From Saccharopolyspora erythraea NRRL 2338 (GTDB lineage: Bacteria; Actinomycetota; Actinomycetes; Mycobacteriales; Pseudonocardiaceae): DNA of 64,000 bases. Below are positions 1 through 64,000 of this stretch, one piece after another. The notes beneath the pieces are model-generated. The model searched no databases, had not been told where the DNA came from, and worked only from the letters and a program-made list of their open reading frames with translations. Location of the stretch: the NCBI RefSeq assembly GCF_000062885.1, contig NC_009142.1, positions 7,801,584-7,865,583 of the forward strand, given 5' to 3'. The number at the start of each line of letters is the position of its first letter. The stretch's first letter is position 1. Both the position numbers and the translations under genes were made by a program.

Positions 1-1
1 C

Positions 2-457
2 GGCATCCCGTTCCACCACGTCCCGTTCCCGAAGGACTCCGAGGGCAAGGCGGACGCGTTCGCGCAGGTGCGGGAGCTGGTCGACGCCCACGAGCCGGAC
101 GCGGTGGTGCTGGCCCGGTTCATGCAGGTCCTGCCCGCGGAGCTGTGCGAGGCGTGGTCGGGCCGCGCGCTCAACATCCACCACAGCTTCCTCCCGTCGT
201 TCGCCGGCGCCCGCCCGTACCACCAGGCCTACGAGCGCGGGGTGAAGCTGGTCGGCGCGACCTGCCACTACGTGACGGCCGAACTGGACGCGGGCCCGAT
301 CGTCGAGCAGGACGTGATCCGCGTCGACCACACCGACTCGGTGGCCGACATGGTCCGAAAAGGACGCGACATCGAGAAGCTGGTGCTGGCCCGCGGTCTG
401 CGCTCGCACCTCGAGGGCCGCGTGCTGATGCACGGCAAGCGCACGGTCGTCTTCTAG
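2..457 (+). CDS. purU: Formyltetrahydrofolate deformylase, C-terminal part
   Basis: This is the last 151 codons of a gene cut by the left window edge. PurU hydrolyses 10-formyl-tetrahydrofolate to tetrahydrofolate and formate, feeding formate to PurT-type purine synthesis and balancing the one-carbon pool. The visible part is the formyltransferase fold. The LNIHHSFLPSF segment carries the Asn/His of the active site, and the LDAGPI segment carries the catalytic Asp. The C-terminus is the family's usual VLARGLRSHLE...RV ending. The N-terminal ACT domain lies outside the window. Assignment is firm. Confidence 0.93.
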   Translation, partial: GIPFHHVPFPKDSEGKADAFAQVRELVDAHEPDAVVLARFMQVLPAELCEAWSGRALNIHHSFLPSFAGARPYHQAYERGVKLVGATCHYVTAELDAGPIVEQDVIRVDHTDSVADMVRKGRDIEKLVLARGLRSHLEGRVLMHGKRTVVF

Positions 458-534
458 CCGGTCGTCTTGCAGCCGGAGCTCGGCCTGCCGGGCGCGGTGT
501 CCAGCGAGGACCGACCGAGGCGCTGCCGCGTCGG

Positions 535-1494
535 TCAGCCGGTCCCGGCCATCGCCGCGAGGCGGCGGGCGAGCCGGGCGGCGGCCTCCCGCAGCTCCGG
601 CGGTTCCAGGACCTCCGCGTCGAAGCCCAGCCGGACCACGTGCACGGCGAGCCAGTCCAGGTCCTCGCCGCCGGCGACGAGCACGCACCACCCGTCGCCG
701 TCGTCCTCGACGCGGCCCACCTGGGGCGGCACCAGCTCCCGCACCTGCTCGGGCCGGGCGTGCAGCCGCACCCGGGCGAGGTACCGGTACGGCGCCTCGG
801 CCACGGACCGCTGCACGTAGGCGACCGGGTCCGGATGCTCGGCCGGGCGGAAGCGCCAGGTGGTCGCCTCCACCTCGCGCATCCGGTCCAGCCGGAAGGT
901 GCGCCAGTCGTCGCGGTCGACGTCGCGGGCCATCAGGTACCAGCGGCGACCAGTGGTGACCATCCGCACCGGCTCCGCGGTGCGCTCGCGCGCCTCGCCG
1001 TCGCGGCCGGTGTACCGGAAGCGGACCCGCACGGCGTCGCGGCAGGCTCGCGCGAGCGTCACCAGCAGCTCCGCGTCGATCTCCACCCCGGGGCCGACGA
1101 GGGTCTCGGTGGCGCCGTGCACCGCCCGCACCTCGGCGCGCAGCCTGGGCGGCATCACCTGGTCGAGCTTCGCGAGCGCCCGCAGCGCAGCCTCGCCCGC
1201 CCCGGCGACCGTTCCACCCGCCGCCAGCCGCAGGGAGACTGCCGTCGCGGTCGCCTCCTCGTCGTCGAGGAGCAGCGGCGGCAGCCGGGTGCCCGCGCCG
1301 AGCTGGTAGCCGCCGCCGACGCCCGCCGTCGCGTGCACGGGATAGCCGAGCGCACGCAGCCGCTCGACGTCGCGGCGCACCGAGCGGTCGGTGACCCCCA
1401 GCTCGCTCGCGAGCTCGGCGGCGGTCCAGGACGGCCGCCGCTGCAGCAGCGCCAGCAACCGCAGCACCCGCTCGGTCGTCGCCTCCACGGTCAC
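535..1494 (-). CDS. YafY-type WYL-domain transcriptional regulator
   Basis: This 319-residue protein has an N-terminal DeoR-like helix-turn-helix (about residues 8-60, WTAAELASELGVTDRSVRRDV) and a WYL domain in the middle. Family members are cytosolic regulators that bind DNA and sense a ligand, often nucleic acid, through the WYL fold. The gene is divergent from the DinB-like gene at 1556 with about 60 bp between them, so DinB-like and VOC genes are plausible targets. The start is GTG; a second GTG six bases downstream is possible. The ligand is unknown. Confidence 0.88.
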   Translation of the reverse strand: MTVEATTERVLRLLALLQRRPSWTAAELASELGVTDRSVRRDVERLRALGYPVHATAGVGGGYQLGAGTRLPPLLLDDEEATATAVSLRLAAGGTVAGAGEAALRALAKLDQVMPPRLRAEVRAVHGATETLVGPGVEIDAELLVTLARACRDAVRVRFRYTGRDGEARERTAEPVRMVTTGRRWYLMARDVDRDDWRTFRLDRMREVEATTWRFRPAEHPDPVAYVQRSVAEAPYRYLARVRLHARPEQVRELVPPQVGRVEDDGDGWCVLVAGGEDLDWLAVHVVRLGFDAEVLEPPELREAAARLARRLAAMAGTG

Positions 1495-1555
1495 GCCCTC
1501 ATCGTCGCACGGATCACGGAACGGCCCTGTCCGCTATTGGCGGGAGGCTGGGCGC

Positions 1556-2137
1556 ATGACCGACCTGACCTGGAACCCCCTGCTCCGAGAGCAGCTCGCG
1601 TGGCACTGGACCAACCAGCTCCGCGAACGCCTCGACGGGCTCACCGACGACGAGTACTTCTGGGAGCCGGCGCCCGGCTGCTGGAACGTGCGCCCGCGCG
1701 GCACCGGCACCGCACCGGTGCAGGGCGGGTCCGGCGCGATGACCATCGACTTCGCGATGCCGGAGCCCGACCCGGCGCCGTTCACCACGATCGCCTGGCG
1801 CCTCGGCCACGTGATCGTCGGGGTGCTCGCGATGCGCAACGCCTCGCACTTCGGCCGCACGCCCACCGACTACTGGTCGTTCGAGTACGCCGCGACCGCG
1901 TCCGAGGCGCTGGAACAGCTCGACGCGGAGTACGCGACCTGGCAGGCCGGGGTCGAGTCGCTCGGCGAAAGCGGCCTCGCCCGCCCGTGCGGGGAGGCGG
2001 AGGGAGCGCACGCCGAGCGACCGATGGCGGCGCTGGTGCTGCACATCAACCGGGAGGTGGTGCACCATCTGGCCGAGGTGTGCCTGCTCCGCGACCTGCA
2101 CCTGCACACCCACCGGCGGACTCGGGAGGCGAGCTGA
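1556..2137 (+). CDS. DinB-like (DUF664-type) four-helix protein
   Basis: This 193-residue protein has the DinB/mycothiol-transferase-like fold. The start MTDLTWNPLLREQLAWHW and three spaced histidines (WRLGH near the middle, NREVVHH near the end) are the usual metal-binding pattern of a putative metal-dependent enzyme. The start is ATG with GGGAGG nine bases upstream. The stop is one base before the VOC gene, so the two are almost certainly co-transcribed. The divergent WYL regulator is the likely controller. The substrate cannot be read from the sequence; a thiol transferase or detoxification role is only inference. Confidence 0.8.
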   Translation: MTDLTWNPLLREQLAWHWTNQLRERLDGLTDDEYFWEPAPGCWNVRPRGTGTAPVQGGSGAMTIDFAMPEPDPAPFTTIAWRLGHVIVGVLAMRNASHFGRTPTDYWSFEYAATASEALEQLDAEYATWQAGVESLGESGLARPCGEAEGAHAERPMAALVLHINREVVHHLAEVCLLRDLHLHTHRRTREAS

Positions 2138-2138
2138 G

Positions 2139-2576
2139 ATGGCCCGCGACGTCCAGATCACCTTCGACTGCGGCGACCCGGCCGGGCTGTCCGCGTTCTG
2201 GGCCGAGGCCCTCGGCTACCGGTTGCAGGACCCGCCCGAGGGCTTCGAGTCGTGGGAGCAGGCCTTGGAGGCGATGGGGGTGCCGCCCGAGAACCGCAAC
2301 GACGCCTCCGCCGTGCTGGACCCCGCAGGCGCCGGGCCGCGGCTGTTCTTCCAGCGGGTGCCGGAGGGCAAGCAGGCCAAGAACCGCGTGCACATCGATG
2401 TACGAGCCGCCCCCGGGCTCGAGGGCGACGCGCGGATGACGGCCTTGGAAGCGGAGGCCGAGCGGCTCGTCTCCCACGGCGCCACCCGGGTCCGGCGCCA
2501 CGAGCCCGCGCCGCCGCTCGACGGCGGTCACATCGTGATGGCCGACCCCGAGGGCAACGAGTTCTGCCTCGACTGA
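2139..2576 (+). CDS. VOC-family (glyoxalase/bleomycin-resistance fold) protein
   Basis: This 145-residue cytosolic protein is built on paired beta-alpha-beta-beta-beta modules. It starts VQITFDCGDPAGLSAFWAEA and ends with HIVMADPEGNEFCLD, the typical last metal-ligand strand with its Glu. The start follows the DinB gene's stop by one base, implying translational coupling. Members of this group bind small molecules or metals; without a catalytic partner residue pattern I cannot say whether it is an enzyme. Confidence 0.85.
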   Translation: MARDVQITFDCGDPAGLSAFWAEALGYRLQDPPEGFESWEQALEAMGVPPENRNDASAVLDPAGAGPRLFFQRVPEGKQAKNRVHIDVRAAPGLEGDARMTALEAEAERLVSHGATRVRRHEPAPPLDGGHIVMADPEGNEFCLD

Positions 2577-2630
2577 TCAGCGGCGCGGGGGCGCCGACGG
2601 CCACGGGTCCGCTCCGCCGGCCGCGACCAG

Positions 2631-3188
2631 TCAGCGGCCGAGGCCCTCGATGACCTCCGCGCCGGGCAGTCCGGCCAGCACCTCGCCCGCGGTGAGGATC
2701 TTGCTGCGCCGCAGCCCGCTGCCGACCACGGCGGCGGGCACCTCGGCGACCGCCGCGTCGACCAGGACCGGCCAGCCCTCGGGAAGACCGAACGGGGTGA
2801 TCCCGCCGTACTCCATGCCGGTCAGGGCAACCGCCTCGTCCATCGGCGCGAAGGACGCCTTGCGCACGTCCAGCCGCCGCTTGACGACCCCGTTGACGTC
2901 CGCGCGGGTGGTGGCCAGCACCAGGCACGCCGCGTAGCGGACCTCACCGGAGCGCTTGCCCGCGACGACGACGCAGTTCGCCGAGAGCTCCAGCGGCGAC
3001 CCGTACTGCGCGCAGAACGCGGCGGTGTCGGCGAGCTCCGGGTCGATCTCGGTCACCCCGACGCGCGCCGCCTCGGCCTCGTCGAGAGCGCGGACGGCCT
3101 CGGCGACCGGATCGGCGAGCAGGTCGGGACGTTCCAGCGCGGGGACGACCTCGAGCGTGCCCGCGGCCAGCGACCAGTCAACAGCCAT
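2631..3188 (-). CDS. YbaK/ProX-type aminoacyl-tRNA deacylase
   Basis: This 185-residue YbaK-domain protein is of the group that hydrolyses mischarged tRNA such as Cys-tRNA-Pro or Ala-tRNA-Pro. Visible family signatures are the NCVVVAGKR strand (with the catalytic-type Lys), the ADVNGVVKRRL segment, and GGITPFGLPEGWPVLVD near the C-terminus. The in-frame region extends far upstream, but ATG at 3188 gives a family-length protein (MAVDWSLAAGTLEVV). It lies alone between the VOC gene (convergent) and the hydrolase gene. Confidence 0.87.
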   Translation of the reverse strand: MAVDWSLAAGTLEVVPALERPDLLADPVAEAVRALDEAEAARVGVTEIDPELADTAAFCAQYGSPLELSANCVVVAGKRSGEVRYAACLVLATTRADVNGVVKRRLDVRKASFAPMDEAVALTGMEYGGITPFGLPEGWPVLVDAAVAEVPAAVVGSGLRRSKILTAGEVLAGLPGAEVIEGLGR

Positions 3189-3213
3189 GTCGCGACGATA
3201 CAAGCCGGCGCGG

Positions 3214-3960
3214 TCAGCCCAGGAAGTCCACGAGCATCGCGCGCAGCTCCCTGCGGTGGGTGAGCATCGGCGCCGCCGAAGGCAGCAGTTCCAGCCGGGC
3301 CCCGGAGAAGGCGGCCGCCACCGCCTTGGCCACCTCGGCGGGGTGCATCGGGTCCTCGGTGGCGCCGATGACCAGCACCTCCGCGGTCGCCGCCGCAAGC
3401 GCGGAGGCGTCGGACACGGCGCTGCGCTCGGGCAGCGTGCGCAACGCGTCCTCGAGCCGCAGCAGCGCGTCGGCCCGGCGCGCGACGTGCTCACCGACGT
3501 CGACGCCCTCCGGGATCTCGGCGGCGACGGCGGCGCGCAGCTTCGCCCCACCGTCGCCCGGCGCCGCCGCGACGGCTTCCGCGAGGCGCTCGAACGCCCA
3601 CATCGCCGCCACGTCGCGGGGACGGTCCAGGGAGGCGGGCAGCAGCAGCGCCAGCCGCTCGAACCGGTCCGGGTGGTCGGCGGCGATCCTGGTCAGCGCG
3701 CCCGCGCCCAGCGAGACGCCCACCGCGCGCGTCGCACCCACCTCGTCGGCGGCGGCGAGCACGTCGGCGGCGACGCGGCCGTAGTCCCAGTAGCCGGGAG
3801 GGGAGTCCGGAGCGCTGCCGTGACCGGGCAGGCTCAGCACCACCCGGGTTCCGGGAAGCCCGGAGGACGGGATGCGCGCCTCGCCCTCGGTAGCGCCCAG
3901 GCCGTGCACGACTAGCGTGACCGGCGCGCCGCGGCCGAGCGTCGTCCAGGTGACGGCCAC
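3214..3960 (-). CDS. Alpha/beta-hydrolase fold protein
   Basis: This 248-residue protein has the usual elements: VVHGLGATEG (oxyanion region), nucleophile elbow GVSLGAG with Ser, and a late acid/His pair around GATEDPMHPAEV and MLTHRRE. The GTG start overlaps the TAG stop of the DUF2516 gene by one base, so the two are translationally coupled. It is cytosolic with no signal peptide. The substrate is unknown. The region after the nucleophile is rich in Ala and Asp, as in neighbouring genes. Confidence 0.85.
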   Translation of the reverse strand: MAVTWTTLGRGAPVTLVVHGLGATEGEARIPSSGLPGTRVVLSLPGHGSAPDSPPGYWDYGRVAADVLAAADEVGATRAVGVSLGAGALTRIAADHPDRFERLALLLPASLDRPRDVAAMWAFERLAEAVAAAPGDGGAKLRAAVAAEIPEGVDVGEHVARRADALLRLEDALRTLPERSAVSDASALAAATAEVLVIGATEDPMHPAEVAKAVAAAFSGARLELLPSAAPMLTHRRELRAMLVDFLG

Positions 3961-4244
3961 TACCAGGAGCTGCCCTTCTGGACCTCGGTGACCTTGGGCT
4001 TCACGTCGACGATGTAGACCAGCACCGCGACCATGCCGATGATCCACAGTATGGTCATCGGCCCGCGGAACAGGATCAGCACGAGCGCGCCCGCGCCGGT
4101 GATGCCGAGCCAGGCAGGCTTGGTCATCTTGTCCGCGGCGGTGAACGCGTCGGCGCGCTGGAGCGCGGCGTGCACGAACGCGTAGATCCCCACCGGGATC
4201 CCCGCACCCCAAATGATCAGCAACGTCCACGTGTCCAGACCCAC
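3960..4244 (-). CDS. DUF2516-family small membrane protein
   Basis: This protein has about 94 residues and three hydrophobic segments (WTLLIIWGAGIPVGIYAFVHA, LGITGAGALVLILF, ILWIIGMVAVLVYIVDV). The family signature AFVHAALQRADAFTAADK-TKPAWLGI is present, and the C-terminus VKPKVTEVQKG faces the cytosol. In mycobacteria the same gene follows hbhA and an HTH regulator (recalled as Rv0474-Rv0476), and the order is kept here. The start is one of two GTG codons (4244 or 4253). Function is unknown. Confidence 0.85.
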   Translation of the reverse strand: MGLDTWTLLIIWGAGIPVGIYAFVHAALQRADAFTAADKMTKPAWLGITGAGALVLILFRGPMTILWIIGMVAVLVYIVDVKPKVTEVQKGSSW

Positions 4245-4296
4245 GCCACCCACCCTACGTGCTCGGCTCCGGCCACGGCACCCACGTGCTATCGGC

Positions 4297-5079
4297 TCAG
4301 CTCTCGCTCTCGCCGGAGGCGCCTTGGGCGGTGGTGCCCTTGGTGCCGGTCGACTTGCCACCACCGGAGGTGGCCTTGCCCCCGCTGGTCTTCGCCGAGC
4401 CGGACGTGCTCTTGGCGCTCGGCTTGCCCGCCGCGGTCGCCTTCTCGGCGGAGCCGGACTTCTCCGACTCGCCGGTCCTGGCGGCCGAGGTCTTCGCGGC
4501 GGCCTTGCGGGCGGTGCTGCGCGTGGCGGAAGCCGCCTTCGAACCGGCGGCCTTGACCGTCTCGGCGGCCTCGTCGGCGGCCTGCTCGGTCTGCCTGGCG
4601 GCCTTCTCGCCGTAGGAGCGGGCGCCGCGGGTCACCTTGCCGAGCACGTCGTCGGCCAGCACGCGGACCTCGCCGACGACCTCCTCGACCCGGCCCTGCG
4701 CGGTCTCAGCCTGCTTGCGCGCCTGCTGGACCTGCGGCTGCAGGCGCTCCAGCGCGCCCTCGCCGCGCTCGGCGAGGTAGTCGTAGAGCTTGACCGCGGA
4801 CTGGGTGTAGGCGTCGAGCCGCTTGCGCAGCTCGGCCGGGTCGAGCTGCCCGCGCAGCTCGTTGAGGTCGCTCGGCAGGTCGGCGCGCGCGGACTCGGCG
4901 CGATCGTTCAGCTCGGTGCGGATCCGGGTCAGGGTGTCCACGACCGCCTGGGCGGCGAGGTCACCGGCGCCGAGCGCGGCCAGCAGCGGCTGACGCGCGT
5001 GCTCGACGGCACCGCCGAAGGCCAGGGCGGCCTGCTCCCGCATCTTCTGGACGTCCTCGGACTTGGGCAGTGTGGGCAT
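4297..5079 (-). CDS. hbhA: HbhA-like heparin-binding hemagglutinin homologue
   Basis: This 260-residue protein has a long coiled-coil N-terminal two-thirds (EDVQKMREQAALAFGG onward, with heptad-like Leu/Ala and charged residues). Its tail is very rich in Lys, Ala, Ser, Thr and Gly, with KAAAKTSAARTG-like blocks. In Mycobacterium tuberculosis HbhA the basic tail binds sulphated glycans and lipid inclusions. Here the tail is longer and more Ser/Gly-rich than the mycobacterial PAKKA repeats, so glycan binding is uncertain. ATG 5079 is chosen because GGAG lies eight bases upstream. Confidence 0.8.
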   Translation of the reverse strand: MPTLPKSEDVQKMREQAALAFGGAVEHARQPLLAALGAGDLAAQAVVDTLTRIRTELNDRAESARADLPSDLNELRGQLDPAELRKRLDAYTQSAVKLYDYLAERGEGALERLQPQVQQARKQAETAQGRVEEVVGEVRVLADDVLGKVTRGARSYGEKAARQTEQAADEAAETVKAAGSKAASATRSTARKAAAKTSAARTGESEKSGSAEKATAAGKPSAKSTSGSAKTSGGKATSGGGKSTGTKGTTAQGASGESES

Positions 5080-5084
5080 GGCGA

Positions 5085-5531
5085 TCACTCCTCGGTTTGC
5101 GGTTGCGCGGCGTCTGCCGTCGCGGAGGTCGTCCCCTCCGGTGCCCCGTCAGCCGCTGCGGGGCCGCCTTGCTCGCGCCGGAAGGTGCCGTAGATGTCCA
5201 GCAGCACCTGCTTCTGCCGCTCGTTGAGGTCGGGGTCGGCGAGGATCGCGTCGACCACCGGACCGCCCTCGCGGCGCTCCAGGATGCCGGCCTGCACGTA
5301 CAGCGCCTCGGCGGAGATCCGCAGCGCCTTGGCGATCTGCTGGAGGATCTCCGCGCTCGGCTTGCGCAGCCCGCGCTCGACCTGGCTCAGGTAGGGGTTG
5401 GACACTCCGGCGCGCTTGGCCAGCTGCCGCAGCGAGATCTGGGCGTTGCCGCGCTGCGTGCGGATGTAGGCGCCGAGATCGCTGACCGCCTGGTTCACGG
5501 CCTTGTTGACCGTTTTGTCCACGCGTTCCAT
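5085..5531 (-). CDS. XRE-family regulator upstream of hbhA
   Basis: This 148-residue protein has a Cro/CI helix-turn-helix at about residues 30-85 (SLRQLAKRAGVSNPYLSQVERG, then KPSAEILQQIAKAL). A short helical C-domain ends in an Ala/Thr/Glu-rich tail. It sits directly upstream of the hbhA-like gene with a gap of a few bases, and DUF2516 follows. This is the same order as the recalled mycobacterial Rv0474-Rv0475-Rv0476 block, so it probably controls that set. Confidence 0.87.
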   Translation of the reverse strand: MERVDKTVNKAVNQAVSDLGAYIRTQRGNAQISLRQLAKRAGVSNPYLSQVERGLRKPSAEILQQIAKALRISAEALYVQAGILERREGGPVVDAILADPDLNERQKQVLLDIYGTFRREQGGPAAADGAPEGTTSATADAAQPQTEE

Positions 5532-5812
5532 CTGCGATCACCTTTCCGGTCGAAATCCACGATAACCAGGCATGCTAGCTACTGCAAGCACACAGCTTGC
5601 ACCTATCGGGCGTGATTGCTACCACTGGCGGGTGATTTGCCGGCGCAGCGCCTTGCGCCGACCGGAGGAGGCGGGCGAGGGCGGAGCGCACAGGTGGGCT
5701 CCTCTGGCATGCCGATGGCCGACCAGCGCGCGAGAAGGCCGCGCATCACCGCTCGGCGGTGGCCTCGCGGGGCCCGGAGACGCGAACCGGGCGCGAGCCG
5801 TGCGGCTCGCGC

Positions 5813-5940
5813 CCGATGCCGAAGCCCTGCCGCCCCGACGCAAAAGCCCTGCTCCCCCGACGCCGAAGCCTGCTGCCCCGATCCCGAAGCCTGCTGTCCC
5901 GACGCCAAAGCCCTACTGCCCCGACGCCAAAGCCCTATGG
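5813..5940. repeat. Six-copy 21-22 bp tandem array in a 450-bp gene-free gap
   Basis: The 5532-5986 interval holds no convincing gene. Its right half is a degenerate tandem array with a core like CCCGACGCCAAAGCCCTGC. The AAGCC core recurs at 5822, 5844, 5866, 5887, 5908 and 5930, a 21-22 bp period. The array ends in GC-rich dyads (GGGCGCAGGCGCCC). In one frame it would read as Pro-Thr-Pro-Lys-Pro repeats, but the irregular 21/22-bp spacing breaks the frame, so I treat it as a non-coding minisatellite. Confidence 0.75.
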
Positions 5941-5986
5941 GCGCAGGCGCCCATCGCGCAGGCGCGGATGGCGAAGCCCCGCGCCC

Positions 5987-6382
5987 CTAGGTGCAGGCGC
6001 ACATGCAGAACGGGTGACCGGCGGGGTCCGCGTAGACGCGCCAGCTCGCGTCGAGCTGGTCCTCCGGCTGCGGCAGCGGCGTCGCGCCCGCCGCGAGCGC
6101 CCGCTCGTGCCCTTCTTCGAGCGTCTGGACCCGGACGTCGAGGTGGGCCATCTGCGGCCGCTCCCGGCCGGGCCAGGTCGGAGGCTGGAAGTGCGGGTCG
6201 CGCTGGAACGCCAGCGGAGCCCCGCCCGCCGGGTCGGCCAGCTCGACCCAGTCGTCCTCGGACTCGGCCTCGTCGATCTCCCAGCCGAGCAGCCGCCCGT
6301 AGAAGGCGGCGAGCGCGCGCGGGTCGGGGCAGTCGAGCGCGAACGCCGCCAAGCGCAGCGCTGTCGAAGTGGACGCCGTCAT
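5987..6382 (-). CDS. VOC-family protein
   Basis: This 131-residue VOC (glyoxalase/bleomycin resistance) fold protein starts with LAAFALDCPDPRALAAFYGRLLGWE and ends with WRVYADPAGHPFCMC. His and Glu/Asp at the usual metal-ligand strands (AHLDVRV, the DPAGHPFC end) are seen. The last residues CMCACT are unusually Cys-rich, a feature shared with some actinobacterial members. A small hypothetical gene lies 18 bp upstream on the same strand. Confidence 0.85.
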   Translation of the reverse strand: MTASTSTALRLAAFALDCPDPRALAAFYGRLLGWEIDEAESEDDWVELADPAGGAPLAFQRDPHFQPPTWPGRERPQMAHLDVRVQTLEEGHERALAAGATPLPQPEDQLDASWRVYADPAGHPFCMCACT

Positions 6383-6400
6383 GGTTCTCCTCGCTCTCGG

Positions 6401-6625
6401 TCAGTTGAGGCAGCCGCGGGGCGCGGGTCCCGGATCCACCGCGGCGCCCGGCCGCAGTTCCCGGACCGCCATCGCCCACCAGTTGGCGAAGCGGTCGAGC
6501 CAGACAGGACGAAGCCTGCCGCCCTCCCGCAACGCGCGCTCGATGTCGGCCTGAGCCGCGGCCTCCGCGGAGCGGCGCCGGTTCGACTCGTCCCGGAGCG
6601 GGAACTCGATCGGGAACGCGTTCAT
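6401..6625 (-). CDS. Small hypothetical protein
   Basis: This 74-residue charged protein (MNAFPIEFPLRDESNRRRSAEAA...) has a helical N-terminal half rich in Arg/Glu and a Trp-Trp pair (WLDRFANWW). The ATG has GGTGAGG five bases upstream, and the stop is 18 bp before the VOC gene, so both may be one transcript. No family recognised. Codon third positions are strongly G/C, which supports a real gene. Confidence 0.6.
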   Translation of the reverse strand: MNAFPIEFPLRDESNRRRSAEAAAQADIERALREGGRLRPVWLDRFANWWAMAVRELRPGAAVDPGPAPRGCLN

Positions 6626-6657
6626 GTCGCCTCACCAAACCTGTGTATTCGATTAGA

Positions 6658-6726
6658 AGGTTACTAACCTGTGAGACGAGTATGGGGGTTAGCGAACCGA
6701 GGTGCAACCTCCTATTGGCCTACGAT
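6658..6726. promoter_or_regulatory. Divergent control region: AGGTTA-C-TAACCT palindrome and a TACGAT box
   Basis: A perfect 6-bp inverted repeat with one central base lies at 6658-6670. It sits between the minus-strand 6625 gene and the plus-strand CGNR gene. TACGAT at 6721-6726 fits an actinobacterial -10 box and is seven bases before the GTG at 6734. An operator role is inferred from position only. Confidence 0.5.
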
Positions 6727-6733
6727 GGTGTTC

Positions 6734-7264
6734 GTGAACAGCGATGCTGTCGCGCCCGAGGTGGTCCGGCCGCCCGCTCAGCAGGCCGCCGCCCTCGATG
6801 CCGACCGCGACCTCGAACTCGTCCTGAACTTCCTCAACACATGCGACGTCGAAGCCGGAACCGACGTCCTGGACGATCCGGAGCACTGGCGCCGATGGTG
6901 CGCCGAGCGGGGGCTCGGTGCGGCGCCGGAGTCGACCGCGGCGCGGGAGATCCGCTACTCGATGCGCGCGGCGATCTCCTGCTCCGCACCGGCGGCGCTC
7001 GTCGCGCCGGCCTGGCAGGTGCAGGTCGAGTTCCGGGCGGGAATCCCGGTGCTCACCGGCGCCGACGCACTCGGGGACGTGCTTGTCGCGGCGACGCACC
7101 TGGTGCACACCGGCTACTGGGACCGCATCAAGATCTGCCCGGCCGAGAACTGCCTCTGGGCGTTCTACGACCGTTCGAGGAACCGCTCGCGCACGTGGTG
7201 CTCGATGCGGGTCTGCGGCAACCGGGAGAAGGCGCGCTCCTGGCGCGAACGCCACTCGGGCTAG
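6734..7264 (+). CDS. CGNR zinc-finger protein (ABATE-like)
   Basis: This protein of about 176 residues has the two-part layout of the family. An N-terminal helical domain opens with DLELVLNFLNTCDVE, and a C-terminal zinc finger spans the last 45 residues: CPAENC...WCSMRVCGNREKARSW, four Cys and the CGNR signature. These are putative stress or metabolite-responsive transcription regulators. The start is either ATG 6725 or GTG 6734; GTG is preferred because the -10 box places transcription start there (leaderless mRNA). Confidence 0.85.
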   Translation: MNSDAVAPEVVRPPAQQAAALDADRDLELVLNFLNTCDVEAGTDVLDDPEHWRRWCAERGLGAAPESTAAREIRYSMRAAISCSAPAALVAPAWQVQVEFRAGIPVLTGADALGDVLVAATHLVHTGYWDRIKICPAENCLWAFYDRSRNRSRTWCSMRVCGNREKARSWRERHSG

Positions 7265-7303
7265 CGCCGCAGGCCGCGGCGCGGCCCTCCCGCTCGCTGC
7301 GCC

Positions 7304-8560
7304 TCAGAGGAGCAGTTGCGAGATCGTGTAGATGGCCAGGCCTGCGAGTGCGCCGACGACCGTGCCGTTGATGCGGATGAACTGCAGGTCGCGGCCGACC
7401 TGGAGCTCGATCTTGCGCGAGGTCTCCTCGGCGTCCCAGCGCTCGACGGTGTCGGTGATGAGCGTGGTGATCTCGGCCCGGTAGTTCGACACGACGTAGA
7501 CCGCCGCGCCCTCCAGCCAGCCGTCCACCTTGGCGCGCATCTCGGGCTCCTCGACCAGGCGGCGGCCCATCGAACGCAGGCCTTCCCGCACTCTGACCCG
7601 CAGTTCGCTGGAAGGGTCCTCGGCGGCGTCGAGCAGCATCTTCTTGGCCGTGCCCCACGCCGACGAGACCAGGTTCTGCACCTCGGGGTGCTCCAGCACC
7701 TGCTGCTTGATCTGCTCGGCCTTGGCCATCGTGCGCGGGTCGTGCTGCAAGTCGTCGGCGAACTCGACCAGGAAGCGGTCGACCGCCTTGCGCATCTGGT
7801 GCTCGGGGTCGGTCTTGACCGCCCACGCGAACGACAGCACCTCGGCGTAGATCTTGTCGGCGACCATGGTGTCGAAGAACTTCGGCGACCAGGAGGGCGC
7901 GCGCTGGCTCACCACGCGCAGCACCGTCTCGTGGTTGTCGCGCACCCAGTCGTAGGCGCGGTCGCAGACGAGGTCGACGAGCTTGTGGTGCGAGCCGTCG
8001 GCGAAGACCTGGCCGAGGATGCGTCCCAGCGGCGGACCCCACGGCTGGGCGAGGACCTTGCGCACGACCGCCTGCTCCAGCACCGCCTGCACGTCCTCGT
8101 CGCGCAGGACCTGGACCGCACCGCGCACCGCGGTGGCGAGTTCCGAGGTGACCCGCTCGGCGTGGTCCCGCTCGCTGAGCCATCCGCCGAGCCGCTTGCT
8201 GATCTCGGCGCGGCGCAGCTTGTCGCGCACCACGCGCTCGGACAGGAAGTTGCTCCCCACGAAGTCGCCGAGACTGCGCCCGAGGGTGTCCTTGCGGGTC
8301 GGGATGATCGCGGTGTGCGGGATCGGCAGTCCCAGCGGACGGCGGAACAGCGCCGTCACCGCGAACCAGTCGGCCAGGGCGCCGACCATGCCCGCTTCAG
8401 CCGCCGCCCGGATGTAGCCCGCCCAGGCCGCCCCGCCGTTCTCCTGCCACCGGGCGATCACGTAGATCAGGGTCGCGACCAGCAGGAACGCGCCGGCCAC
8501 GGCCTTCATCCGCCGCAGGCTCCGGCGCTTCTCCTCATCGGATACCGCAGTACGCTGCAC
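7304..8560 (-). CDS. DUF445-family membrane-associated protein
   Basis: This 418-residue protein has an N-terminal transmembrane helix (AVAGAFLLVATLIYVIA), the signature AAAEAGMVGALADWFAVTALFRRPLGLPIPHTAIIP, a long amphipathic/coiled middle, and a C-terminal hydrophobic helix (IRINGTVVGALAGLAIYTISQLLL). This is the usual layout of DUF445 (YheB-like) proteins, whose role is unknown. GTG at 8560 is chosen (VQRTAVSDEEKRR); the longer upstream reading frame shows no conserved features. It is monocistronic. Confidence 0.88.
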   Translation of the reverse strand: MQRTAVSDEEKRRSLRRMKAVAGAFLLVATLIYVIARWQENGGAAWAGYIRAAAEAGMVGALADWFAVTALFRRPLGLPIPHTAIIPTRKDTLGRSLGDFVGSNFLSERVVRDKLRRAEISKRLGGWLSERDHAERVTSELATAVRGAVQVLRDEDVQAVLEQAVVRKVLAQPWGPPLGRILGQVFADGSHHKLVDLVCDRAYDWVRDNHETVLRVVSQRAPSWSPKFFDTMVADKIYAEVLSFAWAVKTDPEHQMRKAVDRFLVEFADDLQHDPRTMAKAEQIKQQVLEHPEVQNLVSSAWGTAKKMLLDAAEDPSSELRVRVREGLRSMGRRLVEEPEMRAKVDGWLEGAAVYVVSNYRAEITTLITDTVERWDAEETSRKIELQVGRDLQFIRINGTVVGALAGLAIYTISQLLL

Positions 8561-8981
8561 GCTTCGATTGTGGCAGTGTCCAGGACCGAGCCTCGCGACA
8601 CCGCCCGTAACGGACATTCCGGACGCCGGATCCGACACGGCCACGGCCGACCGCAAGCAGCAGCCTCGCGGAGACCTCGCGGACTCGTTGCGGCACGGCC
8701 ACAGGCGACCGACGCAGCTCCCGGGAAGGCTCAACCCTTGGACACTGGTGTGCTGGGCGGACGCCGAGCGGCGCCCGGAGCCAGGCTGAGCGACTGCGGG
8801 CGGAGCGGTGCGCCTGTGCCCGTCGCGGGCACAGCAGCGCGGCGGCGCCCGTCGCCACGAAGGCGCCCCGACGACTGCCACATCCATTCCCAGGGACGGG
8901 TCCGCCGAGGCCGGTCAGCGGTGCGAAGCCGCACGTTCGGCATCTGCTGATCGCGGGCGGTTTCGACTACGCTGCGGCAAC
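8561..8981. other. Intergenic region with a probable leaderless promoter
   Basis: This 420-bp gap lies between divergent genes, and I see no convincing gene in it on either strand. TACGCT at 8968-8973 is eight bases before the GTG of the aminotransferase and fits a -10 box. The -35 position (TGCTGA, 17 bp upstream) is poor. Confidence 0.4.
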
Positions 8982-10151
8982 GTGCGTACTCCTGCTCTCA
9001 CCTCCCGCCTCCGACCGTTCACTTCCACGATCTTCGCGGAGATCACCGAGCTCGCGAGGCGGACCGGGGCGGTCAACCTCGGTCAGGGCTTCCCCGACAC
9101 CGACGGACCCGAGGGCATGCTCAGAGTCGCGCAACAGGCGATCGCCGACGGCGTGAACCAGTACCCGCCGGGCGCGGGCGCGCCCGAGCTGCGCGGGGCG
9201 ATCGCCGCGCACCGCCGCAGTCGCTACGACATCGAGCACGACCCCGAGGGCGAGATCCTGGTGACCGTCGGGGCCACCGAGGCGATGTCGGCCGCGATGC
9301 TCGCGCTGGTAGAGCCCGGCGACGAGGTCGTGCTGATCGAGCCCTACTACGACGCCTACCCCGTCGCCGTCGCGATGGCCGGCGGCGTGCGCCGGACCGT
9401 GCCGCTCACCCAGGGGCCGGACCACCGCTTCGTGCTCGACGTCGACGCGCTGCGCGCGGCGGTCGGGCCGCAGACCCGCGCGCTGGTGCTGAACTCTCCG
9501 CACAACCCCACCGGCACGGTTTTCACCGACGACGAGCTGGCGGCGATCGCCGACGTCTGCCGCGAGCACGACGTCATCGCCATCACCGACGAGGTCTACG
9601 AGCACCTGCTGTTCGACGGGCGCAAGCACAAGCCGCTGGCGACCCTGCCGGGCATGACCGAACGCACCCTGTCGATCTCCAGCGTCGGCAAGAGCTTCAG
9701 CGCGACCGGGTGGAAGATCGGGTGGGTCTGCGGACCGCGGGAGCTGGTCGCGGCGGTGCGCGCCGCCAAGCAGTTCATCACCTTCGTCGGCGGTGCGCCG
9801 TTCCAGCCGGCCGTCGCGCACGCGCTCCAGCACGAGCTCGACTGGGCCGAACAGCTGCGGCTGGACCTCCAGCGCAAGCGCGACCTGCTCTCGAGCGGTC
9901 TGGCCGAAGCGGGCTTCGACGTGCTCGCCAGCGAGGGCACCTACTTCATCTGCGCCGACGTTCGCCCGCTGGGCTTCAGCGACGGGGCGCAGCTGTGCCG
10001 CGAGCTGCCCGAGCGGATCGGGGTCGCCGCGATTCCGGTGCAGGTGTTCTGCGACCACCCCGACGCGACCAGGCACCTGGTTCGCTTCGCGTTCTGCAAG
10101 CGCGACGAGGTCCTGGACGAGGCCGTCGAACGGCTCCACAAGCTGCGCTGA
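8982..10151 (+). CDS. Class I/II PLP aminotransferase (DapC/kynurenine-type)
   Basis: This 389-residue fold-type I aminotransferase has NLGQGFPDTDGPE near the N-terminus, SPHNPTG, DEVYEHLLFDG and the PLP-lysine motif SVGKSFSATGWKIGW. The group includes N-succinyldiaminopimelate aminotransferase DapC and glutamine/kynurenine aminotransferases; the sequence alone does not separate them. Mycobacterial DapC is of this type, so a lysine/peptidoglycan role is possible. The start is GTG, likely leaderless. It is convergent with the CHAT gene (two bases between stops), so the pair share terminator space. Confidence 0.88.
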   Translation: MRTPALTSRLRPFTSTIFAEITELARRTGAVNLGQGFPDTDGPEGMLRVAQQAIADGVNQYPPGAGAPELRGAIAAHRRSRYDIEHDPEGEILVTVGATEAMSAAMLALVEPGDEVVLIEPYYDAYPVAVAMAGGVRRTVPLTQGPDHRFVLDVDALRAAVGPQTRALVLNSPHNPTGTVFTDDELAAIADVCREHDVIAITDEVYEHLLFDGRKHKPLATLPGMTERTLSISSVGKSFSATGWKIGWVCGPRELVAAVRAAKQFITFVGGAPFQPAVAHALQHELDWAEQLRLDLQRKRDLLSSGLAEAGFDVLASEGTYFICADVRPLGFSDGAQLCRELPERIGVAAIPVQVFCDHPDATRHLVRFAFCKRDEVLDEAVERLHKLR

Positions 10152-10153
10152 CA

Positions 10154-12856
10154 TCAGCGTCCTCCGTATCCGAGGCACACGAACCCGGATTCGCCGTGTG
10201 CTGCCTGCGCCTGGGCCAGCGCCGTCGCCGGCGGCACCCCGCGCCGCAGCGCGGAGTGCAACGCGACCATGACCTCGGCCGTGCGTTCGTCCGGCACCGG
10301 GATCACGCTCGCGATCACCGTCGCCGTGCCGCGGCCGAGCAGTGCGGCAGCCAGCCCGCTGAGCTGGTCGCATGGGCTGATCGCCGACTGGCCGACCTCG
10401 CACGCCGAGAGCACCACGGTCGTCGGGCCGCGGTGCAGGCGGTCCAGGTCGTAGCCGTAGAGCGGACCGTCGGCGAGGTCGAGGCAGGAGAGCAGCGGTT
10501 GGTCGCTGCGGAAACGGCCGTGCGCGGCGACGTGCACGGTGCCCGCTCCGTCCACTGTGTCCAGAACGCGTTCGGCCGTCGCGTCCGCTCCCGTGAGCAG
10601 TTCCCCACCTGCCGCAGCATGCAGGTCGGTGACCTCGCGCTCGGCATGCTCCAGGCCGGGCCCCGCCACCCAGACCTGCCGGGTCGCGGGAGTCGTCTCG
10701 GCGATGTCGGCCGCTCCGCGCAACCAGCACCGCAGCGAAGGGGCGACGGTCACACCGCGTCCATGCAGCGGCGGTAGCGCCGCCCACGGAAGCGCGTGCA
10801 GGCTTCCGGTGGGCACGACCACGAGCGGGCGCCCCCGTTGCAGTTCGTCGGCGACCGGCCCCAGCACCCGCTCGGCGATGATCTCGGCGGACCCGCGCAC
10901 CCAGCCGTCGAACATCGCGCGGACCGTGCTGTCGGGCTTTTCCGCCTGCCTGGACAGGAAGTTGCGCAACCTCTCCACCTCGGCCACCACAGCGGACTCG
11001 TCTGCCAGCGCGTGCAGCCGCACCACGCCATCCACAATGGACACCGCGCGCAGTCGACCGTCAACGGTGAAGAAGTTGAGCAGCACCGCATCGCCGAGTT
11101 CGCCGACGACGTCGCCGAGTTCCCAGCGGCCCCACGCACCTTCGGTGGCACCGTTGACGAGCATCGCGCGACGGCGCACCCGGCCTTCCAGCTCCTCGAC
11201 CCGCCGCAGCGCGCCACCGTTCCTCGAACCACGTGTGTCAGCCACCGCCGCGCGCAGCTCGACCAGCGACCGGCGCAGTTCCGGGTCGGCGGGTGGTTGC
11301 AGCGCCCGGCGCTGCAACGCGCTGGCGCGTGCGCATTCTGTCCAGCGCAACACCAGCTCCGGATCGCCGACGCGCAACGCCGCGGTCACCGCCGTGTCCG
11401 CGAGGTCGGCTGCCAGTCCGAAGGTGTGCACCCGCAGCTCGAACGCCGCCATGGGAGCCGCGTAGTTCTCGACCGCCCGCAACCCGCTCCGGCACGCGGC
11501 GAAAAGCCCCGGCAGGTCGCCTACCTGCTCGGCCAGCAGCGCCCGGGCGTGCCAACCGACCGCGAGCTGCGACGCACCCGCCCGCGGGTCATCGCTCGAG
11601 GCCGCCGCGAGGGCCAGCAGCTTGCGCGACAGTGCGGGCATGCCGGCCCCGCCCGCCACGCGACCCGCGACCAGCCACAGCTCCGCGGCCGCCGCGGACC
11701 AGCCGAAACCGGCGCACACCACGCCCGCCCGTCGCGCCGCGACCAGGGCATACCGCGAGCGGTGCCCGTTGCGGAGCTTCGCCTGCCACTCGGTGGCCGC
11801 CGCGAGCGCCACCCAGGCGGGACGCCGCTGTGCGCGGAACAACCGCCGGGCCTCACCGGCGGCTTCGACAGCGGCCCGCGCGTCGCCGTCCCGGAGGGCG
11901 CACCCGGCGAGGGCGAGCCTGGTCTCGGCCAGCCGCACAGCCCGTCCGCGGGCGGCCAGCCGGTCCGCCGCCCGCTCCATCTCGGTGCGCGCCTCAGCGG
12001 TGAGCCCGGCCGCGGCGAGCGCCTCGGCGCGGTCGACCAGCGCCTCCGGGTTCGACTCGGTGTCGAGGCCCATCGACAACGCCGCCGAGTACAGCCTCAG
12101 CGCCCTGGGCAGGTCGCCGGCCCGGAACGCCACGCAGCCGCGGTTGTGCCTGCAACCGGCGGCCCGTCCGGGCTGATCCGCCGAGGCGAAGATCCGCTCG
12201 GCGCGAGCCAGGTCGGTTTCGGCTTCTTCCAGGCCGTTCGAGTACATCCACGCGAGCCCGCGTCCGAGCAGCGCGTTGGCGACCCACCGCAGGTCCTCCT
12301 TCGACCGACGCTCGTGCGAGTGTTCGGGCTTCTCATGCGCGGAGTCCTCGTTCCCGGAGACCTGGTGCGCGTCCAACTGCGCCAGCGCCTCGGTGAGCTG
12401 GGTGATCGCCTCGGGGAACCGGTCGTTCTGGCAGTACAGCAGCCCGCGCAGGCACACCGCGCGCCGTCGGTCCCGCCCGCGCAGCCGTGGTTCGGCGGCG
12501 ACGAGGTGCTCCCAGCAGGCGTCGGTCATCCCCCGGTCGAACTCGATCCAGGCGAGGGTCAGCCGGAACTGGGCCTCGCGCTGCTCCAGCCCACCGCGCC
12601 GCGCCGCCGTCAGCCCCAGCCGCGCGTGCTTGCGCGCGTCCCGCAGCCTGCCCCGCTCGACCTCCGCGATGGCGGCGACGTGCCTGGCCAGCACCCGGAA
12701 CTCGACGTCGCGAACCGGATCCGACAGCCAGCGCTCGGCGTGGCGGAGGGCCTCCTGCGGAGCTGTGCTCGCACGCGCCCGCCACCGCAGCGCGGTCTCG
12801 ATCCTCGTCTCGCCGTCCGCACGGACGGCAGTCCCGGCGCTCAACAGACCAGCCAA
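10154..12856 (-). CDS. TPR-like repeat protein with C-terminal CHAT protease domain
   Basis: This 900-residue cytosolic protein has about 600 residues of helical repeats of TPR type (blocks such as ALLGRGLAWMYSNGLEEAETDLARAERIF), then a CHAT domain over the last 270 residues. CHAT domains are caspase-like cysteine peptidases. The dyad is visible as H779 (VHVAAHGRF) and C819 (VVLSACEVGQS). The TTG start overlaps the end of the 157-residue gene by 16 bp. Together with the sigma factor and subtilase upstream it forms a five-gene minus-strand cluster. The helical half would be the sensor and CHAT the effector; targets are unknown. Confidence 0.9.
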   Translation of the reverse strand: MAGLLSAGTAVRADGETRIETALRWRARASTAPQEALRHAERWLSDPVRDVEFRVLARHVAAIAEVERGRLRDARKHARLGLTAARRGGLEQREAQFRLTLAWIEFDRGMTDACWEHLVAAEPRLRGRDRRRAVCLRGLLYCQNDRFPEAITQLTEALAQLDAHQVSGNEDSAHEKPEHSHERRSKEDLRWVANALLGRGLAWMYSNGLEEAETDLARAERIFASADQPGRAAGCRHNRGCVAFRAGDLPRALRLYSAALSMGLDTESNPEALVDRAEALAAAGLTAEARTEMERAADRLAARGRAVRLAETRLALAGCALRDGDARAAVEAAGEARRLFRAQRRPAWVALAAATEWQAKLRNGHRSRYALVAARRAGVVCAGFGWSAAAAELWLVAGRVAGGAGMPALSRKLLALAAASSDDPRAGASQLAVGWHARALLAEQVGDLPGLFAACRSGLRAVENYAAPMAAFELRVHTFGLAADLADTAVTAALRVGDPELVLRWTECARASALQRRALQPPADPELRRSLVELRAAVADTRGSRNGGALRRVEELEGRVRRRAMLVNGATEGAWGRWELGDVVGELGDAVLLNFFTVDGRLRAVSIVDGVVRLHALADESAVVAEVERLRNFLSRQAEKPDSTVRAMFDGWVRGSAEIIAERVLGPVADELQRGRPLVVVPTGSLHALPWAALPPLHGRGVTVAPSLRCWLRGAADIAETTPATRQVWVAGPGLEHAEREVTDLHAAAGGELLTGADATAERVLDTVDGAGTVHVAAHGRFRSDQPLLSCLDLADGPLYGYDLDRLHRGPTTVVLSACEVGQSAISPCDQLSGLAAALLGRGTATVIASVIPVPDERTAEVMVALHSALRRGVPPATALAQAQAAHGESGFVCLGYGGR

Positions 12857-13314
12857 TCCGCGACGGCGGCAGCGGACCGCTCCTGCCGGAACACCACGCT
12901 CAGCGGTCCCCGGGGCACGTCGTCCACCGCGAACCCACCGCGTTCGTCGAGCGCACCGACGCTCTCGCCGGTGGCGTGCCGGAGCACGACGTCACCGGCG
13001 GGGGCGCTGTGCCCGGGACGGCCGAGCACCAGCCCCACCGCGCGGAACAAGCCTTCCGCGACCGGGATCAGGTCCATCTCGAGCATCCGCCCGGGCATCG
13101 CGAACGTGAGCACCCTGGTCTCGCCCATGCCCGCGCGCCGGGTCCTCGCCGGAGCGTCCGCCGAGTCGCCGATCAACCGCAGCGCCGAGCCGCCGCCCGA
13201 CCACTTCCGCGACGCCGCCGCATAGGCGGCCTCGACGAGCCGCCGCGGCGCCGGATCGCAGGCCTCGAACAGGTCGCGCAGGACCCGCAGTTCGGCCGGA
13301 GGTCGCACCCTCAT
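12841..13314 (-). CDS. Conserved-type hypothetical protein of the CHAT cluster
   Basis: This 157-residue protein has a helical N-terminal part (RVLRDLFEACDPAPRRLVEAAYAAASR) and a beta-rich C-terminal part. The stretch ESVGALDERGGFAVDDVPRGPLSVVFR resembles carboxypeptidase-regulatory-like or transthyretin-like strands. Its ATG overlaps the stop of the preceding small ORF and its end overlaps the CHAT start, so it is translationally coupled to the protease. In comparable actinobacterial clusters an accessory gene occupies this place; its function is unknown to me. Confidence 0.75.
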   Translation of the reverse strand: MRVRPPAELRVLRDLFEACDPAPRRLVEAAYAAASRKWSGGGSALRLIGDSADAPARTRRAGMGETRVLTFAMPGRMLEMDLIPVAEGLFRAVGLVLGRPGHSAPAGDVVLRHATGESVGALDERGGFAVDDVPRGPLSVVFRQERSAAAVADWLVC

Positions 13315-13634
13315 CGCACAGCCCTGCCTTCCACGGACGTACCGGCTCGCCGGTGGAGAACGGAGTGGACGGACAGTCCGGACCGATCAGCCGGCTCTCC
13401 CGCGTGCCGATCGCGTTGCGCGGCACCGGGCAGCGGTTCTCGCGCGGAGATCGCGCATGAGACCGGGGCCGGCCGAACCGGGCGGTCAACATCGTCCGGC
13501 GCAGGGTGGACGCGCTGCCGGACAAGTGGTCGAGCACGGCCTCGGGTCCCGCGAGCAAGACCACCAACGCCAGAACGCGACACCGTGCCGAGGACGTAGG
13601 CTCCGGCGCCGCCACAGCTCTCCAGCAGGAACAT
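13311..13634 (-). CDS. Doubtful small ORF between sigma factor and 157-aa gene
   Basis: This 107-codon frame starts at an ATG overlapping the sigma factor stop and ends at a TGA overlapping the next ATG, the spacing of a coupled gene. The first 18 codons (MFLLESCGGAGAYVLGTVS) have strong G/C third positions. After that the third-position bias moves to another frame, which reads VLALVVLLAGPEAVLDHLSG. Either a base has been gained or lost, or the real product is short. The alternative frame would begin at GTG 13615 and has no nearby stop. Confidence 0.35.
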   Translation of the reverse strand: MFLLESCGGAGAYVLGTVSRSGVGGLARGTRGRARPLVRQRVHPAPDDVDRPVRPAPVSCAISAREPLPGAAQRDRHAGEPADRSGLSVHSVLHRRAGTSVEGRAVR

Positions 13635-14215
13635 CACGCCGCCTCCTCCGCTCCGCCGAGCGAGGTCATCCGCTGCCGGAGCAGCGCCAGGCACCTGCTG
13701 CGCTTGGGCCCGATGGTTCCGCGCGCCATGCCGAGCGCCTCGCTCACCTGCGCGTAGCTGGTCTCCGGTGCGACCGCCAGCACGCGCAACAACTGCTGGC
13801 AGCGCTGCGAGAGCTGGCCGAACGCCTGCCACAACCGTGCGGCGGTGATCGAGCGCAGAGCCTTGCTCTCGGGTCCGTCGTCGTGGTCCGGGACGTCGAA
13901 CAGCGACGGGTCCACACCCGTCGGCGCCTCGCGCTGACGGGCCCGGGCGAGCCGGGCGGACTCGCGGCGCGCAGTGGTCACCAACCACCCCGAGAGGGCG
14001 TCAGGACTTCGCAGCCGCTCGAGGTTCTCGGCCAGCAGCAACCAGGTGGCCTGGTACACGTCCTCGGCGTCGGCGGGGTTCGAGCAGTACGCCCTGGCCA
14101 CACCCCACACCACCGGGCCGTTGCGGTCCACCAGCTCCTCCCACGCCTGAGCGCTACCGCGCGCCGCGCTGTGCAGCAGTGCCGCCGAGCCACCGACTTC
14201 CCGGACCTCGCGCAT
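13634..14215 (-). CDS. ECF-type RNA polymerase sigma factor
   Basis: This 193-residue sigma-70 family protein keeps region 2 (NPADAEDVYQATWLLL, with the DA-DVYQ core-binding signature) and region 4 with its helix-turn-helix (SYAQVSEALGMARGTIGPKRSRCLALLR). No anti-sigma gene is adjacent. It lies 84 bp downstream of the subtilase gene and directly upstream of the small ORF, 157-residue gene and CHAT gene. A 13-bp inverted repeat sits just before its start codon, overlapping the ribosome-binding purines, so its translation or transcription may be controlled there. Confidence 0.88.
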   Translation of the reverse strand: MREVREVGGSAALLHSAARGSAQAWEELVDRNGPVVWGVARAYCSNPADAEDVYQATWLLLAENLERLRSPDALSGWLVTTARRESARLARARQREAPTGVDPSLFDVPDHDDGPESKALRSITAARLWQAFGQLSQRCQQLLRVLAVAPETSYAQVSEALGMARGTIGPKRSRCLALLRQRMTSLGGAEEAA

Positions 14216-14223
14216 GACGACTT

Positions 14224-14274
14224 CCCTTCGCTTCTCGATCGATCAACACGCCCGCGAATAAGAGAAGCGAAGGG
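14224..14274 (-). promoter_or_regulatory. 13-bp perfect inverted repeat in the sigma factor leader
   Basis: The arms 14224-14236 and 14262-14274 (CCCTTCGCTTCTC on the + strand and its complement) are separated by 25 nt containing GATCGATC. The proximal arm ends nine bases before the ATG. The purine stretch AAGGGAAG that should act as ribosome-binding site lies in the arm and its edge, so a folded mRNA would mask it. It could instead be a DNA operator. Confidence 0.65.
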
Positions 14275-14299
14275 GTCCGCTGGATTCAGGTTTTCCCGG

Positions 14300-15412
14300 T
14301 TAACGCCCGAACGGGTAACGCCGCCGCGCCTCCTGCCGGGCCGACGCCGCCGTACAGCCAGCGTCCAGCGCGACCGCCGCGGCCGCCGCGACCCTGGGAG
14401 CGGCGAAGGAAGTCCCGCTCCAGCGCGCGAATCCGTACGTGCGCACGCCCTTCGGCCGCAACCGGACGTAGCTGCTCACGACGTCCACTCCCGGCGCGGC
14501 GGCGTCCACCCACGGCCCGGAGTTGGAGAAGTCCGCGAGCGCGCCGTCCCCACCCGTGGCGGCGACAGCGATCACCGAGGGCAGCGCCGCGGGCCAGAAG
14601 GGCCGCGAGAGCGAGTGGTTGCCGGCCGCGGCGACGACCACCGCGGCACCGAACCGTTCGACCTCCGCGCGCAGGACCGGCGGGCAGACGTCGTCCGGGG
14701 TGTGGCAGCCGGCGGTCAGCACGACGACGTCCGGCCGCTCGTCCAGCAGCGAGCGCAGACCCGCGGCGACCGTGACGTCGTCGGTGAACCCCAGCGGGGA
14801 AAGCACGCGGCGGGACCGGATCACCGCGCCGGGTGCGTGCTGGAGCACCACACCGGACACGAAGGTGCCGTGCCCGGCCTGGCGGTCCTGACCGGAATCG
14901 TCGTCGGCGTCGAGCACTTCGGGCACGCTCTCGAACCACGGCCGCGACCGGAACCACGGATGCGGGTCCAGGCCGGTGTCGAGCACGCCGACGGTGATCC
15001 GCCGACGCCACGGCACGTCGGGAGGGGCGGGAACCGGTGGGGCGTCCTCGACCTCGGACCCGGTGCCCCAGATCACCGGCGCGCCGAACATCTGCGCGGA
15101 GCCGAGGTGCACGTGGTTGGCCGCGACCCCGTCGTGCTCCCGGGCGATGTCGACGCATCTGTCCTGCTCAGCAGGCCGCAGCCGGAACATGGCCACGCTG
15201 AGCGCGGCATCGTGGCGGACCTCGTCGACCCAGCGGCGCAGCCTGTCCGCCACCGCGCCCGCGGCATCGGCCGGCGCCACCAGCTCGCCGCGCCGCACCA
15301 GGCACTCCGCGGGTCCCTCGGGGTCGTGCAGCAGGAGGTCATGACCGCGTCGCGCCCAGCGGTCCCGGAGCTCAGCGGCGCTGAAAGCTTCGCTCTGATC
15401 CACAAGGGACAC
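14300..15412 (-). CDS. Intracellular S8 (subtilisin-like) serine peptidase
   Basis: This 370-residue protein has a complete subtilase triad: D145 (VLDTGLDPH), H181 (QAGHGTFVSG), oxyanion N265 (AAAGNHSL) and S335 (WSGTSFAAP). An Ala/Asp-rich domain of about 110 residues precedes the catalytic core. There is no signal peptide and no membrane segment, so it should act in the cytosol. It is the first gene of the minus-strand cluster that continues with the sigma factor and the CHAT protease. The start is GTG 15412, or GTG 15403. Confidence 0.9.
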   Translation of the reverse strand: MSLVDQSEAFSAAELRDRWARRGHDLLLHDPEGPAECLVRRGELVAPADAAGAVADRLRRWVDEVRHDAALSVAMFRLRPAEQDRCVDIAREHDGVAANHVHLGSAQMFGAPVIWGTGSEVEDAPPVPAPPDVPWRRRITVGVLDTGLDPHPWFRSRPWFESVPEVLDADDDSGQDRQAGHGTFVSGVVLQHAPGAVIRSRRVLSPLGFTDDVTVAAGLRSLLDERPDVVVLTAGCHTPDDVCPPVLRAEVERFGAAVVVAAAGNHSLSRPFWPAALPSVIAVAATGGDGALADFSNSGPWVDAAAPGVDVVSSYVRLRPKGVRTYGFARWSGTSFAAPRVAAAAAVALDAGCTAASARQEARRRYPFGR

Positions 15413-15651
15413 TTTGGGTGAGCATGATCAGGTCCACAGCGGACACGCCATCGGGCGTCCGGCAATCACCCGACCGGCGAGCTGTTCGACCTTGGCAAGG
15501 CGGTGCTCTACCTGAAGAATCAGAACGGTCTCCCGGTGTTCACTGCATTCGGCGGCACGACACCGCCTGTACGGGTGGTTGAACCCCGAGTGAGGTGCCG
15601 ACCATCCTGGCGCGGGAGACGATACGGCGCGAACGTACCGACAGGGCGGTG

Positions 15652-16935
15652 ATGAGGGTGACCGGATACTGCGCATCGCGCAGCCGCTGGTCCCGACTCC
15701 GCGCCCACGCCACCCGGGCGGTGGTCGTCGGAGGCCTCCTCACCGGCGCCTGGTTCGCGGGCGCGTCCGTAGCCACCGCCGACGGCAAGTCGGGCGACGA
15801 CGCCGCAAGCGTCGGGATCACCTTGCACGGCGAAGCCCCGCAGCCATTACGGCAGGAGGCTCAGTTCCGCCTCGTGCCCGCCCGGGAGGGCGGCACCGCG
15901 CAACAGCAGGACGCAACAGCGCGGAACGGTGACGCAGAGGCCCGGCAGGGCCCGGCTGCCGGCGGAGCCGCCCAGTCGAGCACCGAGGCCGATCGCCTCG
16001 AGACACCCCGGCAGGGCGGGACCGCGGAGAGCGTCGAAGCCCGGTCGAGCAACACCGCGGACCGCGTCGAGGCGACCCAGCAAAGCAACACCGCGGACCG
16101 CGTCGAAGCGGCTCAGCCAACCGGAACCGCGGACCGCGTGGAAGCGGCCCAACAGGGCGGAACCGCGGACAGGATCGAACAGAGCGGCGCCGCCGACAGG
16201 ATCAAGACCGGCTCAGCGGCTCAGGGGATCGAGAGCACGCAGCACGCCAGTGCGGCGGATCGGGTCCAGACCGCGCAGGCGGACCGGGCGGCCCAGAACG
16301 GCAGCGCCGCGGACAGGATCGACGCCGCGCAGCACGGCAGCGCCACGAATCGAATCGAGGCGGCGGACCCGAGCGGTCGAGTGCAGGCGGCAGCGCCCGC
16401 GCGCCGAGTCGAGATGGCACAGCAACCCAAGCCCACGGCGGCTGTGCCGCACATGCGGCCTCCCGACCTGCCCGACGTCGCACTGTTCGCCGACAAGCCG
16501 GACCCCAGCGAGCCGGAAGCGGAAACACCACCGGTCCTGGAAGACTTCGGACCGCACCTCGGCCAGCCCGCGGCTCCCGTCGCATCGCACGACTTTCTCC
16601 TGTCGTCGCAGGTGAGCACCCAGGAAGCGCAAACCGCGCCCACCGGTCCCGTTGCGCGCGACCGGACTTCACCCCTCGCGGCAACAGGTGTCTCTCGGCA
16701 CGAGCGCCACACCCACGATGACCAGGCGCCGCTGCCGCCGGCTCCCGCCCCGAATCCGCCGCCGACGTCAGCGGGGGGACCCTCCGTCGGCGCGGGCGGT
16801 GGTATGCGCACCATGGCGGCGATCCTGCCGTCCGGGCCCGACCTGCCCGACGCGCTGCCGAGCACACCTGCCGGCCGGGAGACGGTCCCGCCCGGCAGGC
16901 TCGTGCCGTTCGAACTGCCCGCTTCGCCCGACTGA
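15652..16935 (+). CDS. Secreted low-complexity protein with ADR(V/I)EA 12-residue repeats
   Basis: This protein of about 427 residues has an N-terminal export signal: basic RSRWSRLRAHATR, hydrophobic AVVVGGLLTGAWFAGA, likely cut after ASVATA. The middle third (DNA 15976-16400) is about ten repeats of roughly 12 residues with the core xTADRVEAAQxx. The C-terminal third is Pro-rich and disordered (LPPAPAPNPPP). No enzyme motif and no membrane anchor are seen. It is divergent from the subtilase gene with about 240 bp between them. Start choices are ATG 15652, GTG 15649 or GTG 15658. Function is unknown; a cell-wall or matrix protein, or a protease substrate, is inference. Confidence 0.7.
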   Translation: MRVTGYCASRSRWSRLRAHATRAVVVGGLLTGAWFAGASVATADGKSGDDAASVGITLHGEAPQPLRQEAQFRLVPAREGGTAQQQDATARNGDAEARQGPAAGGAAQSSTEADRLETPRQGGTAESVEARSSNTADRVEATQQSNTADRVEAAQPTGTADRVEAAQQGGTADRIEQSGAADRIKTGSAAQGIESTQHASAADRVQTAQADRAAQNGSAADRIDAAQHGSATNRIEAADPSGRVQAAAPARRVEMAQQPKPTAAVPHMRPPDLPDVALFADKPDPSEPEAETPPVLEDFGPHLGQPAAPVASHDFLLSSQVSTQEAQTAPTGPVARDRTSPLAATGVSRHERHTHDDQAPLPPAPAPNPPPTSAGGPSVGAGGGMRTMAAILPSGPDLPDALPSTPAGRETVPPGRLVPFELPASPD

Positions 16936-17106
16936 TCGTCGGAGCCCTTCCAACACCGCACCAGACTCCGGTCCGCCGACTGCGCCCGGACGGATCGGAT
17001 GCGGGCACCACTGGCCCGGCCTGACACCGGCAGCGACCTGCCGGAAACGCCCTCGGCTGGTGCCCCGGCTCCGGTGTCGCAATGCCCCTGCGGCACCGGA
17101 GCCCCG

Positions 17107-17157
17107 CCCGGGCCACCCACCGGCACGACGAGGGGCCGTGCCGGCGGGTGGCCCGGG
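17107..17157. terminator. 20-bp hairpin between convergent genes
   Basis: The arms 17107-17126 and 17138-17157 are complementary at 19 of 20 positions with an 11-nt loop. The hairpin lies between the repeat-protein gene (+) and the MocR gene (-), ending four bases before the latter's stop. It has no T tract, as is common for actinobacterial terminators, and should work in both directions. Confidence 0.75.
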
Positions 17158-17160
17158 GTC

Positions 17161-18612
17161 TCAGGTGACCTGCGGCTCCAGCGCGGGAGCCGCAGCCACC
17201 TCCCCGAGCGCCGAAACCGCCTTCGCCAACCGGCGGACTGCCTCCACCAGGTGCTCTTCGGGCAGCGCGTACGGCAGCCGGACCCGTGACTCCTGGGATC
17301 CGTTGACCGCGAACCGCGAGCCCGGCGCCAACCGCACCCCGTGTTCCGCGGCGGCCATCACCAGCCTGCTGCCCATCGGAGCACCGATGTCGCACCACAG
17401 CGACAGGCCACCGTCGGGGACGCGGAAGCTCCAGTCCGGCAAGTGCTCGCCGAGCGCGGCGGCGAGGCAGTCGCGGCGCGCTGCCCATTCCTCCCGACGC
17501 CGCGCCAGGATCGCTTCGGCATCCGCCAGCAGTTCGGCGAGCACGAGCTGCTCCAGCACCGGACATCCCAGGTCCAGTTGTGCCCGGCCGACGACCATCC
17601 GCTGCACCACGTCCTCGGGCGCGCGCAGCCATCCCAGCCGCAGCCCTCCCCAGAACGCCTTGCTCGCCGAGCCGATCGTGATCACGTTGCGCTCGGCGAA
17701 ACTCGCCACCGGCGGAGGCGGAGCGCTGCCGGTCAGGTCCACCTCCACCAGCGTCTCGTCGATCACGGCGGTGGTGTGGGAGCGGCGCAGCATCGCGACC
17801 AGCCTGGCCCGGTCGGCCTCGCCCATGAGCGCGCCCGTCGGGTTCTGGAATTCCGGGATGAGGTAGGCCAGCCGTGGCGAGGACTGGCGCAGCGTCGCTT
17901 CGAGCAGCTCCAGGTCCCAGCCGCCGGGCACCATCGGGACCGCGACCGGCGAGGCGTTCGTCCCGCGGATCGCTTCGAGCGAGTTGGGGTAGGTGGGGTG
18001 CTCGACGAGCACCCGTTCGCCCGGCGCGACGAGCATCCGCAGCACGAGGGCGAAGGCGTGCTGCGCTCCGTTGGTCACCAGGATCTGCTCCGGGCGGGTC
18101 GGCAGGCCGCGCCTGCTGTAGCGCTCCGCGATGCGCTCGCGCAGCACCGGGTGGCCCTGCGGGTGGTAGCCGTGCCCGGTGATCTCCTCCACCAGGCGCA
18201 GCCGCGCCCGGTCGGTGGCCTCGCCGACCTCCGGAGGCGCCGTGGGCGTCGCCTGCGCGAGGTCGATGATCTCGTTGCCGGACGCCGACGGGTACCAGCC
18301 GCCGTGCGGCGTCGGGGAGCACTTGCCGCCCGGCAGGGTCACCCACGAGCCGGCGCCGCGCCGGCTCTCGGCGAACCCGCTCTCGCGCAGCCGCTCCAGC
18401 GTCCGTGCGACGAGCGTCCGGCTCACGCCGAGGGTTTCGGCGAGGTCGCGCTCGGCGGGCAGCCTGGTCCCCGGCGGCAGCCGACCGTCCAGCACGAGCT
18501 GTTTCACGTACTGGAACAGGCTCTGCGAGGACGGCCGCTGGTCAGCGCTCCACGATCCGAGCAGCTCAGCGAGCTTGCGCCCGGTGATGTGACTTGCCGA
18601 CGGGTAACCCAT
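17161..18612 (-). CDS. MocR-type GntR/aminotransferase-fold regulator
   Basis: This 483-residue protein fuses an N-terminal GntR winged helix (LFQYVKQLVLDGRLPPGTRLPAERDLAETLGVSRTLV segment, about residues 30-90) to a fold-type I aminotransferase domain. The domain has a PLP-binding Lys in SASKAFWGGLRLGW, plus NGAQHAF and PEFQNPTG. MocR proteins use PLP-bound ligands as effectors and often control a divergent gene, here the YczE-like membrane protein. ATG 18612 is used, and an inverted repeat begins two bases beyond it. Related YczE/MocR pairs occur in other bacteria, which supports a dedicated regulator. Confidence 0.88.
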   Translation of the reverse strand: MGYPSASHITGRKLAELLGSWSADQRPSSQSLFQYVKQLVLDGRLPPGTRLPAERDLAETLGVSRTLVARTLERLRESGFAESRRGAGSWVTLPGGKCSPTPHGGWYPSASGNEIIDLAQATPTAPPEVGEATDRARLRLVEEITGHGYHPQGHPVLRERIAERYSRRGLPTRPEQILVTNGAQHAFALVLRMLVAPGERVLVEHPTYPNSLEAIRGTNASPVAVPMVPGGWDLELLEATLRQSSPRLAYLIPEFQNPTGALMGEADRARLVAMLRRSHTTAVIDETLVEVDLTGSAPPPPVASFAERNVITIGSASKAFWGGLRLGWLRAPEDVVQRMVVGRAQLDLGCPVLEQLVLAELLADAEAILARRREEWAARRDCLAAALGEHLPDWSFRVPDGGLSLWCDIGAPMGSRLVMAAAEHGVRLAPGSRFAVNGSQESRVRLPYALPEEHLVEAVRRLAKAVSALGEVAAAPALEPQVT

Positions 18613-18613
18613 G

Positions 18614-18637
18614 AGTCCAATTATGCAATATTGGACT
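18614..18637. promoter_or_regulatory. AGTCCAAT-N8-ATTGGACT operator in the MocR/YczE divergent region
   Basis: A perfect 8-bp inverted repeat with an AT-rich 8-base centre, and a further half-site TTCCAATA at 18641-18648. It lies between the start codons of the two divergent genes, where MocR regulators usually bind. A PLP-dependent autorepressor role is inferred. Confidence 0.7.
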
Positions 18638-18673
18638 TCGTTTCCAATACCAATATGGGATACAACGGTGCGC

Positions 18674-19345
18674 ATGGCCTCAACCGCACCGAACGTGGAC
18701 CTGTCTCCGCTGCGCATCAGCGTCCAACCCACCAGCCGTCTGATCCGGCTCGTCGTCGGACTGGTGCTCTACGGGACGAGCATGGCCTTCATGGTCCGAG
18801 CCGGACTCGGTCTCGGCCCCTGGGACGTGCTGCACCACGGCCTCGCCCGGCTGATCGGCTGGACCTTCGGTGCGGTCACCGCCCTGACCGGCGCCGTCGT
18901 GCTGCTGCTGTGGGTGCCGCTGCGGCAGCGACCCGGCATCGGCACGGTCGCGAACGTCGTCGTCATCGCGATGTCGGTCGACCTGGCACTCGCGGTGACG
19001 CCGGCGCCGGCCGCGTTCGGCTGGCAACTGCTGATGATGATCGGCTCCGTCGTGCTCAACGGCTTCGCCACCGCGCTCTACGTCGGGGCGCGCCTGGGAC
19101 CGGGGCCGCGCGACGGCTTGATGACCGGGCTTCACGCCCGCACGGGTTGGTCGGTGCGCGTGGTGCGAACCGGGATCGAGATCACCGTGCTGGCCGTGGG
19201 CTGGATCCTCGGCGGGACCGCCGGCCTCGGCACGGTGGTGTACGCCCTGGCCATCGGGCCGGTCACCCAGTTCTTCCTACCCCGTGTGGTGATCTCGAGA
19301 AAAAAGATCTCCGGTACTAGAGACATCTCGAGTACCACGAAGTAA
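18674..19345 (+). CDS. YczE/YyaS/YitT-type integral membrane protein
   Basis: This protein of about 223 residues has five or six hydrophobic segments (LIRLVVGLVLYGTSMAFMV, AVTALTGAVVLLLWV, VVVIAMSVDLALAV, LLMMIGSVVLNGFATALYV, IEITVLAVGWILGG, VYALAIGPVTQFFL). It carries the family pattern GLGPWDVLHHG and GARLGPGPRDGLM, a duplicated glycine/Asp motif. YczE is linked to surfactin production and related proteins to transport; the substrate is unknown. ATG 18674 is preferred, with GTG 18668 also in frame. The divergent MocR gene is the likely regulator. Confidence 0.85.
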   Translation: MASTAPNVDLSPLRISVQPTSRLIRLVVGLVLYGTSMAFMVRAGLGLGPWDVLHHGLARLIGWTFGAVTALTGAVVLLLWVPLRQRPGIGTVANVVVIAMSVDLALAVTPAPAAFGWQLLMMIGSVVLNGFATALYVGARLGPGPRDGLMTGLHARTGWSVRVVRTGIEITVLAVGWILGGTAGLGTVVYALAIGPVTQFFLPRVVISRKKISGTRDISSTTK

Positions 19346-19355
19346 CATTGGTGTC

Positions 19356-19380
19356 GTCCACCTGACCCCCAGGGGTGGAC
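19356..19380. terminator. Hairpin after the YczE-like gene
   Basis: GTCCACC and GGTGGAC arms flank an 11-base loop eleven bases after the YczE-like stop. It lies before the convergent YCII gene and is a probable bidirectional terminator. Confidence 0.55.
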
Positions 19381-19455
19381 TGTACGCCCCCGCACTCCCG
19401 GTGACCCCCAGGCCGGTTGAGCGCGGGGGCGTTTCCAATTGCGGCGGACCGCGGT

Positions 19456-19803
19456 TCAGGCCGATTCCTGCAGCGGCCTCACCTCGACCGTCTCCGGGGT
19501 CTCCAGCGCCTTGGCCAGCTCGACCGCCTCCGCGCGGTCCTCGACGTCGACGACGAACCAGCCGCCGAGCGTTTCCGACTCGCCGGCGAACGGCGTCTCG
19601 GTGACCACGTGCGAGCCGTCGGCGTCGCGCCGGACCGTGACCGGACTGCTGTGCTCGGTCTCGAACGCCTCGCCCCCGACGAGCTTGCCCGCACCGGCGA
19701 CGGCGCCGATCCACTGCTCGTAGGCAGCGCGGTGCGCGGCGCGGTCCTGCCTGATCCGCTGTCGCGACGCCTCGGTCTCGACGATCACCAGCGCGAACTT
19801 CAT
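19456..19803 (-). CDS. YCII/DGPF-domain protein
   Basis: This 115-residue ferredoxin-like-fold protein is of the YCII superfamily: MKFALVIVETE start, GGWFVVDVEDRAEAVELAKAL end with the typical final strand-helix. These are small putative enzymes or binding proteins, and in actinobacteria they are often beside ECF sigma genes. Here it is alone, upstream of the ABC-F gene region with about 80 bp between. ATG 19803 has AAGGGG upstream. No clear function. Confidence 0.85.
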   Translation of the reverse strand: MKFALVIVETEASRQRIRQDRAAHRAAYEQWIGAVAGAGKLVGGEAFETEHSSPVTVRRDADGSHVVTETPFAGESETLGGWFVVDVEDRAEAVELAKALETPETVEVRPLQESA

Positions 19804-19882
19804 CGGCGGCCCCTTCCGCTTCCGTGGTGCCGCGATCATCGCACCGGGGTCCGACAATCCCGGCCGGCGAACCGGCAGGGGC

Positions 19883-21526
<1,644 letters not shown>

Positions 21527-21680
21527 CAGGCCGCCGAGAATATCAACCTGCGCAGGCATGCCGGGACCAATCAGCGGGCCACCCGGCTGCTGGACGGCGT
21601 GATCGCAGGCGCTGGGTCTCCCTGGGGCCAGTCCAACGGTCGGATGCCGAGGCCGCACGATCGCGGACCGGGAAAGAAGA

Positions 21681-21710
21681 AAGCCCCCACCGAGATCGGC
21701 AGGGGCTGTT
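21681..21710 (-). terminator. Native terminator of the tRNA-Phe transcript, now separated
   Basis: Read on the minus strand: GCCCC arms with an inner CCG/CGG stem, followed by a T-rich stretch (TTTCTTCTTT), a typical Rho-independent signal. Before integration it would have followed the 3' end of the tRNA-Phe gene; the element now lies between it and the tRNA. Confidence 0.7.
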
Positions 21711-21711
21711 C

Positions 21712-21768
21712 GCAGCTCTTGGTGGTGGCCAGGGGCGGGGTCGAACCGCCGACCTTCCGCTTTTCAGG
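21712..21768 (-). repeat. Left attachment repeat (57 bp) with 3' half of tRNA-Phe
   Basis: Identical over 57 bp to 38910-38966. It contains the CCA end, acceptor 3' strand, T-arm and part of the anticodon stem and loop of tRNA-Phe (minus strand) but no 5' half, so it is a tRNA remnant. Identity starts right after CG/GG and ends at TTTTCAGG. Confidence 0.95.
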
Positions 21769-22081
21769 TCTACGAACGGCAGTTCAGCGCCGTTCGTGTC
21801 GTACTTTTGCCCTGGTCACGGCCCGATCCGGACCTGCACTGAACGACGCTGAACATCGATGAACGAGACCAGAACTGAGACCCGGTCCTGACGTGCCAGC
21901 AGCGGCGCCATCCCGCCCGCATTCGGACGCCGCCTTGTTGGAAGGTGCGCGCACTGGCAATCAGTCGAACGTGCGTTCTATGCTTTGCGTGCTCGGTGGT
22001 GGGGAAGACCGCCGGGCCCCGCGGGCCGGTCACTGCACCCCATTGGTGGCGCGGCCCGCCCTTTACATCGGGGCGGGGTTG
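21769..22081. other. Left-end attachment arm region without a convincing gene
   Basis: The inverted repeat ACGAACGGC-N8-GCCGTTCGT is at 21772-21797, four bases inside the core. TGAAC repeats lie around 21838-21862. ACTGAGACCC is at 21874-21883 and also occurs twice beside the right core (38853-38862, 38865-38874). These are candidate Int/Xis arm sites. A reading frame crosses this interval in frame with the next gene, but its composition is not gene-like before 22082. Confidence 0.55.
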
Positions 22082-22384
22082 GTGACGAGCAGAGATGACC
22101 AATGGTGGGGTACCCGCCGGCCTGTGGGCGAGCCCAGGCCTGTGTGGGTTTACCTGCCGTTGGTCTTCCCGCCTGCGCGGGTGGTCAGCAGGGAGGTTCC
22201 GATTGGTGTCCGGGCCTACGGGATCGACAACACCGCCACCGTCCCTGGTGAGCTGCTGGCGTGGCAGTTGACCGCCACTGGCGATTGGTGGGCTCAGATC
22301 CGGCTCACCTTGCACAACCGCAACCAGCGCGGCGCGCTGGAGACCGAGCTGTGGGCGCCCGGAGCCGCCGTACGCCCGCGGTAG
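22082..22384 (+). CDS. Hypothetical protein at the left end of the element
   Basis: About 100 residues from GTG 22082 (VTSRDDQWWGTRRPVGEP). It is rich in Trp, with strand-like stretches (WVYLPLVFPP, ELLAWQLTATGDWWAQIRLTL). No signal peptide, no known domain. The start is preferred over the upstream ATG at 21893 because the earlier part crosses the att arm region and shows no codon bias; GGGCGGGG is upstream. It converges on the Ku gene with four bases between stops. Similar small Trp-rich proteins occur on other AICEs, but I cannot name a family. Confidence 0.55.
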   Translation: MTSRDDQWWGTRRPVGEPRPVWVYLPLVFPPARVVSREVPIGVRAYGIDNTATVPGELLAWQLTATGDWWAQIRLTLHNRNQRGALETELWAPGAAVRPR

Positions 22385-22388
22385 CAGG

Positions 22389-23180
22389 TCAATGGGTATC
22401 GCGGTCGCCGCTGCGCCCGGCGCGGGCGTGTTCGACGCTGGCCCGCAACGCCTGCATGAGGTCGACGGCTTCGGTCTCGCGTGGCGGTGGGATGCCGGGT
22501 TCGAGAGTGCCGCCGGCGCGTTTGGCGTCGATGAGTGCCTGGACCTGTTGCTGGTAGGTGTCGTGGTAGTCGGCCGGGTCCCAGTCGATGGCCATGGCCT
22601 CGATCAACTGCACAGCCATCCGCAACTCCTGCTCGGATGCACCGCTGTGGTCGGGCAGGCTGGCACCGAGTTCGCGGTGGGGGTCGCGGACTTCGTCGGC
22701 CCAGTGCAGCAGGTAGACCGCGAGCACCTCGTGTTCGGCCTTGAGCGCGGCGAGGTACTGGCGGTTGCGCATGACGAAGGTGGCGATCCCTGCCCGGTTG
22801 GCGGTGGCCAGGGCTTCCCGGAGCAGGCCGTAGACCTTGGTGTACTGCGGTCCAGATGGGGCGAGGTAGTAGGTGTCGCGGAAGTAGACCGGGGCGATCT
22901 CGTCGAGGTCGACGAACCCGACGATCTCCAGCGTCCGGGAGCGGCCCGGGGCGATGTCCTCCAGTTCCTTCGGGTCGACGATGACCCAGCCGTCTTCGGT
23001 GGGGTAGCCCTTGACGACCTCCTCGAAAGGCACCTCCTGGCCGGTGCGCTCGTTGACCCGCTTCTGCCGCACCCGGTCACCGGTGCCGCGCTGGACCTGA
23101 TGGAAGCGAATCGTGTGCCGCTCGACCGCGGTGAACAACTGCACCGGCACCGACACCAGACCGAAACGACAGCACTCCAC
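22389..23180 (-). CDS. ku: Bacterial Ku, apparently frameshifted at its 5' end
   Basis: Ku binds DNA ends as a homodimer and recruits LigD for non-homologous end joining. From GTG 23180 the frame reads 263 residues with the Ku core: FGLVSVPVQLFTAVE, YTKVYGLLREAL, MRNRQYLAAL, a bridge region and the C-terminal helix ELRMAVQLIEAM. The normal Ku start (MASAVWGGVLSF, ATG 23199 with GGAGG eight bases upstream) is in another frame. One extra T in the TTT at 23164-23166 separates the two. Either the gene is broken, it starts internally at GTG and lacks its first strand, or translation shifts +1 on TTTC. No ligD is in the window. Confidence 0.8.
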   Translation of the reverse strand: MECCRFGLVSVPVQLFTAVERHTIRFHQVQRGTGDRVRQKRVNERTGQEVPFEEVVKGYPTEDGWVIVDPKELEDIAPGRSRTLEIVGFVDLDEIAPVYFRDTYYLAPSGPQYTKVYGLLREALATANRAGIATFVMRNRQYLAALKAEHEVLAVYLLHWADEVRDPHRELGASLPDHSGASEQELRMAVQLIEAMAIDWDPADYHDTYQQQVQALIDAKRAGGTLEPGIPPPRETEAVDLMQALRASVEHARAGRSGDRDTH

Positions 23181-23199
23181 CCCACACCGCAGACGCCAT

Positions 23200-23495
23200 C
23201 AGCACCACCTCCCTCCAGCCGACGTGACCGACCCCAGCACCAACTGACCACGGGAACCAGAGGCAGAGGTCACCCCTTGGCAAAACCCCCAGCCCGTCGA
23301 GAAGTCCGCTCTACGGCGATCTCAGAGGCTCTTGAGAAAGCATGTGCGGTCGCTCGTCCAGGGCCACCGGATAAGGGTCACCCCGGGTCTTGGGCCCTGT
23401 GTCGCAGCCTCAGCGGCGACGAGGCCACCCTTCTGCGTCAGCTAGCCATGCCGCGTGCCGGGCTCCTAAGCCTCCGCGCGAGGTAGCTTCGATGC
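23200..23495. other. Intergenic region with a leaderless promoter for the HD gene
   Basis: No gene is seen over nearly 300 bp. TAGCTT at 23484-23489 lies six bases before the ATG at 23496, a -10 box for a leaderless mRNA. No convincing -35. Confidence 0.45.
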
Positions 23496-24047
23496 ATGGA
23501 GCTGGTTCCCCGCGCCGCCACGATCGCAGAGCACTTCGTCCGCCCACTTGGTCGGCGATGGCTGCACGTCCAAGCTGTCGCCGAACGCGCGCATGAACTG
23601 AGCCACGCAGTGCCGGCCGCCGACCGGGACATGCTCGTGGCGGCTGCCTGGCTGCACGACATTGGATACTCACCCGAGATTGGACACACCGGGTTCCATC
23701 CGCTCGATGGGGCGCGGTACCTGCAAGCCGAGGACTGGCCCGAGGTGCTGGTTAACCTCGTCGCGCACCATTCCGGTGCGCGGTTCGAAGCAGCAGAGCG
23801 AGGGATGGCAGGTGAGCTAGCAGAGTTCCCGTTCGACGACTCCCCGCTGCTCGACACTCTTGCGACTGCCGACCTCACGACGGGACCATCCGGCGAACGG
23901 CTGACCTACGACGAACGCATGGACGAGATCCTCAGCCGGTACTCACCCGACGACCCGGTGTATCGCACGTGGACCAAGGCGAGGCCGATCATCGCGGAAG
24001 CCATCGCGCGTACCGACCGCCGCCTTGCCGGCAGTCATCCGATGTAG
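23496..24047 (+). CDS. HD-domain phosphohydrolase-like protein
   Basis: This 183-residue HD superfamily protein keeps the metal set H...HD...D: HVQAVAERAHEL, then WLHDIGYSPEIGHTG, later VAHHSGARFE and the Asp in TLATADLTTG. HD proteins hydrolyse nucleotides, cyclic dinucleotides or phosphate esters; the substrate is not visible. Its 3' end overlaps the convergent NUDIX gene by 13 bp. HD and NUDIX genes often travel with a regulator on AICEs, which suggests a shared nucleotide-related task. Confidence 0.85.
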   Translation: MELVPRAATIAEHFVRPLGRRWLHVQAVAERAHELSHAVPAADRDMLVAAAWLHDIGYSPEIGHTGFHPLDGARYLQAEDWPEVLVNLVAHHSGARFEAAERGMAGELAEFPFDDSPLLDTLATADLTTGPSGERLTYDERMDEILSRYSPDDPVYRTWTKARPIIAEAIARTDRRLAGSHPM

Positions 24048-24511
24048 GGCTCGGTCCGCGCGTCGTCGAGAGCGTGGTCGATACGGAGCCGCATAGACGG
24101 GTGGATATTGAGGCCGTTGAGGTCCGCTGGGGGAACCCAGCGGACCTCTTTGGTTTCACTGCCGTCCTCTCGCGGCGTGCCACCAATCCATCGGCCCTCG
24201 AAGCACAGAGAGAACTGCTGACGGACCTCACCGTCGTCATAAGCCATGACATGGTGCGGGTTGGTGTACGTGCCAACGAGCCTGACAACCTCAATCGTCA
24301 GCCCGGTTTCCTCCTGGACCTCGCGGACCACAGTGTCGGCGATGCTCTCTCCAGCGTCATGTCCGCCGCCGGGTAGAGCCCAGAGGTCGTTATCCACTTT
24401 GTGGATCAGCAAGATCTCGCCGCGCTCGTTCCTCACCGCAGCCGTCACAGACGGCACCACCGAGTTGGCCTCCGGCGCGTTCGGATCGTTGAAGTAGTCC
24501 ACCCTTGCCAT
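24035..24511 (-). CDS. NUDIX hydrolase
   Basis: This 158-residue protein has a complete Nudix box, GGHDAGESIADTVVREVQEETGL: the G-x5-E-x7-REVxEExG pattern with the metal-binding glutamates. The box sits near the middle, in a beta-rich fold (EILLIHKVDNDLWALPGGG). NUDIX enzymes hydrolyse nucleoside-diphosphate derivatives. The start is nine bases after the XRE regulator gene's stop, with GAGG between, so the two form an operon. The 3' end overlaps the HD gene. Confidence 0.93.
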   Translation of the reverse strand: MARVDYFNDPNAPEANSVVPSVTAAVRNERGEILLIHKVDNDLWALPGGGHDAGESIADTVVREVQEETGLTIEVVRLVGTYTNPHHVMAYDDGEVRQQFSLCFEGRWIGGTPREDGSETKEVRWVPPADLNGLNIHPSMRLRIDHALDDARTEPYIG

Positions 24512-24520
24512 TCGTGCCTC

Positions 24521-25264
24521 CTACGTCGGTTCGGGCGTGGCCTGCTCCCACACCCGGTCAAAGGACTCCATGTAGTGCTTCCACATCCGACCACCAGGCA
24601 ACTCGCGAAGGTGCATGACGGGGTTCTGTCCGGCGAGCGCGCCGAAGGCATGTCCGTTCACGAGCAACTGTCCGTCGAACCGGTAGAGCGAGTTGTAGAG
24701 GATCGTTCCGTGTGTCCGCACATCGACCTTGGGCAGGCCCGACACCTCGCTCAGGTAACGGCGCATCATCTGCACGCGGCCTTCGAGCCCACCCGTGGTG
24801 CCTTCCTCCATGGCTCGTTGGACGACTGCGGGCGATTTCTCATCCCCGACCACGAAGCGGAACTGAACGCCTTGTTCGGCCTTCTGTCGGACGATCGGGA
24901 TGATGTTGTGCTGCTCGACAAGGAACTGCCCCGAGAAGACGAGGACCTCCATCCTCTCCTTCACGCCAGCGATCAGCTCGTTCCACAGCGAGTACGGCAC
25001 GTCCGAACGTGTCGGGTAGAGGTGGACCAGCTCGGTCTGCTTGGTCGGCTGCGTATGGAGGTCGCCCGCCAGGTCAGGCCATAGGTGTACCTCGTCGATG
25101 CTTAGCAACCCCGCAAGCTTCTTCCGCGTCGATCGGTGCGGCTTCCGGCCGTCGTGGGTGATCCACCGCTCGACGGTCTTGCGGTCGACCTGTAGACGTT
25201 CTGAAACGTCCTCGATCGTCAGCCCCGCAGCGTTGAAAGCTGCACGTAGGCGGTCATTCGGCAC
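24521..25264 (-). CDS. XRE-type regulator with C-terminal effector domain (DUF5919-like)
   Basis: This 247-residue protein has an N-terminal helix-turn-helix (LTIEDVSERLQVDRKTVERWIT, about residues 14-40). Its C-terminal domain of about 150 residues (ELIAGVKERMEVLVFSGQFLVEQ..., VRFVVGD-like strands) resembles a phospholipase-D/restriction-like fold called DUF5919 on AICEs. No catalytic HKD pair is seen. In pSAM2-type elements the comparable position holds an activator (Pra) of replication and transfer; that role is inference. It is the first gene of an operon with the NUDIX gene, and tandem GGGACGTT sites lie upstream of its start. Confidence 0.8.
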   Translation of the reverse strand: MPNDRLRAAFNAAGLTIEDVSERLQVDRKTVERWITHDGRKPHRSTRKKLAGLLSIDEVHLWPDLAGDLHTQPTKQTELVHLYPTRSDVPYSLWNELIAGVKERMEVLVFSGQFLVEQHNIIPIVRQKAEQGVQFRFVVGDEKSPAVVQRAMEEGTTGGLEGRVQMMRRYLSEVSGLPKVDVRTHGTILYNSLYRFDGQLLVNGHAFGALAGQNPVMHLRELPGGRMWKHYMESFDRVWEQATPEPT

Positions 25265-25282
25265 TCTGCCCGCTCCCCTCGC

Positions 25283-25315
25283 GGGACGTTCCCAGGACGG
25301 ATTGGGACGTTACCC
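25283..25315. promoter_or_regulatory. Paired GGGACGTT(A)CCC sites upstream of the XRE gene
   Basis: GGGACGTTCCC at 25283-25293 and GGGACGTTACCC at 25304-25315 lie 21 bp apart start to start, on one face of the helix. A weaker relative, GGGAGCGTCCC, is at 25352. The first site begins 19 bp from the regulator's start codon. Autoregulation is the likely purpose. Confidence 0.65.
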
Positions 25316-25460
25316 GGTCGATCAGAACGTCTTCAAGATCCCTGCAAAGGCCGTGGGAGCGTCCCGCGAATTGCCGTGAACTAGAGCCATCCCAGGAGAA
25401 ACCAACTCCAACAACCGGCGCCCTCCAGGGCAACGGCGGAGAGAGCTTAAGGAGATGGCG

Positions 25461-25661
25461 ATGGCCAAGAGTCCGATTCCGATGATGAAGACCGGCGGCG
25501 GTCTTCTACCGAAGTTCGTTGGCGCGCTGCTCACGCTGGCGTTCCTCGCCATGGTGATCAAGCAGCCCGCCGCCGCGGCCGAGATGCTGACCGGCGCGGG
25601 CGCGGCACTCGGCGCGGCGGTGGAAGGGCTCATGAGCTTCCTGCTGCAGCTCGGAAAGTAG
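25461..25661 (+). CDS. Small single-pass membrane protein
   Basis: A 66-residue hydrophobic protein: short basic N-terminus (MAKSPIPMMKTGG), a transmembrane helix (FVGALLTLAFLAMVI), a Pro-Ala turn and a second amphipathic stretch. Start at 25461 is preferred over ATG 25455 because AAGGAG ends directly before 25455, giving the correct six-base spacing to 25461. It converges on the GntR gene. Small membrane genes like this are common on AICEs; the role is unknown. Confidence 0.7.
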   Translation: MAKSPIPMMKTGGGLLPKFVGALLTLAFLAMVIKQPAAAAEMLTGAGAALGAAVEGLMSFLLQLGK

Positions 25662-25684
25662 AGAGCGCTCATGGCGAAGTCCTG

Positions 25685-26074
25685 CTACGTCGTGTCGCTC
25701 CCCGACCGTTCGGCGAGCATTGCCAGGCGGGCTTCGAGGTCGGCCAGCTCAGCGCTGACGCGGTCGACCTCGACCCGGAGGCCGACGACGGCTTGGCGAA
25801 CGGCGTTGATCTCCCCTGCGACGTCGACGTCTTCCGTGCGATCACGGACCTGCGCGCCAACGTGCCGCTTGATCGTCACGAGGCCCGCGTCTCGCACCAG
25901 CTTCACCGCGGCGATCGCCGTGTTCACCGCCACGTCGTAGTGATCGGCGAGCTGGCGATACGGCGGCAGTGAAGCGCCAGGAGCGAACTCGTCAGCCTCG
26001 ATCCGAGCGATCAGGTCATCGGCGACACGTCGGCTAGCTGGGCGTTTGTCTTCGGACTCAGCGCTCGCACTCAC
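25685..26074 (-). CDS. GntR-family regulator, KorSA-like
   Basis: This 129-residue protein is a GntR winged helix without a large ligand domain (VADDLIARIEADEFAPGASLPPYRQLADHYDV..., residues 12-75), followed by a coiled-coil tail (LRVEVDRVSAELADLEARLAML). KorSA-type proteins on AICEs repress replication and transfer genes and themselves. The gene is divergent from the long rightward gene run; ATGTCT-type palindromes fill the 110-bp interval and overlap its promoter. The start is GTG 26074. Confidence 0.88.
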   Translation of the reverse strand: MSASAESEDKRPASRRVADDLIARIEADEFAPGASLPPYRQLADHYDVAVNTAIAAVKLVRDAGLVTIKRHVGAQVRDRTEDVDVAGEINAVRQAVVGLRVEVDRVSAELADLEARLAMLAERSGSDTT

Positions 26075-26092
26075 GTGATCAGCCTACCCAAA

Positions 26093-26168
26093 ACGTCTTG
26101 AGACATCCGGTTGACAAGGCCACCCCCAACCCTTAATGTCTCAACACATCAAGGATGTCTCAAGACAT
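26093..26168. promoter_or_regulatory. Three ATGTCT(T/C)(G/A)AGACAT operators and a -35/-10 promoter
   Basis: The sites are ACGTCTTGAGACAT (26093-26106), ATGTCTCAACACAT (26136-26149) and ATGTCTCAAGACAT (26155-26168). TTGACA at 26111-26116 and TAATGT at 26134-26139, separated by 17 bp, form a good promoter for the rightward genes. The second site covers the -10 box. This is typical of KorSA-like repression. Confidence 0.85.
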
Positions 26169-26187
26169 CAGAGCTTAGGAGAACGAC

Positions 26188-26481
26188 ATGGAGTACCTGG
26201 ACTTCGAGCCGTCGGCAGATGAGCTGGCGACCTGCGAGGCAGAGCTGGAGGACTGGGAGCGGCTGGCCGTACGGGACTACTGGGCCGCGGTCATCGCCGA
26301 AGAGTTGGGAGCCCCCGAGCCGCAGGCTCGGCCGTCGGTGTGGCGGTCGATGGGCCCGGGCGAGCGGGAGCGCTTGCGCCGCACCGCGCGGCGGGCGGCC
26401 AACACCACGCTGCGACTGGTGGCCGACAACGTCGCGGTCGAGCAGGGCTCGGCAGCTCCCAACTTCGGGGAGGCGGCGTGA
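26188..26481 (+). CDS. Hypothetical protein, first gene of the rightward run
   Basis: This 97-residue protein is acidic at its start (MEYLDFEPSADELATCEAELEDWERL) and helical in the second half, with an Arg-rich stretch (GERERLRRTARRAAN). AGGAGAAC precedes the ATG. Its stop overlaps the next ATG, so translation is coupled. It is directly downstream of the GntR operator array. No known family. Confidence 0.65.
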   Translation: MEYLDFEPSADELATCEAELEDWERLAVRDYWAAVIAEELGAPEPQARPSVWRSMGPGERERLRRTARRAANTTLRLVADNVAVEQGSAAPNFGEAA

Positions 26482-26696
26482 TGGCCGGCCTCGAGCCTGT
26501 CGACATCACGGCGCTGACACGGACGTCGATTCCGCTGGAGGCGGTGAACCGCTTCAACGGCGGAACGGTGTGGAGCACGTGGGGACAGTTCCACCTCGCT
26601 CCGTGCGACTGCCACAGCCTCTACTGGTCTGACCGCGACGTCTTCTACGTCCGCGACGGGGAGTTCTACGCGTGCCCGCTGTGGGGGACCGAGTGA
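26481..26696 (+). CDS. Hypothetical 71-residue protein
   Basis: The frame begins MAGLEPVDITALTRTSIPLE, with Trp/Tyr-rich strands (TVWSTWGQFHLAP, YWSDRDVFYV) and a Cys pair (APCDCHS ... YACP) that could bind a metal. It starts in the stop of the previous gene and ends overlapping the next gene's ATG, so the three are coupled. No family recognised. Confidence 0.6.
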   Translation: MAGLEPVDITALTRTSIPLEAVNRFNGGTVWSTWGQFHLAPCDCHSLYWSDRDVFYVRDGEFYACPLWGTE

Positions 26697-27133
26697 TGGC
26701 GCGGCAGTGGCCGATCGTCAAGACGGTGCTGTGGGACGGCACGTGGGAGTTCTGCCACGGCCACCTCGACGGGCTGCCGGTGTTCGCCTGGCGCGGTCGC
26801 CCTTGCTCGGTCCCGTCCCGGCTCGAGCTGGCCACCCGCCGCCAGCTCCGGCAGATGGGCCTGTGCCCCGGTGGGGCGGATCCGGTGGCGCTGCTGCGGT
26901 TCCGCCACCGCCAGCCCTACCGGCGCGAAGAGCTTGCCGAGCTGTTCCGCATCGACCTGGCCAAGCCCAAGCGCACCGCCACCCCCGCGCAGCGGGAAGC
27001 GATCGAGCGGGCGCTGACCGCCCGTCGTACGTGCCCGACCTGCCCGCCCGGGCAGCAGGTCAAGCCCTACTACCTGCCGACCTCGGCCGGGCAGTGCTGG
27101 GACTGCTACCTGCCCGACACCGCCGCGGCCTGA
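26696..27133 (+). CDS. RRQRL-motif zinc-ribbon protein
   Basis: 145 residues from ATG 26696. The middle has TRRQLRQMGLCPGGADPVALLRF, the RRQ-L-x-x-GL signature of a small AICE and Streptomyces family. The C-terminus carries two CxxC pairs (TCPTCPP and QCWDCY), a likely zinc ribbon. Its biochemical role is unknown, but the gene is usually close to transfer genes of these elements. Coupled to the gene before by a one-base overlap. Confidence 0.75.
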   Translation: MARQWPIVKTVLWDGTWEFCHGHLDGLPVFAWRGRPCSVPSRLELATRRQLRQMGLCPGGADPVALLRFRHRQPYRREELAELFRIDLAKPKRTATPAQREAIERALTARRTCPTCPPGQQVKPYYLPTSAGQCWDCYLPDTAAA

Positions 27134-27182
27134 CGAACCACACAGCACCAACACGACCCATCGCATCAGGAGAACGAGCGTC

Positions 27183-27362
27183 ATGTCCGAGCCCCGCATC
27201 CAGATCGGCGGCAAGACCTACACCAGCGAGAACTGGCACGAGATCGCCGAGGACCCGAACGTCACCCCGGCCAACGGGCAGGTCGTCAACGTCGCCCACG
27301 GCGACAACCACGGCATCCAGGCCGGCGCCATCCACGGCGGCATCACCTTCAACCGCAACTGA
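27183..27362 (+). CDS. Hypothetical 59-residue protein
   Basis: Short reading frame MSEPRIQIGGKTYTSENWHE... with several HG/NHG turns (VNVAHGDNHGIQAGAIHGGITF). AGGAGAACG upstream makes a strong ribosome-binding site. It is followed 18 bp later by the first of three 86-residue paralogues. Beta-rich, soluble; no family known to me. Confidence 0.6.
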   Translation: MSEPRIQIGGKTYTSENWHEIAEDPNVTPANGQVVNVAHGDNHGIQAGAIHGGITFNRN

Positions 27363-27380
27363 CCCTCAGGGAGAGATTTC

Positions 27381-27641
27381 GTGTCCAGCATCGACGACAT
27401 CCGCAGCGTGCTGTCGCAGGCCAACCTCCAGTCCGGCGAGGTGATGGCCACCCTCGTCGAGTCCCAGCGCCACATCGAGGCCCTGGCCAACATGGTCGCC
27501 ACCGTCACCCAGGGCTCGGACAACGAGCTGGTGCAGCGGGCCCTGGCCACCTTCGGCCTCGCCCGGACCCAGCTCTCCGAGGTCGTCGGCGTCATCCACG
27601 ACGGAACCGACCACCTCAGCAACTACCAGCAGACCCTCTGA
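27381..27641 (+). CDS. 86-residue helical paralogue 1
   Basis: First of three equal-length paralogues. It reads MSSIDDIRSVLSQANLQSGE, helical throughout, ending LSNYQQTL. A break near residues 43-52 (TQGSDNELV) separates two helices, so the fold is probably a helical hairpin, like WXG100 proteins in outline but without the WXG tryptophan. The start is GTG with GGGAGAGA upstream. No enzyme motif. It is about 22-30% identical by eye to the other two copies. Confidence 0.75.
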   Translation: MSSIDDIRSVLSQANLQSGEVMATLVESQRHIEALANMVATVTQGSDNELVQRALATFGLARTQLSEVVGVIHDGTDHLSNYQQTL

Positions 27642-27687
27642 CCCCGTTCCCCCAGCACACCAACCCCTTCTTCAGGAGGAAGCCGTC

Positions 27688-27948
27688 ATGGCCGGTATCG
27701 AAGACGTCCGCGCGAACCTGTCCGCCGCCACCACCCAGGCCAGCGAAGCGCTCTACGCGCTCAAGCAGGCCGCGCTGACCATCAACGAGGTCCAGCGCGT
27801 GCTCGACGACACCGTGGCCAGCAGCGCCCGGGAGTCGGCCCAGCACGCCATCAGCGCGTTCCACCAGGCGTTCAGCCAGGCCGAACAGGCCCAGGAGCTG
27901 GTGATCTCCGGCAGGGACTCGATCGACACCTACGCCGCCCAGCTCTAA
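27688..27948 (+). CDS. 86-residue helical paralogue 2
   Basis: Second copy, MAGIEDVRANLSAATTQASE..., ending DTYAAQL. The aligned positions include I4, VR at 7-8, an Ala-rich first helix, a Ser-rich break near 45 and a final Y-x-x-QL. AGGAGG seven bases before the ATG. It is the most Ala/Gln-rich of the three. The copies follow one another at 46- and 53-bp gaps, each with its own ribosome-binding site, so they may be made in similar amounts and form a mixed complex. Confidence 0.75.
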   Translation: MAGIEDVRANLSAATTQASEALYALKQAALTINEVQRVLDDTVASSARESAQHAISAFHQAFSQAEQAQELVISGRDSIDTYAAQL

Positions 27949-28001
27949 CCCCACCCGCACATCCACCCGCTCTGTCGAGAACGCGAGGAGAACGAACCGC
28001 A

Positions 28002-28262
28002 ATGTCGAGCATCGAACAGGTCCGCGCCGCCATGCAGTCCGCCACCTACCGCACCGAACAGGTCGTGGCCGCGCTGCAGTCCTCCGCGCTGGAGCTGGAC
28101 CAGATCGACGCCCTGCTGCAGAACGTCGGCCAGGGCAGCAGCAACGAGCACTACAACCGCGGCGCGCTGGCGCTGATCCAGGCCACCGAACCGCTGCGGC
28201 AGGCCCTGGAGCTGGTGCGCACCGGCGAGACCGACCTCAACACCTACGCCGCCCAGATCTAG
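28002..28262 (+). CDS. 86-residue helical paralogue 3
   Basis: Third copy, MSSIEQVRAAMQSATYRTEQ..., ending NTYAAQI, with a GQGSSNEHYNRG break between two long helices. The C-terminal helix (EPLRQALELVRTGETDL) resembles copy 2 (EQAQELVISGRDSI). A perfect ribosome-binding site (GAGGAG) is upstream. The RapZ-like gene follows after 34 bp. The function is unknown for all three. Confidence 0.75.
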   Translation: MSSIEQVRAAMQSATYRTEQVVAALQSSALELDQIDALLQNVGQGSSNEHYNRGALALIQATEPLRQALELVRTGETDLNTYAAQI

Positions 28263-28296
28263 CCGCCCGCCTGCGAGTCCGAAAGGGACCACCACC

Positions 28297-28686
28297 GTGA
28301 TCCAGCTCGCCATTACCAGCTTCGGCTACCTCCACGGCCCCGCGCCGGAGGCCACCGCCGTCATCGACCTGCGCAACCACCTGCGCGACCCCCACGTCGA
28401 CCCCGCCTTCCGCCAGCTCACCGGCTTCGACCTCGCCGTGCACGACAAGGTCCTGGCCGCGCCCGGCGCCGCCAATATGCGCGTAGCCCTGGCGGAGTTG
28501 GCCGCCGCCCTGCTCCACACCGGGAGCGAAAAGCTCGTGACCATCGCCCTGGGCTGCGCCGGCGGACGCCACCGCTCCGTCGTGCTGGCCAACGACCTGG
28601 CCAACGTCATGCGTGTCTGCGGCTGGCAGGGCGAACTCGAACACCGCGACATCGACAAGCCCGTCATCCACCGCACCACCAAGTGA
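28297..28686 (+). CDS. Free-standing RapZ C-terminal-domain-like protein
   Basis: A 129-residue protein matching only the C-terminal domain of RapZ (GlmZ RNA adaptor / ATP-binding family): DLRNHLRDPHVDP, then LGCAGGRHRSVVLANDLANVM, the glycine/HRS phosphate-binding loop, and the final HRDI. The N-terminal P-loop kinase domain of RapZ is absent. In enterobacteria this half binds RNA and sugar phosphates. Stand-alone copies are known on AICEs, but their ligand is unknown. The start is GTG. Confidence 0.82.
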   Translation: MIQLAITSFGYLHGPAPEATAVIDLRNHLRDPHVDPAFRQLTGFDLAVHDKVLAAPGAANMRVALAELAAALLHTGSEKLVTIALGCAGGRHRSVVLANDLANVMRVCGWQGELEHRDIDKPVIHRTTK

Positions 28687-28700
28687 GAGGAGCACATCCG

Positions 28701-28886
28701 ATGAGCCTGAGGAGTCGGAACTGGGACCGCTCGCCCGAAACCGAGGGTGACCGCCGCTTCCACGACCTGCGCGACAGCGGCTACACCGGCCCGATCGACC
28801 AGGACGGAAACCCCGTCACCAGCGGCCGGGACGCCGACATCCTCCGCCGCATGGCCGAGGAACGCGGCGAAACCGTCGACTGGTGA
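28701..28886 (+). CDS. Hypothetical 61-residue charged protein
   Basis: Sequence MSLRSRNWDRSPETEGDRRF... with many Arg/Asp/Glu residues and the stretch GYTGPIDQDGNPVTSGRDADILRRM. Ribosome-binding site GAGAGGAG 11 bases before the ATG. An upstream ATG at 28683 is less well placed. Soluble, probably mostly disordered with one C-terminal helix; no family known. Confidence 0.6.
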   Translation: MSLRSRNWDRSPETEGDRRFHDLRDSGYTGPIDQDGNPVTSGRDADILRRMAEERGETVDW

Positions 28887-28976
28887 CCCCGCCCCGGCCC
28901 GGCAGCCGCAACCACCACGAAGCACCTGCCGGGCCGGGCTCCCCACTGATCCTTCGAATCTGCAAGGAGAAGCCCG

Positions 28977-29303
28977 ATGCTAGACCCCGAGACCGGCGAC
29001 GTGACGGTCACGATCCCCGCTGACCTCGCGGCCAAGCTGAGCGGCGCCTACGAGGCGTGGCGCGCCGCCCTCGACGACGTCGACGCCAGCGGCGTCGACA
29101 CGGACCCAACCCATCTGGCTGCCCTGTGGCGGGCCCGCTCGCGTACCGAGCTGGCTCTCGCCGATGTCTACGGCGAGTTGGCCTACTCCGTCGGCCCGTT
29201 CGTGCCCCTGATCAATGCGGTGTTTCGCGGCGTCGACGCCTGCCGAGGCGCCGCCGACCGCTACGTCGGGATCGCCGAACGCCTCGAAGGGAGGGCGTCG
29301 TGA
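28977..29303 (+). CDS. Hypothetical helical protein
   Basis: This 108-residue protein is mainly alpha-helical (DLAAKLSGAYEAWRAALDDVDA; VDACRGAADRYVGIAERLEG), with DVTVTIPADLAAKL at its N-terminus. AAGGAGAAG precedes the ATG. The stop overlaps the next gene's GTG by four bases, so they are coupled. It precedes three membrane-linked genes ending in traB, which suggests a transfer-related accessory role by position only. Confidence 0.6.
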   Translation: MLDPETGDVTVTIPADLAAKLSGAYEAWRAALDDVDASGVDTDPTHLAALWRARSRTELALADVYGELAYSVGPFVPLINAVFRGVDACRGAADRYVGIAERLEGRAS

Positions 29304-29533
29304 ATCGCGTCTTCTCGATGCTGCGAGTCGCGGTCCGCTTCACGGGCTGGGTGGCGGTCCCGGTGCTGCTGCTGGTGGCGCTGTCGCTGCTGTCCGGCGT
29401 GGTGCGCACGACCGCCCTGGGCGCCTTCTGTGTGGTCGTGGCGCTCAAGGCCGCGATGACCGTGCTCGACCTGGTCGGCGAGTACGCCCCGAACCCCCGT
29501 TACGGCTTCCGATTGGAGGTGACCGGTCGATGA
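29300..29533 (+). CDS. Small two-helix membrane protein
   Basis: About 77 residues, start GTG overlapping the previous stop. Two hydrophobic segments (FTGWVAVPVLLLVALSLLSGVV and ALGAFCVVVALKAAMTVLDLV) with short cytosolic ends. Its stop overlaps the next ATG, so it is co-translated with the 283-residue membrane protein and traB. Pore-forming partners of TraB are often encoded in this position on AICEs; this is a candidate, not shown. Confidence 0.65.
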   Translation: MNRVFSMLRVAVRFTGWVAVPVLLLVALSLLSGVVRTTALGAFCVVVALKAAMTVLDLVGEYAPNPRYGFRLEVTGR

Positions 29534-30381
29534 CCGCGGCGAAGAGTGCCTACCCAGTGCCGGTGGACGAGCTGCTGCCGCAGGCCCGCCAGCTCGCCGA
29601 CGACCTGGGCACGATCCCGCCCCGCAACCGGCTGATGTCCGAGCTGAAGATCGGGGCACCGAAGGCCAACGCACTGCTGGACAAGCTCAAGGCCGACCCG
29701 GACCCGGCCACGGCCCGTCCGGCGGGTCTGCACCTGGTGGCTGAGGGCCGGGCTCTGCCCGAGTCGACGACCGAGCCGGACCCGGTCAGCGACGCCCCTG
29801 CCGAGCCTGCCGCACCGACCCCGTCGGTTCCGGGGGCGGACCCGGCCACGGTCGAGGCGCACACCCCGGCGGCGGAGGGGTCGTCGGAGCAGGTCACTGC
29901 GCCCGCAGACCCGGGCACGCCCCCGGGCGAGGTCCGGGAGCGCAAGGCGGTGTCGACGTGGCCGGTGCTGCTGCTGGCGCTGCCGGCGTTCGTGGCGATC
30001 TGGTCGGGCTGGGTGGGCCTGGGCGGGCTCACCGGGTTCGGGATCGTGCACCCGCTTCCGGGGATCTGGGACGAGTTCGAACTCAACACCGCGATCACGC
30101 TGCCGATCGGGGTGGAGACCTACGCCGCCTACGCCCTGCGGGTCTGGCTCTCCGGGCAGGTCCCGGCGCGAGCCCGCCACTTCGCGAAGGTCTCCGCGCT
30201 GGGCTCGCTGGCCCTGGGCGCGCTCGGACAGATCGCCTACCACCTGATGACCGCGGCAGGCATGACCGCCGCCCCGTGGTGGATCACCACCATCGTCGCC
30301 TGCCTTCCCGTGGCCGTGCTCGGCATGGGCGCCGCCCTGACCCACCTGCTGCACACCCCCGACCTGGAGGTGACCCGATGA
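29530..30381 (+). CDS. HTH-plus-membrane protein upstream of traB
   Basis: This 283-residue protein begins with a small helix-turn-helix-like region (LADDLGTIPPRNRLMSELKIGAPKANALLDKL), followed by 80 residues of Pro/Ala-rich linker and four hydrophobic segments (VLLLALPAFVAIWSGWVG; FELNTAITLPIGVETYAAYAL; SALGSLALGALGQIAYHLM; IVACLPVAVLGMGAALTHLL). Proteins of this layout sit directly before traB on many AICEs and are named as spread or accessory proteins. Start and stop overlap both neighbours (ATGA). It probably works with TraB at the membrane. Confidence 0.75.
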   Translation: MTAAKSAYPVPVDELLPQARQLADDLGTIPPRNRLMSELKIGAPKANALLDKLKADPDPATARPAGLHLVAEGRALPESTTEPDPVSDAPAEPAAPTPSVPGADPATVEAHTPAAEGSSEQVTAPADPGTPPGEVRERKAVSTWPVLLLALPAFVAIWSGWVGLGGLTGFGIVHPLPGIWDEFELNTAITLPIGVETYAAYALRVWLSGQVPARARHFAKVSALGSLALGALGQIAYHLMTAAGMTAAPWWITTIVACLPVAVLGMGAALTHLLHTPDLEVTR

Positions 30382-32558
30382 CCACCCACGACCACGAGCC
30401 CCAGCACACCCCCGAGGTCACCGAACCCGACACCGAGGCGCAGGTGTTCCACCTGCCCGTCGAACGCGCCGAGCCCGCCGACACCGCAGGTGCCGGTGAG
30501 GGTGAGGGTGAGGTGATCGAGGGCGAGATCGTCGAGCCGCCCCAGGTTGACCAGCCCGAGCCCCGCGGCACCGGGTCCGCGCTGGCGCGGACGGAGAAGC
30601 GCGAGCCGATCCTTCCCAGTTGGGCCAAGGACTCCCAGGAGTTCGCCGACACCGCACGGTGGGCGCTGGGCTATGCCGGACATACCGCCGGGTTTCACGC
30701 GGTGCGCTGCCCGGTCTACATCGCCCGCATCATCGCCCGGGTGCCGCAGGGCACGCTGCGGCTGCTGCGCGGGCTGGCTCGATGGTTGACCGACGCCGAA
30801 GGCCGCCCGGTGCGCAACGCCGCGGCCCGTCGCGAGGACGCCACGGAGTACCTGAAGCTGTCCACGCAGCGCGACGGGCGGATCCGCTCCCGCGCGGTCC
30901 TCACGGCCGGGCTGGGGGCGGCCGGCATCGCGGCGTTCCTGCTCGGCCGGGCGATGCTGCCCGAGCTGGTGCAGTGGTCGATCGTGGCCGCCGCGATCGG
31001 TGGGCTGGGCTGGCTCGGTGCTCCGGCGGACAAGCCGATCGCCAGCCGGGCGATCGAGGCCACCCGGGTGCCCAAGCTGACCAGCGACGCGGTGACCCGC
31101 GCGCTGGCTGCGCTGGGGATTTCCCAGATCAACCAGGCCATGGGCAAGGGTGGGGAGGGCATCGGCTACCCGCGGCCGATCAGCCGCGATGGCAAGGGCT
31201 GGCGCGCCGACATCGACCTGCCCCACGGCGTGACCCCGGGCGACATCATGGACCGCCGCGAAAAGCTCGCGTCCGGTCTGCGGCGCCCGACCGGCTGCGT
31301 GTGGCCCGAGTCCGACAACGCCGAGCACGCCGGTCGGCTGGTGCTGTGGGTCGGTGACCAGGACATGCGCAAGGCCAAACAGTCCGCGTGGGCGCTGCGC
31401 AAGGGCGTGCAGGTCGACCTGTTCCAGCCCCAGCCGTTCGGCACCGACCAGCGCGGCCGGTGGGTCGACCTGCGGCTGATGTTCACCAGCGTCGCGATCG
31501 GCGCGATTCCCCGCATGGGCAAGACCTTCGCCCTGCGCGAGCTGCTGCTCATCGCCGCCCTGGACCCGCGCGCCGAGCTGCACACCTACGACCTCAAGGG
31601 CACCGGCGACCTCGACCCGCTGGAGAAGGTCACCCACGCCCACGGTGTCGGCGATGACGACCTGGACCTGCACCTGGCCGACATGCGGGCCGTGCGCACC
31701 GAGCTGCGGCGACGGGCCAAGCTCATCCGGCAGTTGGCCAAGCAGGGCCTCGCCCCGGAGAACAAGGTCACCCCGGAGCTGGCCTCCACGAAGTCGCTGG
31801 GCCTGCACCCGATCGTCATCGGCGTGGATGAATGCCAGGTGTGGTTCGAGCACGCCAAGTACGGCGAGGAGTTCGAAGAGATCTGCACTGACCTGGTGAA
31901 ACGGGGTCCGGCGCTGGGAATCATCATCATGCTGGCCACCCAGCGCCCGGACGCCAAGAGCCTGCCCACCGGCATCTCGGCGAACGTCTCCACCCGGTTC
32001 TGCCTGAAGGTGCAGGGCCAGACCGAAAACGACATGGTGCTGGGCACCTCGAAGTACAAGCAGGGCGTGCGGGCCACCACGTTCGCCTGGGCCGACAAGG
32101 GCATCGGTTACCTGGTCGGCGAGGGCTCCGACGCCCAGATCGTGCGCACCGTCGCCGGACTCGACGGCCCCGCCGCCGAAAAGGTCGCCGCCTACGCCCG
32201 CCACCTGCGCGAGCAGGCCGGAACCCTGTCCGGACACGCCATCGGCGAGACCGTCACGTCCGATGAGGACCACCGCCGGGACACGCTGCTGGACGACATC
32301 CTCGCCGTGACCCCGGAAACCGAGGCGAAGGTGTGGAACGAGACCACCGTGGCCCGGCTCGCCGAGCTGCGCCCCGAGGTCTACGGGAGCTGGGAAGCCG
32401 ACCAGCTCTCCGCCGCGCTCAAGCCCCACGGCATCCGAGCCAACCGTCAGGTGTGGGGCACCGACGAGAGCGGCGAGGGCCGCAACCGCCGCGGCTTCCA
32501 CCGCGACGACATCACCAAAACCGTCACTGAACGTGACCGAGGACGGGAAGCGAGCTAG
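30378..32558 (+). CDS. traB: TraB/TraSA-type FtsK-SpoIIIE DNA translocase
   Basis: A 726-residue protein with an acidic disordered N-terminus, two hydrophobic segments near residues 173-215, and an FtsK-like motor: Walker A AIPRMGKT (376-383), Walker B HPIVIGVDECQ, then ATQRPDAKSLPTGIS. The C-terminus is a winged-helix type domain that in TraB proteins recognises 8-bp repeats (TRS) in the clt site. It moves double-stranded plasmid DNA into the recipient as a hexameric ring. The start overlaps the previous gene's stop. A CTAG-rich repeat region follows. Confidence 0.93.
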   Translation: MTTHDHEPQHTPEVTEPDTEAQVFHLPVERAEPADTAGAGEGEGEVIEGEIVEPPQVDQPEPRGTGSALARTEKREPILPSWAKDSQEFADTARWALGYAGHTAGFHAVRCPVYIARIIARVPQGTLRLLRGLARWLTDAEGRPVRNAAARREDATEYLKLSTQRDGRIRSRAVLTAGLGAAGIAAFLLGRAMLPELVQWSIVAAAIGGLGWLGAPADKPIASRAIEATRVPKLTSDAVTRALAALGISQINQAMGKGGEGIGYPRPISRDGKGWRADIDLPHGVTPGDIMDRREKLASGLRRPTGCVWPESDNAEHAGRLVLWVGDQDMRKAKQSAWALRKGVQVDLFQPQPFGTDQRGRWVDLRLMFTSVAIGAIPRMGKTFALRELLLIAALDPRAELHTYDLKGTGDLDPLEKVTHAHGVGDDDLDLHLADMRAVRTELRRRAKLIRQLAKQGLAPENKVTPELASTKSLGLHPIVIGVDECQVWFEHAKYGEEFEEICTDLVKRGPALGIIIMLATQRPDAKSLPTGISANVSTRFCLKVQGQTENDMVLGTSKYKQGVRATTFAWADKGIGYLVGEGSDAQIVRTVAGLDGPAAEKVAAYARHLREQAGTLSGHAIGETVTSDEDHRRDTLLDDILAVTPETEAKVWNETTVARLAELRPEVYGSWEADQLSAALKPHGIRANRQVWGTDESGEGRNRRGFHRDDITKTVTERDRGREAS

Positions 32559-32657
32559 CCCCCGCCGGGTCGCTAGGTCTAGCGGCCGGCCCCGCTAGAC
32601 CTAGCGGCTCCGCTAGCAACCCATCTCCACCGCCACCAGCGCCCTAGTCCCTAGCGG
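32555..32657. repeat. CTAG-rich repeat cluster with a 15-bp inverted repeat after traB
   Basis: Eight CTAG tetramers lie within 100 bp. The heptamer CTAGCGG occurs five times in both orientations (32579, 32592, 32601, 32610, 32651). Arms 32571-32585 and 32592-32606 form a perfect 15-bp inverted repeat with a six-base loop. CTAG is otherwise rare in GC-rich genomes. It may be a terminator of traB, the transfer (clt) locus, or both. Confidence 0.7.
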
Positions 32658-32699
32658 CGCCTGGCCAAACACGCCCAAAAACGCCTGCTGGAGGCACCT

Positions 32700-32954
32700 T
32701 TGACCCCCGCCGACCTCGCTAACACCAGCCTGACCCTGCTCCTCGGAATGGTCACGCTCTGTTACTCGCTGGTGTGTGTGATCTGGCCGTTCAAGGACTG
32801 CCGCACCTGCCGCGGCACCGGCCGCCTCCGCTCCCCGTTCCTGCGCAGCTACCGCCTCTGCCCCGCCTGCGAAGCCACCGGCCTGCGGCTGCGCACCGGA
32901 CGCAAAGCCGTCAACGCCCTGCGCCGCGTCCACCGCCGCAACCGCGGCCACTGA
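32700..32954 (+). CDS. Small membrane protein with a zinc-ribbon-like segment
   Basis: 84 residues from TTG 32700 with GGAGG upstream. A hydrophobic helix (LTLLLGMVTLCYSLVCVIW) is followed by two CxxC pairs (DCRTCRGTGR and LCPACEATG) resembling DnaJ zinc-finger turns, then a basic tail ending RRVHRRNRGH. It may be a membrane-anchored zinc protein. Family unknown. It begins a second group of small genes after traB. Confidence 0.6.
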   Translation: MTPADLANTSLTLLLGMVTLCYSLVCVIWPFKDCRTCRGTGRLRSPFLRSYRLCPACEATGLRLRTGRKAVNALRRVHRRNRGH

Positions 32955-32978
32955 ACCGGCAACCGGAAGGACACCACC

Positions 32979-33155
32979 GTGATGCACATCGTCGGCAGCG
33001 CCCGCTCCGCCCTGCACCAGCTCGGACTCACCAGCGCCAAGACCCTCTGCGGCAAAAAGCTCCGCCAGCCAGAGGACGGCGCCGCGAAGAACGCCCCGCT
33101 GTGCCCGGAGTGCTACCGCCGCTCCGGTTGGACCCACGACAAGCGCCGGCAGTGA
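32979..33155 (+). CDS. Very small Cys-containing protein
   Basis: 58 residues, start GTG 32979 (VMHIVGSARSALHQLG) with GGAAGG eight bases upstream. It has a Cys at LCGKKL and a LCPECYRR pair, a possible zinc site of the CxnCPxC type. It is too small for domain recognition. Codon third positions are G/C, and it fits tightly between its neighbours, so I regard it as real. Confidence 0.55.
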   Translation: MMHIVGSARSALHQLGLTSAKTLCGKKLRQPEDGAAKNAPLCPECYRRSGWTHDKRRQ

Positions 33156-33181
33156 ACACCCTCCAGAAAGGACACATCGCC

Positions 33182-33445
33182 ATGAGCAGGCATCGCCTCG
33201 AACCCCGCAACCCCAACAACGTTCGCGAGGTGGTCGTCGGCTGGGACTCGCCCATGCGGACCTTCTACGCCGTCGTCGAAGACCACAGCGGCGCCATCCC
33301 GGTCGACCTCGGCGACTCCATCGAGCCCGTGCTCCGTCCCGGGGCCGTGCTCGATGCGGTCCGCCCCTACGCCGCCATCCCGCCCGGCCTCGACGACGAG
33401 CTGCTGCGCGACGCGCTGGCCGACCCCGGCATCCGCGCCGCCTGA
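33182..33445 (+). CDS. Hypothetical 87-residue protein
   Basis: ATG 33182 with AAAGGA upstream. The N-terminal half has beta-type strands (VREVVVGWDSPMRTFYAVVED), the C-terminal part is an acidic helical stretch (DDELLRDALADPGIR). It resembles small plasmid proteins whose role is unknown. It lies alone between the 58-residue gene and the GGDEF gene. Confidence 0.6.
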   Translation: MSRHRLEPRNPNNVREVVVGWDSPMRTFYAVVEDHSGAIPVDLGDSIEPVLRPGAVLDAVRPYAAIPPGLDDELLRDALADPGIRAA

Positions 33446-33530
33446 CCCGAACCCCGTCCACGCGGCCCCGCCCGCCATTCCGCCACAGAACCCGGGCGGG
33501 GCCACCACCCCTCAAAGATAGGTAACCGTC

Positions 33531-34139
33531 ATGTTCGCAGAGATCGCCATCCCCGTCCTTACCGGCGGATGGGCCGCCGTCGCCACCGCCACCACCATCA
33601 ACTACCGACGCCGCACGCTGACCGACCCGGTCACCGGCATCGGCAACCGCGCCGCCCTCTACCGCACCGCCCGCCGCACCACCGCCCGCAGCGGGCTCGT
33701 CGGACTGCTCATGGTCGACCTCGACCGGTTCAAGCAGATCAACGACACCCACGGCCACCCCTTCGGCAACCGCGTCCTGACCGCCATCGCCACCCGCCTG
33801 ATTGAGAACACGCTGCGCGGGGAGCGCGCGGTGCGGCTGCACGGCGACGAGTTCGCGATCTGGCTCGGACGCATCACCTCCACCGCCCGCGCCGAAGGCC
33901 GCGCCCTCCAGATCGCCGACGCCCTCGCCGAACCCCTCCAGATCGGCGGCCGTCGGCTCGTGGTGCCCGGCAGCGTCGGCGTCGCCGTCGCCCCCGCCCG
34001 CACCCCACTCGGCGAACTGCTGAACACCGCCGACCAGCACATGTACCAGGTCAAGGCCACCCACCACCTGCCCGCACTGCCCGCCGGCGAGCCGCGGCGC
34101 GCCCGCGACCGGGCCACCCCGCCCGACCACGCCGCCTGA
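33531..34139 (+). CDS. GGDEF-domain protein with altered signature (HGDEF)
   Basis: 202 residues. A short N-terminal hydrophobic helix (IPVLTGGWAAVATATTI) is followed by a GGDEF domain: DPVTGIGNRAAL, LLMVDLDRFKQINDTHGH, then RLHGDEFAIWL in place of RxGGDEF. The metal-binding Asp and the DLDRFK segment remain, but the first Gly of the signature is His, so diguanylate cyclase activity is doubtful; it may only bind GTP or c-di-GMP. GGDEF genes are frequent on AICEs. It precedes the prim-pol gene by 36 bp. Confidence 0.85.
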   Translation: MFAEIAIPVLTGGWAAVATATTINYRRRTLTDPVTGIGNRAALYRTARRTTARSGLVGLLMVDLDRFKQINDTHGHPFGNRVLTAIATRLIENTLRGERAVRLHGDEFAIWLGRITSTARAEGRALQIADALAEPLQIGGRRLVVPGSVGVAVAPARTPLGELLNTADQHMYQVKATHHLPALPAGEPRRARDRATPPDHAA

Positions 34140-34175
34140 AACCCGACCACACCCACGACAGGAGGTGACTCCGCG

Positions 34176-35189
34176 ATGACCGACCCGATCCGGCTCGCGC
34201 ACTGGCTGATCGAGCACGGCATGTACGTCTTCCCGCTGCGCCCCTACTCCAAGCGCCCGTTCGGCAACTGCCGCCGCTGCAAGGACAACCGCTGCACCCA
34301 GCCGTGCCCGTGCCTGACCGCCGACCGTCCCTGCCACGGCTACCTCGCCGCCACCAACCAGCACCGCCGGGCCCGCCGCTGGTTCACCCGTATGCCGGCA
34401 GCCAACGTCGGCATCAGCACCGACCTCTCCGACACGGTCGTGCTCGACCTCGACCGCAAGCCCAAGGCTCCCGCAGCCGCCGCGCACGACGTGCCCATCC
34501 TCGTCGCCGACGGATTGGGAGCCCTCGACGCAATCACCACGCACGAGGGCGCCGACTGGCCCGACACCCTGACCATTGCCACCCCGTCCGAAGGGCGACA
34601 CCTGTACTTCCGCCGCCCTGCGGGGTTGGAGGTCGCCAGCGACGCCAACGGCCGGGTCGGGCACCAGATCGACATCCGCGCCCAGGGTGGCTACGTCGTC
34701 GCCCCCGGCTGCCAGATCACCGCACCACCCGAAGACGTCTTCGGCACCTACACCCGCGTATCGACCACAGTGGACATCGCACCGCTGCCGGACTGGCTGC
34801 GCCCTCGGGTCACCCCGCCACCCGCGACACCGACCGGACCGGGGAAGGCTCCCAACCTCGGGCGAATCCGTCACGGGGACGGTCATGAGCCCGGTTACTG
34901 GAAAACGGTGTGGAAGAGCGTGCTCGACAAGGTCGAGTACGAGGACGGCGAGCGCTGGAAGTTGGTCTACAACGCCGCCCGCCGCCTGGCCAACCTCGCC
35001 GTGCACGACGGCGCCCCCTGGACCGAGCACGAGGTGCTCGACGAGCTGGAGGCCGCCGCGATCCGCCGCCGCGAGCACACCGGCAAACCCACCGAGCCCG
35101 CCACCGCACGCCGCAACGCCCAGCGCGGCTGGGACCGCGGCACCCACGACGGCCCCGACTCCCTGATCGGCCTGGGCGGCGCGGCATGA
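34176..35189 (+). CDS. Bifunctional DNA primase/polymerase (prim-pol)
   Basis: This 337-residue protein has the AEP-type prim-pol domain: ALHWLIEHGMYVFPLRPYSKRPF-like start (AHWLIEHGMYVFPLRPYSK), VVLDLD with catalytic acids, SEGRHLYFRRP (the conserved His), and QIDIRAQGGYVVAPG. A Cys-rich insertion (NCRRCKDNRCTQPCPC) interrupts the N-terminal part and may bind zinc. The C-terminal third is helical. Such proteins initiate or prime replication of the excised element. It precedes the methyltransferase and DUF3631 ATPase genes, which probably form one replication operon. Confidence 0.88.
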   Translation: MTDPIRLAHWLIEHGMYVFPLRPYSKRPFGNCRRCKDNRCTQPCPCLTADRPCHGYLAATNQHRRARRWFTRMPAANVGISTDLSDTVVLDLDRKPKAPAAAAHDVPILVADGLGALDAITTHEGADWPDTLTIATPSEGRHLYFRRPAGLEVASDANGRVGHQIDIRAQGGYVVAPGCQITAPPEDVFGTYTRVSTTVDIAPLPDWLRPRVTPPPATPTGPGKAPNLGRIRHGDGHEPGYWKTVWKSVLDKVEYEDGERWKLVYNAARRLANLAVHDGAPWTEHEVLDELEAAAIRRREHTGKPTEPATARRNAQRGWDRGTHDGPDSLIGLGGAA

Positions 35190-35215
35190 GCCCGACATCC
35201 CGGAAGGAATCCCTC

Positions 35216-35890
35216 GTGACCAGCCCACGGCTTCTGGACCTGTTCTGCGGCGCCGGCGGCGCCGGCAAGGGCTACGCCGACGCCGGATTCGACGTCGTCG
35301 GCGTCGACATCGCCCCCCAGCCCGACTACCCGTTCGAGTTCCACCAGGCCGACGCGCTGACCTTCCTCGCCGCCCACGGCACCGAGTTCGACGTCGTGCA
35401 CGCCTCGCCTCCGTGCCAGGCGTCCAGCGCGTTGACCAAGGGCACCAACCGCGGCCGGTCTTACCCCCAATTGATCCCCCAGACCCGCACCGCCCTGGTG
35501 CAGCTCGGGGTGCCGTGGGTGATCGAGAACGTCGCCGGCGCCCCGATCCGCAAGGACCTCATGCTCTGCGGCGAGATGTTCGGCCTCGCCGTCCTGCGGC
35601 ACCGGTTCTTCGAGCTGGGCGGCTGGACCACGCCGAGACCCCCGCACCCCGCCCACCGTGGCCGGGTCTCCGGAATGCGCCACGGCCAGTGGTTCACCGG
35701 CCCCTACTTCGCCGTCTACGGCGACGGCGGCGGCAAAGGCACCGTCGCCCAGTGGCAGCAGGCCATGGGCATCACCTGGACCGACGTCCGCAAGTCCCTC
35801 GCCGAAGCCATCCCGCCCGCCTACACCCACCACCTCGGCACCGCACTACTGGCCGCCCGCGCCGCCAGCCCTGCGGCGACGGCCGCATGA
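35216..35890 (+). CDS. Compact C5-cytosine methyltransferase-like protein
   Basis: 224 residues from GTG 35216. Motif I is LLDLFCGAGGAGKGY, motif IV is ASPPCQASS with the catalytic Cys, motif VI ENVAGAP, and LRHRFFE resembles motif VIII; AIPPAY stands for motif X. Canonical Dcm-type enzymes are 300-400 residues, so the target-recognition domain is very small. It could protect the element's DNA or mark it after transfer. The stop overlaps an ATG of the next gene. Confidence 0.87.
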   Translation: MTSPRLLDLFCGAGGAGKGYADAGFDVVGVDIAPQPDYPFEFHQADALTFLAAHGTEFDVVHASPPCQASSALTKGTNRGRSYPQLIPQTRTALVQLGVPWVIENVAGAPIRKDLMLCGEMFGLAVLRHRFFELGGWTTPRPPHPAHRGRVSGMRHGQWFTGPYFAVYGDGGGKGTVAQWQQAMGITWTDVRKSLAEAIPPAYTHHLGTALLAARAASPAATAA

Positions 35891-35922
35891 CCACCCGATC
35901 CGCACCCGATGGAGGTGAGCAC

Positions 35923-37239
35923 GTGACCACACCCGCTCAGCAGCCCAGCGACGGCGCCGTCCTGCTCGACGAACTGCACGCCACCCTGACCAAATTCGTG
36001 ATCCTGCCCAGCCCGCAGGCCATCGACGCCGTGGTGCTCTGGATCGCCGCCACCCACGCCCAACCCGCCTGGGCCCACGCCCCCCGCCTGGTCATCCGCG
36101 CCCCCGAGAAGCGCTGCGGCAAGTCCCGACTGCTCGACATCGTCGAAGGCACCTGCCACGAGCCGTTCCTGACCGTCAACGCCTCCCCCTCCGCCGTGTA
36201 CCGGTCGATCAGCGACGACCCGCCCACCATGCTCGTCGACGAGGCCGACACCATCTTCGGCCCCGACGCCGGCACCAACGAAGAAGTCCGCGGGCTGCTC
36301 AACGCCGGACACCAGCGCAACCGACCCGCCAAGCGCTACGACGCCGCATCCGGCCGCGTCGAGTCCATCCCCACCTTCGCCATGGCCGCACTAGCCGGAA
36401 TCGGCGCCATGCCCGACACCATCGAGGACCGCGCCGTCATCGTGCGCATGCGGCGCCGCGCCCCCGGCGAAACCGTCGCGCCCTACCGGCACCGCCGCGA
36501 CCGCCCACACCTGACCGCGCTCGCGAAGCGGCTCGCCGCCTGGCTCCGCGCCTCGATGCCCGACCTCGAACGCGCCGAACCCGACATGCCGCTGGAGGAC
36601 CGGGCCGCCGACACCTGGGAACCGCTCATCATCGTCGCCGACCACGCCGGCGGCGACTGGCCTACCCGAGCCCGCAACGCCGCGGTCGACCTGCTGGCCG
36701 AAGCCGCCGACAACGACCAAGGCTCCCTGCGGACCCGGCTGCTCGTCGACTGCCGCACCGCATTCGGTGACCACCCCACGCTGTCCACCACCGAACTGCT
36801 GCGCCAGCTCAACTCCGACCCCGAAGCACCCTGGCCCACCTACGGCAAGACCGGACTCAACGCCGCCAAGCTCTCCAAGCTGCTCGCCGAATTCGACATC
36901 CGCTCCGCCAACGTCCGCTTCCCCGACGGCACCCAGGCCAAGGGCTACCAGCGAGCCCACTTCTTCGACGCCTGGACCCGCTACTGCCCCGACGCCCCGC
37001 ACGACCGGCCAGAGGGGGTGCCGTCCCAGCCGTCCCAAGCGTCCCACCGCAGGTCAGAGCGGGACGGCTTGACCCTCTGGGACGGCATCAGCCGTCCCAA
37101 CGACGAACCCGACCCAGACCTCTGGGACGGCACAAGCCGTCCCACCGCACCGAGCCGTCCCAGCCTGACCTGCATTGGGACGGCTGGGACGGCTGGGACG
37201 GACACCCCTCCCAGCACTAACACCAAGGGGGCCGCATGA
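35923..37239 (+). CDS. DUF3631 P-loop ATPase of the replication module
   Basis: 438 residues from GTG 35923 (GGAGG eight bases upstream; ATG 35887 is an in-frame alternative overlapping the previous stop). P-loop VIRAPEKRCGKSRLLD, then TMLVDEADTIFG as Walker B, and a helicase-like sensor region; the middle matches DUF3631. It is paired with the prim-pol gene, so it probably acts as the replication helicase or initiator. The last 70 residues are low complexity (LWDGISRP..., LWDGTSRP) because the DNA there is an octamer-repeat array. The stop overlaps the xis start. Confidence 0.85.
   Translation: MTTPAQQPSDGAVLLDELHATLTKFVILPSPQAIDAVVLWIAATHAQPAWAHAPRLVIRAPEKRCGKSRLLDIVEGTCHEPFLTVNASPSAVYRSISDDPPTMLVDEADTIFGPDAGTNEEVRGLLNAGHQRNRPAKRYDAASGRVESIPTFAMAALAGIGAMPDTIEDRAVIVRMRRRAPGETVAPYRHRRDRPHLTALAKRLAAWLRASMPDLERAEPDMPLEDRAADTWEPLIIVADHAGGDWPTRARNAAVDLLAEAADNDQGSLRTRLLVDCRTAFGDHPTLSTTELLRQLNSDPEAPWPTYGKTGLNAAKLSKLLAEFDIRSANVRFPDGTQAKGYQRAHFFDAWTRYCPDAPHDRPEGVPSQPSQASHRRSERDGLTLWDGISRPNDEPDPDLWDGTSRPTAPSRPSLTCIGTAGTAGTDTPPSTNTKGAA
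37021..37201. repeat. Iteron-like TGGGACGG octamer array
   Basis: Ten exact TGGGACGG/CCGTCCCA octamers lie within 181 bp: 37021, 37030, 37078, 37092, 37123, 37137, 37155, 37176, 37185 and 37194. One-mismatch copies are at 37039 and 37060. The first and last three are spaced nine bases apart. Both orientations occur. It is inside the 3' end of the DUF3631 gene and before xis. Candidate origin iterons or TraB recognition repeats. Confidence 0.8.
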
Positions 37240-37532
37240 CCACGAACGTCACCCAACTCGCCGCCACGCTCGCCTCGCTCGCGGCCCTGCTCGCCGAACA
37301 GCAGCCCGCCCCGGAACCCGAGCCCGAACCGGCCGCCCGCAGGCTGCCCAACCGCGTGCTGCTCACGGTCGAGGAAGCGGCCAAGCAACTGGGGCTCGGC
37401 AGGACCAAGACCTACGCGCTGGTGGCGTCTGGCGAGATCGAATCTGTCCGGATCGGTCGGCTCAGGCGCATCCCGCGCACCGCCATCGACGACTACGCCG
37501 CCCGACTCATCGCCCAGCAGAGCGCCGCCTGA
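37236..37532 (+). CDS. xis: Excisionase
   Basis: This 98-residue protein has a MerR/excisionase-type helix-turn-helix in its second half (LLTVEEAAKQLGLGRTKTYALVASGEIESVRIGRLRRIPRTAID). Its N-terminal 40 residues are Ala/Glu/Pro-rich. Xis bends DNA at the attachment arms and directs Int to excision. The ATG overlaps the stop of the DUF3631 gene, and int begins 11 bases after its stop. Its length matches that recalled for the published pSE211 Xis. Confidence 0.93.
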   Translation: MTTNVTQLAATLASLAALLAEQQPAPEPEPEPAARRLPNRVLLTVEEAAKQLGLGRTKTYALVASGEIESVRIGRLRRIPRTAIDDYAARLIAQQSAA

Positions 37533-37543
37533 AGGGAACCACT

Positions 37544-38857
37544 ATGGAACAAAAGCGCACCCGAAACCCCAACGGTCGATCGACGATCTACCTCGGGAAC
37601 GACGGCTACTGGCACGGCCGCGTCACCATGGGCATCGGCGACGACGGCAAGCCTGACCGGCGCCACGTCAAGCGCAAGGACAAGGACGAAGTTGTCGAGG
37701 AGGTCGGCAAGCTCGAACGGGAGCGGGACTCCGGCAACGTCCGCAAGAAGGGCCAGCCGTGGACAGTCGAGCGGTGGCTGACGCACTGGGTGGAGAGCAT
37801 CGCGCCGCTGACCTGCCGGTACAAGACCATGCGGGGCTACCAGACGGCCGTGTACAAGCACCTCATCCCCGGTTTGGGCGCGCACAGGCTCGATCGGATC
37901 CAGAACCATCCGGAGTACTTCGAGAAGTTCTACCTGCGAATGATCGAGTCGGGACTGAAGCCGGCGACGGCTCACCAGGTACACCGCACGGCGCGAACGG
38001 CTTTCGGCGAGGCGTACAAGCGGGGACGCATCCAGAGGAACCCGGTTTCGATCGCAAAGGCACCTCGGGTGGAAGAGGAGGAGGTCGAACCGCTTGAGGT
38101 CGAGGACATGCAGCTGGTCATCAAGGCCGCCCTGGAACGCCGAAACGGCGTCCGCTACGTCATCGCACTGGCTCTCGGAACTCGGCAGGGCGAATCGCTC
38201 GCGCTGAAGTGGCCGCGGCTGAACCGGCAGAAGCGCACGCTGCGGATCACCAAGGCACTCCAACGTCAGACGTGGAAGCACGGGTGCTCTGACCCGCATC
38301 GGTGCGGCGCGACCTACCACAAGACCGAGCCGTGCAAGGCGGCCTGCAAGCGGCACACGCGAGCTTGTCCGCCGCCATGCCCGCCAGCTTGCACCGAACA
38401 CGCCCGGTGGTGCCCGCAGCGAACCGGTGGCGGGCTGGTCGAGGTCGACGTCAAGTCGAGGGCTGGACGACGGACCGTGACGCTGCCCGACCAACTGTTC
38501 GACTTGATCCTCAAGCACGAAAAGCTTCAGGGGGCCGAACGGGAGCTCGCGGGCACGGAGTGGCACGACGGCGAGTGGATGTTCACCCAGCCCAACGGCA
38601 AGCCGATCGATCCACGTCAGGACCTCGACGAGTGGAAAGCAATCCTTGTTGAAGCCGGAGTCCGCGAGGCGCGGCTACATGACGCACGGCACACCGCCGC
38701 GACTGTGCTGTTGGTCCTCGGAGTGCCCGACCGGGTCGTGATGGAGCTGATGGGCTGGTCGTCCGTCACCATGAAGCAGCGGTACATGCACGTCATCGAC
38801 TCCGTCCGGAACGACGTAGCGGACCGCCTGAACACCTACTTCTGGGGCACCAACTGA
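37544..38857 (+). CDS. int: Tyrosine integrase
   Basis: 437 residues from ATG 37544. It has an N-terminal arm-binding and SAM-like core domain, and a C-terminal catalytic domain with R214 (LGTRQGESLALKW), H379-x-x-R382 (RLHDARHTAAT) and nucleophile Y414 (MKQRYMHV). Between strands the catalytic domain carries an insertion at 248-290 with eight Cys, a possible zinc module. Int cuts the 57-bp att core and joins the element to the tRNA-Phe gene. The stop codon lies within the first arm-type repeat, 53 bp from the core. Its length matches recalled pSE211 Int. Confidence 0.95.
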   Translation: MEQKRTRNPNGRSTIYLGNDGYWHGRVTMGIGDDGKPDRRHVKRKDKDEVVEEVGKLERERDSGNVRKKGQPWTVERWLTHWVESIAPLTCRYKTMRGYQTAVYKHLIPGLGAHRLDRIQNHPEYFEKFYLRMIESGLKPATAHQVHRTARTAFGEAYKRGRIQRNPVSIAKAPRVEEEEVEPLEVEDMQLVIKAALERRNGVRYVIALALGTRQGESLALKWPRLNRQKRTLRITKALQRQTWKHGCSDPHRCGATYHKTEPCKAACKRHTRACPPPCPPACTEHARWCPQRTGGGLVEVDVKSRAGRRTVTLPDQLFDLILKHEKLQGAERELAGTEWHDGEWMFTQPNGKPIDPRQDLDEWKAILVEAGVREARLHDARHTAATVLLVLGVPDRVVMELMGWSSVTMKQRYMHVIDSVRNDVADRLNTYFWGTN

Positions 38858-38874
38858 GACCCAGACTGAGACCC

Positions 38875-38908
38875 AAAACGCCCCCGTCGAGATCGACGGG
38901 GGCGTTTT
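38875..38908. terminator. Strong bidirectional terminator between int and tRNA-Phe
   Basis: The 16-bp arms AAAACGCCCCCGTCGA / TCGACGGGGGCGTTTT have a two-base gap and end in T or A tracts on both strands. It ends int and, on the minus strand, the tRNA-Phe transcript. Because it is element DNA, the host tRNA now uses a terminator supplied by the element. Confidence 0.9.
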
Positions 38909-38909
38909 G

Positions 38910-38966
38910 GCAGCTCTTGGTGGTGGCCAGGGGCGGGGTCGAACCGCCGACCTTCCGCTTTTCAGG
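38910..38966 (-). repeat. Right attachment repeat (57 bp) inside the intact tRNA-Phe gene
   Basis: The second copy of the 57-bp core. It supplies the 3' part of the tRNA-Phe gene from the anticodon loop through the encoded CCA, so the gene stays intact after integration. Recombination with 21712-21768 would restore attB. Confidence 0.95.
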
Positions 38967-38997
38967 CGGACGCTCGTACCAACTGAGCTACCTGGCC
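38921..38997 (-). tRNA. tRNA-Phe (anticodon GAA)
   Basis: Seventy-seven bases including an encoded CCA. Acceptor GGCCAGG/CCTGGCC, D-arm GCTC/GAGC, anticodon stem TCCGC/GCGGA with loop CTGAAAA, so anticodon GAA. The T-arm is GGCGG/CCGCC with TTCGACC. It is the integration site of the element; its 3' 46 bases lie within the att core. Confidence 0.97.
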
Positions 38998-39027
38998 GTT
39001 CGCGCCCGGCTCAAAGCCGAACCGCTG

Positions 39028-39104
39028 TGGCGACCCAGACGGGACTCGAACCCGCGACCTCCGCCGTGACAGGGCGGCGCGCTAACCAACTGCGCCACTG
39101 GGCC
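39028..39104 (-). tRNA. tRNA-Asp (anticodon GTC)
   Basis: Seventy-seven bases with encoded CCA. Acceptor GGCCCAG/CTGGGTC with one G-T pair; anticodon stem CCGCC/GGCGG, loop CTGTCAC, anticodon GTC. It lies 30 bp upstream of tRNA-Phe in the same direction. Confidence 0.96.
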
Positions 39105-39120
39105 ATGTTCTGTTGTTGCG

Positions 39121-39193
39121 TACCCCCAACGGGATTCGAACCCGCGCTACCGCCTTGAAAGGGCGGCGTCCTAGGCCGCTAGACGATGGGGGC
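39121..39193 (-). tRNA. tRNA-Glu (anticodon TTC)
   Basis: Seventy-three bases without encoded CCA. Acceptor GCCCCCA/TGGGGGT, anticodon stem CCGCC/GGCGG, loop CTTTCAA, anticodon TTC. First of a three-tRNA run Glu-Asp-Phe on the minus strand, 16 bp from tRNA-Asp. Confidence 0.96.
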
Positions 39194-39559
39194 TTGGCCG
39201 ATTCGGAACCGACCCGGCCTCGCCTCCAACCGGCTTTCCCTTTCGGGGCGCCCCGTTGGGAGCAGTGAAAGCTTACGACACACCCCCCAGCGCCCCACAA
39301 CGGGGGGGTCCCCAAACCTCACGAGCCCCCGCGCGGCCCACGCCCGCCGGTCACGTCGGTCGCCACCATATGCCATCTGACCAGCCTTTTCCATCGCCTA
39401 TCCTCAGTCGGCCCACTGCCCCGCCTCCGCCGCCCAGCGCCCCCACAGGCGGCTCCAAGGGCCGATTCGGACCTGAAAGCAGGCCTCGGCGAATATTGTG
39501 ATCCACGTCTCATGATCAGAGCGGCGGGCAGGACTACTGAGCGGCAGCGCGCCGGGAGA
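39194..39559. other. Gene-free region with a weak candidate promoter for the tRNA run
   Basis: No convincing gene in 366 bp. On the minus strand TAAGCT (39270-39275) and TTGTGG (39295-39300) are spaced by 19 bp, a weak promoter directed at tRNA-Glu. A run of seven G on the plus strand occurs at 39302-39308. Confidence 0.35.
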
Positions 39560-40174
39560 TCAGCGGGGGCGTTCGTCGGGCGGCTGGAGCACCGGGTTGG
39601 TGCGAAGCCACTCCGGGGTCGCGGCGCCGCGCAGGACGATCCGCCACACCTCGGCGGTGCGCCCGGTGGACACCGCGCCGCGATCGATCGTCCGAGCGCC
39701 TACAAGCGCCGAGTACACCACCCGCGCGAGCGCGCGGGGATCGACCGTCGGCAGGAGGTACCCGCGGTCAGCGGCGCGGTCGAGCAGCTCGGTCAGGACC
39801 CGCTCCCAGTCCGGCGGGTCGGCGGCCTCGATCTCGCGCCGGCAGGCCAGTCGCATCCCGGCCCGCGTCGCCACGTCCTCGTCGAGCACCGCGAGCAGCT
39901 CGTCGACCAGGCCGATCGCCGTGGACAACGGGTCGAGACCCCGGCGGACCCAGCGCCGCCAGAGCGCGGGCCAGCGTTCGCGCTGCTCCCGGACGAGCAC
40001 CCGCGCGACGTCTTCCTTGGACGCGAAGTGGAAGTAGAAGGCGCCCTTGGTGACCCCGCCGCGACGCAGGATGCCGTTGAGCGTGGTCGCCTCGTAGCCG
40101 ACGCGGTCGAACTCCTCCGCGGCCGCGACCAGGATCGTTCGCCGAGTGGCTTGCGCCCGACGCTGCTGGGGCAT
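39560..40174 (-). CDS. TetR-family regulator, gamma-butyrolactone-receptor-like
   Basis: 204 residues. The N-terminal part (RRAQATRRTILVAAAEEFDRVGYEATTLNGILRRGGVTKGAFYFHFASKEDVA) is the HTH of the ArpA/ScbR group, where an aromatic-rich TKGAFYFHF follows the recognition helix. These repressors leave DNA when a gamma-butyrolactone binds and control secondary metabolism. No butyrolactone synthase (AfsA-like) or biosynthetic cluster is in the window, so it may be an orphan receptor. No operator could be assigned. Confidence 0.82.
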   Translation of the reverse strand: MPQQRRAQATRRTILVAAAEEFDRVGYEATTLNGILRRGGVTKGAFYFHFASKEDVARVLVREQRERWPALWRRWVRRGLDPLSTAIGLVDELLAVLDEDVATRAGMRLACRREIEAADPPDWERVLTELLDRAADRGYLLPTVDPRALARVVYSALVGARTIDRGAVSTGRTAEVWRIVLRGAATPEWLRTNPVLQPPDERPR

Positions 40175-40396
40175 GACGCGGCTCCGGCGACTCCGGCGTC
40201 GGCCGCGGCCTGCCTGACCTCAGCGTCGCGGCCCACGAACAGTTGATCAACTACGCCGCGAAGTTACCGCGTGGGCCCGCCCGGTGCCTATCCGGTGTTC
40301 GGCGGCCGCACATCCGCCGAGCCGACCTGGCGGCCCCGGAAAAAGAGACCGACAGGTATGTTTTCCCGCGGTGGCCGCTTGCCGGCCGCCGCGTTC

Positions 40397-40434
40397 GGTG
40401 TGAGCCGCAGACCGGGGGGTGTGCGGCTCACACC
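40397..40434. terminator. Hairpin after the 79-residue gene
   Basis: Perfect 13-bp arms GGTGTGAGCCGCA (40397-40409) and TGCGGCTCACACC (40422-40434) with a 12-base loop. It starts two bases after the minus-strand gene's stop and is a likely terminator. Confidence 0.75.
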
Positions 40435-40436
40435 GA

Positions 40437-40676
40437 TCACCGGGTGACCGGTGCCTCCCCGTCCCCGTCCGGGACCAGGCCAAGCATGTCGAGCAGCAGG
40501 CGGCAGTCGGCCGCGTTCTCCGCCCGGCGCGCGACCGCGATCCGCGCCCGGTGGACCTGCTCGGGTGATATCCGGTTGGGTTCCCCGCTGCGCTGAGCGG
40601 GCACGCCGGAACCGGACCGCGACAGCCCGTCTTCCTGTTGCCACAAGAACTTTCTTACGTCGAGCGACCCGTACAT
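40437..40676 (-). CDS. Small conserved-type actinobacterial protein
   Basis: 79 residues. The N-terminus MYGSLDVRKFLWQQEDGLSRS and C-terminal half ISPEQVHRARIAVARRAENAADCRLLLDMLGL have the look of a small actinobacterial family with an invariant ADC-LLLDMLGL end. This family is commonly found in actinobacteria and its role is unknown. The hairpin after the stop and ATG with a purine-rich leader support a real gene. Confidence 0.7.
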   Translation of the reverse strand: MYGSLDVRKFLWQQEDGLSRSGSGVPAQRSGEPNRISPEQVHRARIAVARRAENAADCRLLLDMLGLVPDGDGEAPVTR

Positions 40677-40910
40677 GGTGCCTCCCCGCTCGGGTTTCGC
40701 CGCAGGCTATCCACAGGTTGTCAACAGCCGCAGCCCCCCACAGAGTGATTTGACGTCGACGCTGAGTAATCGACCTTGCCGGTCTCGATCCACATCGGAT
40801 GCTGACCCGTCCCCGTGACATCGGCAACCCGGCGACCCGAACCGGGCACGCCCGTCCACTCCGGACCTCGGACACGGCGCGGGCGCCCTCCGACCGGGCA
40901 CGCCCACGGC

Positions 40911-40931
40911 TACCCCCCAGGGGTATATAGT
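40911..40931 (+). promoter_or_regulatory. CsoR-like operator overlapping the copper chaperone promoter
   Basis: TACCCC-CCA-GGGGTA (40911-40925) is a copper-repressor-type palindrome. TATAGT at 40926-40931 starts directly after it and is a near-consensus -10. A CsoR repressor bound there would block transcription and release it on Cu(I). No csoR gene is in the window. Confidence 0.75.
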
Positions 40932-40971
40932 CGGCGGCAGTCCGGCCAGTCCGACCGCGAAAGGACCCCCG

Positions 40972-41184
40972 ATGAGCACCCAGACGTTCACCGTCACCGG
41001 CATGACCTGCGGACACTGCGTCAAGTCGGTCACCGAGGAACTCTCCGAGATCCCCGGCGTCACCGACGTGCAGGTCACCCTCGACAGCGGCCTGGTTTCG
41101 GTGACCAGCGAGCAGGAGCTGAGCCGTGACGCCGCCACCGCCGCCGTGAGCGAGGCGGGCTACGACATCTCCGCCTGGAACTGA
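40972..41184 (+). CDS. copZ: CopZ-type heavy-metal-associated copper chaperone
   Basis: 70-residue HMA domain, beta-alpha-beta-beta-alpha-beta, with the MTCGHC metal site (GMTCGHCVKSV) near residues 11-16 and the late VSEAGYDISAW segment. CopZ carries Cu(I) to a P-type ATPase. The usual copA and csoR partners are absent from the window, so it is an orphan chaperone, but its promoter carries a CsoR-like site. Start ATG 40972 with AAAGGA upstream. Confidence 0.93.
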   Translation: MSTQTFTVTGMTCGHCVKSVTEELSEIPGVTDVQVTLDSGLVSVTSEQELSRDAATAAVSEAGYDISAWN

Positions 41185-41186
41185 GC

Positions 41187-41212
41187 GCGGGCGGCAGACA
41201 TCCGCCGCCCGC
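41187..41212 (+). terminator. Hairpin after copZ
   Basis: GCGGGCGGC and GCCGCCCGC arms (41187-41195, 41204-41212) with an eight-base loop, three bases after the copZ stop. Probable terminator without a T tract. Confidence 0.65.
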
Positions 41213-41617
41213 CGTGAGTTGCGCCACCGCCTGCCGACGCGGGGCCGCCCGCGGCGGGCGCTCCGGACTCCGCGTCTCGCGCGGGCGCACCGGAACCCGG
41301 AGCCCCGCCAACGCAAGGCGGCCGATCAAGCCGAGCAGGCACCCGAAATCGGGCCGGCAACGCCCGAAGACGAGGAGATCCGCAGGTCCGGGGCACCGGA
41401 AACCGCGTCTCCGGTTGTCATCGAAACGATGGCCGCCGACTCCTCCCCACGACCCGGGACGCCGTGCCACAATCGCAGGCGCTGACGAACCCCCGGTCAG
41501 CAACTGTGGAGATCCCCTCCGGGCCCCCGTGCTCCTCCCCCTGGCGCGGGGGCCCTCCACTGTGTGATGCAGGCCACGCCGGTGTGCTGATCGCAATCGA
41601 ACCGTTATCGTGTCCGC
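41213..41617. other. Gene-free interval with a leaderless promoter
   Basis: No convincing gene on either strand. TATCGT at 41606-41611 ends six bases before the GTG at 41618, so the next gene is probably transcribed from its own start codon. The -35 region is poor. Confidence 0.5.
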
Positions 41618-42298
41618 GTGGCTCTAGGACGAACCAAGATCGGGCGCCGGCAGAAGGCGGACAGCTACGCCGAACCGGAGGTGGCCGAGCCGGATCACGA
41701 GCTCGACGACTACCTCGCGGCGCTCGCGCCGGAGGAGAGCGTCGAGACGACTGGTTCGGGGCGCCGCTTCGGCGTCTCGCAGGTCTACCAGCTCCGCCTG
41801 CCCCTGATGGCCAACGAGAAGCTCAAGGAACTCGCGGCGAAGCAGGGCACCTCGCCCGCCGCGCTGGCGCGGGACTGGGTCATGCAGCACCTCGCGCTGG
41901 AGGACCCGGACGCCCCCGCGCAGCCGCAGGACTCCGCGCCGGCGCAGCAGACCCAGACCCAGCAGTCGCCCCACCAGCAGACGCAGAACGTCCAGCCGCC
42001 GACGCAGCAGGTGCCGGCGCCCGGGCAGCAGCACGCCGGGCACCCGCCCATGGCCCAGCCCCCGACGACACAGCCGCCGACGACTCGTCAGCCGCACCCG
42101 GGGCGTCCGCAGCCGCCGGGGCCCTCGCAGCCCCCGGCATGGCCGCAGGAGGCCCACGACGGCTACGACGAGACCTACCCGGGGTACCACCCGCAGCCGG
42201 GGCCGCAACAGCCCTACGGCGACCCCGAGGAGACCGACACCGAGATCACCATGCCGCGCGGTGGCCGCCAGTCCCGCGTGAGCCCGTTCTTCAGCTGA
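41618..42298 (+). CDS. Protein with small helical domain and Pro/Gln-rich tail
   Basis: 226 residues. The N-terminal 100 residues contain YQLRLPLMANEKLKELAAKQGTSPAALARDWVMQHLA, the strand-helix-helix pattern of a ribbon-helix-helix DNA-binding domain. The remainder (about residues 105-215) is disordered and rich in Pro, Gln and Thr (QTQTQQSPHQQTQN, PPTTQPPTT), ending in an acidic patch. GTG start, leaderless promoter, two terminators follow. I infer a regulator; the target is unknown. Confidence 0.75.
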   Translation: MALGRTKIGRRQKADSYAEPEVAEPDHELDDYLAALAPEESVETTGSGRRFGVSQVYQLRLPLMANEKLKELAAKQGTSPAALARDWVMQHLALEDPDAPAQPQDSAPAQQTQTQQSPHQQTQNVQPPTQQVPAPGQQHAGHPPMAQPPTTQPPTTRQPHPGRPQPPGPSQPPAWPQEAHDGYDETYPGYHPQPGPQQPYGDPEETDTEITMPRGGRQSRVSPFFS

Positions 42299-42321
42299 CG
42301 CGCTGGAACGGAACCGGGTTT

Positions 42322-42403
42322 CTGCCGACGGGGACACCCCCGACTGACCCCGTCGGCAGATTCAGCGAAAGCAGCCGTGCGCTTCCCGCAAGCGCACGGC
42401 TGC
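42322..42403. terminator. Two tandem hairpins between convergent genes
   Basis: The first: 12-bp perfect arms 42322-42333 and 42348-42359. The second: 14-bp perfect arms 42371-42384 and 42390-42403 (GCAGCCGTGCGCTT) with a five-base loop, flanked by AAA and TT. They end the RHH-like gene and the acyl-CoA dehydrogenase operon. Confidence 0.85.
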
Positions 42404-42439
42404 TTCGTCCGCGGACCGCTGGAGGTCCGTCAGAGGCCG

Positions 42440-43591
42440 TTAGAGGCCGAGCTCCCTGGCGATCAGCATCCGCTGGACCTCGCTGGTGCCTTCGCCGATC
42501 TCCAGGATCTTGGCGTCCCGGTAGAACCGCGCGACCGGCGTCTCGTTCATGAACCCGTAGCCGCCGAAGATCTGGGTCGCGTCGCGGGCGTTGTCCATCG
42601 CCGCGTTGGACGAGACCAGCTTGGCGATCGCCGCCTGCTTGCGGTAGGGCTCGCCGCGCAGCATGCGGGCCGCCGCGTCGTAGTAGGCCAGCCGCGCGGT
42701 GTGCGCGCGCATCTCCATGTCGGCGATCTTGAACTGGATCGCCTGGTACTCGCCGATCTTGTGCCCGAACGCCTCGCGCTCGCCCGCGTAGCGCAGGCAC
42801 TCGTCGACGCAGCCCTGCGCGAGTCCGACGCCGAGCGCGGCGATGGCGACCCGGCCCTCGGTCAGGATCGACAGGAACTGGGCGTAGCCGCGGCCGCGTT
42901 CGCCCAGCAGGTTCGCCGCGGGCACCCGGCAGTCGTCGAAGGACAGCTCGTGGGTGTCGGAGGCGTTCCAGCCGACCTTGGAGTACTTCTTGGCGACGGT
43001 GAAGCCCGGGGTGCCCGACGGCACGATGATCGTCGAGATCTCCTTGCCACCGTCGGGCTTGTGCCCGGTGACCGCGGTGACCGTGACGAACGAGGTGATG
43101 TCGGTGCCGGAGTTGGTGATGAACGCCTTTGAGCCGTTGATCACCCACTCATCGCCGTCGAGCACGGCCGTCGTGCGGGTCGCGCCCGCGTCGGAGCCGC
43201 CGCCGGGTTCGGTGAGCCCGAAGGCGCCGAGCGCCTCCCCGGTGGCCAGCTTCGGCAGCCAGGTGCGCTTCTGCTCCTCGCTGCCGAAGCGGTAGATCGG
43301 CATCGCGCCCAGCGACACCCCCGCCTCCAGCGTGATCGCGACCGAGGAGTCGACCCTGGCCAGCTCCTCCAGCGCCAGGCACAGCGCGAAGTAGTCGCCG
43401 CCCATGCCGCCGTACTCCTCGGAGACCGGCAGTCCGAACAGGCCCATCCGGCCCATGGTCGCCACGAGCGGGTACGGGAACTCCTCGCGCTCGTAGTAGT
43501 CGCCGATGACCGGCGCTACGTCCTTGCGGGCGAAGGTCTCCACGCTCTCGCGCAGCGCCTCGTGTTCCTCGCTCAGCCGATGATCCACCAT
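42440..43591 (-). CDS. Acyl-CoA dehydrogenase, short/branched-chain group
   Basis: 383 residues with the three ACAD regions: AFGLTEPGGGSDAGATRT (substrate/FAD), YAGEREAFGHKIGEYQ, and C-terminal IFGGYGFMNETPVARFYRDAKILEIGEGTSE. It oxidises an acyl-CoA at alpha-beta and passes electrons to ETF. The last Glu (GEGTSE, E367) occupies the canonical catalytic position; isovaleryl-CoA dehydrogenases usually have Ala there, so it need not be the leucine enzyme. It follows the carboxylase genes and matches the recalled fadE19-accA1-accD1 order of mycobacteria. Start ATG 43591 with AGGAGG. Confidence 0.9.
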   Translation of the reverse strand: MVDHRLSEEHEALRESVETFARKDVAPVIGDYYEREEFPYPLVATMGRMGLFGLPVSEEYGGMGGDYFALCLALEELARVDSSVAITLEAGVSLGAMPIYRFGSEEQKRTWLPKLATGEALGAFGLTEPGGGSDAGATRTTAVLDGDEWVINGSKAFITNSGTDITSFVTVTAVTGHKPDGGKEISTIIVPSGTPGFTVAKKYSKVGWNASDTHELSFDDCRVPAANLLGERGRGYAQFLSILTEGRVAIAALGVGLAQGCVDECLRYAGEREAFGHKIGEYQAIQFKIADMEMRAHTARLAYYDAAARMLRGEPYRKQAAIAKLVSSNAAMDNARDATQIFGGYGFMNETPVARFYRDAKILEIGEGTSEVQRMLIARELGL

Positions 43592-43592
43592 C

Positions 43593-45611
43593 TCAGGCCT
43601 CCTCGTGGGCACCTGCGGTGAGGACGGCCAGCGGCTGGTCCAGCCCGACCGACTGTCCTCTTCGGACGTGTACTTCGGTGACGACGCCGTCGACGGGGGC
43701 GGTGATGGTGTGCTCCATCTTCATCGCCTCGACGACGAACAGGGTCTGGCCGGCCCGGACCTGCTGGCCGGCGGTGACGTCGGCGACGAGGACGGTGCCC
43801 GGCATCGGGCTGGTCACCGCGCCGTCGGACCCCGCGGCGCCCGGACCCCGGTCGGCCAGCAGCCGGTGCTCGGTGAGCGCCCAGGCGTGGCCGTCGGCGG
43901 CGAGCCAGGTGACGCCGTCGGCACGGGCGACCCGGTAGCGGCGGGTGCGTTCCTGGTAGGTGACGGTCAGCACGTCGTCGCGGAGCTCGACGCGGGCCGG
44001 GCCGGTCGAGTCGCCGGCGGTGACCACCGCGTCGGCCGCGCGGCCCCGGATGCGGACCTCGACCTGCTCCTCGGGGCCGGCGAACCGCCACACGGCGGGC
44101 GCCGGGGCGCCGAGCCTCCAGCCTCCCGGCACGTCCCACGGGTCGACGACCGGACCGGTCGGCTCGTCGGCGAGCAGCCGGTCGAGGGCGGCGGCGACGT
44201 AGACCTCCTGCGGGGTGGTCGCGCTCGCGGCCACGAGGTCGTCGAGATCGCGTTCGACCAGTCCGGTGTCGAGCCTGCCTGCCCGCACGTCGGGGTTGGT
44301 CAGCAGCGAGCGCAGGAAAGCGACGTTGGTGTGCACGCCGAGGACCGCGGTGTCGGCGAGCGCGGCGTCGAGCCTGCGCAGCGCGCCGGCGCGGTCCGGC
44401 GCCCAGGCGATGACCTTGGCCAGCATCGGGTCGTAGTCCGAGCCGACCGCCATCCCGGTCCAGACCCCTGAGTCGACCCGCACGCCGGTGCCCGCCGGTT
44501 CGTGCGCGGCGAGGACGTCACCTCCGGTGGGCAGGAAGCCGCGCGCCGGGTCCTCGGCGTAGACGCGCGCCTCGACGCTGTGCCCCTCGATGCGCAGCTC
44601 GTCTTGCGCCCACGGCAGCGGCTCGCCCGCGGCGATCCGGACCTGCTGCTCGACCAGGTCGACGCCGCGTTCGGCGCCGACCGCCGTCACCAGCTCGGTC
44701 ACCGGGTGCTCGACCTGCAGGCGGGTGTTCATCTCCATGAAGAAGAACTCGTCCGGGGCGTCGGCGGAGACGATGAACTCGACGGTGCCCGCGCCGACGT
44801 ATCCGACCGAGCGGGCCGCGTCGACCGCCGATGCGCCGATGCGCGCCCGCGTCTCGGCGTCGAGCAGCGGCGACGGGGCTTCCTCGATGATCTTCTGGTG
44901 CCTGCGCTGGAGGCTGCACTCGCGTTCGCCGAGGTGGACGACGCCGCCGTGGGCGTCGGCCAGCACCTGCACCTCGATGTGGCGCGGGCGCGCGACGTAG
45001 CGCTCGACGAACAGGGTGTCGTCGCCGAAGGACGCCCGCGCCTCGCGCCGGGCCGACGCGATCGCCTCGTCCAGCGCGGACTCGTCGTGCACGGCCCGCA
45101 TGCCCTTGCCGCCACCGCCCGCCGACGGCTTGAGCAGCACCGGGAAGCCGGCGTCGACCGCGGCCTTGCGGATGTCGGTGTCGGACATGCCCGGCTCGCT
45201 GCGGCCGGGCACCACCGGCACGCCCGCGGCCTGCACGGTCTGCTTCGCGCGGATCTTGTCGCCCATCGAGTCGATGGCCGATGCCGGCGGACCGATGAAG
45301 ACGATGCCCGCCTCGGCGCAGGCGGCGGCGAACGCGCTGTTCTCGGCGAGGAAGCCGTAGCCGGGGTGGATCGCCTGCGCGCCCGTGCGCCGCGCGGCGT
45401 CGATGATCCGCTCGATGTGGAGGTAGCTCTCCGCCGCCGCGCGCGGTCCGATGTGGACCGCGGTGTCGGCCTCGGCGACGTGCCGGGACGAGCGGTCGGC
45501 GTCGCTGTACACGGCCACCGAGCGGATGCCGAGCCGCCGCAGCGTCCGGATCACCCGGACCGCGATCTCACCGCGGTTGGCGACCAGCACCGAGTCGAAG
45601 TGCTGCACCAT
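43593..45611 (-). CDS. accA1: Acyl-CoA carboxylase alpha subunit (biotin carboxylase + BCCP)
   Basis: 672 residues: biotin carboxylase with ATP-grasp loop [11 protein letters not shown] and catalytic [16 protein letters not shown], and a C-terminal biotin carrier domain with EAMKMEH (K631). It carboxylates biotin with bicarbonate and ATP and passes the carboxyl to the beta subunit for an acyl-CoA such as 3-methylcrotonyl-CoA. The pair lies directly between accD-like and acyl-CoA dehydrogenase genes; its stop is one base before the dehydrogenase start. A leucine-degradation role is suggested by the mycobacterial parallel, but propionyl-CoA is also possible. Confidence 0.92.
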
Positions 45612-45644
45612 CGAAGTCCCTCCAGGTCTCGGGGTGGCCACCGG

Positions 45645-47258
45645 TCACATCCGGAAGACGCCGTAGCCGACCGGCTCCAGCGGCGCGTTGGCCGCGGCTG
45701 AGAGCGCCAGGCCGAGCACGGTGCGGGTCTGCATCGGGTCGATCACGCCGTCGTCCCACAGCCGGGCGGTCGAGTAGTACGGGTGGCCCTGGTGCTCGTA
45801 CTGGTCGCGGATGGGCTGTTTGAACGCTTCCTCGTCCTCGGCCGACCACTCCTGGCCGCGCGCCTCGTACTGGTCGCGGCGGACGGTGGCCAGCACCGAG
45901 GCCGCCTGCTCGCCGCCCATGACCGAGATCCGGGCGTTGGGCCACATCCACAGGAACCGGGGCGAGTAGGCCCGCCCGCACATCGAGTAGTTGCCCGCCC
46001 CGAACGAGCCGCCGATGACCACGGTGAACTTCGGGACCCGGGCGCACGCCACCGCGGTGACCATCTTCGCGCCGTGCTTGGCGATGCCGCCCGCCTCGTA
46101 CTCCTTGCCGACCATGAAGCCGGAGATGTTCTGCAGGAACACCAGCGGGATCGAGCGCTTGTCGCACAGCTCGATGAAGTGCGCGCCCTTCATCGCGGAC
46201 TCGCTGAACAGGATGCCGTTGTTGGCGATGATGCCCACGGGGTGCCCGTGGATGCGGGCGAAGCCGGTGACCAGGGTCGGGCCGTAGTCGCGCTTGAACT
46301 CGGCGAACCGGCTGCCGTCGACGACGCGGGCGATGACCTCGCGCACGTCGTAGGGGGTGCGGCTGTCGGTGGGCACGACGCCGTAGAGGTCGCCGGGGTC
46401 GACCACCGGTTCCTCCACCGGGGCGACGTCCCACGGGCGGGCCGCGCGCGGGCCGAGGGTGCTCACGATCGAGCGCACGATGCGCAGCGCGTCCGGGTCG
46501 TCGGCGGCGAGGTGGTCGGTGACGCCGGAGGTGTGGGAGTGCAGCTCCCCGCCGCCGAGCTCCTCGGCGGTCACCTCGGCGCCGGTCGCGGCCTTCACCA
46601 GCGGCGGGCCGCCGAGGAAGATGGTGCCCTGCTCGCGCACGATCACGGCCTCGTCGCTCATCGCGGGCACGTACGCGCCGCCCGCGGTGCACGAGCCGAG
46701 CACGGCGGCGATCTGCGGGATGCCGCGCGCGGACATGGTCGCCTGGTTGTAGAAGATCCGCCCGAAGTGCTCGCGGTCCGGGAACACCTCGTCCTGCCTG
46801 GGCAGGAAGGCGCCGCCGGAGTCGACCAGGTAGATGCACGGCAGGTTGTTGTGCAGCGCCACCTCCTGGGCGCGCAGGTGCTTCTTGACCGTCATCGGGT
46901 AGTAGGTGCCGCCCTTGACGGTCGCGTCGTTGGCGACCACGACGCACTCGCGCCCCGACACGCGGCCGACGCCGGTGATTATCCCGGCCGAGGGCGCCTC
47001 GTCGTCGTAGAGGCCGTGCGCGGCCAGCGTGGACAGCTCCAGGAACGGCGAGCCGCGGTCCAGCAGCGCGTCCACCCGGTCTCGGGGGAGCAGCTTGCCG
47101 CGCTCGACGTGGCGCAGGCGGGACTTCTCCGGCCCACCGAGGCGGGCGCGGTCGAGCTCGGCGTCGAGGTCGGCGACGAGCTTGCCGTGGTGCTCGGTGT
47201 AGCGCGCGTAGGACTCCGAGGCCGGGTCGACGGCCGTGGTGAGGACGGGCGCATCCAT
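45645..47258 (-). CDS. accD1: Acyl-CoA carboxylase beta subunit (carboxyltransferase)
   Basis: 537-residue carboxyltransferase with two crotonase-like halves: [20 protein letters not shown] and [12 protein letters not shown] in the N-half, [23 protein letters not shown] and [19 protein letters not shown] in the C-half. Its partner gene follows 34 bp downstream. The [12 protein letters not shown] segment is typical of methylcrotonyl/geranyl-CoA carboxylases, supporting a branched-chain substrate. A large inverted repeat lies about 30 bp upstream of its ATG, and the TetR regulator is divergent. Confidence 0.92.
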
Positions 47259-47288
47259 GCGTTGTGCACACCTTCCGCGGTCAGCGCG

Positions 47289-47347
47289 TTAGTCATCGTT
47301 AACCAACGGGATCGATGTTAACGACGACTAACCCCTTCGTCTAGTAT
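47289..47347. promoter_or_regulatory. TetR operator and leaderless promoter
   Basis: Arms TTAGTCATCGTTAAC (47289-47303) and GTTAACGACGACTAA (47317-47331) match at 14 of 15 positions with a 13-base centre, in the divergent region between accD1 and tetR. TAGTAT at 47342-47347 is seven bases before the tetR ATG. Probable control site for both genes. Confidence 0.85.
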
Positions 47348-47354
47348 CGACACG

Positions 47355-47933
47355 ATGGAGGCAAAGCCGTCCCGGCGCGAGCAGATCCTGGAAGCCGCCG
47401 CGGAGCTGTTCGCCCGCTACGGCTTCCACGGCGTGGGCATCGACGACATCGGAGCCGCCGTGGGCATCTCCGGCCCCGCGCTGTACCGGCACTTCCGCAG
47501 CAAGGACGGGATGCTCGCCGAGATGCTCACCGGCATCAGCGACCGGCTGCTGCACGGCGGCCAGGGCAGGGTCGCCGCGGCGGCCGACGCGCACACCGCG
47601 CTCGACGCGCTGGTGCGCTGGCACGTCGAGTTCGCGCTGACCAACCCGGCGCTGATCACCGTGCACATGCGCGACCTCGACAGCCTCGCCGAGGCCGACC
47701 GCCGCAAGGTGCGCGAGCTGCAGCGCGGCTACGTGGAGGTCTGGGTGGAGGTGCTGCGCCGGGTGCGGACCGACCTCGACGAGCCCACCGCCCGCGCGGC
47801 GGCGCACGCGGTGCTCGGGCTCATCAACTCCACGCCCTACAGCGCCCACCTGGGCACCGGGTCGATGTCCGACCTCCTGCACCGCATGGCGCTCAACGCC
47901 CTCTCCGCACCCGCGGCGGTCCCGGGCGGCTGA
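47355..47933 (+). CDS. TetR-family repressor of the acyl-CoA carboxylase operon
   Basis: 192 residues with HTH REQILEAAAELFARYGFHGVGIDDIGAAVGISGPALYRHFRSKDGML and an all-helical C-terminal ligand domain. It is divergent from accD1, where a large inverted repeat lies; the arrangement matches the recalled mycobacterial Rv2506 position. A CoA thioester of the pathway is the likely effector. ATG start, leaderless. Confidence 0.88.
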   Translation: MEAKPSRREQILEAAAELFARYGFHGVGIDDIGAAVGISGPALYRHFRSKDGMLAEMLTGISDRLLHGGQGRVAAAADAHTALDALVRWHVEFALTNPALITVHMRDLDSLAEADRRKVRELQRGYVEVWVEVLRRVRTDLDEPTARAAAHAVLGLINSTPYSAHLGTGSMSDLLHRMALNALSAPAAVPGG

Positions 47934-48035
47934 CCCTCACGATCTCACCCGAACGGATCAAGTACACGGTTTGCACCGGGCTGACCAGGGGCGAAGACTG
48001 GAATCGTCGAGGTCGGCAAGCCAGGGAGGCAGGCC

Positions 48036-49736
48036 ATGGCCACGGTCCAAGCACGCCCGACGGCGGTGCCTACTCGGGCGTCCGCGCGCCCGGTCAAGGG
48101 CAAGCGTCTGGTGCCGTGGCTGCACACCACCGACCCCAAGCAGATCGGGCTGCTCTACCTGATCACCGCGTTCGGGTTCTTCATCGCCGGCGGCGCCATG
48201 GCGCTGCTGATCCGCGGCGAGCTGGCCTCCCCGGGGATGCAGTTCCTGTCCCAGGAGCAGTACAACCAGCTCTTCACGATGCACGGCACCGTGATGCTGC
48301 TGCTGTTCGCGACGCCGATCGTCTTCGGCTTCGCCAACGTCATCCTGCCGCTGCAGATCGGTTCGCCCGACGTCGCGTTCCCCCGCCTCAACGCCTTCTC
48401 GTACTGGCTGTTCCTGTTCGGCGGCCTGATCGTGATGAGCGGCTTCCTGATGCCAGGCGGCGCGGCGGACTTCGGCTGGACCGCCTACGCGCCGCTCTCG
48501 GAGATAAACGTCGGCTACGGCGGCGACCTGTGGATCACCGGGCTGATCGTCAGCGGTCTGGGCACCATCCTGGGCGCGGTCAACATGATCACGACCGTGG
48601 TCTGCATGCGCTGCCCCGGCATGACGATGTGGCGGATGCCGATCTTCACCTGGAACATCTTCGCCACCAGCCTGCTGGTGCTGATGGCGTTCCCGATCCT
48701 CACCGCGGCGCTGTTCGGCCTGCTGGTGGACCGCCACCTCGGCGGGCACGTCTTCGACCCCGCCAACGGCGGTGCCATCCTCTACCAGCACCTGTTCTGG
48801 TTCTTCGGACATCCCGAGGTCTACATCGTGGCGCTGCCGTTCTTCGGCATCATCACCGAGATCATCCCGGTGTTCAGCCGCAAACCGCTGTTCGGCTACA
48901 CCGGGCTGGTGTTCGCCACGCTGCTGATCATGGGTCTGTCGGCGATCGTGTGGGCGCACCACATGTTCGCCACCGGCGCGGTGCTGCTGCCGTTCTTCTC
49001 CTTCGCGACGTTCCTGATCGCGGTGCCGACGGGCATCAAGTTCTTCAACTGGATCGGGACGATGTGGAAGGGCCAGCTCACGTTCGAGTCGCCGATGCTG
49101 TTCGCGGTCGGGTTCCTGGTGACGTTCCTGCTCGGCGGGCTGACGGGCATCCTGCTGGCCTCGCCGCCGCTGGACTTCCACATCACCGACACCTACTTCG
49201 TCGTCGCGCACTTCCACTACGTGCTGTTCGGGACGATCGTGTTCGCGGTGTTCGGCGGGGTCTACTTCTGGTTCCCGAAGATGACCGGCCGGATGATGGA
49301 CGACCGGCTGGGCAAGCTGCACTTCTGGCTCACCTTCGTGGGCTTCCACATGACGTTCCTGGTGCAGCACTGGCTGGGCGACGAGGGCATGCCGCGCCGG
49401 TACGCCGACTACCTCGAGAGCGACGGGTTCACCGCGCTGAACATGGTCTCCACGATCGGCGCCTTCATCCTCGGCGCGTCGATGCTGCCGTTCCTGTGGA
49501 ACGTGTTCAAGAGCTACCGCTTCGGCGAGGTGGCCGACGTCGACGACCCGTGGGGCCACGGCAACTCGCTGGAGTGGGCGACCTCGTGCCCGCCGCCGCG
49601 GCACAACTTCACCGACCTGCCGCGCATCCGCTCGATCCGGCCCGCGTTCGAGCTGCACTACCCGCACATGACCGAGCGGCTGGAGTCCGAGGCGCACGCG
49701 ACGCTGTCCCTGCGGGGGAGCAAGTCGTCTTCGTGA
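48036..49736 (+). CDS. ctaD: Cytochrome c oxidase subunit I (aa3-type)
   Basis: 566 residues, about twelve transmembrane helices. Heme and copper ligands are seen: MHGTVM (heme a His), FGHPEVYI (Cu-B His with cross-linked Tyr), AHHMF (two Cu-B His), and VAHFHYVL (heme a3 and a His). It is the catalytic subunit that reduces oxygen and pumps protons. Other subunit genes (ctaC, ctaE, qcr) are not nearby, as in many actinobacteria. The C-terminal cytosolic tail of about 60 residues is typical. ATG 48036 with GGCAGG upstream. Confidence 0.95.
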
Positions 49737-49779
49737 CCGTTTCTTTACCGGAGCGGGAAAAGTCCATTTCAGGGGCCGT

Positions 49780-49884
49780 TTGACAATTCCGCCGGCATTC
49801 ATGTCCGACGGACGTTTTCGCAGGTCAGCCCGAACATGAATGCGTCGTTCACGTTTGACAGGCCGCATTCGGTGCGCACAGGAT
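49780..49884 (+). promoter_or_regulatory. Intergenic region with two TTGACA boxes and a 10-bp inverted repeat
   Basis: TTGACA occurs at 49780-49785 and 49855-49860. GCATTCATGT (49795-49804) and ACATGAATGC (49834-49843) are perfect inverted arms 29 bases apart. CAGGAT at 49879-49884, 18 bases after the second TTGACA, is a possible -10. It lies between ctaD and the ABC exporter. Confidence 0.55.
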
Positions 49885-49952
49885 CAATTCATCCGAGAGC
49901 AAACCCCTGACCAGGGGTTTCCTCGTCATGCCCAGCCCAGAGGAGGCCGAGG

Positions 49953-50909
49953 TTGATCCATGCCCGCGGACTGACCCGCAGGTTCAAGGTCAAGAAGGAG
50001 AGTGTCGAGGCGGTGCGGGGTCTCGACCTGGACGTGGAGAGAGGGCAGCTCGTCGCGTTCCTCGGCCCCAACGGCGCCGGGAAGTCGACCAGCCTGCGAA
50101 TGCTGACCTCGCTGCTGCCGCCGACCTCCGGCACGGCCACGGTGGCGGGCCACGACGTGGTGGGCGACCCCGCCGCGGTGCGCGCACGCATCGGTTACGT
50201 CGGCCAGAAGAACAGCGCGGGCGAGAACTTCCGGGTCCGCGACGAGCTGGTGACGCAGGGCCGCTGCTACGGCCTCGGCCGGGCCGAGGCGGGCAGGCGC
50301 GCCGACGAGATCATGGAGCTGCTGGACCTCACGCCGCTGGCCAAGCGCAATCCGGGCACGCTCTCCGGCGGCCAGCGCCGCAGGCTCGACATCGCGATGG
50401 GCCTGATCCACCGGCCGGAGCTGCTGTTCCTGGACGAGCCGTCGACCGGCCTGGACCCGCAGAGCCGCGCCAACATCTGGGAGCACGTCCTGCGGCTGCG
50501 CGAGCAGCACGGCACCACCCTCTTCCTCACCACGCACTACCTGGAGGAGGCCGACACGATGGCCGAGCGGGTGGTGATCATCGACCACGGCCGGATCATC
50601 GCCGACGGCACCGCCGAGGAGCTCAAGAGCGACCTCGCGGGCGACCGCATCACGGTGGTGGCGGAGGACGCGGCCGGCGCGGCGGTGGCCGCCGAGATCG
50701 GGTCGCGGCTCGGCGAGGCGTCGTTGGAGGGCACGACCGTGCGCGTGCGGATGCCCAACGCCACGACGGCGCTGCCCGGCTACCTGCGGGCCCTCGACGC
50801 GGACGGCGTCAAGGTCACCGCGGCCGAGACCGCGCGGCCCACCCTCGACGACGTCTTCCTCGGGCTGACCGGCCGCAGCCTGCGCGAGAGCGAGAAGGAG
50901 ACGGCGTGA
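49953..50909 (+). CDS. DrrA-type ABC exporter ATPase
   Basis: 318 residues from TTG 49953 (AGGAGG six bases upstream). Walker A GPNGAGKST, signature TLSGGQRRRL, Walker B LLFLDEPSTGLDPQ and a switch His (LTTHYLEEAD). The C-terminal 100 residues are the DrrA-type accessory domain (TLDDVFLGLTG). It drives export with the following permease; DrrAB-like pairs export hydrophobic antibiotics or lipids. The stop overlaps the permease start GTG by four bases. Confidence 0.92.
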   Translation: MIHARGLTRRFKVKKESVEAVRGLDLDVERGQLVAFLGPNGAGKSTSLRMLTSLLPPTSGTATVAGHDVVGDPAAVRARIGYVGQKNSAGENFRVRDELVTQGRCYGLGRAEAGRRADEIMELLDLTPLAKRNPGTLSGGQRRRLDIAMGLIHRPELLFLDEPSTGLDPQSRANIWEHVLRLREQHGTTLFLTTHYLEEADTMAERVVIIDHGRIIADGTAEELKSDLAGDRITVVAEDAAGAAVAAEIGSRLGEASLEGTTVRVRMPNATTALPGYLRALDADGVKVTAAETARPTLDDVFLGLTGRSLRESEKETA

Positions 50910-51718
50910 GCGACCTCGCCGGTACACCGCAAGACGTGACCACCTCACCAGGAGAAAGCCGACGCATGAGCAGCTTCGTCCGCGACACCGCCACGGTGTT
51001 CGCCCGCGAGTTCGCACCCGCCTGGCGGGAACCGCTGGCCATGGTGTTCGGCATGGCCCAGCCGCTGCTGTTCCTCTTCCTGTTCGGACCGCTGCTCGGC
51101 GGGACCGCCGCGGGCGGCGGGTCGACGTGGCAGTGGTTCGTGCCCGGCGTGCTGATCATGATGTGCCTGTTCGGGCCGATGATGGCCGGCTACAACCTGC
51201 TGGTCGAGCTGGGCAGCGGCTCGATGGAGCGGATGCTGGTGACCCCGCTGAACCGCAGCGCGATGCTGGTGGGCCGCACGCTCAAGGAGTTCGTGCTGCT
51301 GGTCGCGCAGGCCGTGCTGATCATCGCGGTGGCGCTGCCGATGGGCTTCCGGCTGCACATCCTCGGCGTGCTGGCGGGCCTGGCGCTGCTGGCGCTGTTC
51401 GCGGTCGGACTCGGCGCGCTGTCGTTCGTGCTGGCGATCGTGTCGCATCCCAGCGGCGAGCTGTTCTACATGGTGACGCAGGTGCTGCTGTTCCCGGTGT
51501 TGCTGCTGTCCGGGGTGCTGCTGCCGATGGACTTCGGTCCTGGGTGGCTGCAGGCCGCCTCGAGGCTGAACCCGGTCGCCCACATCGTCGAGGCAGAGCG
51601 AGCGCTGTTCGACGGGCGCTTCGCGGAGATGCCGGTGCTCTACGGCGTCGTCGCGGCCGGGCTCATCGCCGGGATCGGGATGTGGCTGGGGACCCGGGCG
51701 ATGCGCCGAGGCGTGTAG
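50906..51718 (+). CDS. DrrB-type ABC-2 permease
   Basis: About 270 residues from GTG 50906 (overlap GTGA) or 250 from ATG 50966. Six hydrophobic segments: AMVFGMAQPLLFLFLFGPLL, FVPGVLIMMCLFGPMMAG, LLVAQAVLIIAVALPM, ILGVLAGLALLALFAVGLGALSFV, a further one near MVTQVLLFPVLLLSGVLLP, and VVAAGLIAGIGMWL. RMLVTPLNR between segments 2 and 3 is the usual ABC-2 feature. It overlaps the convergent DUF2269-like gene by 56 bp at the 3' end. Confidence 0.9.
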   Translation: MSDLAGTPQDVTTSPGESRRMSSFVRDTATVFAREFAPAWREPLAMVFGMAQPLLFLFLFGPLLGGTAAGGGSTWQWFVPGVLIMMCLFGPMMAGYNLLVELGSGSMERMLVTPLNRSAMLVGRTLKEFVLLVAQAVLIIAVALPMGFRLHILGVLAGLALLALFAVGLGALSFVLAIVSHPSGELFYMVTQVLLFPVLLLSGVLLPMDFGPGWLQAASRLNPVAHIVEAERALFDGRFAEMPVLYGVVAAGLIAGIGMWLGTRAMRRGV

Positions 51719-52259
51719 CTGCCGGGTTCGCGGGGCCGGACCGGCTGGTCCGGCCCCACGGCTTGTAGACGTTGATCGCCGCGACGAAGCTCAGCGCGGT
51801 GATGGCGACGGCCGGGGCGACCACGATCGAGACCGCGTCGCCGCCCACCGCGTCGGCGGCGGGGACTTCCGGGGCCGCGGCGAGCACCTTCGCCGCGGCC
51901 CCGCGCATCAGCGGGGCGAGCGAGAGCTGCACGAGCGCGGTCATGACGGCGGTCAGCACCAGGCTGACCACCACCCACCAGTGGCGCAGGAGCCCCCACT
52001 TCGTGCCGAGCGACAGGGCGATCCCAGAGACCAGCGCCAGCCCGCTGATGGGCTGACCGGGCGTCACGACGACACCGAGCGCGATGTAGGCGGCTCGGCT
52101 GACCTGCGGGTCCGGGTGCAGGAGCCCGGTGAGGCCGAGCACGAGCAGGCAGACGCTCAGGCCGATCCAGGCGACCGAGGCGATCACGTGCGCCGTCAGC
52201 ACCGCCTTGCGGGCCTTGGGCGGCAGGACGGCGCTCGTCCGGCGGCCACTCCGCGACAT
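51663..52259 (-). CDS. DUF2269-like membrane protein
   Basis: About 198 residues with four hydrophobic helices (LTAHVIASVAWIGLSVCLLVLGLTG, ISGLALVSGIALSLGT, WWVVVSLVLTAVMTALVQ, SIVVAPAVAITALSFVAAINV), similar to DUF2269 proteins with WGLLRHWWV. No function known. It is divergent from the MarR gene, and an inverted repeat CGAATC/GATTCG lies between them, so MarR is a candidate regulator. Start ATG 52259; GTG 52271 is an alternative. The 3' end overlaps the ABC permease gene. Confidence 0.8.
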   Translation of the reverse strand: MSRSGRRTSAVLPPKARKAVLTAHVIASVAWIGLSVCLLVLGLTGLLHPDPQVSRAAYIALGVVVTPGQPISGLALVSGIALSLGTKWGLLRHWWVVVSLVLTAVMTALVQLSLAPLMRGAAAKVLAAAPEVPAADAVGGDAVSIVVAPAVAITALSFVAAINVYKPWGRTSRSGPANPAATRLGASPGSPATSRSRR

Positions 52260-52270
52260 GACTCCACCCA

Positions 52271-52310
52271 CGAATCATTTGTACCAGGAACGATTCGCGA
52301 TTGGTAGAGT
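52271..52310. promoter_or_regulatory. MarR operator candidate and leaderless promoter
   Basis: CGAATC (52271-52276) and GATTCG (52292-52297) arms, with further partial symmetry inside, cover the divergent gap. TAGAGT at 52305-52310 lies six bases before the MarR GTG. Autoregulation is the usual pattern for MarR genes. Confidence 0.65.
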
Positions 52311-52316
52311 ATCGGG

Positions 52317-52787
52317 GTGCCATCGCAGTCCCACGCAAAGTCCGGTCCCGCATTCCTGCTGACCCAGCTCGGCACGCGCGCCGCGATGCTCTTCGCCGAG
52401 CGCGTCGCGGCCCTCGACCTCACGCCGCCGCAGGTCGGCATGCTGCGCATGATCGGCGTCGAGGCGGGGCTGAGCCAGCAGCAGCTCGCGGGCAGGCTGG
52501 GCATGCTGCCCAGCAAGGTCGTCTCGTTCGTCGACGAGTTGGAGAGCCGCGGTCTGGTGGCCCGGACGCGCAGCGCCCGCGACCGCCGCGTCTACGAGCT
52601 GACGCTCACCGACAAGGGCGAGGAGCTGATGCGGCAGGTGTGGGAGGTCGCGGCCGAGCACGACGCCGACTTCTGCGGCCCGCTGGACACCGCGGAGCGC
52701 GAACAGCTCGCCGGTCTCCTGCGCCGGCTGGCTGAGCACCACGACCTCACGCCGGGCGTGCACCCCGGCTACCGCCACCTCGGGTGA
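52317..52787 (+). CDS. MarR-family regulator
   Basis: 156-residue winged-helix protein: LSQQQLAGRLGMLPSKVVSFVDELESRGLVARTRSARDRRVYELTLTDKGEELM is the DNA-binding domain with the wing DRR. N- and C-terminal helices form the dimer. MarR proteins sense phenolics or oxidants and control a neighbour, here the DUF2269-like gene. GTG start, leaderless mRNA predicted. Confidence 0.9.
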   Translation: MPSQSHAKSGPAFLLTQLGTRAAMLFAERVAALDLTPPQVGMLRMIGVEAGLSQQQLAGRLGMLPSKVVSFVDELESRGLVARTRSARDRRVYELTLTDKGEELMRQVWEVAAEHDADFCGPLDTAEREQLAGLLRRLAEHHDLTPGVHPGYRHLG

Positions 52788-52814
52788 CCGGCGCCGGGCG
52801 CGAAGCCCTCCGGG

Positions 52815-54320
52815 TCAGCCTGCGAACGCCGGCACCGCGGCCGGAGCCTGGACGGGAGCGGAGCGGCCGATGACGTTGCCGCCCGCGTCGAGGGCCTCGA
52901 CCGCGGCGAACGCCTCCGGGGCGGGCAGGGCGGCGGCCGTCTCGAAGCCGCTGCGCGGCACGTCGGCCACCGGGCGCAGCTGGTCGGCGGCCGGGCCTGC
53001 CAGCACGCGCCAGCCGCGGACCTCGGTGGCGCCGTTCCAGCTCGCGTAGACCGTCGGCGCGCCGTCGGCGCCGGGCTGCAACGCCGCCACCGGCGGCTCC
53101 GAGGGCGTTCCCACCCACGGCAGCCGGAACGCGCGGTAGGAGGGCATGCCGTCGCCGAACTCGCCGTGCATGACGACGTTGCCCTCGGCGTCGAACTCGG
53201 TGAAGTTCGACTGCGAGCCCCAGCCGACGAAGTGGTTGCCGCCCGGCAGGACCTGGTGGCTGGACTGGCTGACGCTGGTGGTTGCCTTCGGGTGCGGGAA
53301 CGCCTTGACCAGCGAAACCTTGCGCGCCTGCTGGTCCACGCCGAGCGCCAGGGCCCGCGAGACGGGGCCCGGCCGGTCGGAGGCGTTGTCGAACAGGGTG
53401 ACGGTGCCGTCGGGCTGCCAACGCGCGTCGTGTTGCCAGGCGAACGCGGCCTCCGGGGCGACCTGGAAGTCGCTGCGCTTGCCGCCGAGCCGCCACTGCA
53501 CCGCGCCGGTCTCGCGGTCGACGAGGTAGAGCGCGTTGGTGTGGCGCGCCGAGACCAGCAGGTCGCCCTCGGCGGTCTCCTGGATCGAGTTGAGGTGGAC
53601 GTAGTCGTGGGGCTTGCCCTCGGGCACCGGCACCGTCGACTCGTCGAGCCCGACGTGGTCGAGGCTGTGCCACTCGAACAGGACCTTGCCGGTGGCGATG
53701 TCGATCTCCTGGATCACGCCCTCGGTCACCGGGCGGTCGAGCTGCACGGTGTTGTAGGCCATCACCAGCGCCGTGTCGCGCGGGGTGATGACCAGCTCGT
53801 GCAGGTCGGCCTGGAGGTTGTTGCCCATCCGGACGGTGGCGATCTGCTTGTAGGACTGGTCGGTGATCACGTACTCGCCGGAGCCGTATCCGGGGTGCGG
53901 GCGGCCCTGCCACCACGTGAGCACCGGCTTGCCCTGGTACTGCTGGGCCTTGAAATCCATGCCGAACTGGCCGACGCCGTCGCCGACGGGCTGCGACCAC
54001 ACCGGCTGGCCGGTGTCGTCGACGATCAGCGGTCCGCCCTGCGCTCCCCTGCCGTAGGGCGCGAGGAAGACGTAGCCGGGAGCGGTGCCGTTGGCCGGGG
54101 TCTCGACGTCGACCACCGGCGGCGTCAGATCGGGACGGGTGACGAAGTGGCTGGGCCGCGGCGGTGCCCCGGAGCTCTCGCCCTCGTCCATGAACTGCGC
54201 GCTGCCCGCCGTCGCGGAAGCGAAGAGCAGCGCGAGTGCGGCGAGGACCACGACAGGCCCTGCCACCAACGAGTTCCACCACAGCGTTCGGCGTGAGTCG
54301 TGCCGGACTGCCCGGTCCAT
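52815..54320 (-). CDS. Arylsulfotransferase-like (ASST) secreted protein
   Basis: 501 residues. The N-terminus has a hydrophobic helix (GPVVVLAALALLFASATAGSA) acting as signal or anchor. The rest is beta-propeller-like (VWSQPVGDGVGQFGMDF, DLHELVITPRDTALV, KPHDYVHLNSIQETAEGDLLVSARHTNALYLVDRETG), fitting the Arylsulfotrans_2 family. In E. coli AssT a His is sulfated; several His occur here in similar DLHE and YVHLNS turns. The enzyme would transfer sulfate between phenols outside the cytosol. Monocistronic with no linked pathway. Confidence 0.85.
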   Translation of the reverse strand: MDRAVRHDSRRTLWWNSLVAGPVVVLAALALLFASATAGSAQFMDEGESSGAPPRPSHFVTRPDLTPPVVDVETPANGTAPGYVFLAPYGRGAQGGPLIVDDTGQPVWSQPVGDGVGQFGMDFKAQQYQGKPVLTWWQGRPHPGYGSGEYVITDQSYKQIATVRMGNNLQADLHELVITPRDTALVMAYNTVQLDRPVTEGVIQEIDIATGKVLFEWHSLDHVGLDESTVPVPEGKPHDYVHLNSIQETAEGDLLVSARHTNALYLVDRETGAVQWRLGGKRSDFQVAPEAAFAWQHDARWQPDGTVTLFDNASDRPGPVSRALALGVDQQARKVSLVKAFPHPKATTSVSQSSHQVLPGGNHFVGWGSQSNFTEFDAEGNVVMHGEFGDGMPSYRAFRLPWVGTPSEPPVAALQPGADGAPTVYASWNGATEVRGWRVLAGPAADQLRPVADVPRSGFETAAALPAPEAFAAVEALDAGGNVIGRSAPVQAPAAVPAFAG

Positions 54321-54714
54321 GAAGCGCTCCGTCCACCCGAAGATCAGGCCGACACGTCTACCACCGGTCGAACATCCTCGAACAGCCGATTTCTTAAAGT
54401 TTCCACGCTTTCACTGCGCGGAAGGCAATCCGGCGGATGGGCAGTGCGCACATCCGCGGCAGCGCCGGACTGTGCGGCCACCCAACCCCGCGACTGTCCA
54501 CTATGCACGGTTCGTGGCCTGCGAAGTGAGGCGGTTCATAGCGATTCGCGGGAACAGCTCGCACAGGTCTACTGTTGATGATGTCTGGGAGGCGCCATCG
54601 ATTGCCGCGTTCCTGAATCGTTCCCTCAGCCGGTTCCGGCCAGCCCACGCGCGGCGGACGGCCGAGGTGCGAGCACCGATTCCCGCCCGGCACGTTGTCC
54701 TCGAGGAGTACTCC
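54321..54714. other. Gene-free region upstream of the MFS gene
   Basis: About 390 bp without a convincing gene on either strand. It is less GC-rich than average around 54390-54415 (TTTCTTAAAGTTTCC). Ribosome-binding site GAGGAG for the MFS gene ends six bases before the TTG. No clear promoter motif. Confidence 0.4.
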
Positions 54715-55926
54715 TTGCCCATTGCCCTGCTGGCACTGGCCATCGCTGCTTTCGGCATCGGAACGACCGAGTTCGTCATGATGGGGCTGCTGCCCGACGT
54801 GGCGTCGAACCTGCACGTGTCGATCTCCGATGCGGGCGGCTACATCTCCCTGTACGCGATCGGCGTCGTCGTCGGCGCACCGCTGCTGACCATCGCCGGC
54901 ATGCGCGCGCGGCGCAAGACGATGCTGAGCAGCATGCTGGTGCTGTTCACCGTCGGCAACCTGCTCTCCGCGCTCGCTCCCACCCACGGGCTGCTGCTGG
55001 CGGCCCGCTTCGTGGCAGGCCTGCCGCACGGCGCCTTTTTCGGCGTCGGCGCCGTGGTCGCCGCGAGCCTGGTCGCCGCCGACAAGCGGGCCCAGGCGAT
55101 CTCGATGATGTTCATCGGGCTCACCGTGGCCAACATCGTCGGCGTCCCGCTGGGCACCCTGCTCGGCCAGGCGATGGGCTGGCGCTGGACGTTCGGCCTG
55201 GTCGCGGTGATCGGGCTGGTGGCGCTGGCGGCCGTGGCCGCCCTGGTTCCGCAGCAGCCCAAGCCGACCGACGTGAGCGTGCGCGGCGAGCTCAAGGCGT
55301 TCCGCCGCCCGCAGGTGTGGCTGGCCTTCGCCATCGTGGTGTTCGGCTTCGCAGCGACGTTCTCCTTCTACACCTACATCAAGCCGGTTCTCACCGACAT
55401 CAGCGGTTACACCCCCACCGCGGTCACCCTGCTGCTGGCGCTGTTCGGCGTGGGCATGACCGTCGGGACCGCCGTCGGCGGCCGGCTGGCCGACCGCGCC
55501 CCGATGCGGACGCTGTACGTGTTCCTGACCCTGCTCGCGGTCGCGCTGACGGCGTTCGTGTTCGCCTCGCACAGCGCGGTCCTGGCCGCGGTGAACGTGT
55601 TCCTGATCGGCGCGTTCGGCTTCGCCGCGATCCCCAGCATCCAGGCCCGGATCCTGGACCAGGCCAAGGAGGCCCCGGCGCTGGGCTCGGCGAGCATCCA
55701 GTCGACGTTCAACATCGCCAACTCGCTGGGCGCCTACCTGGGCGGCCTGGTCATCGCGGGCGGCTTCGGCCTGACCTCGCCGAGCTGGGTCGGCGCGCTG
55801 CTGGCGCTGGTCGGCCTGGGCTTCGCGGTGGTGTCCGGGCAGCTGGACCGCAGGTCGCGCACCGCGCAGCCGGCCCGCGTCACCGAGCGCGCCGAGCCGG
55901 TCGCGATGAGCGAGGTGTCCGGCTAG
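54715..55926 (+). CDS. MFS exporter (AraJ/PbuE type)
   Basis: 403 residues from TTG 54715 (GAGGAG six bases before). Twelve hydrophobic segments in two halves; family signature GTTEFVMMGLLPDVASNLHVS at the start, RFVAGLPHGAFFGVG, and a duplicated GGRLADR-like loop (VGGRLADRAPM). This group exports arabinose-like sugars, nucleosides or drugs. It is followed by an aldo-keto reductase gene 78 bp downstream, probably co-transcribed. Confidence 0.9.
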   Translation: MPIALLALAIAAFGIGTTEFVMMGLLPDVASNLHVSISDAGGYISLYAIGVVVGAPLLTIAGMRARRKTMLSSMLVLFTVGNLLSALAPTHGLLLAARFVAGLPHGAFFGVGAVVAASLVAADKRAQAISMMFIGLTVANIVGVPLGTLLGQAMGWRWTFGLVAVIGLVALAAVAALVPQQPKPTDVSVRGELKAFRRPQVWLAFAIVVFGFAATFSFYTYIKPVLTDISGYTPTAVTLLLALFGVGMTVGTAVGGRLADRAPMRTLYVFLTLLAVALTAFVFASHSAVLAAVNVFLIGAFGFAAIPSIQARILDQAKEAPALGSASIQSTFNIANSLGAYLGGLVIAGGFGLTSPSWVGALLALVGLGFAVVSGQLDRRSRTAQPARVTERAEPVAMSEVSG

Positions 55927-56004
55927 CTCGGCACCGCAGGCCGTGCTGTGATGGGGGCGGCCCGGTCAGCAACGCAAGTTCGAATCTTCGGAGGAAGAAC
56001 ACAC

Positions 56005-56835
56005 ATGACTCAGGTTCCTCACATCACCCTCAACACCGGCGCGGAGATGCCCCAGCTCGGCTTCGGCGTCTTCCAGGTTCCGGCCGACGAGGTGGTGGAA
56101 CCGGTCCGCACCGCGATCGAGGCCGGCTACCGCAGCATCGACACCGCGGCGGTCTACGGCAACGAGGAAGGTGTCGGCAAGGCCATCGCCGAGTCCGGTG
56201 TGCGCCGCGAGGACCTGTTCGTCACCACCAAGCTGTGGAACGACGACCAGGGCTACGACAGCACGCTGCGCGCCTTCGACGAGAGCCTGACCAGGCTCGG
56301 CCTGGACTACGTGGACCTGTACCTGATCCACTGGCCGGCGCCGGGCAAGGACGCCTACGTCGACACCTGGAAGGCGTTCGAGAAGCTGCACGCCGACGGG
56401 CGCGCGAAGTCGATCGGCGTGTCGAACTTCCAGATCCCGCACCTGCGCCGGTTGTCCGAGGAGACCGACGTGGTGCCCGCGGTCAACCAGATCGAGCTGC
56501 ACCCCAACCTCCCGCAGTCCAACCTGCGCGCCTTCCACAGCGAGCACGGCATCGCCACCGAGGCGTGGAGCCCGCTGGGCCAGGGCAAGGGGCTGCTCGA
56601 GGACCAGACGCTGCGGTCGCTGGCCGAGAAGTACGCCAAGAGCCCGGCGCAGATCGCGCTGCGCTGGAGCATCCAGCTCGGCAACGTGGTGATCCCGAAG
56701 TCGGTGACGCCCTCCCGCGTGCGGGAGAACATCGAGGTCTTCGACTTCGAGCTGGCCGACGACGACATGGCCGTGATCTCCGGCCTGGAGACCGGCAACC
56801 GCGTCGGCCCGGACCCGGACGTCCTCGGCGCCTGA
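56005..56835 (+). CDS. Aldo-keto reductase
   Basis: 276-residue TIM-barrel reductase with tetrad D (SIDTAAVYGNE), Y in VYGNE, K (VTTKLW) and H (YLIHWP). NADPH-binding signature VIPKSVTPSRVRENIEVFDF is near the C-terminus. It is of the 2,5-diketogluconate/methylglyoxal reductase (DkgA-like) group and reduces small carbonyls. GGAGGAAG lies before the ATG. A strong terminator follows. Confidence 0.93.
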   Translation: MTQVPHITLNTGAEMPQLGFGVFQVPADEVVEPVRTAIEAGYRSIDTAAVYGNEEGVGKAIAESGVRREDLFVTTKLWNDDQGYDSTLRAFDESLTRLGLDYVDLYLIHWPAPGKDAYVDTWKAFEKLHADGRAKSIGVSNFQIPHLRRLSEETDVVPAVNQIELHPNLPQSNLRAFHSEHGIATEAWSPLGQGKGLLEDQTLRSLAEKYAKSPAQIALRWSIQLGNVVIPKSVTPSRVRENIEVFDFELADDDMAVISGLETGNRVGPDPDVLGA

Positions 56836-56851
56836 TCGTCCACCACACCGC

Positions 56852-56888
56852 GAACACCCCCGCCCCGGTTTCCGGAGCGGGGGTGTTC
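56852..56888. terminator. Terminator after the aldo-keto reductase
   Basis: Perfect 12-bp arms GAACACCCCCGC / GCGGGGGTGTTC with a 13-base loop. It lies between convergent genes (aldo-keto reductase and the GNAT gene), serving both. Confidence 0.9.
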
Positions 56889-56916
56889 TGCGTCCACTGT
56901 GTCCTGTCGGGGACGG

Positions 56917-57483
56917 TCAGATGCCGAACGGTGGCGGGTACTCGACGGTCCCGCTCGGCACGTGCCCGTGCGGGTCGAGCGCGAGCGCCATCATCGCCTC
57001 GTCGGGCACCTCGATGGTCAGGCCGATCCCGAACTCCGAGGCCCGGGTGAATCCGAAGCGCGGGTAGTAGTCGGGATGTCCCAGCACCAGCACGAGGTTC
57101 TCGCCCATGGCGCGGGCGGCATCCAGCCCCGCGCTGATCCCGGCCGAACCGGCACCTGCGCGCTGGTGGCGCGGTAGCACCGCGCACGGCCCCAGCGTCA
57201 GCGCCGGGGAGCCGTCGACGTGGGAGCGGGTCAGCAGGACATGCCCCGCGATCTCGCCCGCGGCGGTCTCGACGACGATCGACAGCCCGTCGATCCAGGC
57301 CGGGCCGGCGCGCAGCGCGTCGACGAGGTCGGCCTCCAGCGCGGTCGGGAACGCGGCCAGGTTGACCGCGCGGATGGCTGCGATGTCGGCGGCCGTCTCG
57401 GGCCTGGTGCGCCACTGCACGGTTCGGCTGTGCTCCTCGGAGGTGGCCCCGGGGCCCCGGGGCGGCTTGCGGTCGTCGTTCAC
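56917..57483 (-). CDS. GNAT acetyltransferase coupled to rsgA
   Basis: About 188 residues. GNAT motif A is RHQRAGAGSAGISAGLDAAR, with VLGHPDYYPRFGFTRASEFGI after it, the pattern of the predicted N-acetyltransferases related to YhbS. GTG start 57483 overlaps the rsgA stop (GTGA). Substrate unknown. Residues 1-20 are poorly conserved and a later start is possible. Confidence 0.85.
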   Translation of the reverse strand: MNDDRKPPRGPGATSEEHSRTVQWRTRPETAADIAAIRAVNLAAFPTALEADLVDALRAGPAWIDGLSIVVETAAGEIAGHVLLTRSHVDGSPALTLGPCAVLPRHQRAGAGSAGISAGLDAARAMGENLVLVLGHPDYYPRFGFTRASEFGIGLTIEVPDEAMMALALDPHGHVPSGTVEYPPPFGI

Positions 57484-58715
57484 TTCTTCCCCCTGAACCT
57501 GTAGGCCGCCCGCTGCTGCTTTGTGATCACCTTCCAGCGCTCCTCGCGCTCGGCGCGCAGCCGGGCGTCGCTGCGCGCGGCCATCCAGGCGTTCTCGCGT
57601 TGCAGCTTGCGGTAGCTGTCGAGGCGGCGGGCGCTGATCTCGCCCGACTCGATCGCCGCCAGCACCGCGCAGCCCGGCTCGGTGTGGTGCACGCAGTCGG
57701 TGAACCGGCAGCCGAGGGCGAGCTCCTCGATCTCGGCGAAGGTCCGCTCCAGACCCTCCTCGGCGCCGAACAGGCCGACGCCGCGCAGCCCCGGAGTGTC
57801 GATGAGCACCCCGCCCTCCGGGAGCGGGACCATCTCGCGGCGCACGGTCGTGTGCCTGCCCTTGCCGTCCTGGGCGCGGACCGCACCGGTGGCCAGCTCG
57901 TCGGCTCCGAGCAGGGCGTTGGCCAGGGTGGACTTGCCCGCGCCGGACGCTCCGAGCAGCACGACGGTGCCGGTGAGCAGCCGGCGCAGCCGGTCGAGCC
58001 CCTCGCCGGTGACGGCGCTGGTGGCGACCGCCTCGGCGCCGGGCGCCAGGTCGGCTAGCTCGGCGGTCAGGCCGCCGGGGTCGGCCGCCTGGTCGGCCTT
58101 GGTGGCGACTACGACCGGCACCGCGCCGCTCTCCCAACCCAGTGCGAGCAGCCGCTCGACCCGGCCGGCGTTGAGCCGCACGGCTGCGGACACGACCACG
58201 GCGACCGTGTCGACGTTGGCGGCCAGCACCTGGCCGTGCGACGAGCGCGAGGAGCCGGCCCGCACGATCGCCGTGCGGCGGGGCAGCAGCGCGACCAGCG
58301 CCGGCTCGCCGCCGGAGGCCGGGCGCACCGCGGCCCAGTCCCCGGTGCAGGGACCGTCGGCGGCGGAGAAGGCGACGCGCAGCGGCCCCGCGCCGGTGAC
58401 GACGTCGCACCTGCCGCGGTCGACGCCGACGACGCGGGCCGGGACCAGACCGGCCCGCCGGTGCGGGGCGAACGACGTTTCCAGGTCGTCGTCCCAGCCG
58501 TAGGCCGAGAGGGACGAGACGGCGTCGGCGCGCTCGGAGCGCGCCGCGGCGGAGTCCGAGCACATCTCCGCAGGCGCGGACGACTCGGTCTCGGCGGGAC
58601 CTGCGGGCTCAGCTCGACCTGCGATCTCAGCGGGACCTGCGGTCTCAGTTGGACGTGCGGGATGGGATTGGCGTGCGGAATCGGATTGCTGTGACAACGG
58701 GAGAGCTCCTGTCAT
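57480..58715 (-). CDS. rsgA: Ribosome small-subunit GTPase RsgA (YjeQ)
   Basis: 411 residues. A circularly permuted GTPase: TKADQ (G4) is followed by GASGAGKST (G1) and DTPGLRG (G3). An OB fold precedes it and a C-terminal zinc site (GCRFTDCVHHTEPGC) follows. RsgA matures the 30S subunit. The N-terminal 60 residues are an extra low-complexity tail with six-residue PAE(T/I)AG repeats absent from most homologues; a shorter start may be used. Coupled to the GNAT gene. Confidence 0.9.
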   Translation of the reverse strand: MTGALPLSQQSDSARQSHPARPTETAGPAEIAGRAEPAGPAETESSAPAEMCSDSAAARSERADAVSSLSAYGWDDDLETSFAPHRRAGLVPARVVGVDRGRCDVVTGAGPLRVAFSAADGPCTGDWAAVRPASGGEPALVALLPRRTAIVRAGSSRSSHGQVLAANVDTVAVVVSAAVRLNAGRVERLLALGWESGAVPVVVATKADQAADPGGLTAELADLAPGAEAVATSAVTGEGLDRLRRLLTGTVVLLGASGAGKSTLANALLGADELATGAVRAQDGKGRHTTVRREMVPLPEGGVLIDTPGLRGVGLFGAEEGLERTFAEIEELALGCRFTDCVHHTEPGCAVLAAIESGEISARRLDSYRKLQRENAWMAARSDARLRAEREERWKVITKQQRAAYRFRGKK

Positions 58716-59035
58716 GAGGAGCCCCGGCCGGACACGTGCGCGATGCGGAGACAGGTCCGAGCACGCGAGCGTTCAGCGCCGCGCCACGAGGACGCGCGGG
58801 AAGCTCACGTGATCAGCGGTCCGTTCGCCGAGCAGGGCGGAGCCGACGTCTTCGAGAAGGCTCAGGCGGCGAGAGAACGTGCGACCGGGGCCCGGGACGT
58901 TCGAATGGTCCGGGCGCTGCGCGTGGCAGCACTCACCCAGGCGGCCATCGACGTCACCTCCTGGAGCTTCCCGATCGCGGAACAAGGCCTGCGGACACAT
59001 TGAACCCGACGCGGCGGCGCCGGGTCCAGCGGTTT
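58716..59035. other. Intergenic region with a doubtful small ORF
   Basis: The only candidate is a plus-strand frame from GTG 58808 to 59003 (VISGPFAEQGGADVFEKAQA...), about 65 residues with a possible helical stretch. There is no good ribosome-binding site. I give it low weight. No other structure is seen. Confidence 0.3.
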
Positions 59036-60190
59036 TCAGGCGACCTTGACCTGCGGCGCCAGCGCCTGCAGGACGTTGCTGCCCGAACGCAGCGAAACCA
59101 CCTGGCTGCGGGTGGCCACCCACTTCGGGAACCTGCCCAGCCGCTGCAACGGCGTGCTGCGCTGCGCCGAGGTCAGCGCGGCGGTGCGCGACACCTTCAC
59201 CGCCCGCGGCCTGCGCTCCTGCTCGTAGGTGCGCAGCATCGGTTCCGGGTCGGCGCTCACCCCGGCGATGTTGGGCAGCAGGAGGGACAGCAGCCAGGCG
59301 TCCTCCAGGGTCTGGTTGGCCGCCTGCGCGACCGCGGGCGGCATCGCGTGCACCGCGTCGCCGAGCAGCGTGCTGCGCGGACCGCCCCACACCCGCGGCA
59401 CCTGGTGGCGGATGTGCGGGAAGAAGCCGAGGTCGTCGTCGGTGACCGAGGACAGCAGCTCCTCCACCGGCTCCGGCCAGCCGCGGAAGGCCGCGCGCAG
59501 GTCGGCGACCGAGAGCTCGGGGTCGCCCTCCCGCCACGGCATGTCGAACCACCAGTGCAGCAGCCCGTCACCGGCCGGGATGAGCCCGGCGTGGCCGTTG
59601 CGGCCCGCGATGTTCAGCGTCCGCGACCCGTGCGCGATGGGCAGGTCGCTGCGGGTCAGGCCCTGCCAGCTCGCCCACCCGGTGAGCTTGGCGGGCGGGC
59701 CGCCGAGCACCGAGCGGCGCACCGCCGAGCGCTGGCCGTCGGCACCGATCACCAGGTCGCCGGTGGCGACCGTGCCGTCGTCGAAGCGGACGACCACGCC
59801 GTCCTCGAACTCGGTCACGCCAGTGCAGCGCCGCCCGAAGTGCAGGACCTCGGCGGGCAGCGCCTCGGCGAGCCTGGCGATCAGCGTCCGGCGCGGGATC
59901 TCGACGGTCGGCGAGCCCAGGCGCTCGGTGACCGCGTCGAGGTCGGCCTCCCAGAGCAGCCGCCCGCTCTCGGTGACCGACCGCAGGCTGTGCAGCTCGC
60001 GCCCGACTCCGTCGAGGGAGACGCCGAGGTCGCGAAGCGCCGCCGTGCCGTTGCTCCACACCGTCACCGCCGCGCCACCGTCGCGCAGCGCCTCGGCGTG
60101 CTCGAAGACCTGGACGTCGTGACCTTGTTCGACCAGCCCGTTGGCGACGGCGAGTCCTCCGATACCTGCCCCGACCACGAGAACCCGCAT
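59036..60190 (-). CDS. FAD-dependent monooxygenase (PHBH type)
   Basis: 384 residues. Rossmann start VLVVGAGIGGLAVANGL, DG motif IGADGQRSAVR, and GD motif LLGDAVHAMPPAVAQAANQ, the full set for class A flavoprotein hydroxylases acting on aromatic or polyketide substrates with NAD(P)H and oxygen. No pathway genes are adjacent. Start ATG 60190; ATG 60199 or GTG 60208 are in frame. Divergent from the MetE-like gene. Confidence 0.9.
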   Translation of the reverse strand: MRVLVVGAGIGGLAVANGLVEQGHDVQVFEHAEALRDGGAAVTVWSNGTAALRDLGVSLDGVGRELHSLRSVTESGRLLWEADLDAVTERLGSPTVEIPRRTLIARLAEALPAEVLHFGRRCTGVTEFEDGVVVRFDDGTVATGDLVIGADGQRSAVRRSVLGGPPAKLTGWASWQGLTRSDLPIAHGSRTLNIAGRNGHAGLIPAGDGLLHWWFDMPWREGDPELSVADLRAAFRGWPEPVEELLSSVTDDDLGFFPHIRHQVPRVWGGPRSTLLGDAVHAMPPAVAQAANQTLEDAWLLSLLLPNIAGVSADPEPMLRTYEQERRPRAVKVSRTAALTSAQRSTPLQRLGRFPKWVATRSQVVSLRSGSNVLQALAPQVKVA

Positions 60191-60352
60191 CGTCTCCATC
60201 CAATTCACCGACGGTGCTGTCCCGCCGATTTTATCCAGACGACCGGATGGACCGGTTTGTCCTTCGTCACAGCTCATGCGCGTTGCGGACCCGTTGCGCG
60301 TCCGAGAACCGATCGTTGAAGTCCGGACTATGCAGGTGCGCCCTCCGCTAAC

Positions 60353-60358
60353 TACGTT
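60353..60358 (+). promoter_or_regulatory. -10 box of a leaderless MetE-like gene
   Basis: TACGTT ends six bases before the ATG at 60365. No other ribosome-binding site is present, which agrees with a leaderless mRNA. The -35 is not clear. Confidence 0.5.
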
Positions 60359-60364
60359 CGGGCC

Positions 60365-61486
60365 ATGAGCACTCGCGTCGCCCCGCCCTTCCGCGCAGAC
60401 CACGTCGGCAGCCTCCTCCGCCCCCAGCGACTGCTCGCGGCCAGGGAGGAGCACGCCGCCGGCCGGATCGGCGCCGACGAGCTGCGCGCGGTGGAGGACG
60501 AGGCGATCACCGAGGTGATCGCGATGCAGGAGGAGATCGGGCTCTCCAGCGCCACCGACGGCGAGTTCCGCCGCTCCTCGTGGCACATGGACTTCCTCTA
60601 CCAGCTCGAAGGGGTCAGCAAGGTCACCGACTCCGAGCTCACCGTCCGGTTCCACAACGCCGACGGTGACATCGAGTTCGCCACCCCGGACATGCGCGTG
60701 GACGACCGGATCCGGCTGGCCGAGCCGATCTTCGCCGACGCCTTCCGCTTCCTGGCCGACAAGGCGGGCCGGGCCACCCCGAAGCTGACCATCCCGTCGC
60801 CGGGGATGCTGCACTACCGCGGCGGCCGCGCGGCGATCGACGAGTCGGTGTACCCGGACCTGGAGCAGTTCCGCGCGGACCTCGCCGACGCCTACCGCGC
60901 CGAGATCCGCGCGCTGGCCGACATCGGCTGCCACTACCTCCAGCTCGACGACACGAGCCTGGCCTACCTCAACGACCCGGCGCAGCGGGAGCGGCTGGCC
61001 GCGCGGGGCGACGACGGCGAGCACGAGCACGAGCGCACCATCGACCTGATCAACGCCGCGCTGCGGGACCGCCCGGACACGCTGTCGGTGACCACGCACA
61101 TGTGCCGCGGCAACTACCGCTCGTCGTGGGTGGCCGAGGGTGGTTACGACTTCGTCGCCGAGGCGCTGTTCTCGCGGCTGGACGTGGACGGGTTCTTCCT
61201 GGAGTTCGACGACGCCCGATCCGGCGGGTTCGAGCCGCTGCGGTTCGTACCCAGGGGCAAGGTCGTGGTGCTGGGCCTGGTCACCACCAAGCGCGGCGAG
61301 CTGGAGTCCAAGGACGAGCTGAAGCGGCGCATCGACGAAGCGGCCCGGTACGTCGACCCGGACCAGCTCTGCCTGTCACCGCAGTGCGGCTTCGCCTCCA
61401 CTCAGGAGGGAAACGCGCTCACCTACGACGAGCAGGTGGCCAAGCTGCGGCTCGTCGCCGAGACGGCCGCCGAGGTGTGGGGCTGA
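60365..61486 (+). CDS. MetE C-terminal-type methyltransferase (YxjG/YxjH group)
   Basis: 373 residues matching the catalytic half of cobalamin-independent methionine synthase: FRADHVGSLLRP, ATDGEFRRSSWHMDF, QLDDTSLAYL, VTTHMCRGNYRSSW with the zinc His-x-Cys, and SPQCGFAS with the last Cys. These short enzymes transfer methyl groups from an unidentified donor to homocysteine or related thiols. Single gene with a terminator after the stop. It does not carry the tetrahydrofolate-binding N-terminal half of full MetE. Confidence 0.9.
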   Translation: MSTRVAPPFRADHVGSLLRPQRLLAAREEHAAGRIGADELRAVEDEAITEVIAMQEEIGLSSATDGEFRRSSWHMDFLYQLEGVSKVTDSELTVRFHNADGDIEFATPDMRVDDRIRLAEPIFADAFRFLADKAGRATPKLTIPSPGMLHYRGGRAAIDESVYPDLEQFRADLADAYRAEIRALADIGCHYLQLDDTSLAYLNDPAQRERLAARGDDGEHEHERTIDLINAALRDRPDTLSVTTHMCRGNYRSSWVAEGGYDFVAEALFSRLDVDGFFLEFDDARSGGFEPLRFVPRGKVVVLGLVTTKRGELESKDELKRRIDEAARYVDPDQLCLSPQCGFASTQEGNALTYDEQVAKLRLVAETAAEVWG

Positions 61487-61542
61487 CGCCCCCGCCCGCG
61501 TCCGCGGGCGAGTGGTCCGCGACCGCGAACGACCCCGACCGA

Positions 61543-61563
61543 CGGCCGGGCAGCGCCCGGCCG
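61543..61563. terminator. Terminator after the MetE-like gene
   Basis: CGGCCGGGC and GCCCGGCCG arms with a three-base loop, then TTGTT. It precedes the minus-strand 66-residue gene, so it serves both. A smaller hairpin lies at 61494-61509. Confidence 0.7.
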
Positions 61564-61582
61564 TTGTTCGCAGACGCCCGGC

Positions 61583-61783
61583 TCAGGCGGCTGGTTCGAG
61601 GAACCTGCCCGCGATCAGCCCAGGTTCCTCGTCGCCGTCGAAACGGACCCAGAGGACCGGGCCGTCGAAGACGTCGGGCAGCCCGGTGGCGGTCTCCACC
61701 ACCGTCCCCGTCTGATCACGAAACCGGCCGAACGAAGCACGCACTCGCGTGCCGGGTTCAAACGGACTCGATGACTGCTCCAT
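61583..61783 (-). CDS. Small SH3-like (KOW-type) protein
   Basis: 66 residues. The sequence EPGTRVRASFGRFRDQTGTVVETATGLPDVFDGPVLWVRFDGDEEPGLIAG fits a small beta barrel with a KOW-like turn, as in RNA-binding SH3 folds. Start ATG 61783 with GGGGG upstream. It is alone. The function is unknown. Confidence 0.65.
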   Translation of the reverse strand: MEQSSSPFEPGTRVRASFGRFRDQTGTVVETATGLPDVFDGPVLWVRFDGDEEPGLIAGRFLEPAA

Positions 61784-62159
61784 GAGGGGGGACGTTACGT
61801 GTCTTGGCGGCGATTCGGGAAACCGCGTCCGAGTGATCCTCGAATCGACGCGTTGACCTGCTGTTTCAATCCCTCTGAAGGGCCGGATTAGCTCGTTGGT
61901 GTGATGCAAGTCATCGTGAGTGACATCACCCAGAGTGACGGGAAATCCGGCAAATGGGAGCGGAGACCGCCGGATGCCGCACGAGAGCCCCGAATCCGGA
62001 GACTCCAGGCACGGCGGGAACCGCCGGTAGGATGAGCCGGGTGTCCGCCCACCGCCCCGACCGGCACTCCCGGCCGAACCACCGGCACGCGCCGACCGGA
62101 GGCACTACGGCCCGGCCTGGGCGACCGGCCCCCCGGCCCTCCTCGTCCGGATCCTGACC
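61784..62159. other. Gene-free region with a short dyad
   Basis: No gene is seen over 376 bp. GTGATGCAAGTCA and TGACATCAC around 61901-61929 form an imperfect dyad. It could be an operator or RNA hairpin upstream of the YigZ gene; nothing decides it. Confidence 0.35.
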
Positions 62160-62780
62160 ATGCGCACCATCAGGCAGGCCGGCGAGTTCGAGCTCGAGGT
62201 GAAGAAGTCCCGCTTCCTGTGCGCGCTCGCACGCGTGACCAGCGAGTCCGAGGCCCGCGAGTTCGTGCAGTCCCGCCGCAAGCTCCACCACGACGCCAGG
62301 CACCACTGCTCGGCCTTCGTGCTGGGCGACCTGGGCGAGATCCAGAAGTCCAGCGACGACGGCGAGCCTGCGGGCACGGCGGGCGTCCCGATGCTGGAGG
62401 TGCTGCGCCGCAACGAGCTCACCAACACCGCCGCCGTCGTCACCCGCTACTTCGGCGGCGTCCTGCTGGGCGCGGGCGGCCTGGTCCGCGCGTACGGCGG
62501 CGCGGTGTCGGCCGCGCTGGAGCATGTCGGGCTGCTCGAGCGCCGTCCGGTGCGGATCGTGTCCACGACGGTGGATTACCTGCAGGCCGGGAAGCTGGAG
62601 AACGACCTGCGTTCGGCGGGCCACCGGATCACCGGCGTCGAGTACGGCGAGCGGGTCCGCATCGACATCGGCGTCGGCGAGGCGTCGGTGGCGGAGTTCG
62701 AGACCTGGCTCGCCGAGGCGACCGGCGGCTCCGCGTCGATGGTCCTCGGAGACCTGACCCACGCCGAGGTCGAGGCCTGA
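62160..62780 (+). CDS. YigZ/IMPACT-family protein
   Basis: 206 residues: N-terminal UPF0029 domain with the signature KSSDDGEPAGTAGVPMLEVL and VVTRYFGGVLLGAGGLVRAY, and a C-terminal domain of the elongation-factor G type. Yeast and mammal relatives regulate translation under stress; the bacterial role is unknown. ATG 62160. A hairpin (GGAAGTCCA/TGGACTTCC at 62796-62816) follows the stop. Confidence 0.9.
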   Translation: MRTIRQAGEFELEVKKSRFLCALARVTSESEAREFVQSRRKLHHDARHHCSAFVLGDLGEIQKSSDDGEPAGTAGVPMLEVLRRNELTNTAAVVTRYFGGVLLGAGGLVRAYGGAVSAALEHVGLLERRPVRIVSTTVDYLQAGKLENDLRSAGHRITGVEYGERVRIDIGVGEASVAEFETWLAEATGGSASMVLGDLTHAEVEA

Positions 62781-63121
62781 GACGGCCGGCGCGACGGAAG
62801 TCCACATTGGACTTCCAGGTCGCAAGTACGATCCTGTGTGGATCGAAAAAGTCCCCGCGGTTTCACCCCTTCGGCCGTCTTACGTGGCGTCTTTACCGCC
62901 GAACAGCCCAGAACGCGCTGTGGGTATGACCACTGGCCGAATCGGCCGGTTACCGACGTTCCGTAACCGCGTGTTGCGCTAACGTCACGGTCCGCTGTGT
63001 TCATCTTCGAGGCCTGGGGAGGGCGTGCGTGCAGGCGTTGGCCAGGCGACGTCCGAGTCCGGCGGCAGCCGAGCGCGACGGGGGAACCCGCCCGCGGAAC
63101 CGCCCGCACTGAGAGGTCGGA
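62781..63121. other. Gene-free region with several dyads
   Basis: After the hairpin at 62796-62816, the palindrome GGCCGA-A-TCGGCC (62935-62947) and CGGTTAC-N9-GTAACCG (62947-62969) are seen. They may be operators of the next gene. The stretch 63080-63115 is very GC-rich and could fold, but I cannot assign a riboswitch. Confidence 0.45.
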
Positions 63122-63553
63122 ATGCGAAATCCCACGGGGTATCCCGAGGAAACCCCGGTGACGCGCGAGGTCACGGTCTTCCGCGAGCGTCCCGGCACCG
63201 GCCTGTGCGAGAGCCTGATCGCCCAGGCCAGGTGGTGGGTCCAGGGCCGCAGCGTCTACCTGGAGGTCGAGCTGCCCCCGCACACCTACCGCAGCAGCGG
63301 CACCAGCCTCTTCTACGCGATGCTCGACCTGCGGCAGAGCCGGCTGGAGCCGGAGGGACTGCTGCTGCTCACCGAGGGCTGCCGCAGCGACGTGTGGGCG
63401 CTGGGCACGCCCGAACAGGACTTCCCGGGCACGCGCGGGATCGTCCTGGGCACCGAGACCACCGTCGACCTGCTGGCCACCGTCGGCGAGCGGGACGTGC
63501 CGCGCGTCGGCCGGGTCGGCGACCAGCTCGGGTTCAGCACCGACGAGCTCTGA
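63122..63553 (+). CDS. Hypothetical protein
   Basis: 143 residues, beginning MRNPTGYPEETPVTREVTVF, with beta-rich stretches (SVYLEVELPPHTYRSSGTSLFYAML, GIVLGTETTVDLLATV). ATG with GAGAGG upstream. No signal peptide, no membrane helix, no known domain. G/C-biased third positions support a real gene. It lies convergent to the TetR gene at the window edge. Confidence 0.6.
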   Translation: MRNPTGYPEETPVTREVTVFRERPGTGLCESLIAQARWWVQGRSVYLEVELPPHTYRSSGTSLFYAMLDLRQSRLEPEGLLLLTEGCRSDVWALGTPEQDFPGTRGIVLGTETTVDLLATVGERDVPRVGRVGDQLGFSTDEL

Positions 63554-63588
63554 TCCGCGGCCGGCGAAGACCGGGGGCCTTCACCCGG

Positions 63589-64000
63589 TCACGACCGGAA
63601 GATGCGGTCGAGGTGGTAGTCGATCACCGCGATGGCCTCGTCGCCGCTGCGCATGCCGAGCAGGATGCCCGCCGCCAGCCCGTCCGGGACCGCCAGCAGC
63701 AGTTCCGCCTCCCGCTCCGGATCGATGTCGGCAACCAGCAGGCCGTGCTCCTGCGCCGCGCGCAGCTCGTTGGTGAGCAGGCGTACCACCTTCGGCCACT
63801 CCGCGTTGTAGACCTCGGCCATCTCCGGCTGGTTGAGCGCCCGGAGCATGAAGGCGATGCTGACCAGCAGTGCCGAGCGCCCTTCCGGCGAGACCGGCAG
63901 CATCTCGATCATGACGGTCCGCACGACCTCCCGCGGCGTCGGTGCGACGTCGGCGCGCGCCAGGTGCTCCCGGATTCGTTCGGTGACCTTGTCGTTGGCG
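63589..64000 (-). CDS. TetR-family regulator, C-terminal part
   Basis: About 136 residues of the C-terminal ligand domain of a TetR protein, cut by the right edge: EVVRTVMIEMLPVSPEGRSALLVSIAFMLRALN..., LLTNELRAAQEHGLLVADIDPEREAELLLAVPDGLAAGILLG, ending in the usual IDYHLDRIFRS helix. The DNA-binding domain is outside the window. It resembles the BetI-type C-terminal group. Effector unknown. Confidence 0.8.
   Translation of the reverse strand, partial: ANDKVTERIREHLARADVAPTPREVVRTVMIEMLPVSPEGRSALLVSIAFMLRALNQPEMAEVYNAEWPKVVRLLTNELRAAQEHGLLVADIDPEREAELLLAVPDGLAAGILLGMRSGDEAIAVIDYHLDRIFRS

Follow-up and report, generated by a model that had tools for sequence, protein, structure and literature searches.

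A cluster in the window, by which we mean the 64,000-nucleotide stretch of Saccharopolyspora erythraea NRRL 2338 analyzed here, raises the question of what two proteases might act on when they are encoded beside a sigma factor. The cluster holds four genes, all on the minus strand: a 370-residue S8 subtilase (14300-15412; Pfam Peptidase_S8, 2.6e-26), a 193-residue ECF-type sigma factor (13634-14215; TIGR02937, 1.3e-23), a 157-residue protein that we call p157 (12841-13314), and a 900-residue TPR-CHAT protein, a caspase/separase-like cysteine protease (10154-12856; Pfam CHAT, 3.1e-34). The family searches agree with an earlier note on the identities of the S8 peptidase, the sigma factor and the CHAT protein; the window's own copy of p157 matched nothing in Pfam, NCBIfam or PADLOC. 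That note had counted five genes. These four stand, but the fifth, a doubtful small open reading frame, sits in a 319-bp insert in the interval between sigma and p157 (13315-13633; no strand assigned), and we rejected it as a cluster gene because the insert is unconserved outside this genome and one other. Among 21 genomes searched, the insert was matched at its cluster position only in its own genome and in that second genome (G001), which belongs to the same genus and shares 79% identity across it. Part of the insert resembles an Hsp70 gene on the opposite strand (68% over about 130 bases; G000:C1:3429480-3429626).

The earlier note recognized no named system with this composition, but the lack of a name is not a sign of novelty. 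The composition is already known, since subtilase, CHAT and "carboxypeptidase" proteins are listed in the context of the ECF54 sigma factors, at least in the passages of a review that deal with this group (PMC8999054). Because those three kinds of protein are conserved there, the same passages propose proteolytic control without an anti-sigma factor, with Geodermatophilus amargosae as the model. Our cluster is similar in that its ECF sigma factor is accompanied by S8, CHAT and p157, and it differs in that those passages report no anti-sigma factor, whereas here a protein with no detected peptidase domain is tightly spaced with sigma. The model genus is also represented in our data: the sigma factor of Geodermatophilus chilensis (L133), which has p157, CHAT and S8 around it, falls inside the sigma clade. 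In that tree of 64 rows, 57 family members, including eight orphan paralogues, separate from seven other sigma factors with support of 100/98. A representative of the ECF54 group is SFT86700.1. The primary papers on ECF54 are reportedly Casas-Pastor et al. 2021 and Huang et al. 2015. What we add is the nature of p157, its spacing from sigma, co-occurrence at the level of genomes, the pro-subtilisin fold of S8, a promoter-like element and the intact catalytic residues. A search of the open-access literature for a CHAT domain together with an anti-sigma factor returned only the Craspase paper, and the added points may be in print elsewhere.

Both proteases retain their catalytic residues, as the earlier note had read them. 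The S8 triad (Asp145, His181 and Ser335) is complete in 43 of 44 aligned sequences, and in the sole exception (L148) the region around Ser335 appears frameshifted. The CHAT pair, His779 and Cys819, is present in all 81 reading frames from 80 loci, the best 80 of at least 547 relatives. The predicted structure of S8 is pro-subtilisin-like, with a prodomain-like region (residues ~37-103), a flexible linker (~104-122) and a catalytic domain (~125-370), the prodomain being packed as in unprocessed pro-subtilisin. This predicted fold makes a zymogen step plausible. A simple hydropathy scan of S8 gave no apparent signal peptide. In a PADLOC scan of the four cluster proteins, matches to the profile of IetS, the S8 member of the IetAS defense system, were weak (best 1.1e-4), and none of the four matched its ATPase, IetA. 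Profile comparison of the CHAT protein found 7y9x_B, labelled Csx29, at 7.5e-6 and 4.5e-6 with the catalytic Cys aligned, as well as the "CHAT domain protein" of 8d9f/7x8a, which we take to be type III-E, at 1.3e-7 and 1.4e-7.

The earlier note predicted that CHAT, S8, sigma and the 157-residue family would co-occur in other genomes, and they do so strongly. All four genes are found at 68 of 80 loci; these were the best 80, ranked by similarity of CHAT, among at least 547 confirmed relatives. The rest of these best 80 lack only S8 (six) or only sigma (two), or hold CHAT with S8 alone (two), CHAT with p157 alone (one) or CHAT by itself (one); several of the 80 loci end at contig ends. Among 36 other genomes, 35 from the same family and one from the order, some of them the same strains as rows of our profiles, CHAT occurs in 30 (E<=1e-40) and p157 in 31 (E<=1e-6): 30 have both, five have neither, and one (G034) has p157 beside sigma, with CHAT not found.

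A wider sample, 198 genomes drawn from across the phylum, gave a similar picture. CHAT was present in 23 (E<=1e-20) and p157 in 24 (E<=1e-4), all 23 being shared; the p157 profile was partly built from genomes of this draw, and 10 of the 23 lie outside its rows. In the 24th p157 genome (G170), the match is weak and lies within a frame of 3682 residues. In the 20 regions that we fetched, which cover 21 of the 25 CHAT matches outside the window's own genome, the four genes lie together 13 times and S8 accompanies CHAT 19 times, the only region without S8 (L061) having sigma and p157. In the other six, p157 is found farther down the same contig or at another genomic location, and in G143, G175 and G219 this distant p157 again directly adjoins a sigma factor of the family. 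A family sigma adjoins p157 on the same strand at 23 of the 29 p157 loci from this search; the six without one are L165, L177, L184, L185, L187 and L188, and the matches at L184 and L187 are weak. Because CHAT and p157 co-occur in genomes even as unlinked copies, we see sigma-p157 and CHAT-S8 as largely two units that are co-inherited whether linked or not. It is very unlikely, in our judgment, that the genes are co-inherited but only loosely linked in regulation, answering stress from protein folding or proteolysis without a close-knit circuit of sigma, p157 and proteases. TPR proteins, like subtilases, are common, and loci differ in how the genes are ordered, as that explanation would have it, but p157, a protein otherwise unknown, co-occurs near-perfectly with CHAT, unlinked copies included.

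Copy number also varies. One locus (L071 3243-14681) carries tandem CHAT/S8/p157 sets, and four genomes (G022, G008, G027 and G032) have four to six CHAT matches each, some of them fragments, together with three to five p157 matches, which suggests CHAT/p157 expansion in some genomes of the family.

The closest pairing in the cluster is that of sigma with p157, which the earlier note overlooked. At 69 of 75 related loci, the two genes are -32 to +55 bp apart and 39 overlap, distances that depend on start codons picked by a set rule; five more have gaps of 83-154 bp, and in one (L144) the genes do not adjoin. The earlier note had supposed that one protease may activate the other while the sigma factor adjusts expression. 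The tightness of the sigma-p157 pair suggests that p157, and not the second protease, is the target of the proteases. A strict pairing is weakened by p157 loci with no neighboring family sigma (L152 and L155 in Herbidospora; also L165, L177 and L185) and by eight sigma paralogues for which no p157 was detected in the fetched regions, two of them shortened by contig ends. Both Herbidospora genomes have a separate locus with CHAT, p157 and sigma (L265, L266).

Some of these exceptions would fit a protease cascade, in which S8 and CHAT activate each other and attack other cell proteins in defense or programmed death; p157 would then be an inhibitor, adaptor or substrate, and sigma would only set expression. 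We consider this fairly unlikely. The near-constant company of S8 and CHAT (19 of 20 regions) agrees with it, as do the occurrence of p157 with CHAT and S8 but not sigma in L152, L155 and L185 and the second p157 that adjoins S8 in the Geodermatophilus locus L133. However, p157 goes with sigma when it is unlinked from CHAT (G143, G175 and G219), the same holds in G034, a genome in which no CHAT was detected, and no pore-former or toxin was recognized among the eight neighboring reading frames, of which only two matched Pfam (an aminotransferase and a DUF445 protein). A further point in favor of the cascade is that a TPR-CHAT protease is described as cleaving and activating a bacterial gasdermin, according to the relevant part of PMC9729208, so that in both settings such a protease may act on a partner in the cell; no gasdermin was recognized in our cluster, which has sigma and p157 instead. 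A divergent neighbor on the plus strand (15595-16935), with no Pfam match, encodes imperfect repeats of 12 residues and, close to its start, a hydrophobic stretch.

What kind of protein is p157? Its predicted fold comprises two N-terminal helices, a variable linker that contains a near-invariant arginine (Arg59), and a C-terminal β-sandwich. Family searches and profile comparison of its members found no peptidase domain, and weak matches to CarboxypepD_reg, which resembles a regulatory domain rather than a peptidase, occur in 23 of 55 members (best 2.7e-4). The "carboxypeptidase" of the ECF54 literature is probably p157. No known anti-sigma domain was found in the cluster, and spacing and co-occurrence make p157 the candidate for that role, so that we regard it as a putative anti-sigma factor and protease substrate. 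According to the published view of ECF54, there is no anti-sigma factor, and the proteases degrade sigma itself until a signal halts proteolysis, which would leave p157 as an accessory; we think this improbable. It has in its favor the ECF54 passages of PMC8999054, where such control was proposed, and the paralogous sigma factors that occur away from p157. Against it stand the location of p157, which at most loci overlaps the sigma gene or lies just behind it, the inheritance of p157 along with CHAT, and the probable identity of the listed "carboxypeptidase" with this protein, in which no peptidase domain was detected.

We tentatively favor, at close to but short of an even chance, an ECF54-type module that works as a cytoplasmic, protease-gated sigma switch, with p157 holding sigma until CHAT, S8 or both cut it. 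Sigma would be produced together with p157, whose N-terminal helices would bind and silence it. The protease pair would become active when the TPR part of CHAT senses a signal, when the S8 zymogen matures, or through both. A cut in p157 by CHAT and/or S8, which may fall near Arg59 in the variable linker, would then release sigma to transcribe, from the promoter-like element, the sigma-p157-CHAT unit at a minimum. The outcome would be a burst that amplifies and resets itself. We infer the binding of sigma by p157 and the cleavage of p157 from what is observed: gene content, intact catalytic residues, co-inheritance, sigma-p157 spacing, fold predictions and the promoter-like element.

The proposed switch has a parallel in the Craspase system of CRISPR type III-E, in which the TPR-CHAT protease Csx29 cleaves Csx30, an inhibitor of the ECF-like CASP-sigma, as set out in the pertinent portion of PMC10028731. 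The same portion mentions that, in systems of the RseA/RsiW type, a sigma factor is released when its inhibitor is proteolyzed; those anti-sigma factors are membrane-bound, whereas none of the four cluster proteins showed a membrane-like segment in a hydropathy scan (maximum Kyte-Doolittle mean over 19 residues, 1.57). Our cluster shares with Craspase a TPR-CHAT protease with an aligned His/Cys pair, an ECF-like sigma factor and a third protein as possible inhibitor and substrate. It differs in having an additional S8 protease and in the size and fold of the third protein, p157 being a predicted β-sandwich of 157 residues and Csx30 having 565. No CRISPR-like array was found in positions 1-30000 of the window, whose repeats fall into just two short families, both at about 16.0-16.3 kb, and no Cas7-11 (gRAMP) was recognized among the eight neighboring frames, two of them with Pfam matches. 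A little more guardedly than for the switch itself, we propose that the ECF54 group does possess an anti-sigma factor of its own, the cytoplasmic p157, and may constitute a widespread, CRISPR-independent counterpart of Craspase in which TPR-CHAT and a zymogen subtilase cut p157 and sigma switches its own operon on. Roles of CHAT proteases are known from CRISPR type III-E and from gasdermin systems, but most bacterial CHAT proteins are not known to have a substrate. Should p157 prove to be what is cut, with sigma as the output, a conserved CHAT family of actinobacteria would gain a defined substrate, output and promoter, the view of ECF54 sigma factors as free of anti-sigma factors would be corrected, and a wider non-CRISPR parallel to the CRISPR CHAT/sigma circuit would be suggested.

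The conserved arginine of p157 invites comparison with separase, which reads a P1 arginine with an acidic residue; type III-E TPR-CHAT has Lys670 at that place (PMC9729208, in the part that treats this pocket). Mapped through Csx29 K670, the position corresponds to Ala860 in the cluster protease, and none of the 12 CHAT domains aligned has an acidic residue there. This argues against a separase-like arginine specificity of CHAT and a cut after Arg59. If Arg59 does mark the cleavage point, S8 may make the cut, or CHAT may do so via another pocket; alternatively, Arg59 may be structural.

For the eight sigma paralogues mentioned above, p157, CHAT and S8 were undetected in the fetched regions, two of which (L262 and L267) end early at contig ends, save for one weak and distant CHAT-like match (L261). 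The window's own genome has a second sigma factor of this family (L258 6280-6828; G000:C1:49279-49812), for which no p157, CHAT or S8 was detected within the surrounding 14 kb, and similar orphans occur in other genomes.

Finally, the region before the cluster's sigma gene (14224-14288, minus strand) contains a promoter-like element and an inverted repeat. The element, TGAATC-N18-CTCTNA (14288-14259), has invariant TGAATC and CTCT blocks with 18-base spacing in 15 aligned sequences preceding sigma. Because a separate promoter-like element precedes sigma, one operon for the whole cluster is doubtful. The exact pattern occurs once per genome in six of six genomes, always upstream of sigma, against one control match across all six together; it was derived from such loci, so its presence is partly built in, and the informative point is that no second exact copy appears. 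A looser pattern gave one match each in the window and in only 15 of the best 80 of at least 547 CHAT relatives, all of these in Saccharopolyspora and two close genera. A single copy per genome, upstream of sigma, suggests that this sigma, the putative user of the element, may regulate itself and a narrow regulon. The element is overlapped by a 13-bp inverted repeat without mismatches (arms 14274-14262 and 14236-14224), which extends toward the start codon of sigma; when folded as single-stranded DNA, 14224-14274 does better than 199 of 200 shuffles.
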